NCBI GenBank assembly: GCA_013285505.1 | Contig: CP053450.1 | Coordinates: forward strand, 852,796-916,795 | Direction of reading: 5' to 3' | Source of the DNA: Planctomycetota bacterium | GTDB lineage: Bacteria; Planctomycetota; Phycisphaerae; Phycisphaerales; UBA1924 | Length of the DNA: 64,000 bases | Shown: one piece after another, positions 1 to 64,000 of the stretch | Layout: each line of letters begins with the position of its first letter | Numbering within the stretch: the first letter of the stretch is position 1 | Notes under the pieces: model-generated | Database searches by the model: none | Told to the model about the DNA's origin: nothing | The model's input: only the letters and a program-made list of their open reading frames with translations | Made by a program: the position numbers and the translations under genes

Positions 1-57
1 GCGAGGTGTCGCGGGCTTGAGTCGGAGTTGTTCGATTGGGTTCCTGCCCCGGCGTGA
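1..57 (+). other. 3' end of a gene cut by the window edge (nuoI expected)
   Basis: One frame runs from the edge to a TGA at 55-57 and ends in LFDWVPAPA; a second frame runs to a TGA at 18-20. Either could be the tail of the preceding complex I gene. Gene order in nuo operons predicts nuoI here, but too little is present to recognise it. Confidence 0.3.
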
Positions 58-89
58 CGGCGTCGTGTGGCGAGCATTCGGGGCGGGTC

Positions 90-1043
90 GTGGAGCAGCT
101 GACGCATCCTTTCTTGCTCTTTCTCGGTCTCGCCTTTGGCGGGGTCGGGCTGTGCCTCGCGCTGCCGCGGAAGCGGGTGAACCCGCAGGTCATTGGGGCG
201 GTGCTGGGCGGGCTGGGGATCGGGATCGTGCTGCTGGGCATGGGCCTGAAGAACCCGGAACAGTTGCCCAACTACAACTTCTACATCTTCGGCATCATCG
301 CGGCGGGGAGTGCCCTGCGGGTGATCACGCACCCGAGGCCGGTGTACGCGGCGCTGTACTTCATCCTGACGATTCTGGCCAGCTGCGGGCTGTATCTGAT
401 CCTGAGCGCCGAGTTCATGGCGTTTGCGCTGGTGATCGTGTACGCCGGGGCGATCCTGATTACGTACCTGTTTGTCATCATGCTGGCGACGCAGGCCCCG
501 AGCGAGGACCAGCTCGAGTCGCTGGCTGAGTACGACGTGGAGTCACGGTCGCCGGTGGTAGCGGCGGTGACGGGCTTCGTGCTGCTGGCGGCGCTGACGA
601 CGATGTTCTTCAAGGGCTCGACGACGCTCGAGGCGCCGCCGGCGATTCAGCCCGACGCGCTGCTTGCCCAGATGCCCAACAAGGTGACACCCGAGAAGGT
701 GATGCGGTCGTTGGAGCGTGAGGGCGCGGTCGTTGAGGGCGAGTCGTTCGTCGCGCTCGATCCGGAGGCGGGGACGGTTACGGTGCTGGGGCTCGAGGGC
801 GAGCGGACGGTGGCGATCCCGGCTGATCTTGGGGTCAAGAACGTCGAGGCGGTCGGGTTTGATCTGCTCAACGAGCACCCCGGGTCGATCGAGATCGCGG
901 GTGTGGTGCTGCTGATGGCGATGCTGGGCGCAACGGTGCTGAGCCGCAAGCAGGTCGAGTTTGAGGAAGAGGCCAAGCTCCGGCAGTCGCGGGCGCTGAG
1001 CGCCGAGGGCGGCGTGTTCGGCGACAAGGAGGTCCGCCCGTGA
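90..1043 (+). CDS. nuoJ: NADH-quinone oxidoreductase subunit J, extended form
   Basis: Membrane subunit of complex I, part of the proton-pumping arm next to NuoK. The core is the stretch FYIFGIIAAGSALRVITHP onwards with the conserved glycine-rich helix VIVYAGAILITYLFVIML. The protein is about 317 aa against roughly 180 in E. coli: two extra hydrophobic helices precede the canonical start, and a hydrophilic segment of about 90 residues (roughly 185-275) sits before the last helix GVVLLMAMLGATVL. The start is chosen at GTG 90 because it opens directly on the first helix; an in-frame TTG at 36 is less likely. It overlaps nuoK by 4 nt (GTGA), so the two are translationally coupled. Function is firm from family and operon order; the role of the added segments is unknown. 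Confidence 0.9.
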   Translation: MEQLTHPFLLFLGLAFGGVGLCLALPRKRVNPQVIGAVLGGLGIGIVLLGMGLKNPEQLPNYNFYIFGIIAAGSALRVITHPRPVYAALYFILTILASCGLYLILSAEFMAFALVIVYAGAILITYLFVIMLATQAPSEDQLESLAEYDVESRSPVVAAVTGFVLLAALTTMFFKGSTTLEAPPAIQPDALLAQMPNKVTPEKVMRSLEREGAVVEGESFVALDPEAGTVTVLGLEGERTVAIPADLGVKNVEAVGFDLLNEHPGSIEIAGVVLLMAMLGATVLSRKQVEFEEEAKLRQSRALSAEGGVFGDKEVRP

Positions 1044-1420
1044 CCTTCGGCATGGCGAATCTCGTGCACACCGCGTCTTCGACGCTCGCGCAGGCCGGGT
1101 TCCCCGAGCCGATGAGCACGCCGGCGCTGGCGCACTATCTGTTCCTGTCGGCGGTGCTGTTTGTGATCGGCATGGTCGGGTTCGTGACGCGGCGGAACCT
1201 GATCATCATGTTCCTGTGCACCGAGTTGATGTTCCAGGCGGCCGGGCTGGCGCTGATCGCGTTCAGTCGGTTCCACCTGCACCACACGGGGCAGACGTTT
1301 GTGATCTTTGTGCTCACCATCGCGGCGGCGGAGGCGGCTCTGGCGCTGGCGCTCGTGGTGCTGCTGTTCAGGAAGAAGGACTCGCTGAGCGGCGAGGAAT
1401 GGCGAGAGATGCAGGGCTGA
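1040..1420 (+). CDS. nuoK: NADH-quinone oxidoreductase subunit K
   Basis: Small three-helix membrane subunit of complex I that takes part in proton transfer. The core HYLFLSAVLFVIGMVGFVTR, the second helix with its conserved Glu (MFLCTELMFQAAGLAL) and the third helix with Glu (TIAAAEAALALALVV) match the family. At 126 aa it is about 25 residues longer than usual at the N-terminus. GTG 1040 is preferred because a strong GGAGGT lies 7 nt upstream and the codon overlaps the nuoJ stop; the family-length start would be ATG 1112, which lacks a clear ribosome site. Confidence 0.93.
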   Translation: MTFGMANLVHTASSTLAQAGFPEPMSTPALAHYLFLSAVLFVIGMVGFVTRRNLIIMFLCTELMFQAAGLALIAFSRFHLHHTGQTFVIFVLTIAAAEAALALALVVLLFRKKDSLSGEEWREMQG

Positions 1421-1472
1421 CAGAGCCCGAAGCGCGAGCGAGGAGCCTTCTCCCGCCAACGGAACGACACAC

Positions 1473-3782
1473 GTGACCACCCTCACCAGCACCATCCCGA
1501 ACCTCCTCGCAAGCGCGTTCGCGTCGCTGGCGCAGGACGGCCACGACGCGGCCGGCCATGCCGCCGAGCAGGCCGGCCATGCCGTTTCGCACGGCATCGC
1601 CACGCCGGTCGAGGGGCCGCTGTGGATCGCGCTGATCCCGCTGCTGCCGATCGTGGGCCTGCTGCTGGCGACCTTCTCGGCGATCTTGAAGGTCAAGAGC
1701 AAGCTCCCGGCGTTCCTGACGGTCGGGTGCCTTGCGGGGGCGTTCGGTGTGGCGGTGGGGGCCTACCAGCACCTCAGCGGCATGGCGCCGGGCTCGACGA
1801 TGGTGGTGACCGCGTTTGAGTGGTTCGACCTGTCGTGGGGCAAGGGCACGGGACAGAACTTTCACGCGGACTTTGCGTTCTACATCGACACGCTGACCTG
1901 CCTGTGGATGCTGTTTGTCACGGGGCTGGCGACGCTGATCGCGCTCTATGCCAGTGAGTACATGAGCCACGATGTGGGGACTGGTTACTGCCGGTTCTTC
2001 GCGGCGTTCAACCTGTTCGTCTTCAGCATGGCCTGCCTGGTGATGGGCGAGAACCTGCTGGTGCTCTTCCTCGGCTGGGAGGGCGTGGGGCTATGTTCCT
2101 ACCTGCTGATCGGCTACTTCTACAAGAAGCCCGCGGCGGTGGACGCGGCCAAGAAGGCCTTCATCATGAACCGCATCGGCGACTTCGGGTTGCTGATGGG
2201 GATCTTCCTGACGTTCGTGAAGTTCGGGACGATCAGCTACCCCGAGTTGTGGCCGCTGGTCCAGCCGTACATCGAGGCGGTCAAGGCCGGGCACGCGGGG
2301 GATGTGCCGCTGACGGTGTCGCTGATCCCGATCCTGTTCATGATCGGCGCGTTCGGCAAGAGTGCGCAGCTGCCGCTGTATGTCTGGCTGCCCGACGCGA
2401 TGGAGGGCCCGACCCCGGTCAGCGCCCTCATCCACGCGGCGACCATGGTCACGGCGGGTGTGTACCTGATCGCCCGAACCTACCCCTTGTTCCTGGTGAG
2501 TGAGTACGCGTTGCCGATCGTGGGTTGGGTCGGGGCGATCACGGCCCTGCTGGCGGCGACGATCGGCATGGCCCAGTTCGACATCAAGCGGATCATGGCG
2601 TATTCGACGGTGTCGCAGCTCGGCTACATGTTCTGCGGCCTGGCGGTGCTGTCGAGCGCGGGGGCGGCGTATCACGTCTTTACCCACGCCTTCTTCAAGG
2701 CGACGCTGTTCCTGTGCTGCGGTGCGGTGATGCACGGCTTCGGCGGGCAGCTCGATCTGCGCAAGCTCTCGGGCGTGGCGTTCATGAAGGGCTGGGGGAT
2801 CGTCGGGATCGCGATGCTGGTGGGGTGTCTGAACCTCGCGGGCTTCCCGTTCACGGCCGGGTTCTTCAGCAAGGACATGATCATCGCCGAGAGCTTCGTG
2901 ACCGCCGGTCCCGGCTACGGGCTGATCGGCTGGATCCTGCTGCTGACGGCGGGGCTGACGGCGTACTACACGTTCCGCGTGTTCTTCCGCGTGTTCGTCG
3001 GGCCCAAGGCCTACGAGCCGGGTGATGAGGCGCACGATCACGACGACGACCACGCGACCGGCGAAGAGCACAACCACGACGCCGGCCAGCACGGCGACCA
3101 TCACGCCGACCACTTCCACCCGCACGCGCCGGGGCTGGCGATCAACCTGGTGCTGGGCATCCTGGCGCTGGCGTCGATCGTGGCGGCCGGGGCGTACTTC
3201 ATCGACACCGACCACCACGGGTGGGTCGGGAAGATGGTGCACGAGTCGAGCGCGAACTACACCGGATCGGCGGCGTTCCTCGAGAGCGCCGGCCACGACG
3301 GGGCTCACGGCGCGGCGGATGCGCACCGGCTGGAAGACGGTGCCACGGCGCACGCGGCCCACGGGTCGTTCCTGGGGATGGACCCGCACAAGGTGATGTA
3401 CTACGTCTCGGGTGTAGTCGGCTTCATCGGCATCGGTGCGGCGTTCTACCTGCACTATCTCGGCCGCAAGACCGCGGCGACGAGCAAGGCCGACACGCTG
3501 CTGCCGCTGCTGGGCCCGATCCCGCGTTGGGCGCAGCACAAGTGGTACGTGGACGAGTTCTACAACGCGGTGATCGTGCTGCCGTTGCGGGTCTTGGCGC
3601 ACGTGTTCCACGCGATCGACCGGTTGTTGGTGGACGGATTGGTAAATCTCGCGGGCGTGCTGCCGCGGTTTGTGGGGGCGCGGATCCGGCCCTGGCAGAA
3701 CGGTGTGATGCACGGCTACGCGGTCGGCATGGTCGGTGGTCTGGCGTTGCTCATCGCGGCGGTGGTTTTGCTGAGCATGTAG
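1473..3782 (+). CDS. nuoL: NADH-quinone oxidoreductase subunit L with His-rich insertions
   Basis: Largest antiporter-like subunit of complex I. The Proton_antipo core is clear: GENLLVLFLGWEGVGLCSYLLI, the lysine-bearing helix after AQLPLYVWLPDAMEGPTPVSALIHAATMVTAG, and the discontinuous helix around IMAYSTVSQLGYMF. At 769 aa it exceeds E. coli NuoL (613) because of a His/Asp-rich stretch at about residues 516-552 (runs such as HDHDDDH and HGDHHADHFHPH) and a second His/Ala-rich stretch near 605-635. Both lie in the C-terminal third, before the final helices. The GTG 1473 start has only a weak ribosome site. The His clusters could bind metal; that is inference. Confidence 0.95.
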   Translation: MTTLTSTIPNLLASAFASLAQDGHDAAGHAAEQAGHAVSHGIATPVEGPLWIALIPLLPIVGLLLATFSAILKVKSKLPAFLTVGCLAGAFGVAVGAYQHLSGMAPGSTMVVTAFEWFDLSWGKGTGQNFHADFAFYIDTLTCLWMLFVTGLATLIALYASEYMSHDVGTGYCRFFAAFNLFVFSMACLVMGENLLVLFLGWEGVGLCSYLLIGYFYKKPAAVDAAKKAFIMNRIGDFGLLMGIFLTFVKFGTISYPELWPLVQPYIEAVKAGHAGDVPLTVSLIPILFMIGAFGKSAQLPLYVWLPDAMEGPTPVSALIHAATMVTAGVYLIARTYPLFLVSEYALPIVGWVGAITALLAATIGMAQFDIKRIMAYSTVSQLGYMFCGLAVLSSAGAAYHVFTHAFFKATLFLCCGAVMHGFGGQLDLRKLSGVAFMKGWGIVGIAMLVGCLNLAGFPFTAGFFSKDMIIAESFVTAGPGYGLIGWILLLTAGLTAYYTFRVFFRVFVGPKAYEPGDEAHDHDDDHATGEEHNHDAGQHGDHHADHFHPHAPGLAINLVLGILALASIVAAGAYFIDTDHHGWVGKMVHESSANYTGSAAFLESAGHDGAHGAADAHRLEDGATAHAAHGSFLGMDPHKVMYYVSGVVGFIGIGAAFYLHYLGRKTAATSKADTLLPLLGPIPRWAQHKWYVDEFYNAVIVLPLRVLAHVFHAIDRLLVDGLVNLAGVLPRFVGARIRPWQNGVMHGYAVGMVGGLALLIAAVVLLSM

Positions 3783-3809
3783 AGAGGCTCGTCTGCAAGA
3801 GAGGAATAG

Positions 3810-5448
<1,639 letters not shown>

Positions 5449-5502
5449 CCACGATGATGCCGCGGAGTCCGAGCCGGTGGAAGCCGGGACGGAGGTGGTG
5501 CG

Positions 5503-7116
5503 ATGATCGAACGCATCGGCTATCTCTGGCCGGAGATCGTGCTGTTCATCGGCGCGTGTGTGACCGTGGTGATCGGCCTTTCGCCGAAGGCGGACATGCG
5601 CAAGCAGACCGGCGTGGTCGCGGGTGTCTCGCTGCTGATCGCGGCGGCGCTGGGCATGGCGACGCCGAAGAGCCCGGAGTGGGCAATCCTGCCCGGCCTC
5701 ATGCCCTTTGCCAAGCCGCTTATCGCGCTGGTCGGGCTGTTGCTGCTGCTGGTGAACATCGCGGGCGTGGACCGCGAGGAAGAGGCGGCGATCGCGGCGG
5801 GCAAGCCGTTCAACCCGCTCCGGGTCACCGGGGCCGAGTTCTACGCGTTCTTCCTGTTCAGCCTGATGGGCGCGATGCTGTGCGCGACCGCGGGCGATCT
5901 GATCTGGCTGTTCCTGGCCCTCGAACTCACGAGCCTGCCGACGTACGTCATGGTCGTGCTCAGCGGCCGGGGCAAAAAGGGCTTTGCCCGCTCGCAAGAG
6001 GCGGGCGTGAAGTACTTCTTCCTTGGGGCGCTGGGTGCGGCGATCTTCCTGTACGGGTTCGCGCTGCTCTACGGTGGCACGGGCTCGACGCGCTTCGTCG
6101 AGATCGGGCAGCACTTTGCCGACCACGGCATGAACCCGATCGCGACGGTCGGCATGGTGCTGGCGCTGGTCGGTGTCTCGTTCAAGATCGCGGCCGTACC
6201 GATGCACTTCTACACGGCGGATGTGTATCAGGGTGCCTCGAGCGGCGTCGCGGCGTTTCTGGCCTTCGTGCCCAAGACCGCGGGCATCATCTCGATCCTG
6301 CTGCTGGTCTCGACGATCGGCTGGACCTACGGCGACGGCACGCTGCCGCCGGTCTTTGAGAGCCTGCTCTGGGCGCTCGCGGCGCTGACGATGACCGTGG
6401 GCAACGTGCTCGCGCTCCTGCAGTCGAGCGTCAAGCGGATGCTGGCCTACTCGTCGATCGCGCACTCGGGCTACATGCTCGTCGGCGTGCTCGCCGGGCC
6501 GGGTGACGGCACGTTCGTCTCCAGCGGCATCGCCGCGGTGCTGTTCTACGTGCTGTGCTACGGCGTCATGAACACCGGCGCGTTCGCGGTGCTGGCCAGC
6601 CTGGAGAAGCAGTCCGGCGGCGAAGCGGTCGAGGCCGAGGACTTTGACGACATCAAGGGCCTGTGCAAGTCGCACCCGTGGCTCGGTTGGTCGCTGGTGG
6701 TCTGCATGCTCAGCCTGCTGGGCTTCCCGCCGATCGTCGGGTTCTTCGGCAAGGTGCCGCTGTTTACCTCGGCACTCGGCGCGGGGCAGACGCTGCTGGT
6801 GGTCATCCTCGCGATCAATTCCGCGATCGCGGCGTTCTACTACCTGCGCGTGGTCGCCGGGGCGATGCTCGACTCCTCCGCCGACACCGGCGTGCGGGAC
6901 ACGGGTGTGCCCTCACGCGTGGTCGCGGCTGTGATCAGCGGCTTGGGTGTGCTGGGGCTGGCCGTCTTCGGCAACACCTTTATGCAGTCGAGCCAGAAGG
7001 CCGCCGAAGTGAGGACCTTCGTCGAGGGCCATCACGACCACGACGGTGACGCCGGGCACGCCGAGGGCGATCACGCCCACGATGCCGACGGCGAGCACGA
7101 CACAGCGTCGCACTGA
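5503..7116 (+). CDS. nuoN: NADH-quinone oxidoreductase subunit N with His-rich tail
   Basis: Third antiporter-like subunit of complex I and last gene of the nuo run. It shows the conserved FKIAAVPMHFYTADVYQGAS helix, KRMLAYSSIAHSGYMLVGV and the late helix LGFPPIVGFFGKVPLF. ATG 5503 follows GGAGGTGG. The 537-aa protein ends in a hydrophilic tail of about 30 residues with alternating His, Asp and Gly (EGHHDHDGDAGHAEGDHAHD...), absent from typical NuoN. NuoL carries a comparable stretch. An imperfect hairpin follows the stop. Confidence 0.94.
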   Translation: MIERIGYLWPEIVLFIGACVTVVIGLSPKADMRKQTGVVAGVSLLIAAALGMATPKSPEWAILPGLMPFAKPLIALVGLLLLLVNIAGVDREEEAAIAAGKPFNPLRVTGAEFYAFFLFSLMGAMLCATAGDLIWLFLALELTSLPTYVMVVLSGRGKKGFARSQEAGVKYFFLGALGAAIFLYGFALLYGGTGSTRFVEIGQHFADHGMNPIATVGMVLALVGVSFKIAAVPMHFYTADVYQGASSGVAAFLAFVPKTAGIISILLLVSTIGWTYGDGTLPPVFESLLWALAALTMTVGNVLALLQSSVKRMLAYSSIAHSGYMLVGVLAGPGDGTFVSSGIAAVLFYVLCYGVMNTGAFAVLASLEKQSGGEAVEAEDFDDIKGLCKSHPWLGWSLVVCMLSLLGFPPIVGFFGKVPLFTSALGAGQTLLVVILAINSAIAAFYYLRVVAGAMLDSSADTGVRDTGVPSRVVAAVISGLGVLGLAVFGNTFMQSSQKAAEVRTFVEGHHDHDGDAGHAEGDHAHDADGEHDTASH

Positions 7117-7148
7117 GCCGGTTACGAATCTCAGCAAATCAGGTGTGG

Positions 7149-7174
7149 CACGCCCGCGGTACCGCGTGGGCGTG
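7149..7174. terminator. Hairpin between convergent genes
   Basis: CACGCCC...GGGCGTG stem with GCGG/CCGC extension around a TAC loop, followed by TTT on the plus strand. It lies between the nuoN stop and the end of the minus-strand membrane protein, so it probably ends the nuo transcript. Confidence 0.55.
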
Positions 7175-7203
7175 TTTGCGCGAGGGTGGTAATTGAGATT
7201 GGC

Positions 7204-8153
7204 TCAGCCGTCGCTGGCGAGCAGCGCCTTTGGTCGACCGACGCGTCGTTGCACGATGAAGCCGACGATCGCCACGCCGAGCCACGCTGCGAGCCAAGCG
7301 AGCGGCTGATCGCCGGGCATGACCGGCGGGGTATTGCCCGCCCGCGTCAGCAGCACCGTTGTGGCCGAGCCAGAGCGCGGCCCCCGCGAGGGCGGCGACG
7401 GCCGGGCCGATGGTCCGGGGCTTGAGCAGCCCGGCGGCGAAGCCGACCACGCACCCCAGGATCGCCGCGCCGAGCCGCGAGCGGTTGGAGCGAGTCGGGC
7501 ACCGCCGCCCATTCTGCGCGCAAGTGCCGACGCCTGACGCCGCGGCCGACGCGGCTTCCCGGAATTCGAGTGCGGAGAGATCCTCGCCGAACCCGGCCGG
7601 GATCACGGTTCCGCCGGTCGTGGGTGTGCCGGCCGAGGCGGCTCGGAGCGCGGCCGCTTCGGCGACGGTCTCGGGGCGGTCGGGCACGTCCGGGGCTCCG
7701 GTCGGGCCCTGCAGGCTGATGGCGATGGTGAGGGCCGCGGCGGCGCAGCCGAAGACGAGCCCGCCCACCGTGCCGATCGCCAGGCGGTACATCGCCGCCC
7801 CGACGGCCAGACCGGCGAGCGAGCCGACGCCGATCGTGACGTAGGCGGTGGGCACGTTGCCGAGGGTCTCGGTCGGGATGACGGTCGATGCCCAGAGTCC
7901 GAAAAGTGCCCCGACGCCGGCCCCGACAAGCGAGGAGGCCGGGCGGAAGAGCCGGTCGCCGACGAGCCAGAGGGCCAGGCCGATTGCGAGGGCGACCAGC
8001 ACCGGCGTCGAGCCGGCCGCGAGTTCCTGCCAGCCCGAGCCGCTGTCCAGGACACGGCCGGCCATACGCTCTGCGGCGCTGGCGACGTTGCCGGGCGCTG
8101 TCGAGGCCGGAGCCCCACAGCCGCGCGGCTGATGCCGTGTCGAGTTCGATCAT
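7204..8153 (-). CDS. Integral membrane protein of unknown function, frameshifted as assembled
   Basis: Not recognised. Three reading frames join into one protein of about 315 aa: MIELDTASAARLWGS from ATG 8153 (GGGAG upstream), then the frame with AERMAGRVLDSGSGWQELAAG, then the frame ending QRRVGRPKALLASDG at the stop 7204-7206. Joins are near 8093-8097 and 7355-7366 and each needs one base removed. Five or six hydrophobic helices are visible, including VLVALAIGLALWLVG, AYVTIGVGSLAGLAVGAAM and WLAAWLGVAIVGFIV, split by a Pro/Ala-rich hydrophilic loop. It is convergent with nuoN and divergent from the chorismate mutase gene, so it probably forms its own unit. Confidence 0.6.
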
Positions 8154-8332
8154 GTGCTCTCCCACCACTGCACTCTCATTCGGGCCGCGGGTCGGCGGAT
8201 TTTGCGCCTTGTTGACCCCCGCGCCGGATTTCCTCCACCACCTGACCGATAAACATACACGATTGTGCGGCCGGTACCGAGTGGTTTGTTTGATCCGTCC
8301 GTAAGTCGTTGCTCGAAAGGAACTTCGGACCG

Positions 8333-9556
8333 ATGGCGAAGAAAGCGACCCGCAAAACACCCGCCGCTTCGAAGGCCAATCCGCGGGCCAAGGCGCCCAA
8401 GGCGGCCCGGGCCGACGAGGCGTCGGCCAGCGAGCGGCCGATGGACTCGAAGGTCCTGGACCGGTACCGGGTCAAGATCAGCGAGCTGGATGCCCAGCTA
8501 GTCAAATTGCTCAATGAGCGGTCGAAGCTGGTGGTCAGCGTCGGCAGGCGGAAGCGGAGCGCGGGGATCCCGATCTACGCCCCGCACCGAGAGCAGGAGG
8601 TGCTGGCGCGGGTCATCAAGGCCAACCGGGGCCCGCTGCAAAATCGGACCATCGAGGCGGTTTATCGCGAGCTGATGAGCGGGAGCTTCGCGCTCGAGCA
8701 CGCGCTGCGGATCGGGTATCTGGGGCCGCCCGGGTCGTACTCCCATCTTGCCGCGACGCGGCACTTTGGGCAGAGTGTGACTTACGAGGACCTGCACGAG
8801 ATCGGCGGCGTGTTCACGGAGGTGCGGAGGGGGCACGTGGACTACGGGCTCGCTCCGATCGAGAACTCGCTGGGCGGCGGGATCGTCGAGACGCTCGACG
8901 CCTTCAAGTCGACCCGCGGCGAGGTGGGGATCTATGCCGAGGCGCAGCTCTCGGTGCACCACTCGCTCCTGGCTAACTGCGAGCCGCGGCAGGTGCGGCG
9001 GATCCATTCCAAGCCGGAGGTCTTCAGCCAGTGCCGCACGTGGCTGGCGACGCAGTACCCCAACGCGGATCTGATCCCCGCGGCGAGTTCGAGCCGGGCG
9101 GCGCTGACGGCGGTGGAGGAGAACCGGGTAGCCGAGAGCATCGGTGCCGAGCCGGGTTCGGCGGCGATCGGCTCGGAGCTGGCGGGGTCGATCTACGGGC
9201 TGCAGGTCCTGTTTGCGCGGATCGAGGACGACCCGAGCAACATCACGCGATTTGCGGTGATCAGCCGGCAGAAGGCCAAGCGGTCTGGGGACGACAAGAC
9301 GAGCGTGATGTTCAACACGGCGGACCGGCCGGGGGCCCTGGTGGACGTGCTGACGGTCTTCCGGGACGCGGGGATCAATCTTTCTCACATCGACAAGCGT
9401 CCGAGCGGGAGCACGAATTGGGAGTACACGTTCTTCGTGGACCTGTTGGGCCACCGGGACGACAAGCCGGTCGGGAAGGCTCTGAAGGAGGCTGCGGAGC
9501 ACTGCAAGGAGCTGATCGTGCTTGGGAGCTACCCGCGAACCAAGCGGATCCTCTAG
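8333..9556 (+). CDS. pheA: Bifunctional chorismate mutase / prephenate dehydratase
   Basis: Converts chorismate to prephenate and then phenylpyruvate, the committed steps to phenylalanine. Order of domains: a Lys/Ala-rich leader (1-40), AroQ-type chorismate mutase (about 45-120, with the DRYR...SELDAQLVKLLNERSKLV helix), prephenate dehydratase (about 128-310, with GYLGPPGSYSHLAA, APIENSLGGGI and the SNITRF motif that carries the catalytic Thr) and a C-terminal ACT domain (320-400) for feedback by Phe. ATG 8333 is preferred over an in-frame TTG at 8309 because GAAAGG lies between them. The usual ESRP effector motif of the ACT domain reads DKRPS here. Confidence 0.93.
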   Translation: MAKKATRKTPAASKANPRAKAPKAARADEASASERPMDSKVLDRYRVKISELDAQLVKLLNERSKLVVSVGRRKRSAGIPIYAPHREQEVLARVIKANRGPLQNRTIEAVYRELMSGSFALEHALRIGYLGPPGSYSHLAATRHFGQSVTYEDLHEIGGVFTEVRRGHVDYGLAPIENSLGGGIVETLDAFKSTRGEVGIYAEAQLSVHHSLLANCEPRQVRRIHSKPEVFSQCRTWLATQYPNADLIPAASSSRAALTAVEENRVAESIGAEPGSAAIGSELAGSIYGLQVLFARIEDDPSNITRFAVISRQKAKRSGDDKTSVMFNTADRPGALVDVLTVFRDAGINLSHIDKRPSGSTNWEYTFFVDLLGHRDDKPVGKALKEAAEHCKELIVLGSYPRTKRIL

Positions 9557-10040
9557 CAAGGGTCGGGGTCGGGGGCCATGGTGGCGGCGGTCGGCGGGGT
9601 GGCCCGGCTGTCGGATCTGTGCTTTCGGGAAAGATTTGGTATTGATCTCGGACTGCAACTGCCCGATACTGCTTGCGTATACGCAGTGGTGATTGGCGCG
9701 GCGACGTGTCCTTTCCCACTGCGGTCAGCCCGCCCACGGTGCGACCCCCGCTTGTCGCGAACCGGGGCTGACCAGTACAAGCCCTCTGGGGCGAAACCCG
9801 AGGGTTCTGCCGCTTGTGCCGGTGCGTTGGATGAGCTAGGCTGTGCCCCGCGCGGATGGGAGTTTCTCATCACGTGGGGAGCGGAAGAAGGAGACGTGAT
9901 CCTGTCTTAATGGGCAGCCGATCCCGTCTGACGCATTTGGGATGCACGTGGGGCATTGAGAGCACGATCCGAGCGTGTGCCCGGTACGGCCGGGCGGCGT
10001 GATCGATCGAAGATTGGCCTTGAGGGGTTCAGGAGTCGTC
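9557..10040 (+). promoter_or_regulatory. 484-nt intergenic leader of the giant surface protein
   Basis: No convincing gene. The stretch 9622-9690 is relatively A/T-rich and could hold a promoter. Downstream, GGTCAGCCC at 9723-9731 pairs exactly with GGGCTGACC at 9765-9773, and AACCC-GA-GGGTT near 9797-9808 makes a smaller hairpin. The region ends with AGGAG at 10031-10035, six bases before the ATG. It is probably a structured 5' leader; no known riboswitch class is recognised. Confidence 0.4.
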
Positions 10041-13000
10041 ATGAAGTCGCGACACAACCGTTCGGACGCACGTTCTCTCCGTCAGCGCGCAGGGCGTGCC
10101 TCTCGCTACGAGGCCCACTTTGAGCCGCTGGAAGAGCGCAAGCTGCTGTTCTCGCTCTCGATCACGCCGGACATGGACGCCGACGGCGACGGGCTCGGCA
10201 CCGCGTCGGCGACCTTCGGGTACACGATCCCCTACGCCGACTCGGACGTGGAAGTGGCCGACGGCGACCCCGAGGCGATCGACGAGGACTTCAACGACGA
10301 GGGCGTCGGCCCGGTCGCGAGCGGCTCGGTCTTCCTCGAGTCGAACATCCGGGTCCTCCACGGGTTCGGGTTTACGAACAACTTCCGGGTCGCCCAGCCG
10401 GACCCGGACGATGACAACATCCGCTACCTCGACATCAACGCGTCGGACGGCAGCTTCTGGACGTTCGAGCCGTGGGTGGTGGACGATGAGACGGGGCAGC
10501 TCATCTCGCGCATCTCGGCGATCCAGGCCAGCTTCACGGTCGGGGGCGGCGACGACAACCAGGGCCTGCTCCCCAACGACTTCCTGGTCGACATCCTGTT
10601 CTTTGACGAGGTGACCGCGACCTACACCGGCGATCAGCTCATCGCCCAGAACACCAGCGGCAACGCCGGCGAGCGCGCCAACGGCGTTGGCACGTTCGTC
10701 TTCGACGCCGACGACACCGCGCAGGCCGCGATGACCGGTATTCGCGTTCGGTCGACGATCGGCGAGAACGTGATCTTCGACGACCTGCAGTTCCTGACGG
10801 CCCCGGGCCTGTTTGCGGACATCGTCCAGGGGCGCATCTTCGGCGCCGAGTTCACCTTCACGGCGCCGATCGGGGCGACGGTCAACATCCTCGACCTCTA
10901 CGGGCGGGAGATGGTGCAGACCATCGCGCTCGGCAAGCCGGACCAGATCAATCTCACGCTGGTTGACGGCGACGACGACGGTGTGCCCAACTTCAACGAC
11001 GGCATCGGCCGCGTGACCTTCAGCGGTGTGGACTCGCGGGCCACGTTCACGATGTTCGGCGGCACGATCGAGTACGACAACACGCTGGGGTTCCAGTACA
11101 CCCGCGTGGACAACTTCCTCGGTCTGTACGACGACTTCGAGGCCGCCGGCTTCGGCTACCACACCGAGTACGACGACGACGGCACGCCGACCAACTTCGG
11201 CCTGCCGGCCGGCCCCGGCTCGGTCATCTTCGGCTCGCCGTTCGTGCGCGACAACTCCGACTCCGGGTCGTACAACCCGGCGGGTTCGGCCGGCGGCAAC
11301 GACGACTTCAACGACCCGGACCAGGGCGTGTTCGTCTCGACCGGCGAGTCGATGGGCACGGTCTACATCCACGGCGCGGTCCACGGCTCGTCGCGGTTCA
11401 CCGGCGCGTTGGGCGACATCTACTTCGGCAACCTCATGGGTTCGCTGACGGTCGACGGCGACCTCGGCTCGGTGATCGTCGGCGGCGACGCGGGTTTCTG
11501 GGTCTCGGACGATGGCGCGAACCAGAACGTTCTGAATGATTCGGTATCCGAGATAACCGTCGGGCGTTCGCTCAGAGAGTACTCGGTCGGCGGCCGATCC
11601 GCGGTCAATATCACTGTGCGCGGCGATCTCAACAGCCCGGCCCTCCGTCCGCCGGGCGAGATCTACCGCCACATCGAGCACGAGAAGATCTACGCCTACA
11701 ACGACGGCGACGTCGAGGACGACGAGGTCTTCATCATCGGCGACATCCTGTTCCCGGCGTCCGACTTCTTCGGCTCGCGCGGCAACCTGTTCGCCTTCAC
11801 CGGCGGCCGCGCGCCGATCTATGTCGATTCCACGTACCGCAACGACACTATCCTGGGCTCGGAGTTCGTCGGCAACGCGTCTTCCGGGATCGAGATCGCT
11901 GGCAACCTCGGCTACGGCGACCCGATCAACGGCGAGGACGGCAACGACGTCTATGCGTTTGTGAGTGACGGCTCGCAGCCCATCGACATCCAGGTCAACA
12001 CGCTCGGCGCCCTTGGCTACGTCCGCGTGGTCGACCAGAACGGTGTGCCGATCGCGGCGACGGTCTTCGAGGACTCGGCGTTCGGCTTCGGGCTCGCCTC
12101 GACCTCGCAGAACCTCCGCTTCACGCCGCCCCGCGCCGGGACGTTCTACCTCGAGATCAGCGACATCGGCGTCAACCTGGTCAACGGCGACAACACCGAC
12201 GGCTGGGAGTACCTGATCACGATCACCGGCCTCACGCCCGTGACGTTCGGCTCGTACCGCACGGGCGGATCGACCGGCATAGCTACCACCACCGGGCCGA
12301 TCGTGCCTTCGCTGCAGACCATCACTGGCGATTTCGGCATCATCCGCACCGGTGTGGGCTATGTGGATTCCAGTGGTACCGACGCGAGCTATGTCGAGAT
12401 CACCAACAGGCCCGACGATGAAGACACACCGTTCGACGTCATCGGTGCCAGTTTCGCGACCTCGGGAAACCTCTATTCGTTCGTCGCCGGGTCTGATGTC
12501 ACGTTTATGGATTTGTTCGTCAACGGCGATCTCGGCGAGTTCTACTCGGGCATGAGCCCGTTTGTCGGCCTCACCGGCGACGGGCTAGAGGGCGACGTCG
12601 TCGGCACATTCCTGACGGTCTCCGGGCGCATCGGGCTCATCGACATCAAGGGCGGCGTCGGCTTGGACAACGACGTCGACGATCCGCCGGTCTTCATCGT
12701 GGGCGTCGGCCTCGATATCCGAACAGGTCTAGACGGCGGTGACGGCAGCATCGGCTCGATCCGCATCGGTGGCGATGTCAACGGCGGCACGCTCACGCTC
12801 AACACGTCGAGCGGCTCTGTCGTCGGCTCGCTGCTGGTCAGCCAGGACCGTGGTGAAGCGGGCGAGGGCATCTACAACGACTTCTTCCTGGGCAGCGATT
12901 TCAATCTCGGCACGGATTCGGACATCCGATTCGTGGACTTCCCGCGCATCGACAACCTCAACAACGCCGACCAGTCGTTCGCGCTGGTGGTCGGCCAGTC

Positions 13001-16000
13001 CGTCGAGTTCGTGGACGACTCTGGCGGCATCTTCCAGATCGAGGTCCAGGGCCCGATCAACGGCGGCGTCGCCGGCCAGATCCGCGTGCTCCCGCTCGAC
13101 AACGGGCAGGGCGTCGCGGTGGCCCGGATCGACGGTGTCGATCTGACCGGCGGTCGTTCGCTCCGCATCACCAGCACCGGTCTGTCCGGCAACAACTCCG
13201 GCGAGGCGCCGATCTCGATCGGCCGCATCGCGATCGCGGCCGCGGACGCCCAGTCCTCCGTGGTCATCGCCGGCACCGTCGAGATCGACGTCTGGCAGAT
13301 CACCAGCGCCGCGGCGCTCAACAGCATCAGCAACCGCACCCCGGGCGGCGACATCGTCGCGATCGACGTGGCGGGTCTGCTCGAGCTGGAGATCAGCGAC
13401 GGCAACCTCGGCCGGACCCAGGCCGCGTCCTACGGCACGCAGGACTTCGGCGTCTTCCTCGGCATCGCCGCGAGCGAGCAGACGGCGGTCGGCGGACCGC
13501 TCGGCGTCTCGGACGCCGCGCTGGCCGACGGCGACGGCGACATCTCGGACGGCTTCCGCCCGGTGGGCGCGATCGACGCGATCTATCTCGAGGACATCGG
13601 CGCTCCGCTGGATCCCTATCTCAACGGCGTGGTGGTCCGCGGCGGGAACCTCAACAACGTGCTCGTCAGCGGGGCGATCGGCGACGTCATCCTGCAGGGC
13701 GGCGGCACCCTCGCCAACGTGGTCGCCGACAACGACTTCATCGCCGGCGTCGGGCAGCTCGACGGCATCTTCGGCAGCATCTACGCCGGGACGATCGACA
13801 CGGTGGACGTGGGCCAGGGCCTGCTCAACTCGGCGATCGCGCCCTTCGCGGGCTCGGGCATCTTCGCCTCAGACGAGATCCGCAACGTCGAGGTCGATGC
13901 GCTGCTCCACGAGGGCGCGTTCCTCGCGGGCGTGGTCATTGCTTCCGACATCGTCCCCGGCTCGGGGCCGCTCGGCGACCCGGACATCGGCGGGATCGAG
14001 ACGATCAACATCGACAGCGGCACGGTCCGCGACGCCTACATCGGCGCGATGAGCATCGACGCGTTCCTGACGTCCTACGTGGGGCTCGGCGAGATCTACA
14101 CGGGCAACATCGGCCGCATCGGCGGCACCGACCTGACGATCTTCCGCTCGCGGATCGAGGCGCTCAACCTCAACAACCTGTCTCTCGGGGACGGCGTGTA
14201 CGACGCCACCGTGACCAACGTCGGGAACAACCTCGGGAACGTGGACGTCCGCGTCGCCCGGAACTCGACCATCGGCGGCGGCGAGTTCGAGTTCGGCTTC
14301 AACCGCATCACCGTCGCGGGCAACATCGGCACCTTCGAGGGCGGTGAGGTCAGCGACCTGAGGGTCGAGGCCGTCGGCCGCGTGACCGGCTCGGTCGAGT
14401 CCGACAGCTGGCGTCGGGTCGAGTTCGTCGTCAACGGCACGGTGCCCACGCTCACGATCGCCGACACCATGGTCGGCACCGAGATCTCCGTCGGCCGGCT
14501 CGGCACGCTGACCGCGGACGCCATCCGCACGAGCCAGATCTCCGTCTCTGGCGAGCTGACGTCTGTCTCGTCCACGACCGAGATCTACAACACCACCATC
14601 GAGGTCACCGGCGCACAGGGCCGGATCGGCTCCGTGACGGCCGCCAGCCGATTCGTCGGCTCGGTCTCCGCGACCGGCCCGATCGGCTCGATCACCGCGA
14701 CCTCGGGCGACCTCGACGTCTCGGTCACCACGACCACCGACCGCGGCACCGTGGGCTCGATCAGCGCCAGCGGCGACCTGATCCTCGAGTCCTCCATCAG
14801 CGCCGGGCTCGGCTCGGTCTCGGCCGGCGGCAACATCGGCAACCCCGGTGACGCGGGCCTGATCTTCGTCAAGGGCGACCTGGCCAGCATCACCGCCGGC
14901 GGGCACCTCTACACCGACGTCCGTGTCGGCCAGACGCTGACCTCGGCGACCATCGGCCGCGCGGTCAACCGCCCGGGCCAGCCCATGGCCCGCTCCGGCT
15001 CGTTCTTTGTCGCCGAAGCGATCGAGTCGATCGCCATCACCGGCGACTTCGGCGGCTCGATCGTCAGCTTCACCAGCGGCATCCAGTCGGTCACCATCAC
15101 CAACGGCTCGCTGCTCTCCACCGGCGGGCTCTCGGCCTACAACGGCAACATCGAGAGCCTCGCCATCACCGGCGGCAACCTCTACGGCGACCTCTACACC
15201 GACCGCTCCATCGTGAGCGTCGTCATCGAGCCCAGCGCCGACGGCGTCTTCGGCGACGTCGGGGTCAACCCGTCGTTCTCCGCCGGTGTCGGCTACGACG
15301 CCTTCCGCGGCCAGCTGCCTCCCGGCGTGGCCCAGACCTCGGGCAAGGACGGGCCGAACATCGTCGCCGAGGTGGACATCGAGAGCTTTGTGGTCTCCGG
15401 CGGCAACATCTACGAGGCGACGCTGTTCGCCGGTCAGACCGTGCGCAGCATCGACGTCACCGGACGCATCATCGCCGGCTTCACCCCCGGCAACACCGGA
15501 CGCCCGATCATCGCGGCCGGCGAAGAGATCACCAGCATCGCCGTCACCAGCAACGTCAACCGCGCGGTCATCCTCGCGGGCGTGCGTTCGCTCGGCGACG
15601 ACCTGGACGCCGGCGGCTTCGGCAGCGACACCGACACCAACCAGTCCGGCCGAATCGTCGGCATGACCGTCGGCGGCAACCTGACCAACACGCAGATCGC
15701 CGCGGGAACCAACCCCGGCAGCGACCGCGAGTACAACACCGGCGACGATCTCCTCGAGATCGGCATCTCCTCGGTCGGCGCGATCTCGGTCGCGGGCACG
15801 ACCGACGGGTCGAGCGTCTACAGCGACCGCCTGCTCGCCGGCTCGAAGGCCGGGGGCAAGCTCGCCTGGGGCGGCCCGTTCCGTCCGGTCAACAACGGCG
15901 ATATCGCCACCTCCACCGCGGGGACGCAGCTGACCAAGGGCGCGAACTTCAACTTCTCCACCAGCTCCGGCGAGGGCTTCATCCGGTTCACCGGCCCCGG

Positions 16001-19000
16001 CAACGCGTTCTTTGACGCGGCCACCAACCGCGTGATCCTGAACGGCACGACCGGCGCCTCCAACCTGCTCGTCCACGCCAACGGCGACAACACGCTCACC
16101 GACTTCGATGTCGTTTCGACCGAGGGCGCTTCGGCCGGGCTCATCCGTGTCGAGGCCAGCCTCCTCGGCGACTCAGACATCGTCGTCGACGAGAACATCA
16201 CCAGCCTCGAGCTCGGGCAGATCCTCGGCACCGGCACCATCCAGGCCGGCGCCTCGCTCACCTCGTTTACCAGCGGCAGCTTCCGCGGCGGGGAGCTCAT
16301 CGCCCGAGACGGCGGCGCAGTCGTCGTCAACGGCGAGTACGGCGACAGCGACAGGGATATCCGCGGCGAGGTCATCATGAGCTTCGTCACGCTCGAGAGC
16401 GCCCGGTTCACCGGCGCCATGCGCGGCGATCTCAGCGTCCGCGAGAGCGTCACCTCCGTGGCGGCCCCGGCCGGCATCTCCGGCGGGCTCGTCCACGCCG
16501 GCGAACGCATCGGCTCGATCACCGCTGACGAGATCAGCCGCACGCGGATCTCCGCCGGCCGATCGCTCGGCACACTCAGCGTGACCAACGACCTCTTCGA
16601 CTCGGCGGTGCTCGTCGGCGGCGACCTCGGCGACGACGCCGAGATCGGCGGCACGGCGTTCGACGCAGACAGCGTCGCCGCGGGCACGATCGGGACGATC
16701 ACCATCGGCGGCGACTTCGTCGTCTCCGACATCGTCGCCGGCTACCTGCGGGGCCCGGACGGGTTCTTCGGCACCGGCGACGACCTGCTCGCCAGCGGCC
16801 GCTCCTCGATCGGCTCGGTCACCATCGGCGGTGACGCGGTCGGGTCCAACACGTTCAGCGAGAGCTACCGGATCGCCTCGACCGGCTCGCTCGGCACGAT
16901 CACCGCGGGCGGCCAGCCGCTCACCAGCGACGGCAACCTCGTCGTCGAGACCAACGCGATCGACCCGCTGCCGATCCAGATCTCCTCGGTCGATGTCCGC
17001 CGCCAGAGCGGCATCTTCGTGGCCGAGCTCCAGTTCAACCAGCCGATCGACTTCTCCAGCCTCGACCGCGCTCTCTCGGTCTCCGAGGTTCGCGGCGTCG
17101 GCGAGATCGAGATCCGCCTGATTCAGGGCGAGGACTTCACTCTCGAGTACAACAGCGATACCCACGTCGTCACCGTCTTCTTCAGCGACGATCTGGTGAC
17201 CCGCGACCTCCCGATCCTCGGCGACCAGCCGGGCCCGGGCGTCTACCGGTTCGAGATAGAGTCCGCGTTCATCCGCGCGACGGCCGTGCGTGCGGGCCTC
17301 GACGGCAACAACGACGGACGAGTCGATGCCGCGGACGACTTCGCCAGCCAGAACATCATCGGCGACGCGGGCGACAAGCTCTCGCCGGAGTCGTTCACCA
17401 TCGCCGGGCGCAACGGCCGGCCGGACAGCCAGGTCGATCTCTACGGCCCGGTCAACCTCAACATCGTGCTCGACGACGCCAACCAGCCCGACGGGCTGCC
17501 CGACGCCAACGAGACGTTCACCATCCGCGGCGCGATCGGCGACAACCCCGACCACGACGTGGACTATTACAGCTTCTCCAGCGACGCCGACCTCTACTCC
17601 ATCACGCTGCAGGCCGGGCAGATCCTCAAGCTCGGCGCGATGCAGGGCCCGGCCCAGCAGACCGGACGCTTCGTCATCCAGCCCAACGGGCAGCTGCTCT
17701 CCGGCTCGACCGCGTTCGGCCTGACGCTCCCGGCCGAGCCGTTCACCTCCGAGAACCGCGAGTTCACCTCGCCGGAGGACTTCCTCATCCGGCAGACCGG
17801 CACCTACCTGATCGTCATCGCCAACAGCACCCAGGGCCTGGCGCCGGGCGTCCTGCCCGACCTGCCCCCGGTCAACGGCGGCGTCGGCGAGTACAACTTC
17901 ACGATCAGCGTCTTCGACGACGGCGACTCCGGCTTTAACGCCGACACCAACGCCGGCGACGGGCAGGACCTGGTCAACGCCCCGGCCCCCTCGGCCTTCG
18001 CGGGCAACGACGGCAAGCTCGGCACGGCCGACGACCGCGTCAGGATCGTCACCGGGGCCTACACGTTCACCTACAGCACCGGCCCCGACGGCGTCGCCGG
18101 GACCTCCGACGACTTCGTCTCGGGCTCCAACGGGAGCAACGTCTCAAGCCTCACCGACGCGCTGGGCACCAGAATGGTCTCGGTCGAGTCGGCCATCGGC
18201 ACGCCCGGGTTCGCCGGAGTGCCCGAGAACTTCTTCCCCGATGTGGACATCTTCCACCTCAACAACGGCAACCCGATCAACGCCGGCACCGTCATCAAGG
18301 CCACCCTCTCGCTCAGCGAGCTCGGCTCCGACCTCGGTTCCTTCGTCGGCACGCTCGACGACCCGTTCCTCATCGACAACTTCGTGCAGTTCTCCATCTT
18401 CGACACGACCAACTCGTCCGGCTCCGACGACGCCCTCCTGCTCTACGCCCCGAGCGACGTCAGCCCGACCGGCGGTGAGACCGGCATCCTCGCCGAGAGC
18501 AACAACGTCGCCTACGGCTTCGACGAGAACGGCGACTTCTACATCGAGTTCGTCGCCCCGGGACGTTTCGACGTCGAGGGCGCGGCCGCCAAGTACGCCA
18601 TCTATGTCCAGGGTGTGCTCAACACCGACTACCGTCTCGAGGTCGTCACCAGCGGCACGCGGGAGCTGACCCAGCGTCGCCAGAACTTCTTCCTCGAGAC
18701 CCGCGGCGGCAACGTGGACTGGCTCGAGGTCAACAACCAGGTCTCCGACGTCAAGGCCTTCGACGCCGGCTCGCTCGGCTTCACCGGCCGGGCCGAGAAC
18801 GGCCAGCGCATCGACCAGTACATCCTCGACAGCGTCACCGCGATCGTGCAGGACACCTTCGACGGTGTCGTCAGCGGACCCGGCGGTGACGGTGTGTTCG
18901 GCACATCCGACGACGAGCGTGGCCTTGACATCAATGTCTCGACCAACCCCGCCGACTTCGACTTCCAGGACTACTCCACCATCTTCCTCTCGTCGATGTT

Positions 19001-19469
19001 TGATCCGCGCGAGCCGCTCTTCTCGGTGGACATCGCCGAGGTGGCTTCCGCGGCGGTGTTTGGTGAGCTCTTCAGCCAGCTCTACGGCGTCTCCCAGCAC
19101 GCCGATCCCGGCAACGCCGACCGCACCGACGACGCGATCGTCTTCATCCCCAACCTCTCCATCCTCGACTACTCCCCGTCGACGGCCGACCTCGAGTCGT
19201 TCATCCAGTCGCTGGCCGCGGTCACCGCGCGGCGTGCCGGCGAGCTCATGGGCCTCCGCCTCACCGAGGCGTACGACCCGACGCAGGACGTCTACGACGT
19301 GCAGGCCGTGAACTCGGTCGAGGACGTGCCCGGCGACTCCGGCGAGTACGAGTTCCTCAGCAACGCCCGCCGCCTCTCGCCCTCCGGCGACGCGATCGCC
19401 GACAGCGACTTCTTCCTCGGCTACCAGGACGCCTCCGCCCTGCTCCGCCTCTACACCCGCAACGGCTGA
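10041..19469 (+). CDS. Giant LEPR-XLL surface protein with beta-helix repeats and degenerate metzincin-like C-terminus
   Basis: A 3,142-residue cell-surface or extracellular protein. ATG 10041 follows AGGAG and gives a basic N-terminus leading to the planctomycete LEPR-XLL motif (FEPLEERKLLFS, residues 33-44); no ordinary Sec signal is evident. Then come calcium-type DxDxDG motifs, a PPC-like domain (about 635-735), a very long run of short hydrophobic/Gly repeats of the type GSVTIGGDVxGS (about 750-2300) expected to fold as parallel beta-helix, an Ig-like stretch, an EF-hand-like DGNNDGRVDAADD (about 2422), a second PPC-like domain (about 2510-2620) and repeated DGxxGTxDD motifs. Near residue 3061 VTARRAGELMGLRL resembles a metzincin zinc helix that has lost all its ligands. 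It stands alone, between its own leader and terminator. Adhesion or a structural role is inference. Confidence 0.85.
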   Translation: MKSRHNRSDARSLRQRAGRASRYEAHFEPLEERKLLFSLSITPDMDADGDGLGTASATFGYTIPYADSDVEVADGDPEAIDEDFNDEGVGPVASGSVFLESNIRVLHGFGFTNNFRVAQPDPDDDNIRYLDINASDGSFWTFEPWVVDDETGQLISRISAIQASFTVGGGDDNQGLLPNDFLVDILFFDEVTATYTGDQLIAQNTSGNAGERANGVGTFVFDADDTAQAAMTGIRVRSTIGENVIFDDLQFLTAPGLFADIVQGRIFGAEFTFTAPIGATVNILDLYGREMVQTIALGKPDQINLTLVDGDDDGVPNFNDGIGRVTFSGVDSRATFTMFGGTIEYDNTLGFQYTRVDNFLGLYDDFEAAGFGYHTEYDDDGTPTNFGLPAGPGSVIFGSPFVRDNSDSGSYNPAGSAGGNDDFNDPDQGVFVSTGESMGTVYIHGAVHGSSRFTGALGDIYFGNLMGSLTVDGDLGSVIVGGDAGFWVSDDGANQNVLNDSVSEITVGRSLREYSVGGRSAVNITVRGDLNSPALRPPGEIYRHIEHEKIYAYNDGDVEDDEVFIIGDILFPASDFFGSRGNLFAFTGGRAPIYVDSTYRNDTILGSEFVGNASSGIEIAGNLGYGDPINGEDGNDVYAFVSDGSQPIDIQVNTLGALGYVRVVDQNGVPIAATVFEDSAFGFGLASTSQNLRFTPPRAGTFYLEISDIGVNLVNGDNTDGWEYLITITGLTPVTFGSYRTGGSTGIATTTGPIVPSLQTITGDFGIIRTGVGYVDSSGTDASYVEITNRPDDEDTPFDVIGASFATSGNLYSFVAGSDVTFMDLFVNGDLGEFYSGMSPFVGLTGDGLEGDVVGTFLTVSGRIGLIDIKGGVGLDNDVDDPPVFIVGVGLDIRTGLDGGDGSIGSIRIGGDVNGGTLTLNTSSGSVVGSLLVSQDRGEAGEGIYNDFFLGSDFNLGTDSDIRFVDFPRIDNLNNADQSFALVVGQSVEFVDDSGGIFQIEVQGPINGGVAGQIRVLPLDNGQGVAVARIDGVDLTGGRSLRITSTGLSGNNSGEAPISIGRIAIAAADAQSSVVIAGTVEIDVWQITSAAALNSISNRTPGGDIVAIDVAGLLELEISDGNLGRTQAASYGTQDFGVFLGIAASEQTAVGGPLGVSDAALADGDGDISDGFRPVGAIDAIYLEDIGAPLDPYLNGVVVRGGNLNNVLVSGAIGDVILQGGGTLANVVADNDFIAGVGQLDGIFGSIYAGTIDTVDVGQGLLNSAIAPFAGSGIFASDEIRNVEVDALLHEGAFLAGVVIASDIVPGSGPLGDPDIGGIETINIDSGTVRDAYIGAMSIDAFLTSYVGLGEIYTGNIGRIGGTDLTIFRSRIEALNLNNLSLGDGVYDATVTNVGNNLGNVDVRVARNSTIGGGEFEFGFNRITVAGNIGTFEGGEVSDLRVEAVGRVTGSVESDSWRRVEFVVNGTVPTLTIADTMVGTEISVGRLGTLTADAIRTSQISVSGELTSVSSTTEIYNTTIEVTGAQGRIGSVTAASRFVGSVSATGPIGSITATSGDLDVSVTTTTDRGTVGSISASGDLILESSISAGLGSVSAGGNIGNPGDAGLIFVKGDLASITAGGHLYTDVRVGQTLTSATIGRAVNRPGQPMARSGSFFVAEAIESIAITGDFGGSIVSFTSGIQSVTITNGSLLSTGGLSAYNGNIESLAITGGNLYGDLYTDRSIVSVVIEPSADGVFGDVGVNPSFSAGVGYDAFRGQLPPGVAQTSGKDGPNIVAEVDIESFVVSGGNIYEATLFAGQTVRSIDVTGRIIAGFTPGNTGRPIIAAGEEITSIAVTSNVNRAVILAGVRSLGDDLDAGGFGSDTDTNQSGRIVGMTVGGNLTNTQIAAGTNPGSDREYNTGDDLLEIGISSVGAISVAGTTDGSSVYSDRLLAGSKAGGKLAWGGPFRPVNNGDIATSTAGTQLTKGANFNFSTSSGEGFIRFTGPGNAFFDAATNRVILNGTTGASNLLVHANGDNTLTDFDVVSTEGASAGLIRVEASLLGDSDIVVDENITSLELGQILGTGTIQAGASLTSFTSGSFRGGELIARDGGAVVVNGEYGDSDRDIRGEVIMSFVTLESARFTGAMRGDLSVRESVTSVAAPAGISGGLVHAGERIGSITADEISRTRISAGRSLGTLSVTNDLFDSAVLVGGDLGDDAEIGGTAFDADSVAAGTIGTITIGGDFVVSDIVAGYLRGPDGFFGTGDDLLASGRSSIGSVTIGGDAVGSNTFSESYRIASTGSLGTITAGGQPLTSDGNLVVETNAIDPLPIQISSVDVRRQSGIFVAELQFNQPIDFSSLDRALSVSEVRGVGEIEIRLIQGEDFTLEYNSDTHVVTVFFSDDLVTRDLPILGDQPGPGVYRFEIESAFIRATAVRAGLDGNNDGRVDAADDFASQNIIGDAGDKLSPESFTIAGRNGRPDSQVDLYGPVNLNIVLDDANQPDGLPDANETFTIRGAIGDNPDHDVDYYSFSSDADLYSITLQAGQILKLGAMQGPAQQTGRFVIQPNGQLLSGSTAFGLTLPAEPFTSENREFTSPEDFLIRQTGTYLIVIANSTQGLAPGVLPDLPPVNGGVGEYNFTISVFDDGDSGFNADTNAGDGQDLVNAPAPSAFAGNDGKLGTADDRVRIVTGAYTFTYSTGPDGVAGTSDDFVSGSNGSNVSSLTDALGTRMVSVESAIGTPGFAGVPENFFPDVDIFHLNNGNPINAGTVIKATLSLSELGSDLGSFVGTLDDPFLIDNFVQFSIFDTTNSSGSDDALLLYAPSDVSPTGGETGILAESNNVAYGFDENGDFYIEFVAPGRFDVEGAAAKYAIYVQGVLNTDYRLEVVTSGTRELTQRRQNFFLETRGGNVDWLEVNNQVSDVKAFDAGSLGFTGRAENGQRIDQYILDSVTAIVQDTFDGVVSGPGGDGVFGTSDDERGLDINVSTNPADFDFQDYSTIFLSSMFDPREPLFSVDIAEVASAAVFGELFSQLYGVSQHADPGNADRTDDAIVFIPNLSILDYSPSTADLESFIQSLAAVTARRAGELMGLRLTEAYDPTQDVYDVQAVNSVEDVPGDSGEYEFLSNARRLSPSGDAIADSDFFLGYQDASALLRLYTRNG

Positions 19470-19506
19470 TACCAATCAGAGAGCAAGCGTCCGGCACCGG
19501 ACGAGC

Positions 19507-19541
19507 AAGGCCCGTGGCCACAAGCCACGGGCCTTCTTTCT
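19507..19541 (+). terminator. Rho-independent terminator of the giant gene
   Basis: Perfect 12-bp stem AAGGCCCGTGGC (19507-19518) and GCCACGGGCCTT (19524-19535) with a 5-nt loop and a T-rich tail CTTTCTT. It lies 38 nt after the giant gene stop. Confidence 0.88.
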
Positions 19542-19569
19542 TGCGCGCCGGAGCCCTGCGTGACGCGGA

Positions 19570-21489
19570 TCAACCGTGACGGCAACCGCGCGTGGCGGTG
19601 GTGACGGGAATCGCGGCCTGCGAACGCACCGTGCGGCTGGCCGATCTCCGCGACGAGGAGTAGCAGGCCGCGATTCCCGTCACCACCGCCACGCGCCGGC
19701 CACTCGATCTCGACACGCTCGGCCCGCTCAGCGTCGCCCAGACCGACGTGCACCACGAAGTCCATCTGCTTGCCCTGGTGCCCGCCGATCCCGATGAGCT
19801 GGCGGCTCTGCGTCACCCGCTCGCCGCGGATGACCGCCGTCACCCGCACGGTCGCGCCGAGGGCGTCACGAGCGACCGCCGCGAGCCGGTCCTCCGGGCT
19901 CGCAGCCTCGCGCGGGCTCGGATCGCCCTCCAGCCGCAAGACGAGCGCACGCCCCAGCCCCCCTGTCGCTGGCCTGGTTGAGATACACCCGCACCCGCGG
20001 CTCGCGTCCCTCGCGCTGATCCGGGCGGAGCCGGTTGAAGCTCTGCCCGACCATGATGTCCAGATCCCCGTCGCCGTCGACATCGGCGAGCGACGGCTGC
20101 CCCGCCCCGATGTGGCCGATCCCCACCCAGCTCGTGATGTCGCGGAACGTGCCGTCGGTCTGCTGCCGGTAGATCCGCAGCCGCTGGTCGTCCGGGTAGT
20201 CGCTCGAACACAGCAACAGATCAAGCCGCCCGTCCAGATCGAAATCGGCCAGCTCGCAGAAGATGTCGCCCTGGTTCCAGCTCCGGATCGTCGGGTCGGT
20301 GGGGACACGGTCCACGCTCAACTCCGGCGGGCTCGCAAACACCGTCCGCGTCACCCACGGTTCCGACTCATCCACGACCTCCTGCCGCTGCACGAGGAAC
20401 CGCGACCGGTCGCTGCTCTCTCCCGCCCAGCCGTGGGTGATCTCGGCGAGGAACAGGTCGAAGTCGCCGTCGTTGTCGATGTCGCCGACAGCCGCGTCGA
20501 ACGTGTTGCCGTTGGCGCGGAAGGGCTTCTCGTCGTCTCGGTCAAAGCGGGCGTCGGTCTTGGCGCGTTCCTTGAGCCATTCCGGGTGGCGGCCGTGGCG
20601 GATGGCGTCGCCGTCCAGGCCCGCCTCGGGGGCGACATCACGCATCCTCGGCGCGGGCAACTCCCGCATGTATTCATCCAGCGGACGGTCGACATAGAGC
20701 AGCCGGTTCCAACGCCTGCCGTAGTTCAGGTCGAGCAGCTGCGACCAGGCGTAGGTGTTCGAAGCCACCCCGCCGGCCGGGAATCCCAGTTGCGCGATCA
20801 TCACGCCGTAGGTCGGACGCCCCGCCGGATCGGTACGGTCGTCAAACTCCCGGCCCGCGTCGGGAAGGAGCCGAGGATTAGCCGCGACAGGACCATCGTC
20901 CACACCGGGCCCAAAGAGCACCTGGTTGGTAAAGCCCTCCAGACTGGGCCCGTACTTGACATACCAGTTCCCGAGGTAGACATCGAGTGCCGTCCTTGTC
21001 CACATCGCCCACCGCCACCGCCGCGGTGGTCGCGGGCGTCGCCGCATCGATCACCTCCCACGCCCCGAGCGGTGAGCCGAATGTCCCGTCCCCGTTCCCG
21101 CGCAGCCACGCCGTCTTCTCCGGCCCCTCGGTCGGCGGCTCGTAGTTGTCCGCGTTGATGTCGAGGTACCGCGTCCACACGCAGTCCTTGGTGCCGTCGT
21201 TGTCGAGGTCGGCAAACACCGCGATGTCGCCGCGTCGGAACGCCGGGAGCCCGGACGCCTCCACCTCGACAAACCGCACCCCCCGAGGTGCCTCGGAGTC
21301 CGCCGTGTTGAGGAACACCCGGTTCCGACCGATCACCGCGTCCGGCCGCCCGTCGTTGTTGAGATCCACAAAGCAGCAGTGGGGGCCCGCCAGACCCTCA
21401 AGCCCGAGGTCCGTCGTCGCCTCGACAAACGCCAACTGTCCGCACGCAGTCCCGGCGCAGAGCGCCACGATCATGGCTTGTTTCAGCAT
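19570..21489 (-). CDS. FG-GAP/VCBS repeat protein with ASPIC/UnbV domain, frameshifted as assembled
   Basis: Secreted beta-propeller protein. It starts at ATG 21489 with a signal peptide (MLKQAMIVALCAGTACG) and carries FG-GAP/VCBS calcium loops: DLNNDGRPDAVIG, DLDNDGTKD, DVDKDG, DIDNDGDFDLFLAE, DFDLDGRLDLLL and DVDGDGDLDIMVG. The C-terminal ASPIC/UnbV domain shows LGATVRV, SRQLIGIGGHQGKQ and HVGLGDAERAERVEIEWP. Three single-base insertions break the frame: near 20985-20992, in the C6 run 19958-19963, and near 19694-19702. After correction the present sequence ends at 19570 with an atypical tail; flipping the 41-bp loop between the inverted repeats would give the canonical ending. Ligand unknown. 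It is convergent with the giant surface protein. Confidence 0.75.
19588..19696. repeat. 34-bp perfect inverted repeat flanking a 41-bp loop
   Basis: Arms 19588-19621 and 19663-19696 are exact reverse complements; the spacer is 19622-19662. The repeat sits in the last codons of the minus-strand ASPIC/UnbV gene. Reading plus from GTG 19592 through the left arm and loop gives VAVVTGIAAC followed by ERTVRLADLRDEE and TAG at 19661-19663, which matches the usual end of UnbV domains. On the gene strand the loop is therefore backwards. Confidence 0.9.
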
Positions 21490-21553
21490 CTACGCATGGT
21501 ACCGCGAGGCGTCCGGTCCGCGTGTGGCTCGAGAGAGCCCATGTCCCCGGCGA

Positions 21554-22752
21554 CTACGCCAGCGGACGATCGATCCGCACGTATCCCCGATTCTCCGCGG
21601 CCCGACCGTCGGGACCCCGATCGTCAGCACCACGACTCTCCGGCACGTCACGCTCGGGCTTCACCTCCGCGGCGTGCGGTGCGCCCGCCGGCGAGGCTGC
21701 CGCCGGGCCCGGTGCCGACGAACCCGGTGCCGACGAACCCGGTGCCGACGAACCCGCGGCCGGCGGCGTTTCCACAGGCGGCCCCAGTCGGTCCATCGCA
21801 TCCAGGAGTGCGTGCATGCGGCTTGTGATTTCCTTGTCGAACATCGCCAGCGCCCGGCTCGCACCGTCGGCGATCTCTCGCCCGCGCTGGTCGATCGCCC
21901 GGAGCTGACCCTCCGCAGCACTGAGCCTCGCCTCCGCCTCCGCCGCCTGCCGCTCCGCAGCCTCGGCCCGGGCCGCCGCGGCCTCGGGCGCGGTCCAGCC
22001 GCAAGAGACACCCTCGACTCGAGCTTTTCACTCACCGTGTCCTGTTCGTCCGAGGCGATCTCGATCGCCCGCCCCATCGCCGTCGCCGCCGCGGCGTCGC
22101 GCTCTTCCAGCATCGCCGCCAATCGCTCGCTCGCCGCCTCGATCTTGCCGTCCAGCTCCGCGACCAGAGCGTCCATCGCCGATCTGGCCCGCCCGGTCGC
22201 CTCGTCCACGCGGGTCCTGCTCTCCTCACCCAGCGACGCCACCGTGGCCTCCGCCCGCTCGATCGCCTGCCGGAGCGAGTCTTCGAGCCCCGTCGCGCGC
22301 GGCCGCGGCCTCGTGGGCTTGCTGCGCCTCGCGGAGCCGCAACCACGCTCTCCGCCGTCGCGCGCGCGGGCCGCCTCTCCGGCGGTCCGTTCCGCGACCT
22401 CGGCCGCGGCACTGGCCCGTTCGAGAGCTTCCTCCGCTTGCTTGAGCTTCTGGTCGATCGTGGGGATCAGCCGTACCGCCGGCCGCAGCTTCTCGCCGGC
22501 CTGCGAAGCAACCCCGCGGAGACGCTCGACGACCCCGTCCGTCTCCTCGATCGCCCGGCCCAGGCGCTCGCGTCCTTCCGCGGCCTCGACGAGCAGGTGC
22601 CGGAGCGACTGCGCAAACTCAGAAAAAGCCGCGGCGTCCACCACACGCGGGCTCAGAAAGACCGCTTCGACCGCGTCTTCCGGCGAACCCGTCGCGCGAT
22701 CGTCGTGCTGGCGGGCGCCCGCCAATTCGCGTTGGGGAATGGTCTCGTGCAT
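21554..22752 (-). CDS. Coiled-coil protein of unknown function, heavily frameshifted as assembled
   Basis: Not assigned to a family. ATG 22752 has GGAGG 8-12 nt upstream. The N-terminal frame is Glu/Ala-rich coiled coil (for example LEDSLRQAIERAEATVASL and KIEAASERLAAMLEERDAAA); the C-terminal frame continues with RAIDQRGREIADG, then MFDKEITSRMHALLDAMDRL, a Pro/Ala segment with three GSSAP copies, and stops at 21554. Five removable single bases, three between about 22300 and 22365 and two near 21995-22025, restore a continuous coiled coil of about 400 aa. No signal peptide or membrane helix is visible. It lies 93 nt downstream of rnc on the same strand and may share its transcript. Confidence 0.55.
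21711..21755. repeat. Three exact copies of a 15-bp tandem repeat
   Basis: GGTGCCGACGAACCC at 21711-21725, 21726-21740 and 21741-21755. It is in frame inside the coiled-coil gene and gives the repeated GSSAP motif, so copy number can change without shifting the frame. Confidence 0.9.
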
Positions 22753-22845
22753 GGCCGACCCTCCGTGGAGGCCCAATATACCCGCAGTATCGGTCGCTCG
22801 CCCCGCGGGCCCGATCGGGCAGACCCGCGCGCGCAAGCCGCGGCC

Positions 22846-23574
22846 TCAGCCGAAGACCTGAACATCCCCGTTGTCGCACAGCTGAGCGAGCCCGAGCTCG
22901 ATCAGCGCGATCAGTGCGGCGTGCTGCTCGGCCTCCTTCTTGCTCTGGCCCCAGACCGCGTCGAACTGCCGCTCACCAATCTCCACGCACACCTTGAAGC
23001 ACTTGGAGTGGTCCGGCCCCTTCTCGTCCAGCGTGCGATACCCCGGCGAACGCTCGAGCTGCTGCTGGGCGTGCTGCTGCAGCACGCTCTTAAAGTTGTG
23101 CTGATGCCCGCTCTCGGCCGCGGCCTCGATGACCGGGTCGAGCAGGGGGAGCAGGAACCGCCGGGCCGCCTTGAGCCCCCCGTCGAGCGTGAGCGCCCCG
23201 ACCACCGCCTCCAGCACCGCCGCCGAGAGCGACTGGGGCAGCGCCGTCTGCCCCATCATGCCCTTGCCCACGACCAGGAGCTTCTGCAGCCCCAGCGACC
23301 GGGCCAGCTTGGCGCACGTCCGGCGAGAGACGGCCGCGGACTTGATCTTGGTCATGTCCCCTTCGAGCAGGTCCGGATAGAGGTCGAAGATCCGCTGGCA
23401 GGCCACCAGCCCCAGCACCGAATCGCCCAGAAACTCGAGCCGCTCGTTGCTCTCCAGCCTGCAGGAGGCCACCGACGAGTGCACGAACGCCCGCTCCAGA
23501 AGCGACCGGTCGGTGAACCGGTACCCGATGATGTCCTCGATCTGCTCGATCCGAGCGAGGGATTCCCCGTCCAT
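22846..23574 (-). CDS. rnc: Ribonuclease III with a changed active-site residue
   Basis: Double-strand-specific endoribonuclease for rRNA and mRNA processing. The catalytic domain (1-150) has the signature NERLEFLGDSVLG with E44, E47 and D51, and E71 in LLEGDMTK. The second metal motif, normally DxxE, reads AVLE (A119...E122), so one of the usual aspartates is Ala. A dsRNA-binding domain follows (about 165-235: FKSVLQQHAQQQ, FKVCVEIG, KKEAEQHAALIAL). ATG 23574 has GGGAG at a proper distance; a longer TTG start at 23616 adds 14 residues without family support. Length 242 aa is normal. It is divergent from rpmH. Confidence 0.92.
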   Translation of the reverse strand: MDGESLARIEQIEDIIGYRFTDRSLLERAFVHSSVASCRLESNERLEFLGDSVLGLVACQRIFDLYPDLLEGDMTKIKSAAVSRRTCAKLARSLGLQKLLVVGKGMMGQTALPQSLSAAVLEAVVGALTLDGGLKAARRFLLPLLDPVIEAAAESGHQHNFKSVLQQHAQQQLERSPGYRTLDEKGPDHSKCFKVCVEIGERQFDAVWGQSKKEAEQHAALIALIELGLAQLCDNGDVQVFG

Positions 23575-23840
23575 CGCGCCAACTCCCGAACCCGTCCCGC
23601 GAGCGCGGGAGGGCAAGTCAAAGTCCGAACACGGACGCGATGGCTCGCAGCCCGCTCCGTACCGGTGCGGACCTCGAGCGATCGCGGCCCGAAAGCCACT
23701 ATCAACATCCTACCAAATATCCTGCCCAAAGGCCACCGGATTCCGTGGGACAAGAGCCTTGCCCGCACGGCTCTCGCGCCTATCCTTGTGGCCCGGCGAA
23801 TCGGAACCCCCGATCGGAGCCTGTTCGGAGATACAACGCC
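23575..23840. promoter_or_regulatory. Divergent promoter region between rnc and rpmH
   Basis: 266 bp without a gene. The most A/T-rich part is 23698-23725 (CTATCAACATCCTACCAAAT), which could hold promoter elements for either side. GGAG at 23827-23830 is the rpmH ribosome site. No operator is recognised. Confidence 0.4.
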
Positions 23841-23987
23841 ATGACGACCCACTATTCCAAGCGCCGCAGCAAGATCAAGCGCAACCGCCTCATGGGCTTC
23901 CGGTCCCGCATGAAGACCAAGAGCGGGCGCAAGATCATCAACAACAAACGCCGCCGCGGGCAGATGCTCAACGCCGCCAAGCGCTGA
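23841..23987 (+). CDS. rpmH: Large ribosomal subunit protein bL34
   Basis: 48-aa basic ribosomal protein. The core RNRLMGFRSRMKTKSGRKII matches the bL34 signature (KRxRxHGFRxRMxTxxGRxVL), ending NNKRRRGQMLNAAKR. ATG 23841 follows GGAGATACAACGCC. In many bacteria rpmH sits next to rnpA near the origin; here it is followed by a terminator and then a transporter, so rnpA is not adjacent. Confidence 0.93.
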   Translation: MTTHYSKRRSKIKRNRLMGFRSRMKTKSGRKIINNKRRRGQMLNAAKR

Positions 23988-24037
23988 GCCGCCCCGCCGG
24001 GTCCGCACGACCCCTCAACATCCCGATTCTGTTCCAC

Positions 24038-24066
24038 AGGCCCGCGTTCGACGCGGGCCTTGTTCG
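24038..24066 (+). terminator. Rho-independent terminator after rpmH
   Basis: Stem AGGCCCGCG (24038-24046), loop TTCGA, stem CGCGGGCCT (24052-24060), then TTGTTC. It separates rpmH from the transporter gene. Confidence 0.8.
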
Positions 24067-24165
24067 TAGCGCTGCGCGCGCGCCGCAACACAGAATGCAC
24101 TACGATGGCCGGCCGGGAGGCACACGAAATGCCGCCCTTCCTCTTCCCCTCCTGCCGAGGCTGCG

Positions 24166-26877
24166 ATGAGCGACCAGACACCAGACCCAGTCGACCTCAC
24201 CCCGGCTGTCGAATCCGACACCACCTCAGACAGCGGCACACCGCCGAGAGGCCACGCGCCGGACGAGGGCACGCCGGGCTCGTTCGGACCGCGGCGGCCC
24301 TACCGCGAGGTCACCCTCTCCGCACTCGTCCTCGCGCTGCTCATCGGCATCGTGATGAACGCCTCGATCACCTACGCGGGGCTCAAGATCGGGTTCACCA
24401 TCGGCGGCTCGGCCATCGCGGCCGTGGTCGGGTTCGGCATCCTCCGCGGCCTCATGCGTCTGTTCGTCAAGGACGCCGGCTCCGTCGTCGAGGTCAACAT
24501 CGCCCAGACCGTCGGCTCGGCCATCAACACCTCCAACTCCGGCGTCATCTTCACCGTCCCCGTGCTCTTCCTGCTGGGCATGACGCTCGACTGGGGCGAC
24601 CTCGATTTCTGGCTCATCACCCTGGCCTGTGTCGCCGGTGCGCTGCTCGGCTGCGCGTTCATCATCCCGCTCCGCAAGCAGATGATCGAGATCGACCGGC
24701 TCCGCTTCCCGTCTGCGGTCGGCGTGGCGTCGATCCTCAAGAGCCCCGGCGGCGGCGTCAAGAAGACGCTCGTGCTGCTGGCGGGCATCCTGCTCTCGGC
24801 CCTCATGTACGCCCCGACCGCGATGAACACGCTGCCGGCCGGCGGCGTGGCAGACACAGCGATCGTCGGCGACACCCAGCGCAGCGTGGCCGAACTCGCC
24901 GGCGTCGATGCCGACGACCGTGACCGGCTCGACCAGCTCGTCTTCGCCGAACGCCTGAGCGAAGCCCAGGCCCAGAACACGCGCAATATGCAGGGCTGGA
25001 TCGAGGCCAAGGAGGCCCCCGCCGGCGTCGCGCGTCGCGGCGAGCTCATCGCCGAGCGTCGCGCGGTCACCGCCGATCTCGCCGAGGCCAAGGACTCGCT
25101 CTACGACGACCCCATCCCCGAGGGCACCCGAGATCGCATCGCCGAGGACAAGGCTCGGATCGCCGAGATCAACACCGAACTCGAATCCGCCGAACTCGCG
25201 CCGTTCGCCCGATACAGCGAAGAGCTCGCGATCGCGGTCCACAGCATCGAGACCGGCTTCACCGGCGAGGGCGAGAACGCCAAAGCCCTGAGCTGGGACG
25301 ACCTCCGCCACCGCGACTACGGCTGGGCGACCGACAACCTCTGGGGCTACCACGACCTCCAGCTCCGCCTGCCCGAGTACGGCGACCCCGAGTCGGCCGA
25401 TCCGGGTGTGCTGCACCCGAATGTCGATCGAGACGGCAACGGCCGCCCCGACCTGCTCGTGACCGACGGCACGGTCGATGTCGGCCGGGCGATCGGCCTG
25501 CCCCCGCAGGTGCAGCTCATATTCGCCATCGCGCCGTTCGCCCTCGGTGCCGGGTTCATCACCGGTCGCGCCGGCCTGATGGTCCTCGCCGGCGGCATCC
25601 TCGCCTACTTCGTCATCAACCCCGTGGTCTTCGGGATGGGCTGGCTGCCGGCGACCGTCGAGGCCAAGGACGCGCCGGGGTTCGCCTTCGGCGCCTTCAA
25701 CCGGCCGCTGGGCATCGGTCTGCTGCTCGGCGGTGCGCTCATGGGCGTGCTGTTCTCCGTGCCGGCCATCGCCGCGGCGCTCAAGTCCATCGCCACCGCC
25801 GGCCGCACCGCCGGCAAGGGCGGACGCGAGGAGATGGGCATCGTTCCCATCGTCTTCGCCGTCATCGCCGCCGGCCTGCTGCTGTTCATGGCGGCTGATT
25901 ATGTCGGCAACGAGCCGCTCAACAAGAACGGCCTCGACCCGGTTTCCGGGCTCGAGGTCGCGGGCAACATCGAGAACGCCACCTACAAGGGCTACTCGAT
26001 CGCCTTCGCCGAGCAGGACAGCCGCGACGCCTGGGTCAACGGCACGAGCTTCGGCGAGGGCGAGTCGGCGGTCACCTGGGACGACGCGGCCAAGGATGCC
26101 TTCCTCGCGACCAAGAGCGCCAAGCCGGGCCTGCTCGCCTCGATGAACCCGCACCTCCGCGCCGCCATCATCGCGGTGGTGGGGGTGCTCTGGATCTGGT
26201 TCGCCGGCATCATCATCGCCCAGTGCACCGGCATGACCGATTGGTCGCCGATCTCCGGCATGGCACTCCTCACCGTGGTGCTTGTCTTGCTTCTCTCCGG
26301 CTCGGGGTCCGTCCTCGGGGCAGTGCTGATCGGCGCAGCGCTCTGCGTCGCGATCACGCTCGCAGCCGACATGATGGCCGACCTCAAGACCGGCCACCTC
26401 ATCGGCGGCAAACCCCGGCGCCAGCAGATGTGCGAGATGTTCGCCGTGCCCATCGGCCCGGTCATCACAATGCTGACCATCCTCATCATCGTCGGGGCCA
26501 ACCTCAAGACCACCGGAATCGCCATGGGCCCCGGCACCACGACCTCCGCCCCGCAGGCCCAGGCGCTGCAGGCGGTCATCGAGGGTGTGCAGGGCGGGCA
26601 GATGCCCTACGCCCTCTACGGCCTCGGCGCGGGCCTGGGCATCCTGCTCGGCCTCGGCTCGTTCGCCGGCCTCGGCGTGCTGGTCGGCCTCAGTGTCTAC
26701 CTGCCGTTCATGTACATCTCGACCTACGGCATCGGGTGCGTGGTCAACATCATCCTCCGCGCGTTCAAGGGCCCGCGCTGGACCGAGGAGTGGGGGGTGC
26801 CGTTCGCCGCGGGCCTCATCGTCGGGGAGTCGATCCTCGCGCTCATCTTCAATATCGTGATCCTCGCGATCGGCTGA
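24166..26877 (+). CDS. OPT-family oligopeptide transporter
   Basis: 903-aa polytopic inner-membrane transporter of the OPT family (peptides or peptide-like metal chelates; the actual substrate is unknown). The first helices carry the family pattern SALVLALLIGIVMNASITYAGLKIG and the motif around NIAQTVGSAIN; the region RLRFPSAVGVASIL is also typical. About 14-16 helices are visible. A hydrophilic, partly helical insert of about 200 residues (roughly 225-440) separates the early helices from PPQVQLIFAIAPFALGAGFITG, and a second polar insert lies near 585-640. ATG 24166 is the first start after the rpmH terminator. A small membrane protein follows after 24 nt and is probably co-transcribed. Confidence 0.88.
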   Translation: MSDQTPDPVDLTPAVESDTTSDSGTPPRGHAPDEGTPGSFGPRRPYREVTLSALVLALLIGIVMNASITYAGLKIGFTIGGSAIAAVVGFGILRGLMRLFVKDAGSVVEVNIAQTVGSAINTSNSGVIFTVPVLFLLGMTLDWGDLDFWLITLACVAGALLGCAFIIPLRKQMIEIDRLRFPSAVGVASILKSPGGGVKKTLVLLAGILLSALMYAPTAMNTLPAGGVADTAIVGDTQRSVAELAGVDADDRDRLDQLVFAERLSEAQAQNTRNMQGWIEAKEAPAGVARRGELIAERRAVTADLAEAKDSLYDDPIPEGTRDRIAEDKARIAEINTELESAELAPFARYSEELAIAVHSIETGFTGEGENAKALSWDDLRHRDYGWATDNLWGYHDLQLRLPEYGDPESADPGVLHPNVDRDGNGRPDLLVTDGTVDVGRAIGLPPQVQLIFAIAPFALGAGFITGRAGLMVLAGGILAYFVINPVVFGMGWLPATVEAKDAPGFAFGAFNRPLGIGLLLGGALMGVLFSVPAIAAALKSIATAGRTAGKGGREEMGIVPIVFAVIAAGLLLFMAADYVGNEPLNKNGLDPVSGLEVAGNIENATYKGYSIAFAEQDSRDAWVNGTSFGEGESAVTWDDAAKDAFLATKSAKPGLLASMNPHLRAAIIAVVGVLWIWFAGIIIAQCTGMTDWSPISGMALLTVVLVLLLSGSGSVLGAVLIGAALCVAITLAADMMADLKTGHLIGGKPRRQQMCEMFAVPIGPVITMLTILIIVGANLKTTGIAMGPGTTTSAPQAQALQAVIEGVQGGQMPYALYGLGAGLGILLGLGSFAGLGVLVGLSVYLPFMYISTYGIGCVVNIILRAFKGPRWTEEWGVPFAAGLIVGESILALIFNIVILAIG

Positions 26878-26901
26878 TCTGGTCTCTCACGGAGTCTCCC
26901 A

Positions 26902-27696
26902 ATGCGATTGCTCGCGTTCATCCTCATCTGGGTCTCGCTCGGCGTCGGGGCCGTCTCCGCCACCACCGCGTACATGTGGAAGTTCCCCGAATCGGGCGGC
27001 GCCGACCACTTCCTGCTCGGCACCGAGGCCGACGGCACCAAGAGCTACGCGGTGCTCTCCGGCGTCGCCGGCATCGACGCCGACGAAGCCCCCATCGTGC
27101 AGCCCGACACCGCGCTGACCCCCGAGATCGTCGCGCAGCTCCCGACCGAGAGCACCCAGCCCGTCCAGCGCGTCAAGGTCAAGACGTTCAAGTTCAGCCG
27201 CTGGACACACCTGCCGCACTTTGCGATCGCCTGCGTCGGCCTGCTCGCCGGCGCGATGCTCACGCGGCTGAGCGCCGCCCGCGCCATCAAGCTCGCCGAG
27301 GCCAGCGCAGAGACCGACGACGCGATGTCGCCGGAGAACGCCGTCCTGCAACTCCGGACCGTGGTCGCCGGCCTCCTCGAAGACGCGCCCGCCGAGCCCG
27401 ACAACCGCCGCGCCTGTGCGCTCATCACCGACCGCCTCGGCGAAGCGATCAGCGACTTCGTCCCGCCCATCACCGAGCAGCGCGAGCGGCTCGTCGCCCG
27501 CATGGGCCTGGGGTCCTACGCCAGCCTGATGGACGTCTTCGCCTCCGCCGAGCGGGCCATGAACCGCGCCTGGTCCGCCGCGGCCGACCAGGCCTACGAC
27601 GAGGCCATCGAATCCCTCGAACGCGCCGCCGAACGCCTGCCCGTGGTCGAAGACAAGCTCTCAGGCCGCGCACCCTCCCTCCTGCCCCTCGGCTGA
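26902..27696 (+). CDS. Two-helix membrane protein paired with the OPT transporter
   Basis: Not recognised. 264 aa with an N-terminal helix (LLAFILIWVSLGVGAVSA), an exported segment of about 75 residues, a second helix (HFAIACVGLLAGAMLTRL) and a cytoplasmic C-terminal part rich in Glu and Ala that looks all-helical (residues 120-260). ATG 26902 lies 24 nt after the transporter stop, so it is probably in the same operon and may be an accessory subunit; this is inference from position only. Confidence 0.7.
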   Translation: MRLLAFILIWVSLGVGAVSATTAYMWKFPESGGADHFLLGTEADGTKSYAVLSGVAGIDADEAPIVQPDTALTPEIVAQLPTESTQPVQRVKVKTFKFSRWTHLPHFAIACVGLLAGAMLTRLSAARAIKLAEASAETDDAMSPENAVLQLRTVVAGLLEDAPAEPDNRRACALITDRLGEAISDFVPPITEQRERLVARMGLGSYASLMDVFASAERAMNRAWSAAADQAYDEAIESLERAAERLPVVEDKLSGRAPSLLPLG

Positions 27697-27778
27697 CCGG
27701 GTCCTGAACACCGGGTCGCGGCATGGTGTGCGCCCAACGAGGCGGTACACTGCGCCGAGCACCCTCAGGAGATCCACC

Positions 27779-28747
27779 ATGTTCAACCGCTGTGCCGCCA
27801 CCCTGCTCTGTGTCGCGATGTTCTCACCCGCCCTCGTCGCCCAGCAACAGACCCCTGCCGACAAGCCGGTCAGGCTCGTCAAAGAGCCCACGCTCTACGA
27901 CGTCAACGCCGACGCCTCCGAGCAGATCGCCGAAGCCCTCGCCAAGGCCAGCAAGGAGAACCGCCGCGTCCTCATCCAGTGGGGCGGCAACTGGTGCGGA
28001 TGGTGCATCCAGCTCAACGACCACATGCGCGCAGACAAGGACCTCCGCCGCAAGCTGCTCTACGAGTACGACCTCGTCCACATCGACATCGGCCGCTTCG
28101 ACAAGAACATCGAGCTGGCCACCAAGCTCGGCGCCGACCTCAAGGGCAACGGCGTCCCCTTCCTCACCGTCCTGAGCGCCGACGGCACGCCCATCGCCAA
28201 CCAGGAGACCGGATCGCTCGAGGCCCCCGACAACCCCGACGCCTCCCACGATTCGGCCAAGCTCATGGCCTTCCTCACCGAGCACCAGGCCGAGTACCGC
28301 AGCGCCTCGGCCATCCTCGACGAGGGCCTCGCACAGGCCCGCGAAGAAGACAAACTCGTCTTCCTGCACTACGGCGCACCGTGGTGCTCGTGGTGCCACC
28401 GGCTCGAGGCGTTCCTCGCCCGCGAGGACGTCATCGAAATCCTCGGCGAGCACTTCGTTGACGTCAAGATCGACACCGACCGCACCATCGGCGGCGGCGA
28501 GATGCTCACCGACATGCGCAACTCACCCCGCGGCGGCATCCCCTGGTTCGCCTTCCTCAACTCCCGAGGCGAGATCGTCACCCACAGCTCCGCCGGTGGA
28601 CAGAACATCGGCTACCCCGCCGCGCCCGAAGAAGCCGACGGCTTCCTCGAGATGCTCCGTGCCACCAAGCGCGACATCACCGAAGAGCAAATGCAGTTCC
28701 TCAAGACCGAGCTGATCAACAGCATGAAGCCCCAGACGAGCCACTGA
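27779..28747 (+). CDS. Secreted protein with two thioredoxin-like domains
   Basis: 322 aa. A signal peptide (MFNRCAATLLCVAMFSPALVA) is followed by two tandem thioredoxin-fold domains: the first (about 40-150) has the redox motif WCGWC in IQWGGNWCGWCIQL, the second (about 185-300) has WCSWC in HYGAPWCSWCHRL. Both resemble the thioredoxin_7/DUF255-like group rather than classical CGPC thioredoxins. Expected role: thiol-disulfide exchange in the periplasm. ATG 27779 is chosen because AGGAG lies 7 nt upstream and it begins the signal peptide. Only 3 nt separate it from the next gene, so they are co-translated. Confidence 0.85.
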   Translation: MFNRCAATLLCVAMFSPALVAQQQTPADKPVRLVKEPTLYDVNADASEQIAEALAKASKENRRVLIQWGGNWCGWCIQLNDHMRADKDLRRKLLYEYDLVHIDIGRFDKNIELATKLGADLKGNGVPFLTVLSADGTPIANQETGSLEAPDNPDASHDSAKLMAFLTEHQAEYRSASAILDEGLAQAREEDKLVFLHYGAPWCSWCHRLEAFLAREDVIEILGEHFVDVKIDTDRTIGGGEMLTDMRNSPRGGIPWFAFLNSRGEIVTHSSAGGQNIGYPAAPEEADGFLEMLRATKRDITEEQMQFLKTELINSMKPQTSH

Positions 28748-28750
28748 TCC

Positions 28751-30796
28751 ATGAAGCATTCCCTGACACGAATCGTCGCAGGCGCGATCGCTGCGCTCTC
28801 CGCCACAATCTCCGCCCAGACCGTCCCGCCCGCCGCCGATCTCGAGCCGGGCCTGACCTACCGCCTCTACGCCATCGGCCGGCCCATGCAGCAGCTGGCC
28901 CCGCTGGCCCCCGAGCAGCGTCCCAACCGTGACACTCTCATCGACACGATCGACTTCGCCGACGACGCCGCGTTCGACGGCCCCGCGGACTTTTTCGTCG
29001 TCGAGGTCTTCGGCTACCTCGCCGTCGAGACCGGCGGCGAGTACGCCTTCCGCCTCGTCTCCGACGACGGCTCGCGGCTTGTCCTCGACGGGCAGACCAT
29101 CATCACCCACGACGGCCTCCACCCCGCCACCGCCATGGACGGCACCGCCACACTCACCCCCGGCCTGCACCCCCTCCACATCCAGATGTTCGAGAGCGCC
29201 GGCGGTGCCGCGCTGCAGCTGCTGTGGAAGCCGCCCGGCGCGACCGAGTTCACCCTCGTCCCCGCGTCGGCGTTCCGCGTCGAGCGCGATGCGCAGCGCC
29301 TCACCAGCCCCGGGCGTAAGATCGTCCTCGACGGGCGCGAGAACCTCCGCCCCGGGCACGGCATGCCGCTCGACGGCGCCCACCCCGGCTGGGTCGTCGA
29401 AGACCTCCGCCCCGAGGGATTCGAGCCGCTCGTCGGGGCGATGGCCTTCCTCCCCGACGGCCGCCTCGCCCTCACCTCCTTCAACCCGCTCAACGACGGC
29501 GTCCTCCACGACGCCCCCCGCGGCTCGCTCTGGATCGTGGACGACGTCATCGAGGGCGACCCCTCGACGGTCAGCCCCACCAAGGTCGCCGAGGGCCTCT
29601 ACGACCCCACCGGCATGGCCGTCGTCGACGGCGACATCTACGTCGCCGAGAAGTTCTCCATCATCCGCTTCCGCGACACCGACAACGACGGCACCTTCGA
29701 GACCCGCGAGAAGTTCTGCGACATCCCCTGCGACAACTACCACCACTTCACCTTCGGCCTGCTGCCGCACGACGGCTACCTCTACGGCACGCTCTCGACC
29801 AGCATCTACTTCGGCAACACCATCACCGCCGACAATGTCGTCGGCGACGTCGTCGCCCTCAACGGCCCCAATCCCCACGGCCGCGGCACATGTTTCCGCG
29901 TCGACCTCGACACCGCCGAGATCGAGTACCTCGCCGGCGGATTCCGCACCCCCAACGGCATCGGCCTCGGGCCCGACGACGACATCTTCGTCTCCGACAA
30001 CCAGGGCGCCTTCCTCCCCGCCAGCAAGCTCATCCACATGCAGCCCGGCCGCTTCTACGGCCACGACAACGGCCGCCAGACCAGCGACCGCTACCCGCAG
30101 GGCGGCCACCCCGCGCTCTTCCGCGAGACCGGCGAGTCGCCCCCCGCCGTCTGGCTCCCGCAGAACGAGTGCGCCAACTCTCCGACCATCCCGCTGCTCA
30201 TCAAGACCGGCCCCTTCGCCGGACAGATGTACCTGGGCGAGCTCACCGCCGGCGGCATCCGCCGCGTCTTCCTCGAACAGGTCGACGGCGAATACCAGGG
30301 CGCCGTGTTCCGCTTCACCCAGGGCTTCGAGGCCGGCGTCAACCGACTCCTCGAAGGGCCCGACGGCTGCCTCTACATCGGCGGCACCGGCACCGGCGGC
30401 AACTGGAACTGGCGCGGCACCACCACCGGCCTGCAACGCCTCCGCCCCACCGGCAAGACCGCCTTCGAATACCAGTCCATCAGCGCAACCAGCGACGGCT
30501 TCGTCGTCGAGTTCACCAGGCCCGTCTCACGCGACTGGCTCGAATCGCCCTCCAACTACCTCATCACCCAGTGGCGCTACCAGTCCACGCCAGACTACGG
30601 CGGCCCGAAACTCGACAACGCCACGCTCACCGTGCGGCAAGCCATCCCCGCGCCCGACCGAAAGAGCGTGCGGCTGGTGATCCCCGGCCTCAAGCCGGGC
30701 CACGTCGTCCACTTCATGACCGACCCGCCCGCCGACGACGGCACCCAGATGTGGTCCACCGAGGCGTGGTACACGCTCAACGCGATACCGGAGTGA
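28751..30796 (+). CDS. Secreted PA14 and beta-propeller protein
   Basis: 681 aa with a signal peptide (to about ISAQ, residue 23). A PA14-like domain (about 35-175) is marked by AFRLVSDDGSRLVLDGQTII and GLHPLHIQMFESAGGAALQLLW. The rest reads as a sugar-dehydrogenase/NHL-type six-bladed propeller: DPTGMAVVDGDIYVAE, GGFRTPNGIGLGPDDDIFVSDNQG, KTGPFAGQMYLGEL, GVNRLLEGPDGCLYIGG. Planctomycetes often carry such proteins near sugar-degradation genes; no cytochrome CxxCH motif is present here. ATG 28751 lies 3 nt after the thioredoxin-like gene. Probably carbohydrate-binding; substrate unknown. Confidence 0.8.
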   Translation: MKHSLTRIVAGAIAALSATISAQTVPPAADLEPGLTYRLYAIGRPMQQLAPLAPEQRPNRDTLIDTIDFADDAAFDGPADFFVVEVFGYLAVETGGEYAFRLVSDDGSRLVLDGQTIITHDGLHPATAMDGTATLTPGLHPLHIQMFESAGGAALQLLWKPPGATEFTLVPASAFRVERDAQRLTSPGRKIVLDGRENLRPGHGMPLDGAHPGWVVEDLRPEGFEPLVGAMAFLPDGRLALTSFNPLNDGVLHDAPRGSLWIVDDVIEGDPSTVSPTKVAEGLYDPTGMAVVDGDIYVAEKFSIIRFRDTDNDGTFETREKFCDIPCDNYHHFTFGLLPHDGYLYGTLSTSIYFGNTITADNVVGDVVALNGPNPHGRGTCFRVDLDTAEIEYLAGGFRTPNGIGLGPDDDIFVSDNQGAFLPASKLIHMQPGRFYGHDNGRQTSDRYPQGGHPALFRETGESPPAVWLPQNECANSPTIPLLIKTGPFAGQMYLGELTAGGIRRVFLEQVDGEYQGAVFRFTQGFEAGVNRLLEGPDGCLYIGGTGTGGNWNWRGTTTGLQRLRPTGKTAFEYQSISATSDGFVVEFTRPVSRDWLESPSNYLITQWRYQSTPDYGGPKLDNATLTVRQAIPAPDRKSVRLVIPGLKPGHVVHFMTDPPADDGTQMWSTEAWYTLNAIPE

Positions 30797-30818
30797 TCTC
30801 AGCAGGAGCGCGCTGTTC

Positions 30819-30897
30819 GTGTGGCATGCCCACGCTTCGTGGGCATGTGCCTTCATGCTGCACAGTTCCATGCCCACGAAGCGTGGGCATGCCACAC
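30819..30897. repeat. REP-like inverted repeat, copy 1
   Basis: 29-bp arms 30819-30847 and 30869-30897 are perfect reverse complements (starting GTGTGGCATGCCCACG). Each arm is itself a near-palindrome (CATGCCCACG / CGTGGGCATG). It lies between convergent genes, where it may also end transcription. A diverged second copy is at 35944-36025. Confidence 0.92.
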
Positions 30898-30921
30898 ATA
30901 ATGCACCTCGCATCCGCGCCC

Positions 30922-31713
30922 TTACGCCAGCGCCGTGCTCGCACCACCATCCACCACAATGCTCTGCCCCGTGATAAAGCTCGCAGCCTCCGAGCACAAG
31001 AACACCGCCGCCGCCGCGAGTTCCTCCGGCCGCCCCAGCCGCTTCAGCGGGATCCCCTCCGCCAGCTTCACCATCGCCTCATCCGTCGAAATCCCCGCCG
31101 CCGCCCCGCGGATCTCCGCTAGGTGCCGCAGCCGGTCCGTCGCGTGCAGCCCCGGGCACACGTTGTTCACCAGAATCCCGTCCGCCGCAAACTCCCGCGA
31201 CAGCGTCTTGGCCAGCCCGTGAATCGCCGCGCGATACGCGTTGCTCAACAGCAGCCCCTCGATCGGCTCTTTCGCCGAGATGCTCGTCAGGTTGACGATC
31301 CGGCCCCAGCCCTTCGCCCGCATGTGAGGCACCGCCGCCCGAACCAGCCGCACCACGTTCATCAGCGTCGAGTCGAACCCGCCCGCCCACTGCTCCTCGG
31401 TCAGCGTGTCAAACCGCCCCGCCGGCGGCCCGCCCGTATTCGTCACGAGGATGTCCAGCCCCCCGAACCGCTCGGCCGCGCGCGCAATCAACCGCTCGCA
31501 GTCACCCGCGACCGAGACATCCGCCACCACCCCCTCGGTCTCCGAGCCGGTCGCCTCCGCAATCCGCGCCGCCGCGTCGCGCACATCCGCCTCCGTCCGC
31601 GCGCTGACGACAACGCGGCAGCCCTCCTCCGCCAACCCGTGCGCGATCGCAAACCCCAGACCCTTGCTCGAGGCCGCCACCACCGCCACTTTGTTCTTGA
31701 TGCCTGTATCCAT
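30922..31713 (-). CDS. SDR-family oxidoreductase
   Basis: 263-aa short-chain dehydrogenase/reductase, FabG-like. The Rossmann motif is AASSKGLGFAIA, followed by the NTGG motif (ILVTNTGGPPAG), the active-site Ser in NLTSISAK and Tyr in LSNAYRAAIHGLAKTLS. The normal YxxxK lysine is missing: the sequence is YRAAI. This GGPPAG subfamily commonly departs from the classical site, so it may use another arrangement or not be a true reductase. The C-terminus SFITGQSIVVDGG is typical. ATG 31713; it follows nuoB by 58 nt on the same strand. Substrate unknown. Confidence 0.85.
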   Translation of the reverse strand: MDTGIKNKVAVVAASSKGLGFAIAHGLAEEGCRVVVSARTEADVRDAAARIAEATGSETEGVVADVSVAGDCERLIARAAERFGGLDILVTNTGGPPAGRFDTLTEEQWAGGFDSTLMNVVRLVRAAVPHMRAKGWGRIVNLTSISAKEPIEGLLLSNAYRAAIHGLAKTLSREFAADGILVNNVCPGLHATDRLRHLAEIRGAAAGISTDEAMVKLAEGIPLKRLGRPEELAAAAVFLCSEAASFITGQSIVVDGGASTALA

Positions 31714-31771
31714 GCCGCAAGCCTACCCGTGCGGCCGCGCTGGGAAGCGACCCGCAGGCTCGCAGATTGGC

Positions 31772-32341
31772 TCAGCTGCCGACGGTCAGGCCAACCGGCT
31801 GCGGCTTGGGCGTGTAGTTCGGCTGGATCGCGATGCCCAAGGGCATCCGCTTGCCGTCCGGCCCCTTCGGCGGGATCCGGTCCTGATCGATGATCCGCTG
31901 AATCGCCATCACGCCCTCGATCAGCATCTCCGGCCGCGGCGGGCACCCGGGGATGTACACATCCACCGGGATGAACTGGTCGCACCCCTGCACCGTCGCG
32001 TACGTGTCAAACACGCCGCCGGTCGAGGCGCACGCGCCCATCGAGATCACCCACTTCGGCTCGGTCATCTGCTCGTACATCCGCTGCAGCACCGGCAGCA
32101 TCTTCACGCCCACACGGCCCGCCACGATCAGCAGATCGCTCTGCCGCGGGCTGAACCGCATGACCTCCGCGCCAAACCGCGCCAGGTCGAACCGGCTGCA
32201 CGCCGTCGCCATCAGCTCGATGCCGCAGCACGCCGTCGCGAAGGGCAGGGGCCAGATCGAACTCCGGCGCGACCAGTTGATCACCCGCTGCAGCTGGGTG
32301 GTCAGCATCACGTCGGTCGGCAGTGCGGTCTCGATTCCCAT
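31772..32341 (-). CDS. nuoB: NADH-quinone oxidoreductase subunit B, stand-alone
   Basis: Peripheral-arm subunit that ligates iron-sulfur cluster N2, the last electron carrier before quinone. The cysteine ligands are visible: tandem Cys in ATACCGIE, Cys in [10 protein letters not shown] and Cys in [13 protein letters not shown] 32341 has GAGGAG upstream and gives 189 aa, near family length; an in-frame codon at 32359 adds six residues. It lies about 25 kb from the nuoJ-N genes and on the opposite strand, between a double-ACT protein and an SDR enzyme. Whether it is the only nuoB or a second copy cannot be told from this window. Confidence 0.92.
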
Positions 32342-32456
32342 CCGTTGCTCCTCACACACGGGCCGATCGGTCTCGGTCCGCCTTCGGGCATTCTACGTTG
32401 CAGATTCACCGCGGGCATCGCGGCGGCGGATCAACCCCAACCGGCCGATCCCGCGG

Positions 32457-32936
32457 TCAGGCCGCCCCGGCCGCGCCACCCAGCCCGGTCTCTGTGCCGC
32501 TCGCCGGAAGCGTCAGATCCCTGACGATCTCCTCGGCCTTGGCCGGATCCTCCACCCGCAGCACAAACCTCGCGCCCTCACCCATCATCGAGGGGCACTG
32601 GTACAGATACCGCACGTTCACCCGCTCATCCGCCAGCCGCACCGCGACCTCGCGGAACCGGCCCGGGTGCTCGCCGAGCGACACCACCAGCACCTCCGAC
32701 TCAGAGACCGGACCCGCGCCGGTGTCCGCGACGCTCTCACAGACCCGCCGGATCGCCTCGGCCGGCTCGCCGATCAGACGGACCAGCCCCTTCCGATCCA
32801 CGCCATTGACGGTCTCGACGACCGAAAGAGCCGTCACCTTCGCACCGGCCGCCGCGAGAGCCTCGAGCACGCCCGCAAGCTCGCCAGGGCGGTCTGCCAG
32901 ATAGATACTGAATTCCGGGACCCGAACGACCTCCAT
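32457..32936 (-). CDS. Protein with two ACT domains
   Basis: 159 aa composed of two tandem ACT folds: VPEFSIYLADRPGELAGVLEAL (about 5-70) and SESEVLVVSLGEHPGRFREVAVRLADERVN (about 80-145), with a short Gly/Ala tail. ACT domains bind amino acids or similar small ligands; stand-alone pairs of this sort are usually regulators, and the ligand is unknown here. ATG 32936 has AGGAG 6 nt upstream; the frame is open to 33005 but that extension is polar and unlike a domain. An A/T-rich stretch at 33125-33155 could be the promoter. Confidence 0.8.
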   Translation of the reverse strand: MEVVRVPEFSIYLADRPGELAGVLEALAAAGAKVTALSVVETVNGVDRKGLVRLIGEPAEAIRRVCESVADTGAGPVSESEVLVVSLGEHPGRFREVAVRLADERVNVRYLYQCPSMMGEGARFVLRVEDPAKAEEIVRDLTLPASGTETGLGGAAGAA

Positions 32937-33161
32937 GCGGTCTCCTGCCTCTCCCTCCGGCCTCTCGCAGCCTTCTGCCGCGTCTGCCGGAGCATCCTGA
33001 GTCATCGGCCCGGGCGCCAGCCCGAACCATCACGACCCCTCAATCAGGCCGCGAATGCAGCCCCGAGAAAAGGGCGGAACCCTAGCGCAACAATCGACCC
33101 GCGGCCAGAGCCGTGCACGCATTCCTGTTCGGAATATAATCGGGTGTAAATCTGGGCTAAC

Positions 33162-34917
33162 TCAGCTCGACGCGGCCAGTCCCGCAGCCGGCTCGGTCGC
33201 GCCCGGCGAGCTTGTCACGCCCGACGAACCCGCCAGATCCGCCAGACTCAGGTCCGCAGCCGCGTCCAGCTGGGCCCGGCGCAGCTCGCCGAGCTTCCCG
33301 TCCTCGGCCGACACCCGCCCGCCCGCGCTCACCTGCGACGCCAACTCCAACAACTCTCTGGCCCGCACCTTCTCCGCCGGCCGCGCCAGCGTGAACCCCT
33401 CGCGCCCCTGCCCCAGCGGCACCTCGTGCAGGAACCCCGCCTTGCTCAGCCGCTCCAGCATTTCAAGCGACGCCTTCTCGTCCAGCCCGATCGCGGTCGA
33501 GACCCCCGACACCGTCGCCGACTGCCCGATCGCAAACCCCCGAGCCACCTCCGCCGCCACCCGCACCAGCGCCAGCGGGTCGATCAGCAGCGGGCCATTA
33601 TCGGCCTCCTCCTCCACCGCGAACGCCCGGAAGTGCTGGAACATGTACGCCAGCTGCAGCCCCGACAGCACGATGATCCACGTGATGTAGACCCACAGCA
33701 GGAACAACGGCACCAGCGCCAGCGCCCCGTACAGCGTCTGGGCCGAAGAGTTCATCGCGAGAAACTTGAAGCCCCACTTGCCCAGCTCCCACACGGTGGC
33801 CGCGAGGATCGCCCCGCCTGCCGCGGACTTCAGCGCGACCCGCGCGTTGGGCACCGTCATGTAGACAAAGAAGAGCAGGACGAAGTTGATCAGGATATTG
33901 ACTCCCGTTCCCGCGCTCTGGGCCCAGAAGTTCGGCGTGCTCTTCTTCTCCTCGTCCTTCGATTCCTCGTCGCCCTCTACCGGGGGCGATTCGTCTGCGC
34001 TCTTGCCATCCCCAGCGTCGCTTGCACCGCCGCCGCCCACATCGTCGGCCCCGAGCCCGGGCTCTCCGGCCGCTGTCCCCGAAGGCTGCCCCTCCGCGAT
34101 ATCGCCCTTCGCAAGACCAGTCTCGCCACCAGCGGCGTTCTCAACCTGTTTCTGTGTCGGCGTGCTGAAGGTGTCCACCCAATCAGTCATCTGTTCACCG
34201 ACGTAGAACGTCCCAAACAAGAAGAGAGAACCGAGTGTGAGCGTGGTCCAGTACTGGGTCACCCGCCGCACCCACGACCGCCCGGTCGGTGCGCGGTATA
34301 TCTGGTTCACTGACCGCTCGATCTCCACCATGAACGAAATCGCCGCGTAGGCGAGGATCAGCAGCCCGGTCAGTCCGATCGCAACAAACGACACGCCCCG
34401 AACCTTGCTCACAAGCTCGTTCAGCCACTCACCGAGCGCCGTGGCTTCCAACGACGCGTCCGGGCCCGTTCCGGTCCCCGCATCGACGCCATCCGGACCG
34501 CCCGCACCCGGCCCGTCCCGGGCGGCATCGGCCGCCGTCGCAGAATCTCCCCCGCCATCACCGAGCCGCCGTGCCGTCACCGGTCGTCACGGCTCCGTCA
34601 TCGCTCGGTTGTTCGCTGCCCGCGCCGGTGTTCGACGTCGTTTCCGGCGCAACCGCGATCTCGTCGAGCCCGGTCAGCTCGAGCACGTTCGTCACCGCGT
34701 CGGTTACCTGCTTGTCTGTCGCAAATCCGCCCAGCACCGCCACACCAATCGCCAGCATTGGGATCAGCCCGAACACCGTCCGGTACGAAAGCGCCGCCGC
34801 CATCCGCGTGATGTGGCTCGCCGAGACAACCCGCCCCACCCGGCGCAGGATCCGCAGCCGCGGCCTCCACCACGCCAACACGCTCTCGACCTGCTTGCTC
34901 ACCCCGCCCTGGCTCAC
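33162..34917 (-). CDS. YihY/BrkB-family membrane protein, frameshifted as assembled
   Basis: Inner-membrane protein of the YihY/BrkB (PF03631) family, whose function is unsettled. The N-terminal frame holds ASHITRMAAALSYRTVFGLIPML, typical of the first helix; the C-terminal frame holds RGVSFVAIGLTGLLILAYAAIS, VNQIYRAPTGRSWV and YGALALVPLFLLWVYITWIIVL. They join near 34560-34570 inside a Gly/Ala/Asp-rich linker, where one base must be removed. Unlike the usual 280-320 aa it is about 585 aa: a second acidic insert (about 34160-33940) and a C-terminal winged-helix-like domain (about 33600-33340, SGVSTAIGLDEKASLEMLERL) are added. GTG 34917 overlaps the pseudouridine synthase stop by 4 nt; GTG 34902 is an alternative. 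Confidence 0.75.
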
Positions 34918-35860
34918 GCCGAGCCCTCCCGTCGGCCCCCGTCCGGAGGGGCGCTGGCCCGGCTGCGCTTGCTCCAGCCTGGCTTCTCGGCCTTGCCCTC
35001 GCGCGCGCGTTCGGGCCCATGGCCGCCTTCTTTGTCCCTCTTTCGACCGCCCGCCGCAGCATCTGCACCTCAATGTTGCTCAGCTCACGCCATTCACCGC
35101 TCGCCAGCCCCTTGAGCTTCAACGGACCAACCGCCACCCGCTCAAGCTTCTTGACCGGACAACCCACCGCCGCGAGCATCCGCCGCACCTGCCGGTTCCG
35201 CCCCTCCTTGAGGGTCAGCTCCAGGATCGTCCGCTCCCGGTCCCGCCGCAGCATCTTGAGCCGCACATGGCTCGCCCGCACCGCACCCACCGTGCGTCCC
35301 TCGCGCCGCTCGGCCAGATAGATGCCCTTCTCGAGCTTCTCCAGCCCCTCGGCGTCGAGATACCCCTTCACCGTCACGTGATACGTCTTCTCGACGCCAA
35401 ACTTCGGGTGCGTCAGCCGGTTGGCCAACTCCCCGTCGTTGGTCATCAGCACCAGCCCGCGCGTGTCAAAGTCGAGCCGCCCGACCGGGTAGAGCCGCGC
35501 CCCCGACGGATGATCCACCAGGTCCAGCACCGTCCGCCGCGCCGCCCCCGGCTCATCCTCCACGGTCGAGAGCGTCCGCGTCGGCTTGTTGAGCATGATG
35601 TACACCCGCCGCTCGGCCCCCTCGATCGGCGTGCCGTCCACCTGCACCCGGTCCTCCCCGGGCACGACAAACGCGGGCAGCTCGCGCACCGTCCGGCCGT
35701 TGACCTTCACGCGTCCCTCGGTGATCAGCAGTTCGCTGTGCCGACGCGACGCCACCCCGGCGTCGGCAAGGTACCGCTGCAGCCTGACCTCGCCGGGTCG
35801 GCTGTTCTCCCCCGCGCCGGGACTCCCGGGACGGGCTCGTTGCTCTTTGTTGACGGGCAT
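34914..35860 (-). CDS. rluB: Pseudouridine synthase, RluB/RsuA type
   Basis: Isomerises a specific uridine in rRNA. An S4 RNA-binding domain (about 22-70, VRLQRYLADAGVASRRHSE) precedes the catalytic domain with the signature GRLDFDTRGLVLMTNDG (catalytic Asp) and later KEGRNRQVRRML. ATG 35860 starts the protein. After LRRAVERG the frame runs on far beyond the family end; a change of frame near 35028-35040 gives a basic Pro/Gly tail ending RREGSA at a stop 34914-34916, which then overlaps the yihY GTG. The exact rRNA target (RluB or RluE/RsuA-like) is not resolved. Confidence 0.85.
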
Positions 35861-35943
35861 GGAGAATCCTAGGGCCGATTTCCCCCGAGGGTGCCGCCGC
35901 TCCGCGATAGAGCCCCCCGCGCAAGCGGGGGAGCACCGGCAAC

Positions 35944-36025
35944 GTGTGGCATGCCCACGCTTCGTGGGCATGGGGCCTGGGAGTGAAGTCAAAGCACACG
36001 CCCACGAAGCGTGGGCATGCCTCAC
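35944..36025. repeat. REP-like inverted repeat, copy 2
   Basis: The left arm 35944-35972 is identical to the left arm of the copy at 30819; the right arm 35997-36025 differs at two positions and the spacer is unrelated. It lies upstream of the pseudouridine synthase and downstream of the gluzincin gene. Confidence 0.9.
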
Positions 36026-36092
36026 AAGAAGGTCCCGGGAGATGGGCCGTGACAAGTTCACGAAGGTGAGTGGCACCCGCTGCAGGCACCCC

Positions 36093-38805
36093 TCACCCCG
36101 CCATCTTCGCCCGGATCGCCTCCAACCGCCGCGTATGGATCTCCCGGTCGGGCTCCAGCACCGCCAGCGCCTGAAGCTCGTGCTCGGCCGCCGCCAGATC
36201 GCCCTTGAGCAGCGCGATCCTCGCCGCCTGCTCCCGCGTCGCAGCATCAAACGGCGCGATCATCCTCGCCCGCATCGCCTTGGCCCACGCCTCGTCCATC
36301 CGGCCCAGCTTGGCATACCGCTCGGCCAGCGCCAACGCATACGCCGGCGAACGCATCTCACGAGCATCCAGAAACTCCAGGTGCTCGATTGCGCGCGCAA
36401 GATTCTCCTTGCCCGAGTCACCCTCCGCATCGCCGAGCTGCCCCTCCAACGCCAGCCTCGCCAGCATCCGACGCGGCATCGGGTCCACCGGACACGCATC
36501 CACATACCGCTCCAGCACCGGCACCATCCCCGCCGTCGGCTCGCCGCCCGCATCGCGCAGCTCCAGCTGCACCGCCACCCGCAACAGGTCCGGGTGCCCC
36601 GGATGCTCGGCGAGCGACGCCTCGACATCCTCCCGCGAGACCGATTCCGGATCAGGGATCAACTCACCCAGCTTCGGCACGCCTTCGCCCAGCATCATCC
36701 CGACGTCCACAAGCTCCCCGTGCGCCCACGCCTTGAAGTCCTCGAAGAACCGCTCCGGCGAGATCTCGAGCACCCGCTCCATCGCGACCTGCTCGCTGAG
36801 CCCCTCCGCGTACAGGTCCATCAGCGCCAGCGGCGCCTCCACGCCAAACCGCTCGACCATGTACTCATACATCCAGTCACCCTGGGCGTACGCCTGCGTC
36901 CGGTCGGTCGGCTTGATCGGGCGAACGAACCGCAGGCTAATCGTGTCCATGTCAAACAGCGTGCCCGTGCGGTACGCCTGCGCCAGCAGCGTCCACCACT
37001 CCGCCCGACGGGGCAGCCCCTCGCCCCACACCGCCGCGGCCTCGGTAAACCAGTGCGGGATGCGGTTCCGCGTCCGCGACAGCGTCACCGTGTGGATGTA
37101 CTCGTGCCGCACCGTCCGTGCCCAGTCGTACGGCCCCGCCTTGTTGCCCGGGCCCGACCGCGGCGCCTCCATCGCGATCACCGGCCCAGTCGCCGCCGCC
37201 ATCGTGTGGATCTGCGTCATCCCCGTGATCCGCACCGCAAAGCTCGCGTGATCCGGCATCACCTCGATCACCGTCGGCACCGACGGCTCGTGGTCAAACA
37301 TCTCCGGCCCGCACACATCCGCGTAGATCGCCTCGAGCACCGGCAGCATCTCACCGGCCAGCACCTCGTCCACGCCCGGCTTGTACCGCACCACAAAGTG
37401 CTCGCTCTCCAGCTCCGAGTAGGTCCCGATCTCTTCGACCAGCGCCAGACTGTTCCGCGCGCGCACGTTGAAGGGGTCCAGCGCCCCGGCCTTCTGCAGC
37501 GCGTCCTTGGCCCGCAGGTCGCGTCCGGCCTGCATCTCGAGCAGGCCGAGCTCGATCCACGGGGCTGCGAGCGTCGGCAGCCGCGCCGCCGCCCGCTCCA
37601 GATAGTCCGCCGCCTCGGCGTATTGCCGCGCCTCAGACAACGCCTTGCCCACCGCAAAGAGCGCCTCGGGCGAGCCGGCGTCCTCCGCCGCGACAGCCCC
37701 GCCCGCGTTCAACGCATCGAACGCCGCCAGCAACGACTCGGTGCGTTCGGTGTCAAACCGCACCGCCGCCGTCGCCGCCCGCCGCGAGCAGCTCGCGGTG
37801 TTTCGGATAAGTCGCCAGCGCCCGGGAGAGCACCCACTCGGCCAGCGCCGGATCACGCCGGGCGCGCGCCGCCCGGGCCCGCACCACCGCCGCGTCCGCC
37901 GAGCCCTCCGCCAGCGCGTCCAGCCGCAGGGCCACGCTCTCGGCCCTGTCAAAGTCGAACCCGCTCACCCCCATGTCGCCGAGCAGGCGCCAGCGCGCGC
38001 ACTTCGGGTTCAGGCTCAGCACCTCCGTCACCGCCGCCTGCGCCTCGGGCGCGTTGTCCTTCTCCCACAGCACCTCGGCCTCGACCAGCCGGGCCTTCCA
38101 CGACAGCCGGTCCAGCTCGTTCTTGGCCCGCCCGAGCAACTGCATCAGCGTCTGGAAGTCGGCACTGGCCTGCCCGGCCCGCGCCGGCCCGCGCAGGCGG
38201 TTGCGCACCATCAGCGCGCGCACGCCCTCGGCCAGCTCGTCGCCCGAGGTCACCTCGCGCGAGCCGAGCCGTGCCACCAGCGGGTCGAGCGCCGCATCCG
38301 CCTCGTCAAACCGTCCGAGTGTCTCGAGCGCCTCGGCCCGGATGCGGATCGCCCGCACACTCCCCTCGCCGGCGAGCATGGCGATCGCGTTGTCCAGTTC
38401 GCCCCGCAGTGCCGCGGCTTCTGCCCGGTCCAGCAGGTCGGCACCCTCGTCGGCGAGCGACTCGTCGTCGAGAGCCCCGCGCACCAGCGCCGCCTCGCGC
38501 GCAGGGCCGCCGTGGTCAGGTCGCTCTCCTCCCACACGCCGTGCCGCATCCGGGCGTCGAGTTTCTGCTCGTCGGTCAGGAGCGCGCCGTCCAGCATGCG
38601 GCGGACGCTGGCCGCGAGCTCCGGCGGGCGCATCGCCCCGGCGTTGTCCGACCCCGCGGCCTGCGCCTGCCGATCAATCTGGTCGAGCAGCCGCTCGGCG
38701 ATGCCGTCCTGCGCGCACCGTGCCGCAGAGAAGCCCGCCCACCGCCGACGCGATCGTCAGCGTCTGCACCGCGCCCGCCCGCACCGCCCGAAGTTCGTTG
38801 CGCAT
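36093..38805 (-). CDS. Secreted gluzincin (peptidase MA-like) with TPR regions, frameshifted as assembled
   Basis: About 900 aa in four frames. ATG 38805 starts a signal peptide (MRNELRAVRAG...IASAVGGLLCG); the following frames give DGIAERLLDQIDRQAQ, ALVRGALDDESLADEG and FDTERTESLLAAFDALNAG. Breaks lie near 38712-38716 (one extra base), 38490-38500 (two, in a GC repeat) and 37765-37790 (one). TPR-like helices surround a zinc peptidase core: HEYIH in RTVRHEYIHTVTL, followed after about 17 residues by E in HWFTEAAAVWGEG, the HExxH...E pattern of gluzincins. More TPR-like helices end the protein. It starts 3 nt after the LolA-like gene, so the two form an operon. Substrate unknown. Confidence 0.75.
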
Positions 38806-38808
38806 GAT

Positions 38809-39759
38809 TTATCCCGCGTAGGGTTCGACCGTGATGTTCCACCCCGCGCGATCGACCGGCAGCGCGGTCGTCAGCTCGGCCTCCGAGACCTCCGCGTCGG
38901 CGTTGGTCAGCAGGTCCTTGAGCAGCACGAACGACTCGTCGTCCGCCTGGCTGATCGTCTTGGCCATCCGCGGCAGCAGCGTGTCACGCTGATACCACAC
39001 CCGGATCTCCCGCAGCTCCTTCTCGTTGGCCTCGGGCTTGGGCGTCAGCCGCAGCTGGTAGCACTTGCCCGCCACGCCCCGCAGCCCGCGCTCCTCTACA
39101 CCGTCGAGCCCGTCCAGAAGCTCCGCGTCGAACCGCGCCAGGATGTCCGCCCGACGCTGCTGGATCGGGATCGGGAAGGGCCCCTCACCCAGACGGAGCG
39201 GGTCCCACTTGTCGCCCGGCGCGACGACCTGCCGCCGGATGAACTGCTTGTCGAAGGGCCGCACCTCCGCGAGCCACTCGCCGTCGAAGATGTACCGCTC
39301 GCGATAGCCGGTCGTGGCGTCCTCGATGCGGCTGTCGTTGTCCAGCGCTAGCCTGTGGAATTCGATCGCGAAGCGCCGGTCGGGCGTCGCGCCCGCCTCG
39401 GCACCGGCCGGCGTGCTCACAAAGGCCAGCGTGCCGTCGCGCTGCTGGGTGTCGCCCTGGATGGCAAACGTCTTGACGTACCGCACCACGGCGCTGAGCC
39501 GGCGGACATCGTTGCCCGCGGTCTCAAGAGCGCCGAGCAACTCGTCGGCGTCGGTGTACTCGTCGGCGATCGATTCGGAGGCGGGCTGGGCGGGTGCCGC
39601 GTCGGCGATCAGCTCGTCAGAGGTGTTGACGACCGGCTCTGCTTGCACGACCGTTTCGGCGGCAGGTGCGGGCGCGTCCGCGGGCCGCACGGTGTGCCAC
39701 GAGAGCATCGCCGCGAGTACCGCCACGAGTTTGGTCATCACTGTGATTGCTGTCAGCAT
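38809..39759 (-). CDS. Exported LolA-like / DUF1571-type protein
   Basis: 316 aa. A hydrophobic N-terminus (MTKLVAVLAAMLSWHTVR) serves as signal, then an Ala/Pro-rich linker, then a LolA/LolB-like domain from about residue 70: ALETAGNDVRRLSAVVRYVKTF, YRERYIFDGEWLAEVRPFDKQFIRRQV and YQLRLTPKPEANEKELREIRVWYQ are the incomplete-barrel strands. Family members bind lipids or lipoproteins, but this group has no assigned role. ATG 39759 has GGAAGGA upstream. It is the first gene of a two-gene operon with the gluzincin. Confidence 0.7.
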   Translation of the reverse strand: MLTAITVMTKLVAVLAAMLSWHTVRPADAPAPAAETVVQAEPVVNTSDELIADAAPAQPASESIADEYTDADELLGALETAGNDVRRLSAVVRYVKTFAIQGDTQQRDGTLAFVSTPAGAEAGATPDRRFAIEFHRLALDNDSRIEDATTGYRERYIFDGEWLAEVRPFDKQFIRRQVVAPGDKWDPLRLGEGPFPIPIQQRRADILARFDAELLDGLDGVEERGLRGVAGKCYQLRLTPKPEANEKELREIRVWYQRDTLLPRMAKTISQADDESFVLLKDLLTNADAEVSEAELTTALPVDRAGWNITVEPYAG

Positions 39760-39898
39760 TCGGATTCCTTCCCAGGTCCATGATCGGCCCAGACCGGCTC
39801 ATGATCGGCCCGTGTGCGGACCATACGTCCGCTACCGCACCGCGAGACCCGCGGCCTCCGATTAGACGCCCGAGGGTGCCCGCCTGTTCCCCCATCGG

Positions 39899-40366
39899 CT
39901 ATTCCGGGTCGTCGGCGGGATTCTCGGCCGACGCAGCATGCCCGCGCACCGCCAGAAACTCCCGCAGGATCGCCGCCGCGGCCAGGGCGTCCCGTTTCTG
40001 CTTCTTCTGCTTGTGGGTCATGCCCGTCCGCCCCATCTCCCAGTCGGCCTGCACGCTGCTGAGCCGCTCGTCGTGGAGGTGGACCGTCCGGCCCGTCCGC
40101 TCGCCGAGGTGCATCCCGAACTGCCGGACCATCTTCGCCCGCGGGCCCTCGCTGTCGTCCATGTTCAGCGGCAGGCCCAGCACCAGCTCGTCCCGCGGCC
40201 CGAGCTGGTCTTCGATCGCGCGCGCAATCGCGTCGATCAGCGCCCGCCCCCCGTCCCGCTCCCGCGGCACCTCGATCACCTCGACCGCCGATGCCAGCCG
40301 CGTGATGTCGTCACCAACCGCGATTCCGGTCCGCTTGTCGCCGAGATCGATACAGAGGAATCGCAC
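39899..40366 (-). CDS. ruvX: RuvX/YqgF-family nuclease
   Basis: 155-aa RNase H-fold protein of the YqgF family (putative Holliday-junction resolvase or 16S rRNA 5'-end maturation). All three motifs are present: CIDLGDKRTGIAVGD at the N-terminus, VLGLPLNMD in the middle with LHDERLSS, and KRDALAAAAIL near the end. Length is normal. It is preceded by the Zn-ribbon gene with 9 nt between them. Confidence 0.9.
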   Translation of the reverse strand: MRFLCIDLGDKRTGIAVGDDITRLASAVEVIEVPRERDGGRALIDAIARAIEDQLGPRDELVLGLPLNMDDSEGPRAKMVRQFGMHLGERTGRTVHLHDERLSSVQADWEMGRTGMTHKQKKQKRDALAAAAILREFLAVRGHAASAENPADDPE

Positions 40367-40375
40367 GAAGGGAGT

Positions 40376-41062
40376 CTAGTTGGACGGCTTCTCAGGGGAT
40401 ACCGAACCCCCCTTGTGCCATGCACATTCCGGACATCCATCATCATATTTTGCACGCAGGTCATATCCGCACTGCGTGCACAGACCTCGTTCCAGCTTGG
40501 TCTTTCCGGACAAGCGCCTGCACCATCGCTTCAGATCCGCGGAGTCCGGCAACAGCCACGCGATCGGCAATACCAGCGCACCCAGCACCAGAGTGTTCAA
40601 CGTGGTGCCGAGCAAGAGCGGTGCAGTCCTGTGACCCCAGGAATCAGCTCGAAGTGCCCTCCAAGGCCAGCCGTAGGTGTGGATGGAGTGGTAGCTTCCG
40701 AACGTGGTCGGATACCCCGTCTCGGCGAGCCACTCGGGCGCGCTCCCGGCGGGGATTCTTGGCCAAGTGTCCTCGCGATAGGTCATGAGGAGCCGCGTGA
40801 CTGTGGCGTCCTCCATCCCGGTGAGCACGTTGGCGTCAATGAAGGAGTTTGTCAGACGATGTCGGGCATTGAGCCTGGCGAAGCCATCGGTATAGACGAC
40901 GAGAAACCGCTGTTCTCGTGCCGGTATCCCCGCGCTCGACTCCCACGCCTCGATCTGCCGCTCGAAGCCTTTGAAGAGGACGCATGAGATAATCGTCAGT
41001 GAAACCCCGCCCAGCACCCACCGGCGAACCACAACCCCCCAACTCCACCGCTTCCATCGCAT
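40376..41062 (-). CDS. Membrane protein with C-terminal zinc ribbon
   Basis: About 228 aa. First helix near residues 16-32 (VLGGVSLTIISCVLF), second near 155-175 (LNTLVLGALVLPIAWLL), with an exported domain between them. The C-terminus has CTQCGYDLRAKYDDGCPEC, the CxxC...CxxC zinc-ribbon motif often seen in planctomycete membrane proteins. The exported domain is not recognised. ATG 41062 is preferred; a start at 41098 would translate a short repeat (TGTGTTCATC copies). Ends 9 nt before ruvX. Confidence 0.65.
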   Translation of the reverse strand: MRWKRWSWGVVVRRWVLGGVSLTIISCVLFKGFERQIEAWESSAGIPAREQRFLVVYTDGFARLNARHRLTNSFIDANVLTGMEDATVTRLLMTYREDTWPRIPAGSAPEWLAETGYPTTFGSYHSIHTYGWPWRALRADSWGHRTAPLLLGTTLNTLVLGALVLPIAWLLPDSADLKRWCRRLSGKTKLERGLCTQCGYDLRAKYDDGCPECAWHKGGSVSPEKPSN

Positions 41063-41077
41063 GGGAGTCCTACGACA

Positions 41078-41104
41078 TCTGTGTTCATCTGTGTTCATCT
41101 GTGG
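41078..41104. repeat. Short TGTGTTCATC direct repeat
   Basis: Two full copies of a ten-base unit plus a partial third (ATCTGTGTTCATCTGTGTTCATCTGTGG). It lies between the Zn-ribbon protein and the mannose-1-phosphate guanylyltransferase gene and creates a spurious start codon on the minus strand. Confidence 0.7.
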
Positions 41105-41123
41105 CCAATGACTGGAGCACCGC

Positions 41124-42245
41124 CTATTTCAAGTCGTTCCTTGCCTGCTCGTGCGCCTTCTTCACATCCTGCGCCCGCTCCGCCGGCATGATGAGCGTCG
41201 CGTCGTCGGTCTGCACGACGATCAACCCCTCGCACCCGACCAGCGCCACGGTGTGGCCGTGCCCTTCCTTGCGGGTGCCGCCGGTGATGACGAGGTTGTC
41301 GGTGCTGTCCACCATCACCGTGTCGCCGGTGCCGCGGACGCGGTTGCCCGCGCCGTCGGCTTCGATCGTCTCGGCGTACGCCGGCCAGCTCCCCACATCG
41401 AGCCAGCGGAGGTCCATGTCCACGCCGCAGATCGAGACCGAGTCGTCCCGCGAGGCGGGCTCCATGATGCCGTAGTCCACGCTGGTTTTAGGCAGCGTCG
41501 GGTAGACCTCCTCGAGAGTGCGCGCGCGGTCAGGCGTGTCCCATGATGCCGCGATCCGTTCGAGGCCCTTGGCGTTCTCCGGGGCGTACTTGCCGAGCAG
41601 TTCCATGAACGTGCGCGCGTGGAAGATGAACATCCCGGCGTTCCAGCCGTACTGCCCACTCTCGACGTAGCGGGTCGCGGTCTCGAGGTCCGGCTTCTCC
41701 TTGAACTCGCGCACACCGAACGCGCGCGCATCGAAGCCCTCGACCCCGTCGCCCCTCTGCACATAGCCAAAGCCCGTCGCGGGATAGGTCGGCTTGATCG
41801 CGAACGTCACCAGCCGGCGCGGGTCCTGCTCGACCATCCGGAACCCCACGTCCATCGCGTCCCGGAACACCTCGTCCGGCTCGATGATGTGGTCGGCGGT
41901 GAGCACGGCGAAGACCGCGTCGGGGTCGTGCAGGCCGAAGACCGCGGCCGCGAATCCGACGGCGTTGATCGTGTCGCGTCCTTCCGGCTCGCCGAGGATC
42001 CGCTCGCCGGCAAAGTCGGGCAGGACGCGCTCGATCTCGCCCCGGTACCGCTCGCCGGTGCAGATCACGCGTCGCTCGGGGGGCACCAGCCCGTCAAGCC
42101 GGGCGGCGGCCAGTTCCAGCAGTGAGCACGGCCCCTCCTGCCCGTCGCGGAAGACGAACTGGATGAGCTGCTTGGGCAGCGCCTTGCGGCTCATCGGCCA
42201 GAGCCTTGTCCCCGCCCCGCCCGCCATGATCGTCGCGTATCGCAT
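41124..42245 (-). CDS. manC: Mannose-1-phosphate guanylyltransferase
   Basis: Makes GDP-mannose from mannose-1-phosphate and GTP for polysaccharide or glycan synthesis. The nucleotidyltransferase signature MAGGAGTRLWPMSRKALPKQ opens the protein; TADHII (metal/nucleotide), GFGYVQRG, EFKEKPD, YGWNAGMFIF and the left-handed beta-helix region TVALVGCEGLIVVQTDDATLIM follow. At 373 aa it is the single-domain form without a phosphomannose isomerase cupin. ATG 42245. A sugar-nucleotide epimerase gene lies close by on the other strand. Confidence 0.92.
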   Translation of the reverse strand: MRYATIMAGGAGTRLWPMSRKALPKQLIQFVFRDGQEGPCSLLELAAARLDGLVPPERRVICTGERYRGEIERVLPDFAGERILGEPEGRDTINAVGFAAAVFGLHDPDAVFAVLTADHIIEPDEVFRDAMDVGFRMVEQDPRRLVTFAIKPTYPATGFGYVQRGDGVEGFDARAFGVREFKEKPDLETATRYVESGQYGWNAGMFIFHARTFMELLGKYAPENAKGLERIAASWDTPDRARTLEEVYPTLPKTSVDYGIMEPASRDDSVSICGVDMDLRWLDVGSWPAYAETIEADGAGNRVRGTGDTVMVDSTDNLVITGGTRKEGHGHTVALVGCEGLIVVQTDDATLIMPAERAQDVKKAHEQARNDLK

Positions 42246-42302
42246 GCCGATTCCTGTGCCTGAATCCGGTCCCGGCCGCGGTCGGGCCGTTGTCTGACGA
42301 GC

Positions 42303-42356
42303 CCTGAGCGCAAGCTCAGGATCCCTTCCCGTACTGTCCCGAGCTTGCGCTCGGGG
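42303..42356. repeat. Pair of palindromes upstream of manC
   Basis: CCTGAGCGCAAGCTCAGG (from 42304) and CCCGAGCTTGCGCTCGGG (about 42338-42355) are related palindromes in opposite orientation in the 132-bp gap between ruvA and manC. Each forms a strong hairpin; they may end the ruvA transcript. Confidence 0.75.
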
Positions 42357-42377
42357 TTCGTTGTTGCTCGGGGCCCG

Positions 42378-43031
42378 CTACCCCTGCCCGAACACCTTGG
42401 CGACCAGATCCTCGCCGCTGAGCGACTCGGGGTCGGCCCCGCGGAGGGCCCGCTCGATGGCCCGTTCGGCCTCGGCCTGGGTCTGGCCGAGTTCCATGAG
42501 CACGGCCAGCGCGTCCTCGACGGCCGCCGCGGCTCCGGTCGGGATCGACAACTTCGTCGCCGGGATTGAGCCCTTGCCCTCGACGATCACGCCGGGATCG
42601 ACGAAGGCGTCCAGCTTGCCAGTGAGCTCGGCGATGATCGTCTCGGCAAGCCGCTTGCCGATCTCGGGGAGCCGTTGGAGCCCCTTGGCGTCCTTGGCGG
42701 CGACCATGGCCGCGATCTCGGACGGCGGTAAAGCGATGGCCTTCAACGCTTTACGGTTCCCCAGGCCCTTCACGCTGGTGAAGATCTCGAAGAATCGGCG
42801 GTCCTCGGGGCGTCCGAACCCGACGATCCGGGGGATGAAGCTGGAGCCCTGGCCCTGGGCCTCGAGGTATTCCATGGTGTGCAGGGTGACCGTTCGGCCC
42901 CGGTCGCCGGCCAGACGCTCGGCGAGGTAGGCCGGGACAAGCACCTGCCTTGCCAGCCCGTGTTCGGGCTGATCGAGCACCACGGCGTTGCCCTCGACGC
43001 CTTCCACTGTTCCGACGAGCCTGCAGATCAT
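42378..43031 (-). CDS. ruvA: Holliday junction branch migration protein RuvA
   Basis: DNA-junction-binding partner of RuvB in recombination repair. Domain I is the OB fold (MICRLVGTVEGVEGNAVVLD...), domain II has tandem helix-hairpin-helix motifs (FFEIFTSVKGLGNRKALKAI and LQRLPEIGKRLAETIIAEL), and domain III (about 160-217, AVEDALAVLMELGQTQAEAERAI) contacts RuvB. Length 217 aa is close to family size. Start ATG 43031. Neither ruvB nor ruvC is adjacent. Confidence 0.93.
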   Translation of the reverse strand: MICRLVGTVEGVEGNAVVLDQPEHGLARQVLVPAYLAERLAGDRGRTVTLHTMEYLEAQGQGSSFIPRIVGFGRPEDRRFFEIFTSVKGLGNRKALKAIALPPSEIAAMVAAKDAKGLQRLPEIGKRLAETIIAELTGKLDAFVDPGVIVEGKGSIPATKLSIPTGAAAAVEDALAVLMELGQTQAEAERAIERALRGADPESLSGEDLVAKVFGQG

Positions 43032-43207
43032 GGGGGTAGTAAAGCAGCATCCGCGGCTCGCTGCGCTGCGGGCCCGACCGCCGCCCGGCCGCCGCCCCCC
43101 GGCTCAATCGGGACGGTCCGGCCTGAACGGGTGCGAGACGGGACGCCGATTGTGCCGATAAGCCCCCTGTCGTGTGCCCTCTTGTCCCGCACGACCGGAG
43201 GATGTCG

Positions 43208-44806
43208 ATGCCCACAGAGTTTCCGAGCCGCAGGACCGACCGGGCCACCGAGCCCAAGCCCGTGCCCTCAGTCGTCCTTGTCGGGACGCCGGACACGCTC
43301 GCGGCTCTGGTTTCGCAGCTCTCGCCCGGGGCCGGCCCGCGCCCGATCGGGGCGGTGGTCGTGGGTGGCTCGGTCGCCGAGGGCCGCGGGGCGATGGCCG
43401 AGCAGACCGTGGGTGCCACCGACCTGCCAATCTTGGACTCACTGGACGATCTCGCCCGGCTCTCGGCAAGGCCCCGAGCCGCGATTGTCAGTCTTCCGGC
43501 GTCGCAGCCGATGCTCATCGCCCGGACCCGGGCGGCTCTGGCCGACCTCGGGATCGAGGAGCGGTTCGTGCCGCCGCTGGCCGACGCCCTTGCGCCGGTG
43601 CCGGACACCCGGTCGTGGTGGCGGCCCCAGCCCGCGGCCATCGACCCGGCGGTCCTGATCGGGCGCGACCCGCACCGGCTCGACCGGGCGGCGGTCGGAC
43701 GGGTGCTGCGGGGCAAGCGGGTGCTGATCACAGGGGCGGGTGGCTCGATCGGGTCGGAACTGGCGCGGATCGCGGCCGACTTTGATCCGGAGATGCTGGT
43801 CCTGATGGAGCGTTCGGAGAATGCGCTCTTTGAGATCGACCGCCAGATTGCGCGCGCGGGCGTGCACCGTCGCGCGGTGCTGCACGATGTGGTGGACGCT
43901 CCCGGAACGCGCCGGCTGCTGACCGAGCTGCGTCCGGACGTGATCTTCCACGCCGCGGCCCACAAGCACGTGCCGCTGATGGAGGACCATCCGGCCCACG
44001 CGGTGACCAACAACGTCTTTGGGACCAAATCGGTCGCCGACGCGGCGGCGGCTGCGGGGTGCGGGCACTTCGTGCTGATCTCGACCGACAAGGCGGTGCA
44101 CCCGACCAGCGTGATGGGCGCGACCAAGCGGGTGGCGGAGCAGTATGTGCGGCATCTGCACAGGGAGTTGCGGGAAGGCGGGCTGGAAAGCCCGCCCCCC
44201 GGTGCTGGATCGGCGGAGCCGACGATGTTCTCGGTGGTGCGGTTCGGGAATGTGCTCGGTTCGGCGTGCAGCGTGCTGCCGATCTGGGCGGCGCAGCTGG
44301 CCGAGGGGGCGCCGATCACGATCACCGACCCGCGGATGACGCGGTTCTTCATGACGATCCCCGAAGCGGCGACGCTGGTCGCCCAGGCCGCGGCCCTGAG
44401 TGAGGGCTCGACCGATGCCCCGCTGTATGTGCTGGACATGGGCGAGCCGATCCGGATCGTGGATCTGGCCGAGCGGCTGATCCGGCTTCAGGGGCTCGAG
44501 CCGGTCTTCGCGGCCGACGGTCGGCAGTCTGTCGCGACGCCGGGCAAGGCTGAGGTGGTGTTCACGGGGATCCGGCCCGGCGAGAAGCTGCACGAGGAGC
44601 TGACGTACGCCGCGGAGCCGCTTCGGCCGACCCCGCACCGGGGCATCCGGTCGTTCGACGCCGGGGGCGATCCGTTGCCCGACGTTGCGGCGATCATCGC
44701 CGCTCTGGACGCCGCCCGGGGCGACAGCGATCCTCAGGTGGCCCTGGAGGCGCTCCACGAGGCGGTCCCGGAACTTGGTGCAACTTGTTTGCGACTGGCC
44801 GGGTAA
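43208..44806 (+). CDS. CapD-like nucleotide-sugar epimerase/dehydratase without membrane domain
   Basis: 532 aa. The C-terminal two thirds is a polysaccharide-biosynthesis SDR of the CapD/FlaA1/PglF type: NAD motif TGAGGSIGSELAR, AAAHKHVPLMEDHP, STDKAVHPTSVMGATKRVAEQY and GIRPGEKLHEELT. It acts on UDP-sugars (4,6-dehydration or epimerisation), exact product unknown. The N-terminal domain (about 12-110) resembles the CoA-binding-like domain of the membrane forms, but the four transmembrane helices are absent. ATG 43208 has GGAGG at 43197-43201; an ATG at 43202 is too close to that site. Confidence 0.87.
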   Translation: MPTEFPSRRTDRATEPKPVPSVVLVGTPDTLAALVSQLSPGAGPRPIGAVVVGGSVAEGRGAMAEQTVGATDLPILDSLDDLARLSARPRAAIVSLPASQPMLIARTRAALADLGIEERFVPPLADALAPVPDTRSWWRPQPAAIDPAVLIGRDPHRLDRAAVGRVLRGKRVLITGAGGSIGSELARIAADFDPEMLVLMERSENALFEIDRQIARAGVHRRAVLHDVVDAPGTRRLLTELRPDVIFHAAAHKHVPLMEDHPAHAVTNNVFGTKSVADAAAAAGCGHFVLISTDKAVHPTSVMGATKRVAEQYVRHLHRELREGGLESPPPGAGSAEPTMFSVVRFGNVLGSACSVLPIWAAQLAEGAPITITDPRMTRFFMTIPEAATLVAQAAALSEGSTDAPLYVLDMGEPIRIVDLAERLIRLQGLEPVFAADGRQSVATPGKAEVVFTGIRPGEKLHEELTYAAEPLRPTPHRGIRSFDAGGDPLPDVAAIIAALDAARGDSDPQVALEALHEAVPELGATCLRLAG

Positions 44807-44933
44807 AGATTGTGTTAGGGATGAGGTTGACAGGTCGTCCGGGCGAGCGACAATCGGGTCTGGCCGACGAGCAACCGAATGCGGGTGATCCCGAACCATT
44901 CCCCCGGGTGCGGCCCGCCCCAGGAACTCCACA

Positions 44934-45269
44934 ATGACCACTTTCGCCGGCACATCCGACCAGCAGCTTGCGATCGCCGAGGCGCGGACTCGGGCCGAGC
45001 AGACGCTCCGGCAGTTGCAGTCGGCTCGGGACGAATCGGAGCGACGGCTGCTCGAGTCGGGCCAGCCCGACCATCTGAAGCGCGTGACGGGCAGGAGCGC
45101 GTTGGAGAACGCGATCGCGGCGGCTCAGCACGTGATCGACACGCTGGATCGTCAGGCCGGCATCGAGTCGGCGAGGCCGTCCCGGTCGGAGCGTCGCGAG
45201 GTCCCGGTGGTCACGATCGACCCCTCGGTCGCGGCTTCGAGGCAGAACCGTTTCGCCCGCGTTTCGTAG
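44934..45269 (+). CDS. Small helical protein of unknown function
   Basis: 111 aa, unrecognised. A charged helix (LAIAEARTRAEQTLRQLQSARDESERRLLES) and a second (ALENAIAAAQHVIDTLDRQ) are followed by an Arg/Ser-rich tail. No signal or membrane segment. It lies between the CapD-like gene (127 nt upstream) and dut (42 nt downstream), and may share a transcript with dut. Coding potential rests on codon regularity only. Confidence 0.55.
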   Translation: MTTFAGTSDQQLAIAEARTRAEQTLRQLQSARDESERRLLESGQPDHLKRVTGRSALENAIAAAQHVIDTLDRQAGIESARPSRSERREVPVVTIDPSVAASRQNRFARVS

Positions 45270-45311
45270 GGCCGGAACGCGCTGGCGGCTGTTCTTCGCT
45301 ACGCTGAGCCC

Positions 45312-45809
45312 ATGACGACCACCCCCATGCTCCACGTGCGCCGGCTCGATCCGCGCGCTGCTCTTCCGTGCTACCAGACCGAGCAGGCGGCGGGGATGGA
45401 CCTCGCGGCGTGCCTGCCGCGGGGGGAGTGTGACGCGGAGACGCTGGAGATCGGTCCCGGCGACATCGTGAAGGTGCCGACGGGGATCGCGATCGCGCTG
45501 CCGGAGGGTCACGAGGGCCAGGTCCGGCCGCGTTCTGGTCTGGCGACGCGGCACGGTCTGACGGTGGTGAACGCGCCGGGGACGATCGACGCGGACTACC
45601 GGGGCGAGCTGATGGTGGCGTTGATCAACCTGGGGGGGCGTCCGGTCCGCATCTCCCACGGCGACCGGATCGCCCAGCTGGTGGTGGCGCCTGTGTCGCG
45701 GGCGATGGTGGCTGTGGTGGCGTCTCTGGACGAGACGGAGCGGGGTTCGGGCGGGTTTGGATCCACTGGTTTTGCAGGTTTTGTCCCTAGTGAAACCAGG
45801 GAAATTTAG
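45312..45809 (+). CDS. dut: dUTP diphosphatase
   Basis: Hydrolyses dUTP to dUMP, keeping uracil out of DNA. All five trimeric dUTPase motifs are present in order: [38 protein letters not shown] and [11 protein letters not shown]. Length 165 aa is slightly above the usual 150. ATG 45312. Confidence 0.95.
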
Positions 45810-46097
45810 GCGACTGAAGCGCCCAGATTGCCAAACAGGGCCTCGATCAGGTGGAAGCCATGGTCCGGATTCAAAAATGTTTACGGATTCGGTTGCAAAG
45901 GCTTCATTTCCACTTGCGTGCTAGTGCGTAACCAGTATTCTTGTCAACGGATGGCATGAGATTGATCGTGGAGAGGATTGCTCGAGACTTTCAACCGCAT
46001 GACATTCAGTTGTGACGAGGTGTGTTCCTCGTCGGGGGCCTCGTGGCCTCGCCCGTTCAGGTGCATTCTGCACGTTTGATTTGTGAGGAGACAAGAT
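45810..46097 (+). promoter_or_regulatory. Intergenic region upstream of the PEP-CTERM-like gene
   Basis: 288 bp without a gene. A markedly A/T-rich part at 45858-45945 (ATTCAAAAATGTTTACGGATTCGG onwards) is the likely promoter area, and GAGGAG at 46085-46090 is the ribosome site. No terminator is clear after dut. Confidence 0.4.
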
Positions 46098-46805
46098 ATG
46101 AAGACCGTTTCTGTGCTCACCATCGTTTCGATCGCCGGCGTGGCTTCCGCGCAGGCCGTTTCCGTCGGCAACGGCAACCCCGCCAACCTCGGCAACGATC
46201 CGTTCTCCAACCGTGCGACCCTCTGGGACAACGGCGACACCGACGGCACCAACGGCTACAGCCAGGCGACCTCGGGCGTCTTCGGCGCTTCCCGCTCGAC
46301 CCTCGATGACTTCGAAGTCACCGACAACGCCGGCTGGATCCTGAACGACTTCCACACCCTCGGTCTGTGGTCCTCCGGCGCCGTCAACCAGGGCACCGGC
46401 TACGTGCTCAACTTCTGGTCGGACAACGCTGGTTCCCCCGGTGCCCCCATCGCTTCGGCCAACGTGACCAGCTACGCTGAGAACGTGACCGGTCGCAGCT
46501 GGTTCAGCCGTCCCGAGGTCGCCATCGACGTGACCTACGACGACGTCTTCCTCGCCCCCGGGCGCTACTGGGTTGAGATGCAGGTCGTTGGCCCCGAGAA
46601 CCACTTCCAGATGGTCCGTTCGGGCGTCACCGGCTCCGAGAGCTGGGTCAACTACAGCGACCTCGGCGGTCTGCAGTCCGGCTCGGCGATCTTCGGCGCC
46701 GCCGCCGACATCGCGTTCAGCCTGACCGGCGATGTCGCCCCGGCCCCCGGCGCCCTCGCGCTGCTCGGCCTCGGTGGCCTGGCCGCCGCCCGTCGTCGCC
46801 GCTAA
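46098..46805 (+). CDS. Secreted protein with PEP-CTERM-like sorting tail
   Basis: 235 aa. Signal peptide MKTVSVLTIVSIAGVASAQA, then an unrecognised mature domain rich in Asn, Gly and Asp with no cysteine (TLDDFEVTDNAGW, YVLNFWSDNAGSPGAPI, APGRYWVEMQVVG look like a beta-sandwich). The tail APAPGALALLGLGGLAAARRRR has the Pro-hydrophobic-Arg layout of PEP-CTERM proteins, thought to be processed by an exosortase-type enzyme; no exosortase is in the window. ATG 46098 has GAGGAG. It is a single-gene unit closed by a strong terminator. Confidence 0.82.
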   Translation: MKTVSVLTIVSIAGVASAQAVSVGNGNPANLGNDPFSNRATLWDNGDTDGTNGYSQATSGVFGASRSTLDDFEVTDNAGWILNDFHTLGLWSSGAVNQGTGYVLNFWSDNAGSPGAPIASANVTSYAENVTGRSWFSRPEVAIDVTYDDVFLAPGRYWVEMQVVGPENHFQMVRSGVTGSESWVNYSDLGGLQSGSAIFGAAADIAFSLTGDVAPAPGALALLGLGGLAAARRRR

Positions 46806-46836
46806 TACAGCGCCTCGACTGGTACCCTGATCCGAT

Positions 46837-46872
46837 GGACCGCCCGCCTTTGTGCGGGCGGTCCTCTTTTTT
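46837..46872 (+). terminator. Rho-independent terminator
   Basis: Perfect 11-bp stem GGACCGCCCGC (46837-46847) and GCGGGCGGTCC (46854-46864), followed by TCTTTTTT. Confidence 0.92.
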
Positions 46873-47026
46873 GCACCCTCGGATTCCGCCCCCACGCGCG
46901 TTCAGACGCGATCCGGAGGCCGTGTTACGAACCGGTTGCGCACCGGGGCCGCCCTGATCGGTATCTCTCACTGTGGACCGCTGCACGCCGCAGCCGCCTG
47001 AGATCACACCGAGCAGGAGCCCAGTG

Positions 47027-49372
47027 ATGCGCACCAACCCCCGTCCTTTCCGGCCGAACGACTGTGCCCGAACGCCCGCTCGCAGACGCCTCGGATGGGT
47101 TGTGGCCGCCGGGCTGGCGTTGGCTGTCGCTGCGGTCTCGCCCGCGGCGGCCCAGCGTGCTGACCACAACATCGTGCTCCCGCAGAGCCGGGTGCTGCTG
47201 CCGGAGATCACCGAGTCGTCGGTGCGGATCGAGACGGTGGATGTCCGCGTGGCGATCCGCGAGCAGGTGGCGACCACGACGGTGGCGATCGAACTCCGCA
47301 ACCCGGCGGGGCGGGGCGCAGGAGTCGCGGCTGCTGATGCCGGTGCCCGACGGCGCTGCGGTGCGGCAGTTCCGGCTGGAGGGCCTGCCCAACGAGGGCA
47401 TCGCCAAGGTGCTGACCCGCGAGGAGGCGCGCCGCATCTATGAGGAGATCGTTCGCAAGACCCGCGACCCGGGCCTTATCGAGTTTGTCGGCTACAACCT
47501 CATCCAGTCGAGCGTGTTCCCGGTTCCGGCCAACGGCACGCAGCGGATGGAGCTTGTCTACGAGCAGGTGCTGCCGGCGGACGGCTCGCGGGTGGATTAC
47601 GTGTTGCCGCGATCGGAGTCGCTCGAGGCGTCGGGCGTGCGGTGGTCGATGAGCCGCGACGGTCGAGAGCCGCCCGGGCGATCGGTGCGGTCTATTCACC
47701 GAGCCACGAGTTGGCGACCGAGCGTCAGGCCGACGGTTCGGTGCGCGTGACGGTGCCGGCGACGTCGGCGGCCAATCCCGGGGCGTTCCGGCTGAGCTAC
47801 GTGCTGACCCAGCCCGACGGGCTGGCGGCGTCGATCCTGGCCTACCCGGACCGGCGCGTCGGAGCGACTGGCGACGGCGGGTACTTCATGCTGCTGCTGG
47901 GGTTGCCGGCGGATGTGGCCCGGCCCACGCTTCGGCGGGAGGTGACGCTGGTGCTCGACCGCTCGGGCTCGATGCGGGGGCAGAAGATCGAACAGGCCCG
48001 CGAGGCGGCGATGCAGGTGCTGGGGGGGCTGGCCGAGGGTGAGTTGTTCAACATCGTGGACTACTCCGACAGCATCGAGAGCTTTGCGCCCGCGCCTGTC
48101 GCCAAGACCGCCGAGTCTCTGGCGAGGGCGGAGAAGTACCTCTCGGGCCTCGCGGCGGTGGGGGGGACCAACATCCACGACGCGCTGGTGCGGGCGCTCA
48201 GCGCCGAGCCTGCGGAGGGCGTGCTGCCGATGGTGCTGTTCCTGACCGACGGGCTCGCGACGGTGGGCATCAGTGAGGAGCGCGACATCCGCGAGGCGGC
48301 ACGCAAGGCCAACGCGCACGGCCGGCGGATCTTCTCGTTCGGGGTCGGGTTTGATGTCAACTCACCGCTGCTGAGCGCGCTCTCGAGTGCGTCTCGCGGC
48401 ACGCCCACGTTTGTGCTTCCAGACGAGGACATCGAGGTCAAGGTGGGGCAGGTGTTCAAGCGGCTGCAGGGGCCGGTGATGGTGGCGCCCGAGCTGACGT
48501 TTGCAACGGTCACTCCTCAGACGTTCGCGACCGCGCCGCTGCGGGAGATCCTGCCGGGCTCGCTCAACGACGTGTTCGAGGGCGAGCAGGTGCTGGTGTT
48601 GGGCCAGTACATGTCGCGGGAGCCGGTGCGGTTCACGCTGACCGGGACGGACGCTGCGGGAGAGCCTGTTGCGTACGAGGTGACCTTCGACCCGAAGAAC
48701 GCGGGTGTGCAGCACAGCTACGTGCCGCGGATCTGGGCGATGCGGAAGATCGGTGCGTTGACCGACGAGATCCGTCAGTCGGGTGCCGACGGGGGCTCGC
48801 CGGATTCGGAACTGGTGGACGAGGTGATCCGGCTCTCGACCGAGTTCGGGATCCTGACCGAGTACACGGCCTTCTTGGCGGCCGAGGAGAACGAGATGCT
48901 GCGTCTGGGCTTCGAGGGCAGTGCGGCGGCGAATGCGCCGATGGAGGTTCTCCAGCGCGCGGCACGGGAGAATCTGGATGCTGGCAGTCGGCGTCGTTCG
49001 GGCGAAAGCGCGATCCTGCAGGACCTGAACGCCAAGCAGCAGGCCGACGCGACCTCGCTGAACCCCCGCAACCAATTGCTCTACGCGCAGGGCGGCGGCC
49101 GCGGCGCTCGCGACCTCGGCGAGTCGTCTTTCGTCAGCGTTCGGCAGAACGCCGACATGACGCTCTACCGTCGCGGCGAACGCTGGCTGGACGCCCGGCT
49201 TCTCGACACGCCCGACGCCGAGCCCGAGCGGGTGATCGAGTTTGCCAGCGACGAGTACTTCGCCCTGGCGACCCGGCTGGCGGGTGAGAACCGCCAGAGC
49301 GTGCTGGCGGTGGCGGGCGACGTCTACCTGCTGCTGGACGGGACGCGAACGCTTGTGCGGCAGACGCCGTAA
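47027..49372 (+). CDS. VIT and von Willebrand factor A domain protein, frameshifted as assembled
   Basis: About 780 aa, exported (LGWVVAAGLALAVAAVSPAAAQ). The VIT domain (about 50-190) includes LPEITESSVRIETVDVRVAIREQ, PVPDGAAVRQFRLEG and IYEEIVRKTRDPGLIEFVGYNLI. The VWA domain (about 300-480) has the metal site DRSGS in LVLDRSGSMRGQKIEQ, plus GGTNIHDAL and FLTDGLATVG. The frame changes at 47311-47318 (one extra base) and near 47672-47682 (two extra or one missing). ATG 47027 has AGGAG. This resembles inter-alpha-trypsin-inhibitor-like proteins of Gram-negative bacteria; partner unknown. Confidence 0.83.
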
Positions 49373-49439
49373 GAGGGGTGAACCTCCGGCCGAGCGGTCG
49401 GTATACACGGGGGGCCCTCTGAGACCTTCTTCCCCCTCA

Positions 49440-49476
49440 CGCCCGAGCCGGGTTCATCCCCGGCCGGGCGTTTTTC
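49440..49476 (+). terminator. Rho-independent terminator after the VIT-VWA gene
   Basis: CGCCCG-A-GCCGGG stem, TTCATC loop, CCCGGC-C-GGGCG stem, then TTTTTC. It separates the VIT-VWA gene from the two-component pair. Confidence 0.85.
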
Positions 49477-49565
49477 TGAGCGGGTGCGGGTAGACTCGCG
49501 TGGGGCCGCGTGCGGGCCCTGCCGATTTGCCCCTCTCGCGCGAGCTTGTCGTGCTCGCGGCCCCG

Positions 49566-50312
49566 ATGGAGTCTGCTGTGGCCCTTGCCCGAGTCCTAGT
49601 TGTGGAAGACGATGCCGCGATCAGGCGGGGTGTGAGCGATGCGCTGGAGATGTCCGGCTACGCCGTGCTGCAGGCGTCGGACGGTCGCGAGGGATTCGAG
49701 ACCGCCTCTTCGGCGGAGATCGATCTGGTGCTGCTGGATATCTCGATGCCCAAGCGTGACGGGCTGAGCGTGCTGGAGGAGCTGCGGCTGTTGCGGCCGG
49801 GGCTGCCGGTGATCTTCCTGACCGCGCGGGGCGAGGCGGAGGACAAGGTCCGCGGCCTGCGTCTCGGGGCCGATGATTACGTTGTCAAACCGTTCAATGC
49901 CGCGGAGTTGCTGGCGCGGGTGGAGGCGGTGCTCCGGCGGTCGGCCGAGCGGCCGAAGCGGCTCGAGCGGTTGTCGTTGCACGGGCGGACGTTCGACTTT
50001 GCCCGGCGTGAGGTGGTCTTCGACGACGGGCGTCGCGTGGTGCTGGCGCAGCGCGAGGCGGAGGTGCTCGAGTTTCTTGTCTCCAACCGGGGGCGGGCGA
50101 TCTCGCGTGATGAGCTGCTGCAGCGGGTCTGGTGCATCGACCCGCGTGGCACGCACACGCGGACGGTGGACATGGCGATCGCGCGGCTTCGGGAGCAGCT
50201 CGGGGACGATGGCACCGGGCCGGGCCTGGTGCTGACGGTGCGGGGCAAGGGGTACATGTTTGCGGCCGCGGCGAGCGAGGCGGCGTTGCCCAACCCGGCG
50301 GACGGATCATGA
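49566..50312 (+). CDS. OmpR-type response regulator
   Basis: 248 aa. Receiver domain (about 8-120): acidic pair EDD in LVVEDDAAI, phospho-acceptor Asp in IDLVLLDISMPK, Thr in FLTARGE, Lys in DDYVVKPFN. C-terminal winged helix (about 145-235) with LAQREAEVLEFLVSNRGRAISRDELLQRVW and the recognition helix RTVDMAIARLREQL, so it binds DNA and controls transcription. ATG 49566 is preferred; an in-frame start at 49500 exists. The stop overlaps the kinase ATG by 4 nt. Confidence 0.92.
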   Translation: MESAVALARVLVVEDDAAIRRGVSDALEMSGYAVLQASDGREGFETASSAEIDLVLLDISMPKRDGLSVLEELRLLRPGLPVIFLTARGEAEDKVRGLRLGADDYVVKPFNAAELLARVEAVLRRSAERPKRLERLSLHGRTFDFARREVVFDDGRRVVLAQREAEVLEFLVSNRGRAISRDELLQRVWCIDPRGTHTRTVDMAIARLREQLGDDGTGPGLVLTVRGKGYMFAAAASEAALPNPADGS

Positions 50313-52390
50313 ACTCTCACCGCCGACTCACGTGGCTGATCTTTGCGGTGTGCGCGCTGCTGTTGGTGGACGGGCTCGGGTGGGTGACGTGGCAGGTGCT
50401 GCGGCTGGAGCGGAGCGAGCGCTTTGCGCGCCAGGATGCGCAGCTGCAGGAGGCGGTGCGGCTTTCGCTTTGGCGGATGGACGGGATGCTGAGCCCGATC
50501 ATCGCGGCCGAGACCGGGCGGCCGTACTTCCAGTACCGGGCGTTCTACCCGGCGGCCCGGGCGTACAACCAGATGTGGGAGCCTGTGGGGGCTGGCGAGG
50601 TGCTGGTGCCTTCGCCGCTGCTCTCGGGGCCGCAGGAGTACATCCGGCTGCACTTTGAGAGCACGCCGGAGGGCTGGCTGACCTCGCCCCAGGCACCCGA
50701 CGCCACGCTGCGGGACCGGCTCAACGCCGAGTCGTTGCCGCTGGCGGACATGCTGACGGTCGAGCGTCGGCTGGTGGAGCTGAACTCGATCCTGCGGGGC
50801 ACGAGTTTCCAAGAGGACCCGAGCGCGTTTCTGGCCGCGCCGAGCCGCGAGCGGCGGGCCGACGCCGACGAGCCCGCGCTCAACGCGGCCGAGAGGGAGC
50901 TGCGACTGCTGGCCAAGCAGTCTCCGTCGCCGGTCGAGAGCGACAACGTCGGCGGCAGGCGAGATCCGCAGGCGCAGGAGAGCGAGAACGACCGGTCGGT
51001 CGTCGAGTATGAAGCCCGGCAGCAGACCATCGCGCGCGCGCAGGGCCGCAATGAGGCAAACGAGCTTTCTGGCCGCGATGGCCAGCGGCTCGAGGCGGAT
51101 GACCGGACGGTGGCGGGCGAGTCCGCCGTGCTGGCTCCCGAAGCGGCCGCGTCCGACGAGATGAGGCTCTCGGCGGCGCTGGAGTCTTCAGAGGGCGGCG
51201 GGGGAGGGCAGGACTCCGGGGCGGTGACGCAGGGCAGTTTCACGCCGGTCTGGCGGGCGAACCCGACGACGGGCGAGGCCGAGCTCCTGTTCGTCCGGGT
51301 GGTGACCGTGAACGGGCGGGAGCTGCTGCAGGGGTTCTGGGTGGACTGGCCGCGGCTGCGGGCCGATCTGCTCGCGTCGGTGGCGGACCTGTTGCCGGAG
51401 GCAGAGCTGGAGCCGATCGGGGCGTTGATCCCTTCTCGGCTGGCGAGCGGGCAGCTCGCGGGGCCGGCGGGCGGGCTCGCCAGCGCCGGCCGACTGTTGG
51501 CGAGTGTGCCCGCGGTGCTCGCGCCGGGGGTGACTGCGCAGCCGGCGCTCTCGGGGCTGACACCGACCCGGATCGTGCTGGTGGTGGCGTGGCTGGCGGT
51601 CGTGGCGGCGGTGGTGGCGATCGGGCTGGTGTTGCGTGCGTCGTTGGCGTTGTCGGAGCGGCGCGGGCGGTTTGTTTCGGCGGTGACGCACGAGCTGCGC
51701 ACCCCGCTGACGACGTTCTGCCTCTACTCGCAGATGCTCGCCGACGGCATGGTGCAGGGCGAGGACCGCCGGCGCGAGTACCTCTCGACGCTCAAGCGCG
51801 AGTCGGAGCGGCTGGCGACGATCGTGGAGAATGTGTTGATCTATGCGCGGACGGGCAATCGGGTCAGCGCCGGTGAGCCGCGGCCGGTGCGGTCGTTGCT
51901 CGAGGCGGTCGTGCCGCTGCTCGAGCAGCGCACCGAGCAGGCGGGGATGGACCTGGAGGTTGACGTGGACCTTTCCGGGTCGCTTTCGGTGGCGGCCGAC
52001 GCGGCCTCGCTGGATCGGGTGCTCGGGAATTTGGTGGACAACGCCTGCAAGTACGCGTCAGAAGCTGATGACCGGCGGGTGACGCTCCGCGTGCGCGAGG
52101 CGGGCAACGGGGTCGAGTTCCGGGTGCGTGACCGGGGGCCGGGGGTGGCCCCACGCGAGCGGCGGCGGATCTTCAGCCCGTTCACCCGTGCCCGCACGCA
52201 TGCTGCGGACGGCTCGTCGGGCCTGGGGTTGGGGCTGGCCCTGGCCCGGACTGTGGCCAGATCGCTCGGGGGCGAGTTGCGGCTGGCGGTTCCGGCCGAG
52301 CCCGGGGCCGAGTTCGTGTTCTGGCTCCCGGCGGAGGCGGGCGAGCCCGGGGGTGCTGCCGCGATGAATCCGCCGGCCGAACGGGGATGA
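50309..52390 (+). CDS. Sensor histidine kinase paired with the response regulator
   Basis: 693 aa. Helix 1 at about 8-28 (LIFAVCALLLVDGLGWVTW), a large exported sensor region of about 380 residues, helix 2 at about 425-447 (IVLVVAWLAVVAAVVAIGLVL), then the kinase core: H-box VTHELRTPLTTF with the phosphorylated His, N-box DNACKYA, G1 RDRGPGV, F-box IFSPFTR and G2 SSGLGLGLALAR. The sensor is split by a charged low-complexity stretch (about 185-330) of Glu, Arg, Ala and Ser. ATG 50309 overlaps the regulator stop, so both are co-translated. Signal unknown. Confidence 0.92.
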   Translation: MNSHRRLTWLIFAVCALLLVDGLGWVTWQVLRLERSERFARQDAQLQEAVRLSLWRMDGMLSPIIAAETGRPYFQYRAFYPAARAYNQMWEPVGAGEVLVPSPLLSGPQEYIRLHFESTPEGWLTSPQAPDATLRDRLNAESLPLADMLTVERRLVELNSILRGTSFQEDPSAFLAAPSRERRADADEPALNAAERELRLLAKQSPSPVESDNVGGRRDPQAQESENDRSVVEYEARQQTIARAQGRNEANELSGRDGQRLEADDRTVAGESAVLAPEAAASDEMRLSAALESSEGGGGGQDSGAVTQGSFTPVWRANPTTGEAELLFVRVVTVNGRELLQGFWVDWPRLRADLLASVADLLPEAELEPIGALIPSRLASGQLAGPAGGLASAGRLLASVPAVLAPGVTAQPALSGLTPTRIVLVVAWLAVVAAVVAIGLVLRASLALSERRGRFVSAVTHELRTPLTTFCLYSQMLADGMVQGEDRRREYLSTLKRESERLATIVENVLIYARTGNRVSAGEPRPVRSLLEAVVPLLEQRTEQAGMDLEVDVDLSGSLSVAADAASLDRVLGNLVDNACKYASEADDRRVTLRVREAGNGVEFRVRDRGPGVAPRERRRIFSPFTRARTHAADGSSGLGLGLALARTVARSLGGELRLAVPAEPGAEFVFWLPAEAGEPGGAAAMNPPAERG

Positions 52391-52452
52391 CTCGGCGCGG
52401 GTTCGCCCTATACTTGCAGCCCGTCGGCCGATGGGCCGAAGGAGAAGCTCGC

Positions 52453-52526
52453 GGGCCTATAGCTCAGTTGGCTAGAGCGCGCCCCTGATAAGGGCGAGGT
52501 CACAGGTTCAAGTCCTGTTAGGCCCA
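52453..52526 (+). tRNA. tRNA-Ile (GAT)
   Basis: Acceptor stem GGGCCTA / TAGGCCC, D-arm AGCTCAGTTGGCTAGAGC, anticodon loop CTGATAA with anticodon GAT at 52487-52489, T-arm ACAGGTTCAAGTCCTGT, discriminator A. CCA is not encoded. TATACT at 52409-52414 could be its -10 element. Confidence 0.95.
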
Positions 52527-52750
52527 CTTCGGATCAGGACCGGGAAGCGCGAGCGACCCGGTCCTGTTTCTTTTGGCGGCCACCCCCGGCGCGGGTGTGG
52601 GCACGGCCGCGGGGGGATGTGCGCATCGCAAGGCCCGGGCGGCGAACACATACACTGTCGCGGCGGTCATGGATGCCGCTCGGTGGACGACCCGCTCTTG
52701 CGATGCCAGACTCCCGCGAACCGCACCCTCTCGCCGATTGAATCAGCAGC

Positions 52751-53737
52751 ATGCCAGACCAGAAAACGTTCATGGGCGATTTCAGACGGTTCTTCGGCCG
52801 CGGGCTCGGCATCCTGTTGCCTTCGGTGCTCACGCTCTGGATTCTGTTCCAGCTGCTGCTGTTTCTGAACAACAACATCGGCGAGCCGATCAACCGCGGC
52901 GTGCGCATCGCGGTGATCGAGATCTACCCGAGGCTGGTGGACGAGGAGAAGCTGCCGGGCTGGTTCCGCGTGAAGGACACCGAGATCGCCGAGGCCCGAG
53001 CGGGCCGGGTGTTCCGGAGCATCAACGAGATGCCCGACGCGCGGGTCCGTGAACTGCTCCGGCGGGCGAAGTTCCGTGATGCGTGGCAGAGCCACTGGTA
53101 TCTGCAGGCGACGGGGCTGATCATCGCCATCGTGGTGATCTACTTCGCGGGTCGGCTGCTCGGGGGCTATCTTGGCCGCCGCGTGTACGAGCGGCTGGAG
53201 GCGCTGCTGGCGAAGGTGCCCGGCTTCAAGCAGGTCTACCCGCACGTCAAGCAGGTGGTGCAGATGGTGCTCGGCGACCGGCCGATCGCGTTCAATCGGG
53301 TGGTGATGGCCCAGTACCCCCGCAAGGGGATCTGGACGATCGGGCTGGTGACCGGCCCGTCGCTCAAGCTCATCGCCGAGGAGATGCAGGCGGACGTGGT
53401 GACCGTGTTCATCCCGACGAGCCCCACGCCGTTCACCGGGTTTGCGATCAATCTGCCGTCGGCCGAACTGGTCGATCTGCCGATGAGCGTGGAGGAGGCC
53501 CTGCGATTCTTTGTGACCGGCGGAGTGCTCGTGCCCGACCGGTTGGCCAACGAGGCGCTGGAGAGCCGCGGCGGGGGCACGCTCGCAACCCCGACGCCAC
53601 CCGGGTCGGATTCTCCACCGCCGCCGACCCCCCGCCGAGCGAGGCCTGAGCCGGGGCACAGACGGGGATATGATGCCCCTTGGGCCCGGACGCCCTTGCC
53701 ACGCAACACCCCCACGGAGCGACCCGATGCGGATTGA
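52751..53737 (+). CDS. DUF502-family membrane protein
   Basis: 328 aa as read. Two helices (LGILLPSVLTLWILFQLLLFL and LQATGLIIAIVVIYFAGRLLGGYL) and the DUF502 core: KVPGFKQVYPHVKQVVQMVL, RKGIWTIGLVTG, VTVFIPTSPTPFTGF and SVEEALRFFVTGGVLVP. Function unknown. The last 45 residues are Pro/Arg-rich and overlap hpf by 11 nt. A C6 run at 53628-53633 may be wrong: two fewer C residues would end the protein at PSEA with a stop at 53647-53649, before the hpf ribosome site. ATG 52751. Confidence 0.85.
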   Translation: MPDQKTFMGDFRRFFGRGLGILLPSVLTLWILFQLLLFLNNNIGEPINRGVRIAVIEIYPRLVDEEKLPGWFRVKDTEIAEARAGRVFRSINEMPDARVRELLRRAKFRDAWQSHWYLQATGLIIAIVVIYFAGRLLGGYLGRRVYERLEALLAKVPGFKQVYPHVKQVVQMVLGDRPIAFNRVVMAQYPRKGIWTIGLVTGPSLKLIAEEMQADVVTVFIPTSPTPFTGFAINLPSAELVDLPMSVEEALRFFVTGGVLVPDRLANEALESRGGGTLATPTPPGSDSPPPPTPRRARPEPGHRRGYDAPWARTPLPRNTPTERPDAD

Positions 53738-54038
53738 TGTCGTCGGAAGAAACCTGGAGATCACGCCCGCGATCAAGGATTACGCGCAGAGCAAGGCGGA
53801 CAAGTTCCCGAAGTACTTCGACGGCGTGCAGGCCACGACCATCACGGTGAGCAAGGACGATCATCACACCCACGGCCGCTTCGATGTCGACATGGTGATC
53901 GACGTCGAGAAGCACTCGAATTTCATCGCCAAGGCCCACGACCCCGACCTCTACGCGGCGGTCGATCAGGCGTTTGCCAAGGCCCAGCGTCAGCTCCACG
54001 ACTTCAAAGAGAAGCTCAAGCAGAACAACCACCGCTGA
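53727..54038 (+). CDS. hpf: Ribosome hibernation-promoting factor, short form
   Basis: 103 aa. The S30AE domain is complete: MRIDVVGRNLEITPAIKDYAQSK, KYFDGVQATTITVSKDDHHTHG, FDVDMVIDVEKHSNFIAKAHDPDLYAAVDQA and the final basic helix QRQLHDFKEKLKQNN. It binds the 30S subunit and silences ribosomes in stationary phase. ATG 53727 follows CGGAG. As in Proteobacteria, it lies directly upstream of ptsN and an HPr gene. Confidence 0.93.
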   Translation: MRIDVVGRNLEITPAIKDYAQSKADKFPKYFDGVQATTITVSKDDHHTHGRFDVDMVIDVEKHSNFIAKAHDPDLYAAVDQAFAKAQRQLHDFKEKLKQNNHR

Positions 54039-54105
54039 CCCGGCCGACCGATCGTCACCAATCACGCTCGCCCTCCCCCGGGGCCCTCGGAGTGAACGCA
54101 ACACC

Positions 54106-54579
54106 ATGAAGCTCAGCTCGCTTGTCAAAGACGGAGCCATTGTCCCGCAGCTTGCCGCCAGGGAGCGGGACGAGGTCATCACCGAACTGCTCGACGCATT
54201 GATCGCCTCCGGCGCGATCGACGCGGGCCTCCGCGACGAGCTGATCCGCTGCGTGCTCGACCGAGAGCGGAAGGGCTCCACAGGTTTCGGGAAGGGCGTC
54301 GCGGTGCCGCACGTCAAGCACGCGTCGATCACCGAGATGAACGCCGCGATCGGACTGAGCGCCGGCGGTGTGGATTTCAACGCGCTCGACAAGCAGCCGG
54401 TCTACTCGGTCTTTCTGCTGCTGAGCCCCGAGGACCAGCCCGAGGACCATCTCCACGCGATGGAGGTGATCTTCAAGAATCTGAGCAAGGACACGTTCCG
54501 CAGGTTCCTCCGCCAGGCGACCTCGGCCGAGGAGGTCCGCACACTTCTCGTCGAGGCCGACGAGCAGCAGCTCGGCTGA
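54106..54579 (+). CDS. ptsN: PTS IIA (PtsN-like) protein
   Basis: 157 aa. EIIA of the fructose/nitrogen type: active-site His in KGVAVPHVKHASI, preceded by RERKGSTGFGKG and followed by AAIGLSAGGVDFNALDKQPVYSVFLLLSP. No membrane IIB/IIC part is attached, so a regulatory role is more likely than sugar uptake. ATG 54106 begins the conserved MKLSSLVKDGAIVPQL. It follows hpf by 67 nt and precedes ptsH by 66 nt. Confidence 0.91.
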   Translation: MKLSSLVKDGAIVPQLAARERDEVITELLDALIASGAIDAGLRDELIRCVLDRERKGSTGFGKGVAVPHVKHASITEMNAAIGLSAGGVDFNALDKQPVYSVFLLLSPEDQPEDHLHAMEVIFKNLSKDTFRRFLRQATSAEEVRTLLVEADEQQLG

Positions 54580-54645
54580 TCCGGCGTCGGGCCGTTGTGC
54601 CCGTCACGTTCTGTGTTTCATCCCTTCCCTGCCCGGGAGCGCACC

Positions 54646-54918
54646 TTGGCGCGTCAGACTCTCCATGCCACGATCGTCAACCGCCTCGGGCTCCACGCCC
54701 GACCGGCGATGGCGTTTGTGGACTGCGCCAGCGCCTACTCCAGCACCGTCCGGGTCCGCAAGGGTGACACCGAGGTCGACGGCAAGTCGATCATGCAGAT
54801 GATGATGCTCGCGGCCACAAAGGGCACCACGCTCGAGGTCACGGCCGAGGGCGACGACGCCTCCGAAGCCCTCAAGGCACTCGACAGGCTCATCGCGGCG
54901 GGTTTCGACGAGGAGTAG
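54646..54918 (+). CDS. ptsH: HPr phosphocarrier protein
   Basis: 90 aa. Phosphorylated His in VNRLGLHARPAMAFV and the Ser46-type site in DGKSIMQMMMLAA. It transfers phosphate from enzyme I to EIIA. The TTG start at 54646 has GGGAG upstream and gives family length; the frame is open further upstream to 54595 without domain support. Enzyme I is not in the window. Confidence 0.92.
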   Translation: MARQTLHATIVNRLGLHARPAMAFVDCASAYSSTVRVRKGDTEVDGKSIMQMMMLAATKGTTLEVTAEGDDASEALKALDRLIAAGFDEE

Positions 54919-55071
54919 GCCCGCGCCATTGTCAGAGGCCGCACAATCAAGCCCAATCCCCCCGTTTGGCCGCCGCCGCCGCTGGCGTTCTCGCGGTGTG
55001 TTTGGCACGGTGTCTTCCGGGGAATGCCGCGGTGAATTTCGTGCCGCGGCAGTGGAACGGAGGAATGTGTG

Positions 55072-55989
55072 ATGCCGCTCAGTCAACGAACGATCCCGAT
55101 CGCCCTTCTCATCTTTGCCGTCGGCGGAACGAATGCCGCGATCGCACAGAGTGATGACGGGGACGATCTGCCCGACGCCGTGACCCTCACGGGCACCGTC
55201 CGAGACTTCCTCGGCCGTGACCAGCAGGGCGGGCACGACGATTTCCAGTGGCAGCCCAAGAAAGCCAACGGATACGGCGCCTACGGGCACTACATCGATG
55301 TGTGCGCCGACGAGCTCGACGAGGACGGCAAGCCGGTCTTCAACTCCCAGGGCCGCCGGGTGACGCGCCAGTGGAAGGACGGGAACGGCAACGAGATCAT
55401 GCGGCCCCGCAGCTACATGCTGGGCATGGACGGCGATTCGCTCGGTGCCGCCGAGAGTTCGGGCCTGGCCGTCCACGACGCCGAGGGCTTTGCGCAGTGG
55501 TTCCGCGACGTGCCGGGGGTGAACCTCAGCAGCTCGCTCCCGATCACCCTGCACCGCGAGCCGGGCACGAACAAGTACGTCTTCGACGACAAGCAGGACC
55601 CCATGTTCTCTGGCCTCGGCGGGTTCTTCCCGATCAACAACGAGCTCTTCGGTAACTACAACAACACGGGCAAGAACTTCCACTTCACCTTCGAGCTGGC
55701 GACCGAGTTCGTCTATGACGCTGACGCCGAGCAGGAGTTCAGGTTCATCGGCGACGACGATGTCTGGGTCTTCATCGACGGCAGGCTCGTGATCGACCTC
55801 GGCGGTGTGCACGGGGCGATGGACCAGACCATCCTCCTCGACCGCCTCTCCTGGCTCGAGGACGGGGAGACCTACACCCTCCACTTCTTCTTCGCCGAGC
55901 GGCACACGACGCAGTCCAACTTCCGCGTCGAGACGACGCTGCAGCTCCGCGACATCCGCGTCCCCACGGTCTCGGGTCTCTACGACTGA
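55072..55989 (+). CDS. Fibro-slime domain protein
   Basis: 305 aa, exported (IPIALLIFAVGGTNAAIAQ). The fibro-slime domain shows GTVRDFLGRDQQGGHDDFQW near the start, then FTFELATEFVYD, FIGDDDVWVFIDGRLVIDLGGVHG and TLHFFFAERHTTQSNFRVETTL, the last two being its hallmark (PA14-like fold). Such domains occur in secreted slime and adhesion proteins of Fibrobacter and Myxococcota. ATG 55072 follows GGAGG at 55059-55063; GTG 55069 is an alternative. A terminator follows. No sorting tail. Confidence 0.88.
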   Translation: MPLSQRTIPIALLIFAVGGTNAAIAQSDDGDDLPDAVTLTGTVRDFLGRDQQGGHDDFQWQPKKANGYGAYGHYIDVCADELDEDGKPVFNSQGRRVTRQWKDGNGNEIMRPRSYMLGMDGDSLGAAESSGLAVHDAEGFAQWFRDVPGVNLSSSLPITLHREPGTNKYVFDDKQDPMFSGLGGFFPINNELFGNYNNTGKNFHFTFELATEFVYDADAEQEFRFIGDDDVWVFIDGRLVIDLGGVHGAMDQTILLDRLSWLEDGETYTLHFFFAERHTTQSNFRVETTLQLRDIRVPTVSGLYD

Positions 55990-56019
55990 TCGCGCAGCCG
56001 AAACGCTGACCCCACCCCA

Positions 56020-56058
56020 CGCCCGTCCGCAGTTGTTGCGGCGGGCGATTTTTGTTTT
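56020..56058 (+). terminator. Rho-independent terminator after the fibro-slime gene
   Basis: CGCCCGTCCGC and GCGGCGGGCG form an imperfect stem around AGTTGTT, followed by ATTTTTGTTTTT. Confidence 0.82.
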
Positions 56059-56119
56059 TCGGAGTATGGCGCCGTCCCTCGCGTTCCACCGGATCGTGGT
56101 GCGATGGTCCACCGGGGGG

Positions 56120-56500
56120 TTATCGCCGGTAGCGGGTCCGCGCGTTGTCGTAGTACCGCCGCTGCGGGCCGTAGGAGTAGTACCGCCCCGGCTGCTCGTA
56201 CACCCGGATCAGGATCGGGCGACGCAGGCTCGGCCGCTCAGGCTCCGGCCACGCGGACGTGGCCAGCACGGGATCAACCGTCCGCGGGCTGAGTTCGCTG
56301 TCGTTGCGGCTGAGAATCCACTCGGGTGCCGGCTGGCCCGGCGACGCCGACAGGGCGGGACCAGGCAGCACACTGCTCCACGAGCCACCGGCCCCCGGCT
56401 GGGGTGCCACGGAAAGTCTCGTCGAACGGGACTCCGTGCAGCCGGTCAGGGCCGCCACGGCTGCTCCCACCACCACGATGGCTGCCAGGCGTCTTTGCAT
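56120..56500 (-). CDS. Small lipoprotein of unknown function
   Basis: 126 aa. Lipoprotein signal MQRRLAAIVVVGAAVAALTGC with lipobox LTGC, then a Pro/Ser-rich stretch and a C-terminus rich in Tyr and Arg (GRYYSYGPQRRYYDNARTRYRR). No domain is recognised. ATG 56500 starts the lipoprotein signal; the open frame continues to 56605 without support. It is convergent with the fibro-slime gene and divergent from rmlA. Confidence 0.7.
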   Translation of the reverse strand: MQRRLAAIVVVGAAVAALTGCTESRSTRLSVAPQPGAGGSWSSVLPGPALSASPGQPAPEWILSRNDSELSPRTVDPVLATSAWPEPERPSLRRPILIRVYEQPGRYYSYGPQRRYYDNARTRYRR

Positions 56501-56728
56501 GTTCTCCCAGACTACAAACGCCGCGCCACCAGCGCGACCACCACTCCAGTGTATATGCGCAAGGTTTGCCCGGTGTTCCCACGCACCGTGTCGCGGAAAC
56601 ACCACACGCTTCGTCGCTTTCTGGCACCACGGCGTGGCCTTGGCGGGCCGGGCAGCCGATAAGATCCCAGGTCAGCGCGGCCGCCCCGCGCAGGATTCTG
56701 GGGCTCAGACGCTTGGAGGGAGTAGCAG
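56501..56728. promoter_or_regulatory. Divergent promoter region between the lipoprotein gene and rmlA
   Basis: 228 bp without a gene. GGAGGGAG at 56715-56722 is the rmlA ribosome site. Promoter elements are not certain; GATAAG near 56660 is the best -10-like hexamer for rmlA. Confidence 0.35.
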
Positions 56729-57508
56729 ATGAAAGGTGTCATCCTCGCCGGAGGCCTCGGGACGCGGCTCCGCCCGCTTACGCTGGTCACAAACAAACAC
56801 CTGCTCCCGGTCTACGACAAGCCGATGATCTACTACCCGATTGAGTGTCTGCTCAACGCGGGGATCACCGACATCCTCATCGTCACCGGCGGCGAGCACG
56901 CCGGCGACTTCCTCAAGCTGCTCAAGAACGGCAAGGACCTGGGCATCGGCCACCTCGAGTACGCCTACCAGGAGGGCGAGGGCGGCATCGCCGAGGCCCT
57001 GAAGCTCGCGCAGGACTTTGCGGACGGCGAGAAGATCTGCGTGATCCTCGGCGACAACATCATCGAGCAGAACATCCGCAAGGCCGCGGGCGAGTTCTTC
57101 ACCCAGCGGTCCGGCGCCAAGATCCTGCTCAAGGAGGTCCCCGATCCGCAGCGGTTCGGCGTTGTGCGATTCGAGGGTGAGGGCGACGACCGGCGCGTCG
57201 CCGAGATCATCGAGAAGCCCGCCGACCCGCCGAGCAACTGCGCGGTCACCGGCATCTACTTCTACGACGCCGACGTCTTCGAGGTCTGCCAGGGCCTCAA
57301 GCCCAGCGGCCGCGGCGAGCTCGAAATCACCGATGTCAACAACTACTACCTGCAACGCGGCGACCTGACCCACGACATCCTCGACGGCTGGTGGACCGAC
57401 GCGGGCACGTTCGAGAGCCTCTTCCGCGCCAGCGAGTACATCGCCCGCGGCGGGGCCAACCACGCCGACCAGCCGGTCAAGAAGCAGATCGCCGAAGCCG
57501 CGAGCTAG
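56729..57508 (+). CDS. rmlA: Glucose-1-phosphate thymidylyltransferase
   Basis: Makes dTDP-glucose from dTTP and glucose-1-phosphate, first step to dTDP-L-rhamnose. Signature ILAGGLGTRLRPLTLVTNKH, then YDKPMIYYPIE, YQEGEGGIAEAL, VILGDNI, IIEKPADPPSN, VTGIYFYD and WWTDAGT. 259 aa is the short form of the family. ATG 56729 follows GGAGGGAG. It opens a plus-strand rml operon with gaps of 29, 51 and 55 nt. Confidence 0.92.
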   Translation: MKGVILAGGLGTRLRPLTLVTNKHLLPVYDKPMIYYPIECLLNAGITDILIVTGGEHAGDFLKLLKNGKDLGIGHLEYAYQEGEGGIAEALKLAQDFADGEKICVILGDNIIEQNIRKAAGEFFTQRSGAKILLKEVPDPQRFGVVRFEGEGDDRRVAEIIEKPADPPSNCAVTGIYFYDADVFEVCQGLKPSGRGELEITDVNNYYLQRGDLTHDILDGWWTDAGTFESLFRASEYIARGGANHADQPVKKQIAEAAS

Positions 57509-57537
57509 GCACACGCCCCAGCGCGAGAGGACGACGC

Positions 57538-58032
57538 TTGAAGGTCACCGCCCCAACGACTCACAACGGCCCGCTCCCCGACGCGTTTGCTCGCGCAACG
57601 GAGCTCAGCGAGCCGCTCTTTGTTCCTGCACAGTTCTTCACCGACGACCGCGGCTGGTCGCTGATGAACCAGATGCAGGGCGTGCTCGCGCCGCAGGGCC
57701 AGGTCAATTTCTCCGTCCAGTACCCGGGCGTGATCAAGGCGTGGCACCGCCACCACAAGCAGACCGATTTCTGGATGTGTCTGCTCGGTCACCTCAAGGT
57801 CGGCGTGCACGATCAGGACGCGGGCCGGAGCTGGTCGCTGGTGATCGGCGAGAAGCGGCCGGGCACCGTGGTCATCCCGCCGCCGCTGTGGCACGGGGCC
57901 GCGACCGTGGGGCAGACCCCCGCGGGGCTGCTCTACTACGTCACCCACGCCTACGACCCCGCGGCCCCCGATGAAGACCGCTGCGCCCACGACGCCTTCG
58001 CCGGCTTCCCGTGGCACGTCGAACACAAGTGA
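57538..58032 (+). CDS. RmlC-like cupin, probable dTDP-sugar epimerase
   Basis: 164-aa single cupin. YPGVIKAWHRHHKQTDFWMCLLGHLKVGVHD holds the cupin His cluster and resembles short dTDP-4-dehydrorhamnose 3,5-epimerase-like proteins; GTVVIPPPLWHGAATVG is the second cupin motif. Position between rmlA and rmlD supports the RmlC step, but classical RmlC has RGxHxQ and is longer, so it could be another sugar isomerase. TTG 57538 is chosen for GAGAGGA upstream. Confidence 0.78.
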   Translation: MKVTAPTTHNGPLPDAFARATELSEPLFVPAQFFTDDRGWSLMNQMQGVLAPQGQVNFSVQYPGVIKAWHRHHKQTDFWMCLLGHLKVGVHDQDAGRSWSLVIGEKRPGTVVIPPPLWHGAATVGQTPAGLLYYVTHAYDPAAPDEDRCAHDAFAGFPWHVEHK

Positions 58033-58083
58033 CCAGACACGGCCCGCGACAGACGAACCCCAACGACCGAGGTTGATCCGAAC

Positions 58084-58953
58084 GTGCGTCCCGATCGTGT
58101 GCTCATCCTCGGCTCCCGCGGCATGCTCGGCAGGGCGTGGACGGGCCTGCTCACGGCTCACGGCATCCCGTACGACGTGCTCGGCCGCGACCGACTCGAT
58201 CTTGAGGATCTCGACGCCGCGCGATCGGTTGATGTCGCGTCCTACTCGCACCTGATCAACTGCGCCGCGTGGACCGCGGTCGATGACGCCGAGACCGAGT
58301 ACGACCGCGCACACACCGCCAACGCCGAGGCGGTGGGCGTGCTGGCCCGGCGGTGCGCCGAAGCCGACACCCGCTTTGTGACCTACTCGACGGATTATGT
58401 CTTCAGCGGCGTCGCCGAGTCGCCCTACCGGACCGACCATCCCCGCGAACCGGTCAACGCCTACGGCCGCTCCAAGGCCGCGGGGGAGGTCTTGCTCGAG
58501 CAACTCGGCGCGGCCGGGGCACCGTGGCTGTGCATCCGCACGAGCTGGGTCTATGCGCCCTGGGGCAGAAACTTCGTGCGGACCATCGCCAACGCGGCGC
58601 GGACGCGCCCGGAGCTCCGCGTGGTGGACGACCAGCGGGGGCGGCCGACGTCCGCCGAGGGGCTCGCCCGGACGAGCCTCGGGCTGCTCCTGGCCGACGC
58701 GACCGGCTTCGCCCACGCGACCGACGGCGACGAGTGTTCGTGGTTTGAGTTTGCCTGCGAGATCGTGCGGCTCGCGCGAACCGGGGCTGAACCCGCGGCG
58801 GTACTCCCGTGCGGCTCCGATGAGTATCCCCGGCCGGCCCCGCGTCCGGCCTACAGCGTGCTCGACATCTCCCGAACCGAGGCCCTGATCGGGCCGATGA
58901 CCCCCTGGCAGGTCGCGTTGGCCGACGTGATGCGTCGGCTCGACCCGCCATGA
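58084..58953 (+). CDS. rmlD: dTDP-4-dehydrorhamnose reductase
   Basis: Last step of dTDP-L-rhamnose synthesis (reduction at C4). The NAD(P) motif is ILGSRGMLGRAW; NCAAWTAVDDAE, STDYVFSG and the active site NAYGRSKAAGE (YxxxK) follow, then RTSWVYAPWGRNFV and DDQRGRPT. 289 aa is family length. GTG 58084 has GAGG upstream. Confidence 0.93.
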   Translation: MRPDRVLILGSRGMLGRAWTGLLTAHGIPYDVLGRDRLDLEDLDAARSVDVASYSHLINCAAWTAVDDAETEYDRAHTANAEAVGVLARRCAEADTRFVTYSTDYVFSGVAESPYRTDHPREPVNAYGRSKAAGEVLLEQLGAAGAPWLCIRTSWVYAPWGRNFVRTIANAARTRPELRVVDDQRGRPTSAEGLARTSLGLLLADATGFAHATDGDECSWFEFACEIVRLARTGAEPAAVLPCGSDEYPRPAPRPAYSVLDISRTEALIGPMTPWQVALADVMRRLDPP

Positions 58954-59008
58954 CCGCTCACCCCGGCCGCCCGATGCCGCGGCCGCACCACGACGAGGAC
59001 AGACAGCG

Positions 59009-60043
59009 ATGAACACCATTCTGGTCACCGGCGGCGCGGGCTTCATCGGCGCCAATTTCGTGCACTTCGTGCTGTCCAATCGCGCGGACTGCCGCGTCAT
59101 CAACGCCGACGTGCTGACCTACTCGGGCAACCTCGAGAACCTGTGCGATGTCGAGAGCGATCCGCGCTACCGGTTCGTCAGGGCCGATATCTGCGACAGC
59201 GCCGCGATGGCGCCCCTCGTCGAGGAGGCCGACGCCATTGTGCACATGGCCGCCGAGAGCCACGTCGATCGCTCGATCCTCGACTCCGAGCCCTTCATCC
59301 GCACCAACGTGCTGGGAACGCAGAACCTGCTCGACACGGTCCGCAAGGCCCCAGGAGGCCCGCGCCGGTTCGTCTACGTCTCCACCGACGAGGTCTACGG
59401 CTCGCTGCCATTGGACGACAAAAGCGCCCTGTTCACCGAAGAGACCCCCCTCGCGGCCAATAGCCCCTACGCCGCGAGCAAGGCGGCGGGCGATCTGCTC
59501 GTCCGCGCCGCCCACCACACGTTCGGCATGGAGACGCTCACCACCCGGTGCAGCAACAACTTCGGGCCGTACCAGTTCCCCGAGAAGGTCATCCCGCTGT
59601 TTGTGGCCAACCTCATCGAGGGCAAGAAGGTCCCGCTCTACGGCGACGGGCTCAACGTCCGCGATTGGCTCCACGTCGACGACCACTGCGAGGCGATCCT
59701 GACGGTGCTCGAGAAGGGCACCGCCGGCGAGGTCTACAACGTGGGCGGCAACAACGAACGCTCCAATGTCGAACTCACCCACGCCATCCTCGAGCTCATG
59801 GGGCACGGCGAGGAGATGATCGAGCGGGTGAAGGACCGCCCCGGGCACGACCGGCGGTACGCGATCGACGCGACCAAGATCGACCGGGAACTCGGGTGGA
59901 AGCCCTCGCGATCGGCCTGGCCTCGCGCGCTCGCCGAGACCGTTCGGTGGTATCAGGACAACACCGAGTGGTGGCAGCGCGTCCGCACCGGTGCCTACCG
60001 CGACTACTACGAGCGGCAGTACGGCAGCACCGCCTCGGCCTGA
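59009..60043 (+). CDS. rmlB: dTDP-glucose 4,6-dehydratase
   Basis: Second step of the pathway. Rossmann motif VTGGAGFIGANFV, AAESHVDRSI, STDEVYG with the catalytic Asp-Glu, active site YAASKAAGD (YxxxK), RCSNNFGPYQFPEK and GDGLNVRDWLHVDDH. 344 aa. ATG 59009 is preceded by GAGGACAGACAGCG. It closes the rml operon, which has all four activities if the cupin is the epimerase. Confidence 0.95.
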   Translation: MNTILVTGGAGFIGANFVHFVLSNRADCRVINADVLTYSGNLENLCDVESDPRYRFVRADICDSAAMAPLVEEADAIVHMAAESHVDRSILDSEPFIRTNVLGTQNLLDTVRKAPGGPRRFVYVSTDEVYGSLPLDDKSALFTEETPLAANSPYAASKAAGDLLVRAAHHTFGMETLTTRCSNNFGPYQFPEKVIPLFVANLIEGKKVPLYGDGLNVRDWLHVDDHCEAILTVLEKGTAGEVYNVGGNNERSNVELTHAILELMGHGEEMIERVKDRPGHDRRYAIDATKIDRELGWKPSRSAWPRALAETVRWYQDNTEWWQRVRTGAYRDYYERQYGSTASA

Positions 60044-60087
60044 CGCCGGCCGGATCGGGCCCCGCCGGCCTGTCCCCTCAACGACAA

Positions 60088-60117
60088 CGAGGGGAACGGC
60101 ATCCGCCGCTCCCCTCG
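60088..60117. terminator. Hairpin between rmlB and the first thioester-like gene
   Basis: CGAGGGGAACGGC and GCCGCTCCCCTCG pair with one mismatch around ATCC. There is no T-run on either side, so it is a weak or bidirectional terminator for the two convergent genes. Confidence 0.5.
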
Positions 60118-60160
60118 AAGAGTGTCGTGTGTGAGATCGGCCCGTGGGCCGGGTCGGCGA

Positions 60161-60838
60161 TCAGCCCTCGCGGCGGCGGCGGGCCGCCATGCCCGCCAGG
60201 CCGAGGCCGGCCATCGCGGCCGCACCCGGCAGGGGCACCACCTGCATGCCGAGCTGGTCCTGGTACTGCGTGTTGCTGTACGCGATGACGGTGGGGGTCT
60301 TGTCGCCCTGCGTGTCGTTGGCAAAGCCGGTGTACAGGTTGAAGTGGGTGCTGTTCAGCCCTGAGATCTGCACCTTGCCGCCGCTGAAGTTCATGCCCTG
60401 GTCGAAGTCGTAGACGATCTCCCAGATCGCGGCCTGGAACGCCGCGGCCTTCTGGCCGGTGTTGACGTCGGCACCGCCGTTGGTCGCGTTGAAGAGGCGG
60501 TAGATCGCCTCGGCCTTGGCCGTGCCCATCGGGCCGCTCGACGGGGCGTCGGCAACGTTCACGATCTCGTAGACGCCGGAGTGCGCCCACTGGGTCAGCT
60601 CGGTGCAGTAGGTCTTGAACGAGTCGCCGTTGATCGAGTGGCTCAGCTGGCCGGCCCAGAGGGTCTTGTTGTGCCCGCCATCGGCGAAGCTCAGCCCGCC
60701 CGAGAGCGAGACGCCGACGTTGTGGCCCAGGTTGCCGCTGATGCCGTCGAAGTTGAGGGTCACCTGGTCTGCCGAGGCGGTCGAGGTGATCGAGGCCAGG
60801 GAGAGGAGGAGACACGAAGCCTTGAACATACGGTTCAT
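60161..60838 (-). CDS. Secreted thioester-domain-like protein with PEP-CTERM-like tail (1)
   Basis: 225 aa. Signal peptide MNRMFKASCLLLSLASITSTASA, then a mature domain with a single cysteine, C78 in FKTYCTELTQ. FQAAIWEIVYD (Q135, W139) and YQDQL (Q193, D194) follow. These match the three motifs described for bacterial thioester domains ([YFL]C followed by two residues; xQxxIW; Q followed by S/T/D), in which Cys and the last Gln form an internal thioester. The tail VPLPGAAAMAGLGLAGMAARRRR is the sorting signal type. ATG 60838 has AAAGGA 8 nt upstream. It is the last of three tandem paralogue-like genes. The thioester itself is inference. Confidence 0.75.
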   Translation of the reverse strand: MNRMFKASCLLLSLASITSTASADQVTLNFDGISGNLGHNVGVSLSGGLSFADGGHNKTLWAGQLSHSINGDSFKTYCTELTQWAHSGVYEIVNVADAPSSGPMGTAKAEAIYRLFNATNGGADVNTGQKAAAFQAAIWEIVYDFDQGMNFSGGKVQISGLNSTHFNLYTGFANDTQGDKTPTVIAYSNTQYQDQLGMQVVPLPGAAAMAGLGLAGMAARRRREG

Positions 60839-61081
60839 GTATTTGGTCCTTTGCGTTCTGGTGAGAGCGATGGTGGGTCGGCCCACGTGGCTACACCATG
60901 CCGCAGAGCGGCGTGTGATTCCACGTCCGCTGCGAGATACACGCGCAGGTTCGGCTTCTCGGAACAGCGGCGCCGTCCCATAGCGCGAGAGAAAGGCTGT
61001 CGATGGTCCGGATCGGTCGGGCGCGGCAGGACGGGGGCCGTCGGGGTTACTCCGCGGCGTCGCACTGTCCGGACCGCATCT
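60839..61081 (-). promoter_or_regulatory. Upstream region of the first thioester-like gene
   Basis: About 240 bp without a gene between this gene and the terminator of the next one. It is GC-rich and has no clear -10/-35 pair; AAAGGA near 60846-60851 is the ribosome site. Confidence 0.3.
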
Positions 61082-61117
61082 AAAAAAGACAGCCGGGTGA
61101 CTCACGTCACCCGGCTG
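61082..61117 (-). terminator. Rho-independent terminator of the second thioester-like gene
   Basis: Perfect 11-bp stem CAGCCGGGTGA (61090-61100) and TCACCCGGCTG (61107-61117); on the minus strand it is followed by TCTTTTTTA. Confidence 0.92.
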
Positions 61118-61183
61118 CGATGGGATCAGATTGTCTCGCGTTCGCCGAGGGCCTCAGGCTCTCGTTCGATCGCGGGCCGGGTC

Positions 61184-61861
61184 TCAGGCCCGGCGGCGGC
61201 GAGCCGCGGCCAAGCCGAGCAGGCCGACCGAGGCGAGGCCGGCGCCCGAGGGCAGCGGGATGATGACCAGCATGTCCTGGCCGCCGTAGGCGTCATCGCC
61301 GTTGTGGCCGACGCTGTAGATGTTCATCACGCGGACGTTGTGGAGGCCGCTCTGCGCGCCGCCGGCGTCAGCCTGCGTGGTCATGGTGTCAAACATGGCA
61401 TCGGTGAACGTGCCGTTCTGCCAGTTGTCGTTGCTCGGGATCGCGAAGCGGTCCCAGATGTAGCGCTGCAGGAGTTCACGGGTCTGCTGGTCCGTGAACC
61501 CGCTGAACGCCGCGTCCAGAGCCCTGATCGCGGCCGCGCCGCCGGTCGCGAACTCCTTGTACAGCCAAGCCACGCGGCGACCCGCCTGCGTGTTGAGCGC
61601 CAGGTTGCCGTTGCCACCGTTGTCGCGCACCTGGTCAGAGATCAGGTACTCGTAGGTGGTGCCGTAGCCGAAGTGCTCGAGCGTTTCGACGCAGAACGTG
61701 ACGTAATCGCCCGTCGGATTGCTGTACCCGTTGGCCCCAAGATCGGCGGTGAAGCCGTCCTCGTTATCAGAGCCGTCAGTGTTGTAGAACCTGACCTGGG
61801 GGCCGGCCATCGCGCTGCCCGCGAGGCACCCGACCGCCAGTACACCGAGAATCTTCTTCAT
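61184..61861 (-). CDS. Secreted thioester-domain-like protein with PEP-CTERM-like tail (2)
   Basis: 225 aa. Signal peptide MKKILGVLAVGCLAGSAMA; the mature part starts GPQVRFYNTDG and has one cysteine, C57 in YVTFCVETLE. LLQRYIWDRF (Q132, W136) and GQDMLVI (Q195, D196) complete the thioester-like motif set. The tail IPLPSGAGLASVGLLGLAAARRRR follows directly after the Gln motif. Closely related to the next gene upstream (same order of motifs, DGFxADLGA, YGTxYEY). ATG 61861 has GGGAG upstream. Own terminator and a repeat-rich upstream region suggest an independently controlled unit. Confidence 0.77.
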   Translation of the reverse strand: MKKILGVLAVGCLAGSAMAGPQVRFYNTDGSDNEDGFTADLGANGYSNPTGDYVTFCVETLEHFGYGTTYEYLISDQVRDNGGNGNLALNTQAGRRVAWLYKEFATGGAAAIRALDAAFSGFTDQQTRELLQRYIWDRFAIPSNDNWQNGTFTDAMFDTMTTQADAGGAQSGLHNVRVMNIYSVGHNGDDAYGGQDMLVIIPLPSGAGLASVGLLGLAAARRRRA

Positions 61862-61976
61862 CTCACTGTCTCCCAATCTCGTCCGATCGGACGCAAACAC
61901 AGCACGTTCGATACGTCCCACCTGTCGTTTTCCTTGCTGCAGCCCAGCGCTGTTGCGTAGGAATACCAATTCTGTC

Positions 61977-62067
61977 CCGAAATTCGGACCATGTCAATAG
62001 ATTTCGGACGTCATTCGTGTAGAAAAACGCCGTCGGTCGGAATTTGGGCAACCTGTGTGTCCGAAAT
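61977..62067. promoter_or_regulatory. Cluster of CCGAAAT motifs upstream of the second thioester-like gene
   Basis: The palindrome CCGAAATTCGG at 61977-61987 is followed by ATTTCGGAC at 62001-62009, TCGGAATTT at 62037-62045 and GTCCGAAAT at 62059-62067. Four related half-sites within 91 bp, 116 bp or more upstream of the start codon, look like operators for a dimeric regulator. The regulator is unknown. Confidence 0.5.
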
Positions 62068-62139
62068 AACTCCCGGGTCGGCCAACGAGATGGTTATGGG
62101 ACGTTCTGTACCCGGACCGGCGTGGCACGCGCAACGAAA

Positions 62140-62166
62140 GAGCACCGGCACGGGGTGCCGGTGCTC
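62140..62166 (-). terminator. Terminator of the third thioester-like gene
   Basis: Perfect 12-bp stem GAGCACCGGCAC (62140-62151) and GTGCCGGTGCTC (62155-62166) with a GGG loop; on the minus strand TTTCGTTG follows, a weak T-tail. Confidence 0.75.
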
Positions 62167-62210
62167 GGTGCGTGATTTGGGATCGGGCCGTCGAAGAGCC
62201 GACTCGGGCC

Positions 62211-62867
62211 TCAGGCCATGCGGCGGCGGCGGCCAGCAGCGACCATGCCGAACAGACCCATACCCGCCAGGCCCGCAGTCGAGGGGAGCGGGATGATCAT
62301 CAGCATGTCCTGACGAGCACCCGTCTCGGTGTCGGCATCGTCCCAGACGTTCATGACCCGGACGTTGCCGAGATCGCTCCAGACGCCGGACGCCGCGCTG
62401 AAGAGCTGGTTGATGCGGGTCTGGGTGAACGTCCCGTTGGTGTTCCCGCCGTAGAGCTTGTTCCAGATCGTCCGCTGCACGAGCTCGCGGTACTCGCTCG
62501 CCGTGAATCCGTTGATGCCCGAGAGGGCCTGGATGCCGGCCTCGCCCTGGTTGGCGAAGGTGGTGAAGATGTAGGCGATCGCGTAGCCGGTCGCGCTCTG
62601 CAGGCTGAGCGGGCCCGATCCGCCCCGGTTCATGATCGAGGTCGAGACGTTGTACTCGTACTTGGTGCCGTAGCTGAACGTCTCCTGCGTCTCGGCGCAG
62701 AACGTCACGAATTCGTACGATCCATCCGCCCCGAGGTCGGCCCGGAAGCCGTCGTTCCCGTTGCTGTTGTTGTCGGTGTCCGCAAACCGCACCTGGGGTG
62801 CCGCGCTCGCCGCCGAGACCATCGTCGCAGCCAGAACCGCGGCCGCTATCGCTGTTGTTCTCTTCAT
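62211..62867 (-). CDS. Secreted thioester-domain-like protein with PEP-CTERM-like tail (3)
   Basis: 218 aa. Signal peptide MKRTTAIAAAVLAATMVSAASA; mature part starts APQVRFADTD and contains the only cysteine, C57 in FVTFCAETQE. LVQRTIWNKL (Q131, W135) and RQDMLMI (Q186, D187) follow, then the tail IPLPSTAGLAGMGLFGMVAAGRRRR. It is a clear paralogue of the gene at 61184. ATG 62867 has GGAGG in a GAGAGA-rich leader. Family and motif assignment are from pattern only. Confidence 0.77.
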   Translation of the reverse strand: MKRTTAIAAAVLAATMVSAASAAPQVRFADTDNNSNGNDGFRADLGADGSYEFVTFCAETQETFSYGTKYEYNVSTSIMNRGGSGPLSLQSATGYAIAYIFTTFANQGEAGIQALSGINGFTASEYRELVQRTIWNKLYGGNTNGTFTQTRINQLFSAASGVWSDLGNVRVMNVWDDADTETGARQDMLMIIPLPSTAGLAGMGLFGMVAAGRRRRMA

Positions 62868-63226
62868 CACTCTCTCTCCTCCCGCAAACAGTTTGGCATA
62901 TGTATGGCGTCCAACGTCTGCGCCATCACACAGTCCAGTCATTCTACTTGGAAGAGACTGGGGAGAACAATAGTGGCTGGTCATAAATCCTTGTATTACA
63001 GCACTTTATGTGTGATCGGACCCGGGTTTTCCGACTTCTCGGACGTGACCGCGCACCCAATGGTCGTCACCTGCGCCGGGGCCTGGCGAAGATGTGATGA
63101 CTGGTTTGAGACCTGCATTGGTCGATCGCGCCGGCGAGCCGGGGCGATTCGGCGGGCGGGGCCGCCGCCGAGCGGGGTTCCGTGCCGTGCGGCCCCGGCG
63201 CGAGCGCCCGCCGCTCCGACGCCGCG
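62868..63226 (-). promoter_or_regulatory. Upstream region of the third thioester-like gene
   Basis: 359 bp without a gene. 62895-63015 is A/T-rich (GGTCATAAATCCTTGTATTACAG and GGCATATGTATGG), the probable promoter area. The CCGAAAT cluster of the neighbouring unit is not repeated here. Nothing is seen in 63060-63226 except the end of the TPR gene's downstream region. Confidence 0.35.
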
Positions 63227-64000
63227 TCAGCCTTCGAGGGCGGCGCGGACCCGGGCCAGTCGCTCGGCGAGGGCGGGGTTGGGCGCCTGCACCCGACGGA
63301 GCATCGATCGGGCCTCATCGAGATTGCCGACAGCGAGTTGGGCCTCTGCCATGCCCACCAACGCGTAGTTGTACGCGGGGTCCGCCGCGAGCGCCTCGCG
63401 GAAGATGGCCACAGCACCCTCGGCATCCCCCGTCCGCAGCAGGGCGGTGCCGAGCGTGTCCAGGTACGCCACCAACTGCTCAGCGGGGGCACCCGCCTCG
63501 CGGAGCACCCCGACCGCGTGCTCGATGAAGCCGAGCGCCTCCTCGTCGTTCCCCTCGCCCTCAAGGAGCAGGTAGGCGAGGTTGTTGAGCGTGTCCGGGT
63601 CGTTCGGGTCGAGCTGCGCGGCCCGGCGATACACCCCGACGGCTTCATCGGCGCGACCGAGCAGCGACAGGCACGCGCCCCGGAGCCGCAGGAGACGGGA
63701 CTGAACCTGTTCGTCGTCCGCCTCGGGGCTGGCCAACTGCATCACGTGATCGAGGCCGGCGAGGTCGCCGGCGTCCAGCGCGAGAGAGTACCAGGCGGTC
63801 GCGAGCGTCAGCCGCAGGCGGTCGTCGTCCGGCGAGACTCGCTCGGCGGCCGACTCCAGCCACGCGCGGCGGGCGTCGAGGTCCGCGATCCGCTCGCCGA
63901 GCACGATGGCGTCTCGGGTCCACGCCCGGTCCTCCGCGTCCACGCTCCACACCACCTCGGAGGCCTCGCCGATGGCCCCGGCTTCTACCGCCGCCCGGAC
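63227..64000 (-). CDS. TPR protein, 5' end beyond the window
   Basis: 257 residues of a longer protein; the frame is open at the right edge. Tetratricopeptide-type helix pairs are visible: LLRLRGACLSLLGRADEAVGVYRRAAQLDPNDPDTLNNLAYLLL, LVAYLDTLGTALLRTGDAEGAVAIFREALAADPAYNYALVGMAEAQLAVGNLDEA. TPRs mediate protein contacts; partner and full function cannot be told. An internal GTG at 63955 is not a convincing start because coding continues upstream. Confidence 0.8.
   Translation of the reverse strand, partial: VRAAVEAGAIGEASEVVWSVDAEDRAWTRDAIVLGERIADLDARRAWLESAAERVSPDDDRLRLTLATAWYSLALDAGDLAGLDHVMQLASPEADDEQVQSRLLRLRGACLSLLGRADEAVGVYRRAAQLDPNDPDTLNNLAYLLLEGEGNDEEALGFIEHAVGVLREAGAPAEQLVAYLDTLGTALLRTGDAEGAVAIFREALAADPAYNYALVGMAEAQLAVGNLDEARSMLRRVQAPNPALAERLARVRAALEG

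Follow-up and report, generated by a model that had tools for sequence, protein, structure and literature searches.

A minus-strand gene for an FG-GAP/UnbV_ASPIC repeat protein (19451–21489; positions are those of the window, the whole stretch of 64,000 nucleotides that was analysed, contig positions 852796–916795) ends in a perfect 34-bp inverted repeat, the loop of which appears to have been turned around relative to the gene. Most likely the arrangement arose through a single accident of copying, or through a mistake in an assembly rich in indels, and is not a genetic switch. On balance we favour a single short template-switch mutation, intermolecular in kind, at the 3′ end of the gene. This was among the origins that an earlier note on this DNA had offered and is the one that fits best; another, an artefact, is a live rival.

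The arms of the repeat lie at 19588–19621 and 19663–19696, are complementary at 34 of 34 positions and enclose a loop of 41 nt (19622–19662), just as first described. The gene-proximal arm (19663–19696, minus strand) holds the UnbV tail at its original coding position and reads RVAVVTGIAAC in its own frame. The distal arm (19588–19621, plus strand), its perfect inverted copy, is intergenic and absent in relatives. Read on the plus strand, the loop gives ERTVRLADLRDEE and the first two bases of a TAG stop codon, which takes the first base of the right arm as its third. The plus strand from 19592 to 19663 reads VAVVTGIAACERTVRLADLRDEE-TAG and matches query residues 579–604, apparently the natural C-terminal coding segment in displaced form. 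If this segment is transcribed, a very stable hairpin is predicted (−112.6 kcal/mol for 161 nt, z = −9.75), and translation would give a protein with an unrelated tail; we claim no function for either.

By our estimate the chance expectation for such a repeat is negligible, and we do not regard it as a chance occurrence. With loops of up to 400 nt allowed, no other perfect inverted repeat in the 664 kb sampled from the genome (~16% of the total) is as long; the longest in 400 kb of a congener, G001, is 29 nt. A genome-wide BLAST search returned the arm at no third site, on which ground an interspersed repeat was rejected. Within the sampled sequence the arm core has only its own two copies, and most other long repeats share their core with sites elsewhere and seem to be dispersed. 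A REP-type element was rejected because the arms consist of coding sequence that is not repeated elsewhere, in contrast to the repeats at 30819–30897 and 35944–36025. These two are related hairpin elements with the core GGCATGCCCACGCTTCGTGGGCATG and a further copy around contig position 647,200, and look like a dispersed REP-type repeat of the genome. A role for the 34-bp repeat as transcription terminator was also rejected, since a separate hairpin with a T-run follows at 19508–19543; this is the likely terminator between the convergent genes and is present in another congener, G003.

The natural end of the gene can be read from its relatives. The window ORF at 19451–20308 matches PF07593 at 44.7 bits (cut-off 23.4), in agreement with the ASPIC/UnbV assignment made for this minus-strand gene in the earlier note, and the G003 orthologue matches PF07593 and PF13517. 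In three same-genus genomes (G001–G003) the gene is intact in one frame, with 73–77% protein identity, and the WP motif is followed by the tails SRERMVTVLENVEAGSRLISLSEHPSPVDD, SRERVVTVLEGVEAGTRVVRRAESEEKE and CRERRVTVLEHVAAGTHTVRLGESEGSE. The plus-strand VAVVTGIAACERTVRLADLRDEE of the window aligns gap-free with CRERRVTVLEHVAAGTHTVRLGESEGSE up to the last residues of the latter, and its stop lies at a distance after the WP motif similar to that in relatives. For the loop part, comparison with G001 (THTVRLGESEGSE against ERTVRLADLRDEE) gave a score of 22, reached by 0.45% of shuffles, and comparison with G002 a score of 24, reached by 2.6%; the same test found no significant similarity to G003. 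A profile HMM did not separate the natural tail (39.5 bits) from the present ones (37.6 and 36.7 bits), the tail being too short and variable, and support for a loop inverted relative to the gene comes from the pairwise comparison with G001. At the protein level, and with congeneric species as reference, the loop is thus supported as the reverse complement of the ancestral sequence. The intact orthologues bear out both the claim that arm plus loop on the plus strand give the usual UnbV ending and the claim that the loop is inverted.

Neither the 34-bp repeat nor a second, inverted arm was found at the gene end in G001–G003 or in 20 wider relatives (23 loci, all from other species). Comparison of the locus with relatives, a check suggested together with those claims, therefore gave natural C-termini that fit the flipped loop and no repeat beside them. 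At the position of the gene-side arm orthologues encode the corresponding stretch of the protein, and we therefore regard this arm as ancestral; the distal arm occupies the interval from the gene to the terminator-like hairpin, in which the G003 sequence is unrelated. The G001 locus has a repeat of its own, a 26-nt perfect inverted repeat with a 14-nt loop ~139–204 nt after the WP motif, which is a dispersed GTGGTGCAGGCTTCCAGCCTGCAC element of the G001 genome.

A template switch would produce this anatomy as follows. A replication fork would copy the gene to the end of tail segment A; at the stop codon the nascent strand would move to the opposite (sister) strand, copy back through the loop (L) and A, and rejoin the original template beyond the gene. 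On the gene strand X-A-L-Z would become X-A-L′-A′-Z, the loop now reversed in orientation and A repeated downstream as a perfect 34-bp inverted copy. Because L′A′ is the reverse complement of A-L, this is the expected product of one switch-and-return. In favour of the template switch, one arm is coding and in its original place, and the other is intergenic and not conserved in G003. Against it stand an apparent loss of ~11 nt at the edge of the gene-side arm, which a simple four-point model leaves unexplained, an error-prone assembly and an ancestral state that is deduced from other species only. What the sequences show directly is the anatomy, the natural A-L reading on the opposite strand and the lack of an inverted copy in relatives; the process, and the presence of the mutation in the organism itself, we infer.

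Comparable changes have been described in yeast genes, where Abraham and Hazkani-Covo explain arm homogenization with spacer inversion by intermolecular template switching, one event having lengthened an arm from 5 to 16 bp (PMC8604942). As in REG2 and SYG1 of that study, the repeat here is perfect, lies in or at a protein gene and has a spacer inverted against the ancestral coding strand. The yeast arms are ~10–16 bp long with spacers of a few bp, whereas arm and loop here measure 34 nt and 41 nt, a large difference in size that counts against the template switch, and our ancestral state comes from congeneric species, not strains. Inverted loops of bacterial rRNA hairpins have also been attributed to template switching (PMC8794818); there, too, perfectly paired hairpins have had their loops reversed in place and bacterial cases are included, but the loops are mostly 4 nt, up to 7–8 nt, and belong to structural RNA. 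If real, the event at the UnbV gene is larger than the coding cases of these papers and would be a clear bacterial case of one template switch creating a long perfect hairpin and a rewritten protein C-terminus. Nine of ten spacer inversions in the yeast study occurred in already perfect repeats (PMC8604942), a point in favour of an older inverted repeat whose loop was flipped later by template switching or recombination, with arm duplication and loop inversion as separate steps. We hold this to be unlikely: relatives have no repeat at the corresponding place, and with zero differences between the arms an earlier step is unneeded.

A further rival is a programmed switch, in which site-specific recombination at the 34-bp repeats would change the C-terminus. 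Invertons are usually flanked by inverted repeats of 10–40 nt, often with an invertase nearby (PMC11892184), and the perfect repeat at the UnbV gene has an inverton-like length and flanks a stretch whose flip exchanges natural and novel tails. Unlike invertons, it is seen in one orientation (the loop is single copy in the assembly), has no invertase nearby, is not conserved and has a very short loop. The genome does encode recombinases, with 18 tyrosine- and 2 serine-recombinase domain matches, but the domain search found no PF00589 or PF00239 match in the 64-kb window; the nearest tyrosine-recombinase (integrase) match is ~71 kb away and both serine recombinases are >1.2 Mb away, although such a distant enzyme might act in trans. 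A 41-nt loop is very short for recombinase synapsis. The arms are single copy, and a flip would not restore the frame. With the repeat also missing from the three same-genus orthologues and the 20 wider relatives, the invertible switch proposed in the earlier note is highly improbable. A recombinase-independent or trans-acting 41-bp micro-inverton, toggling the C-terminus of the FG-GAP/UnbV protein in this Phycisphaerales-like planctomycete, with the frame breaks as sequencing errors, is likewise very improbable.

The UnbV gene is broken near 20985, 19955 (at a run of six G) and 19690, three frame breaks that the first description of the gene end had overlooked. The frame of the gene body (…VEIEWPAR) is not that of the arm: it gives EWPARGGGDGNRGLLLLVAEIG and not VAVVTGIAAC, running as GGGDGNRGLLLLVAEIG... 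until the stop at 19451. Read in the frame of the arm itself, the gene strand gives VAVVTGIAAC, loop-derived residues and a TGA ending at 19570; the reading to a stop at 19570 reported at first is thus right for the arm and wrong for the gene body. From the WP to the VTV motif there are five residues in relatives against four bases in the window, so that ~11 nt seem to have been lost, or a smaller indel to have occurred, precisely where the gene-side arm has its outer edge. Since the frame breaks at this edge and twice more upstream, flipping the loop alone would not restore the protein as assembled, contrary to what had been claimed.

The frame breaks bear on the quality of the assembly, a single contig of 4,123,950 bases with 86.11% completeness and 1.91% contamination. 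In G001 and G003 rpoC is a single frame, whereas here (contig 1487916–1492077) its last part is in another. Two further large genes, for class I tRNA synthetases of the valS superfamily (contig 2652818–2655279 and 528528–531204), are single frames of ~1000 codons in relatives and are split by frame breaks into 549/603 and 696/731 in the present genome; judged by size they are probably ileS and leuS. valS itself is intact, as is the gene of the replicative polymerase. That essential genes are split suggests residual indel errors of the sort that long-read assemblies typically have (we infer the platform), and the frame breaks may contribute to the 86% completeness. The split genes also make the UnbV frame breaks weak evidence of decay: these are probably sequencing errors, pseudogene decay being less likely as their source. 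Relative to G003 there are 13 frame changes in 52 kb, a raw count inflated by antisense open frames, and the argument is therefore built on the genes named above. Compared with G003, the minus-strand gene at 36102–38717 has probably lost 1 nt near 38495 and changes frame again near 37785, both probable further indel errors.

With essential genes split, an artefact at the repeat must be considered: a chimeric or fold-back read, or consensus building, may have created the structure locally, the gene end being normal in the organism. Besides the split genes and the breaks in the UnbV gene itself, this doubtful but tenable origin draws on fold-back reads, known from Nanopore genomic DNA at about 0.55–0.6% (PMC12870357). 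Known fold-backs, however, stay on the reverse complement instead of rejoining the template after 75 nt; the 664 kb contain no further non-repeat inverted repeat of such size, so such structures do not abound in the assembly; and Nanopore sequencing would itself be an assumption. Were the structure an artefact, it would caution against calling phase-variable switches from indel-rich single-contig assemblies. The importance of the structure is small unless both orientations occur in reads.

On the far side of the terminator-like hairpin lies a plus-strand ORF of 3164 codons (9975–19469), syntenic and intact in G003. Near its N terminus it carries FEPLEERKLL, which we take to resemble planctomycete LEPRxLL-type signals.
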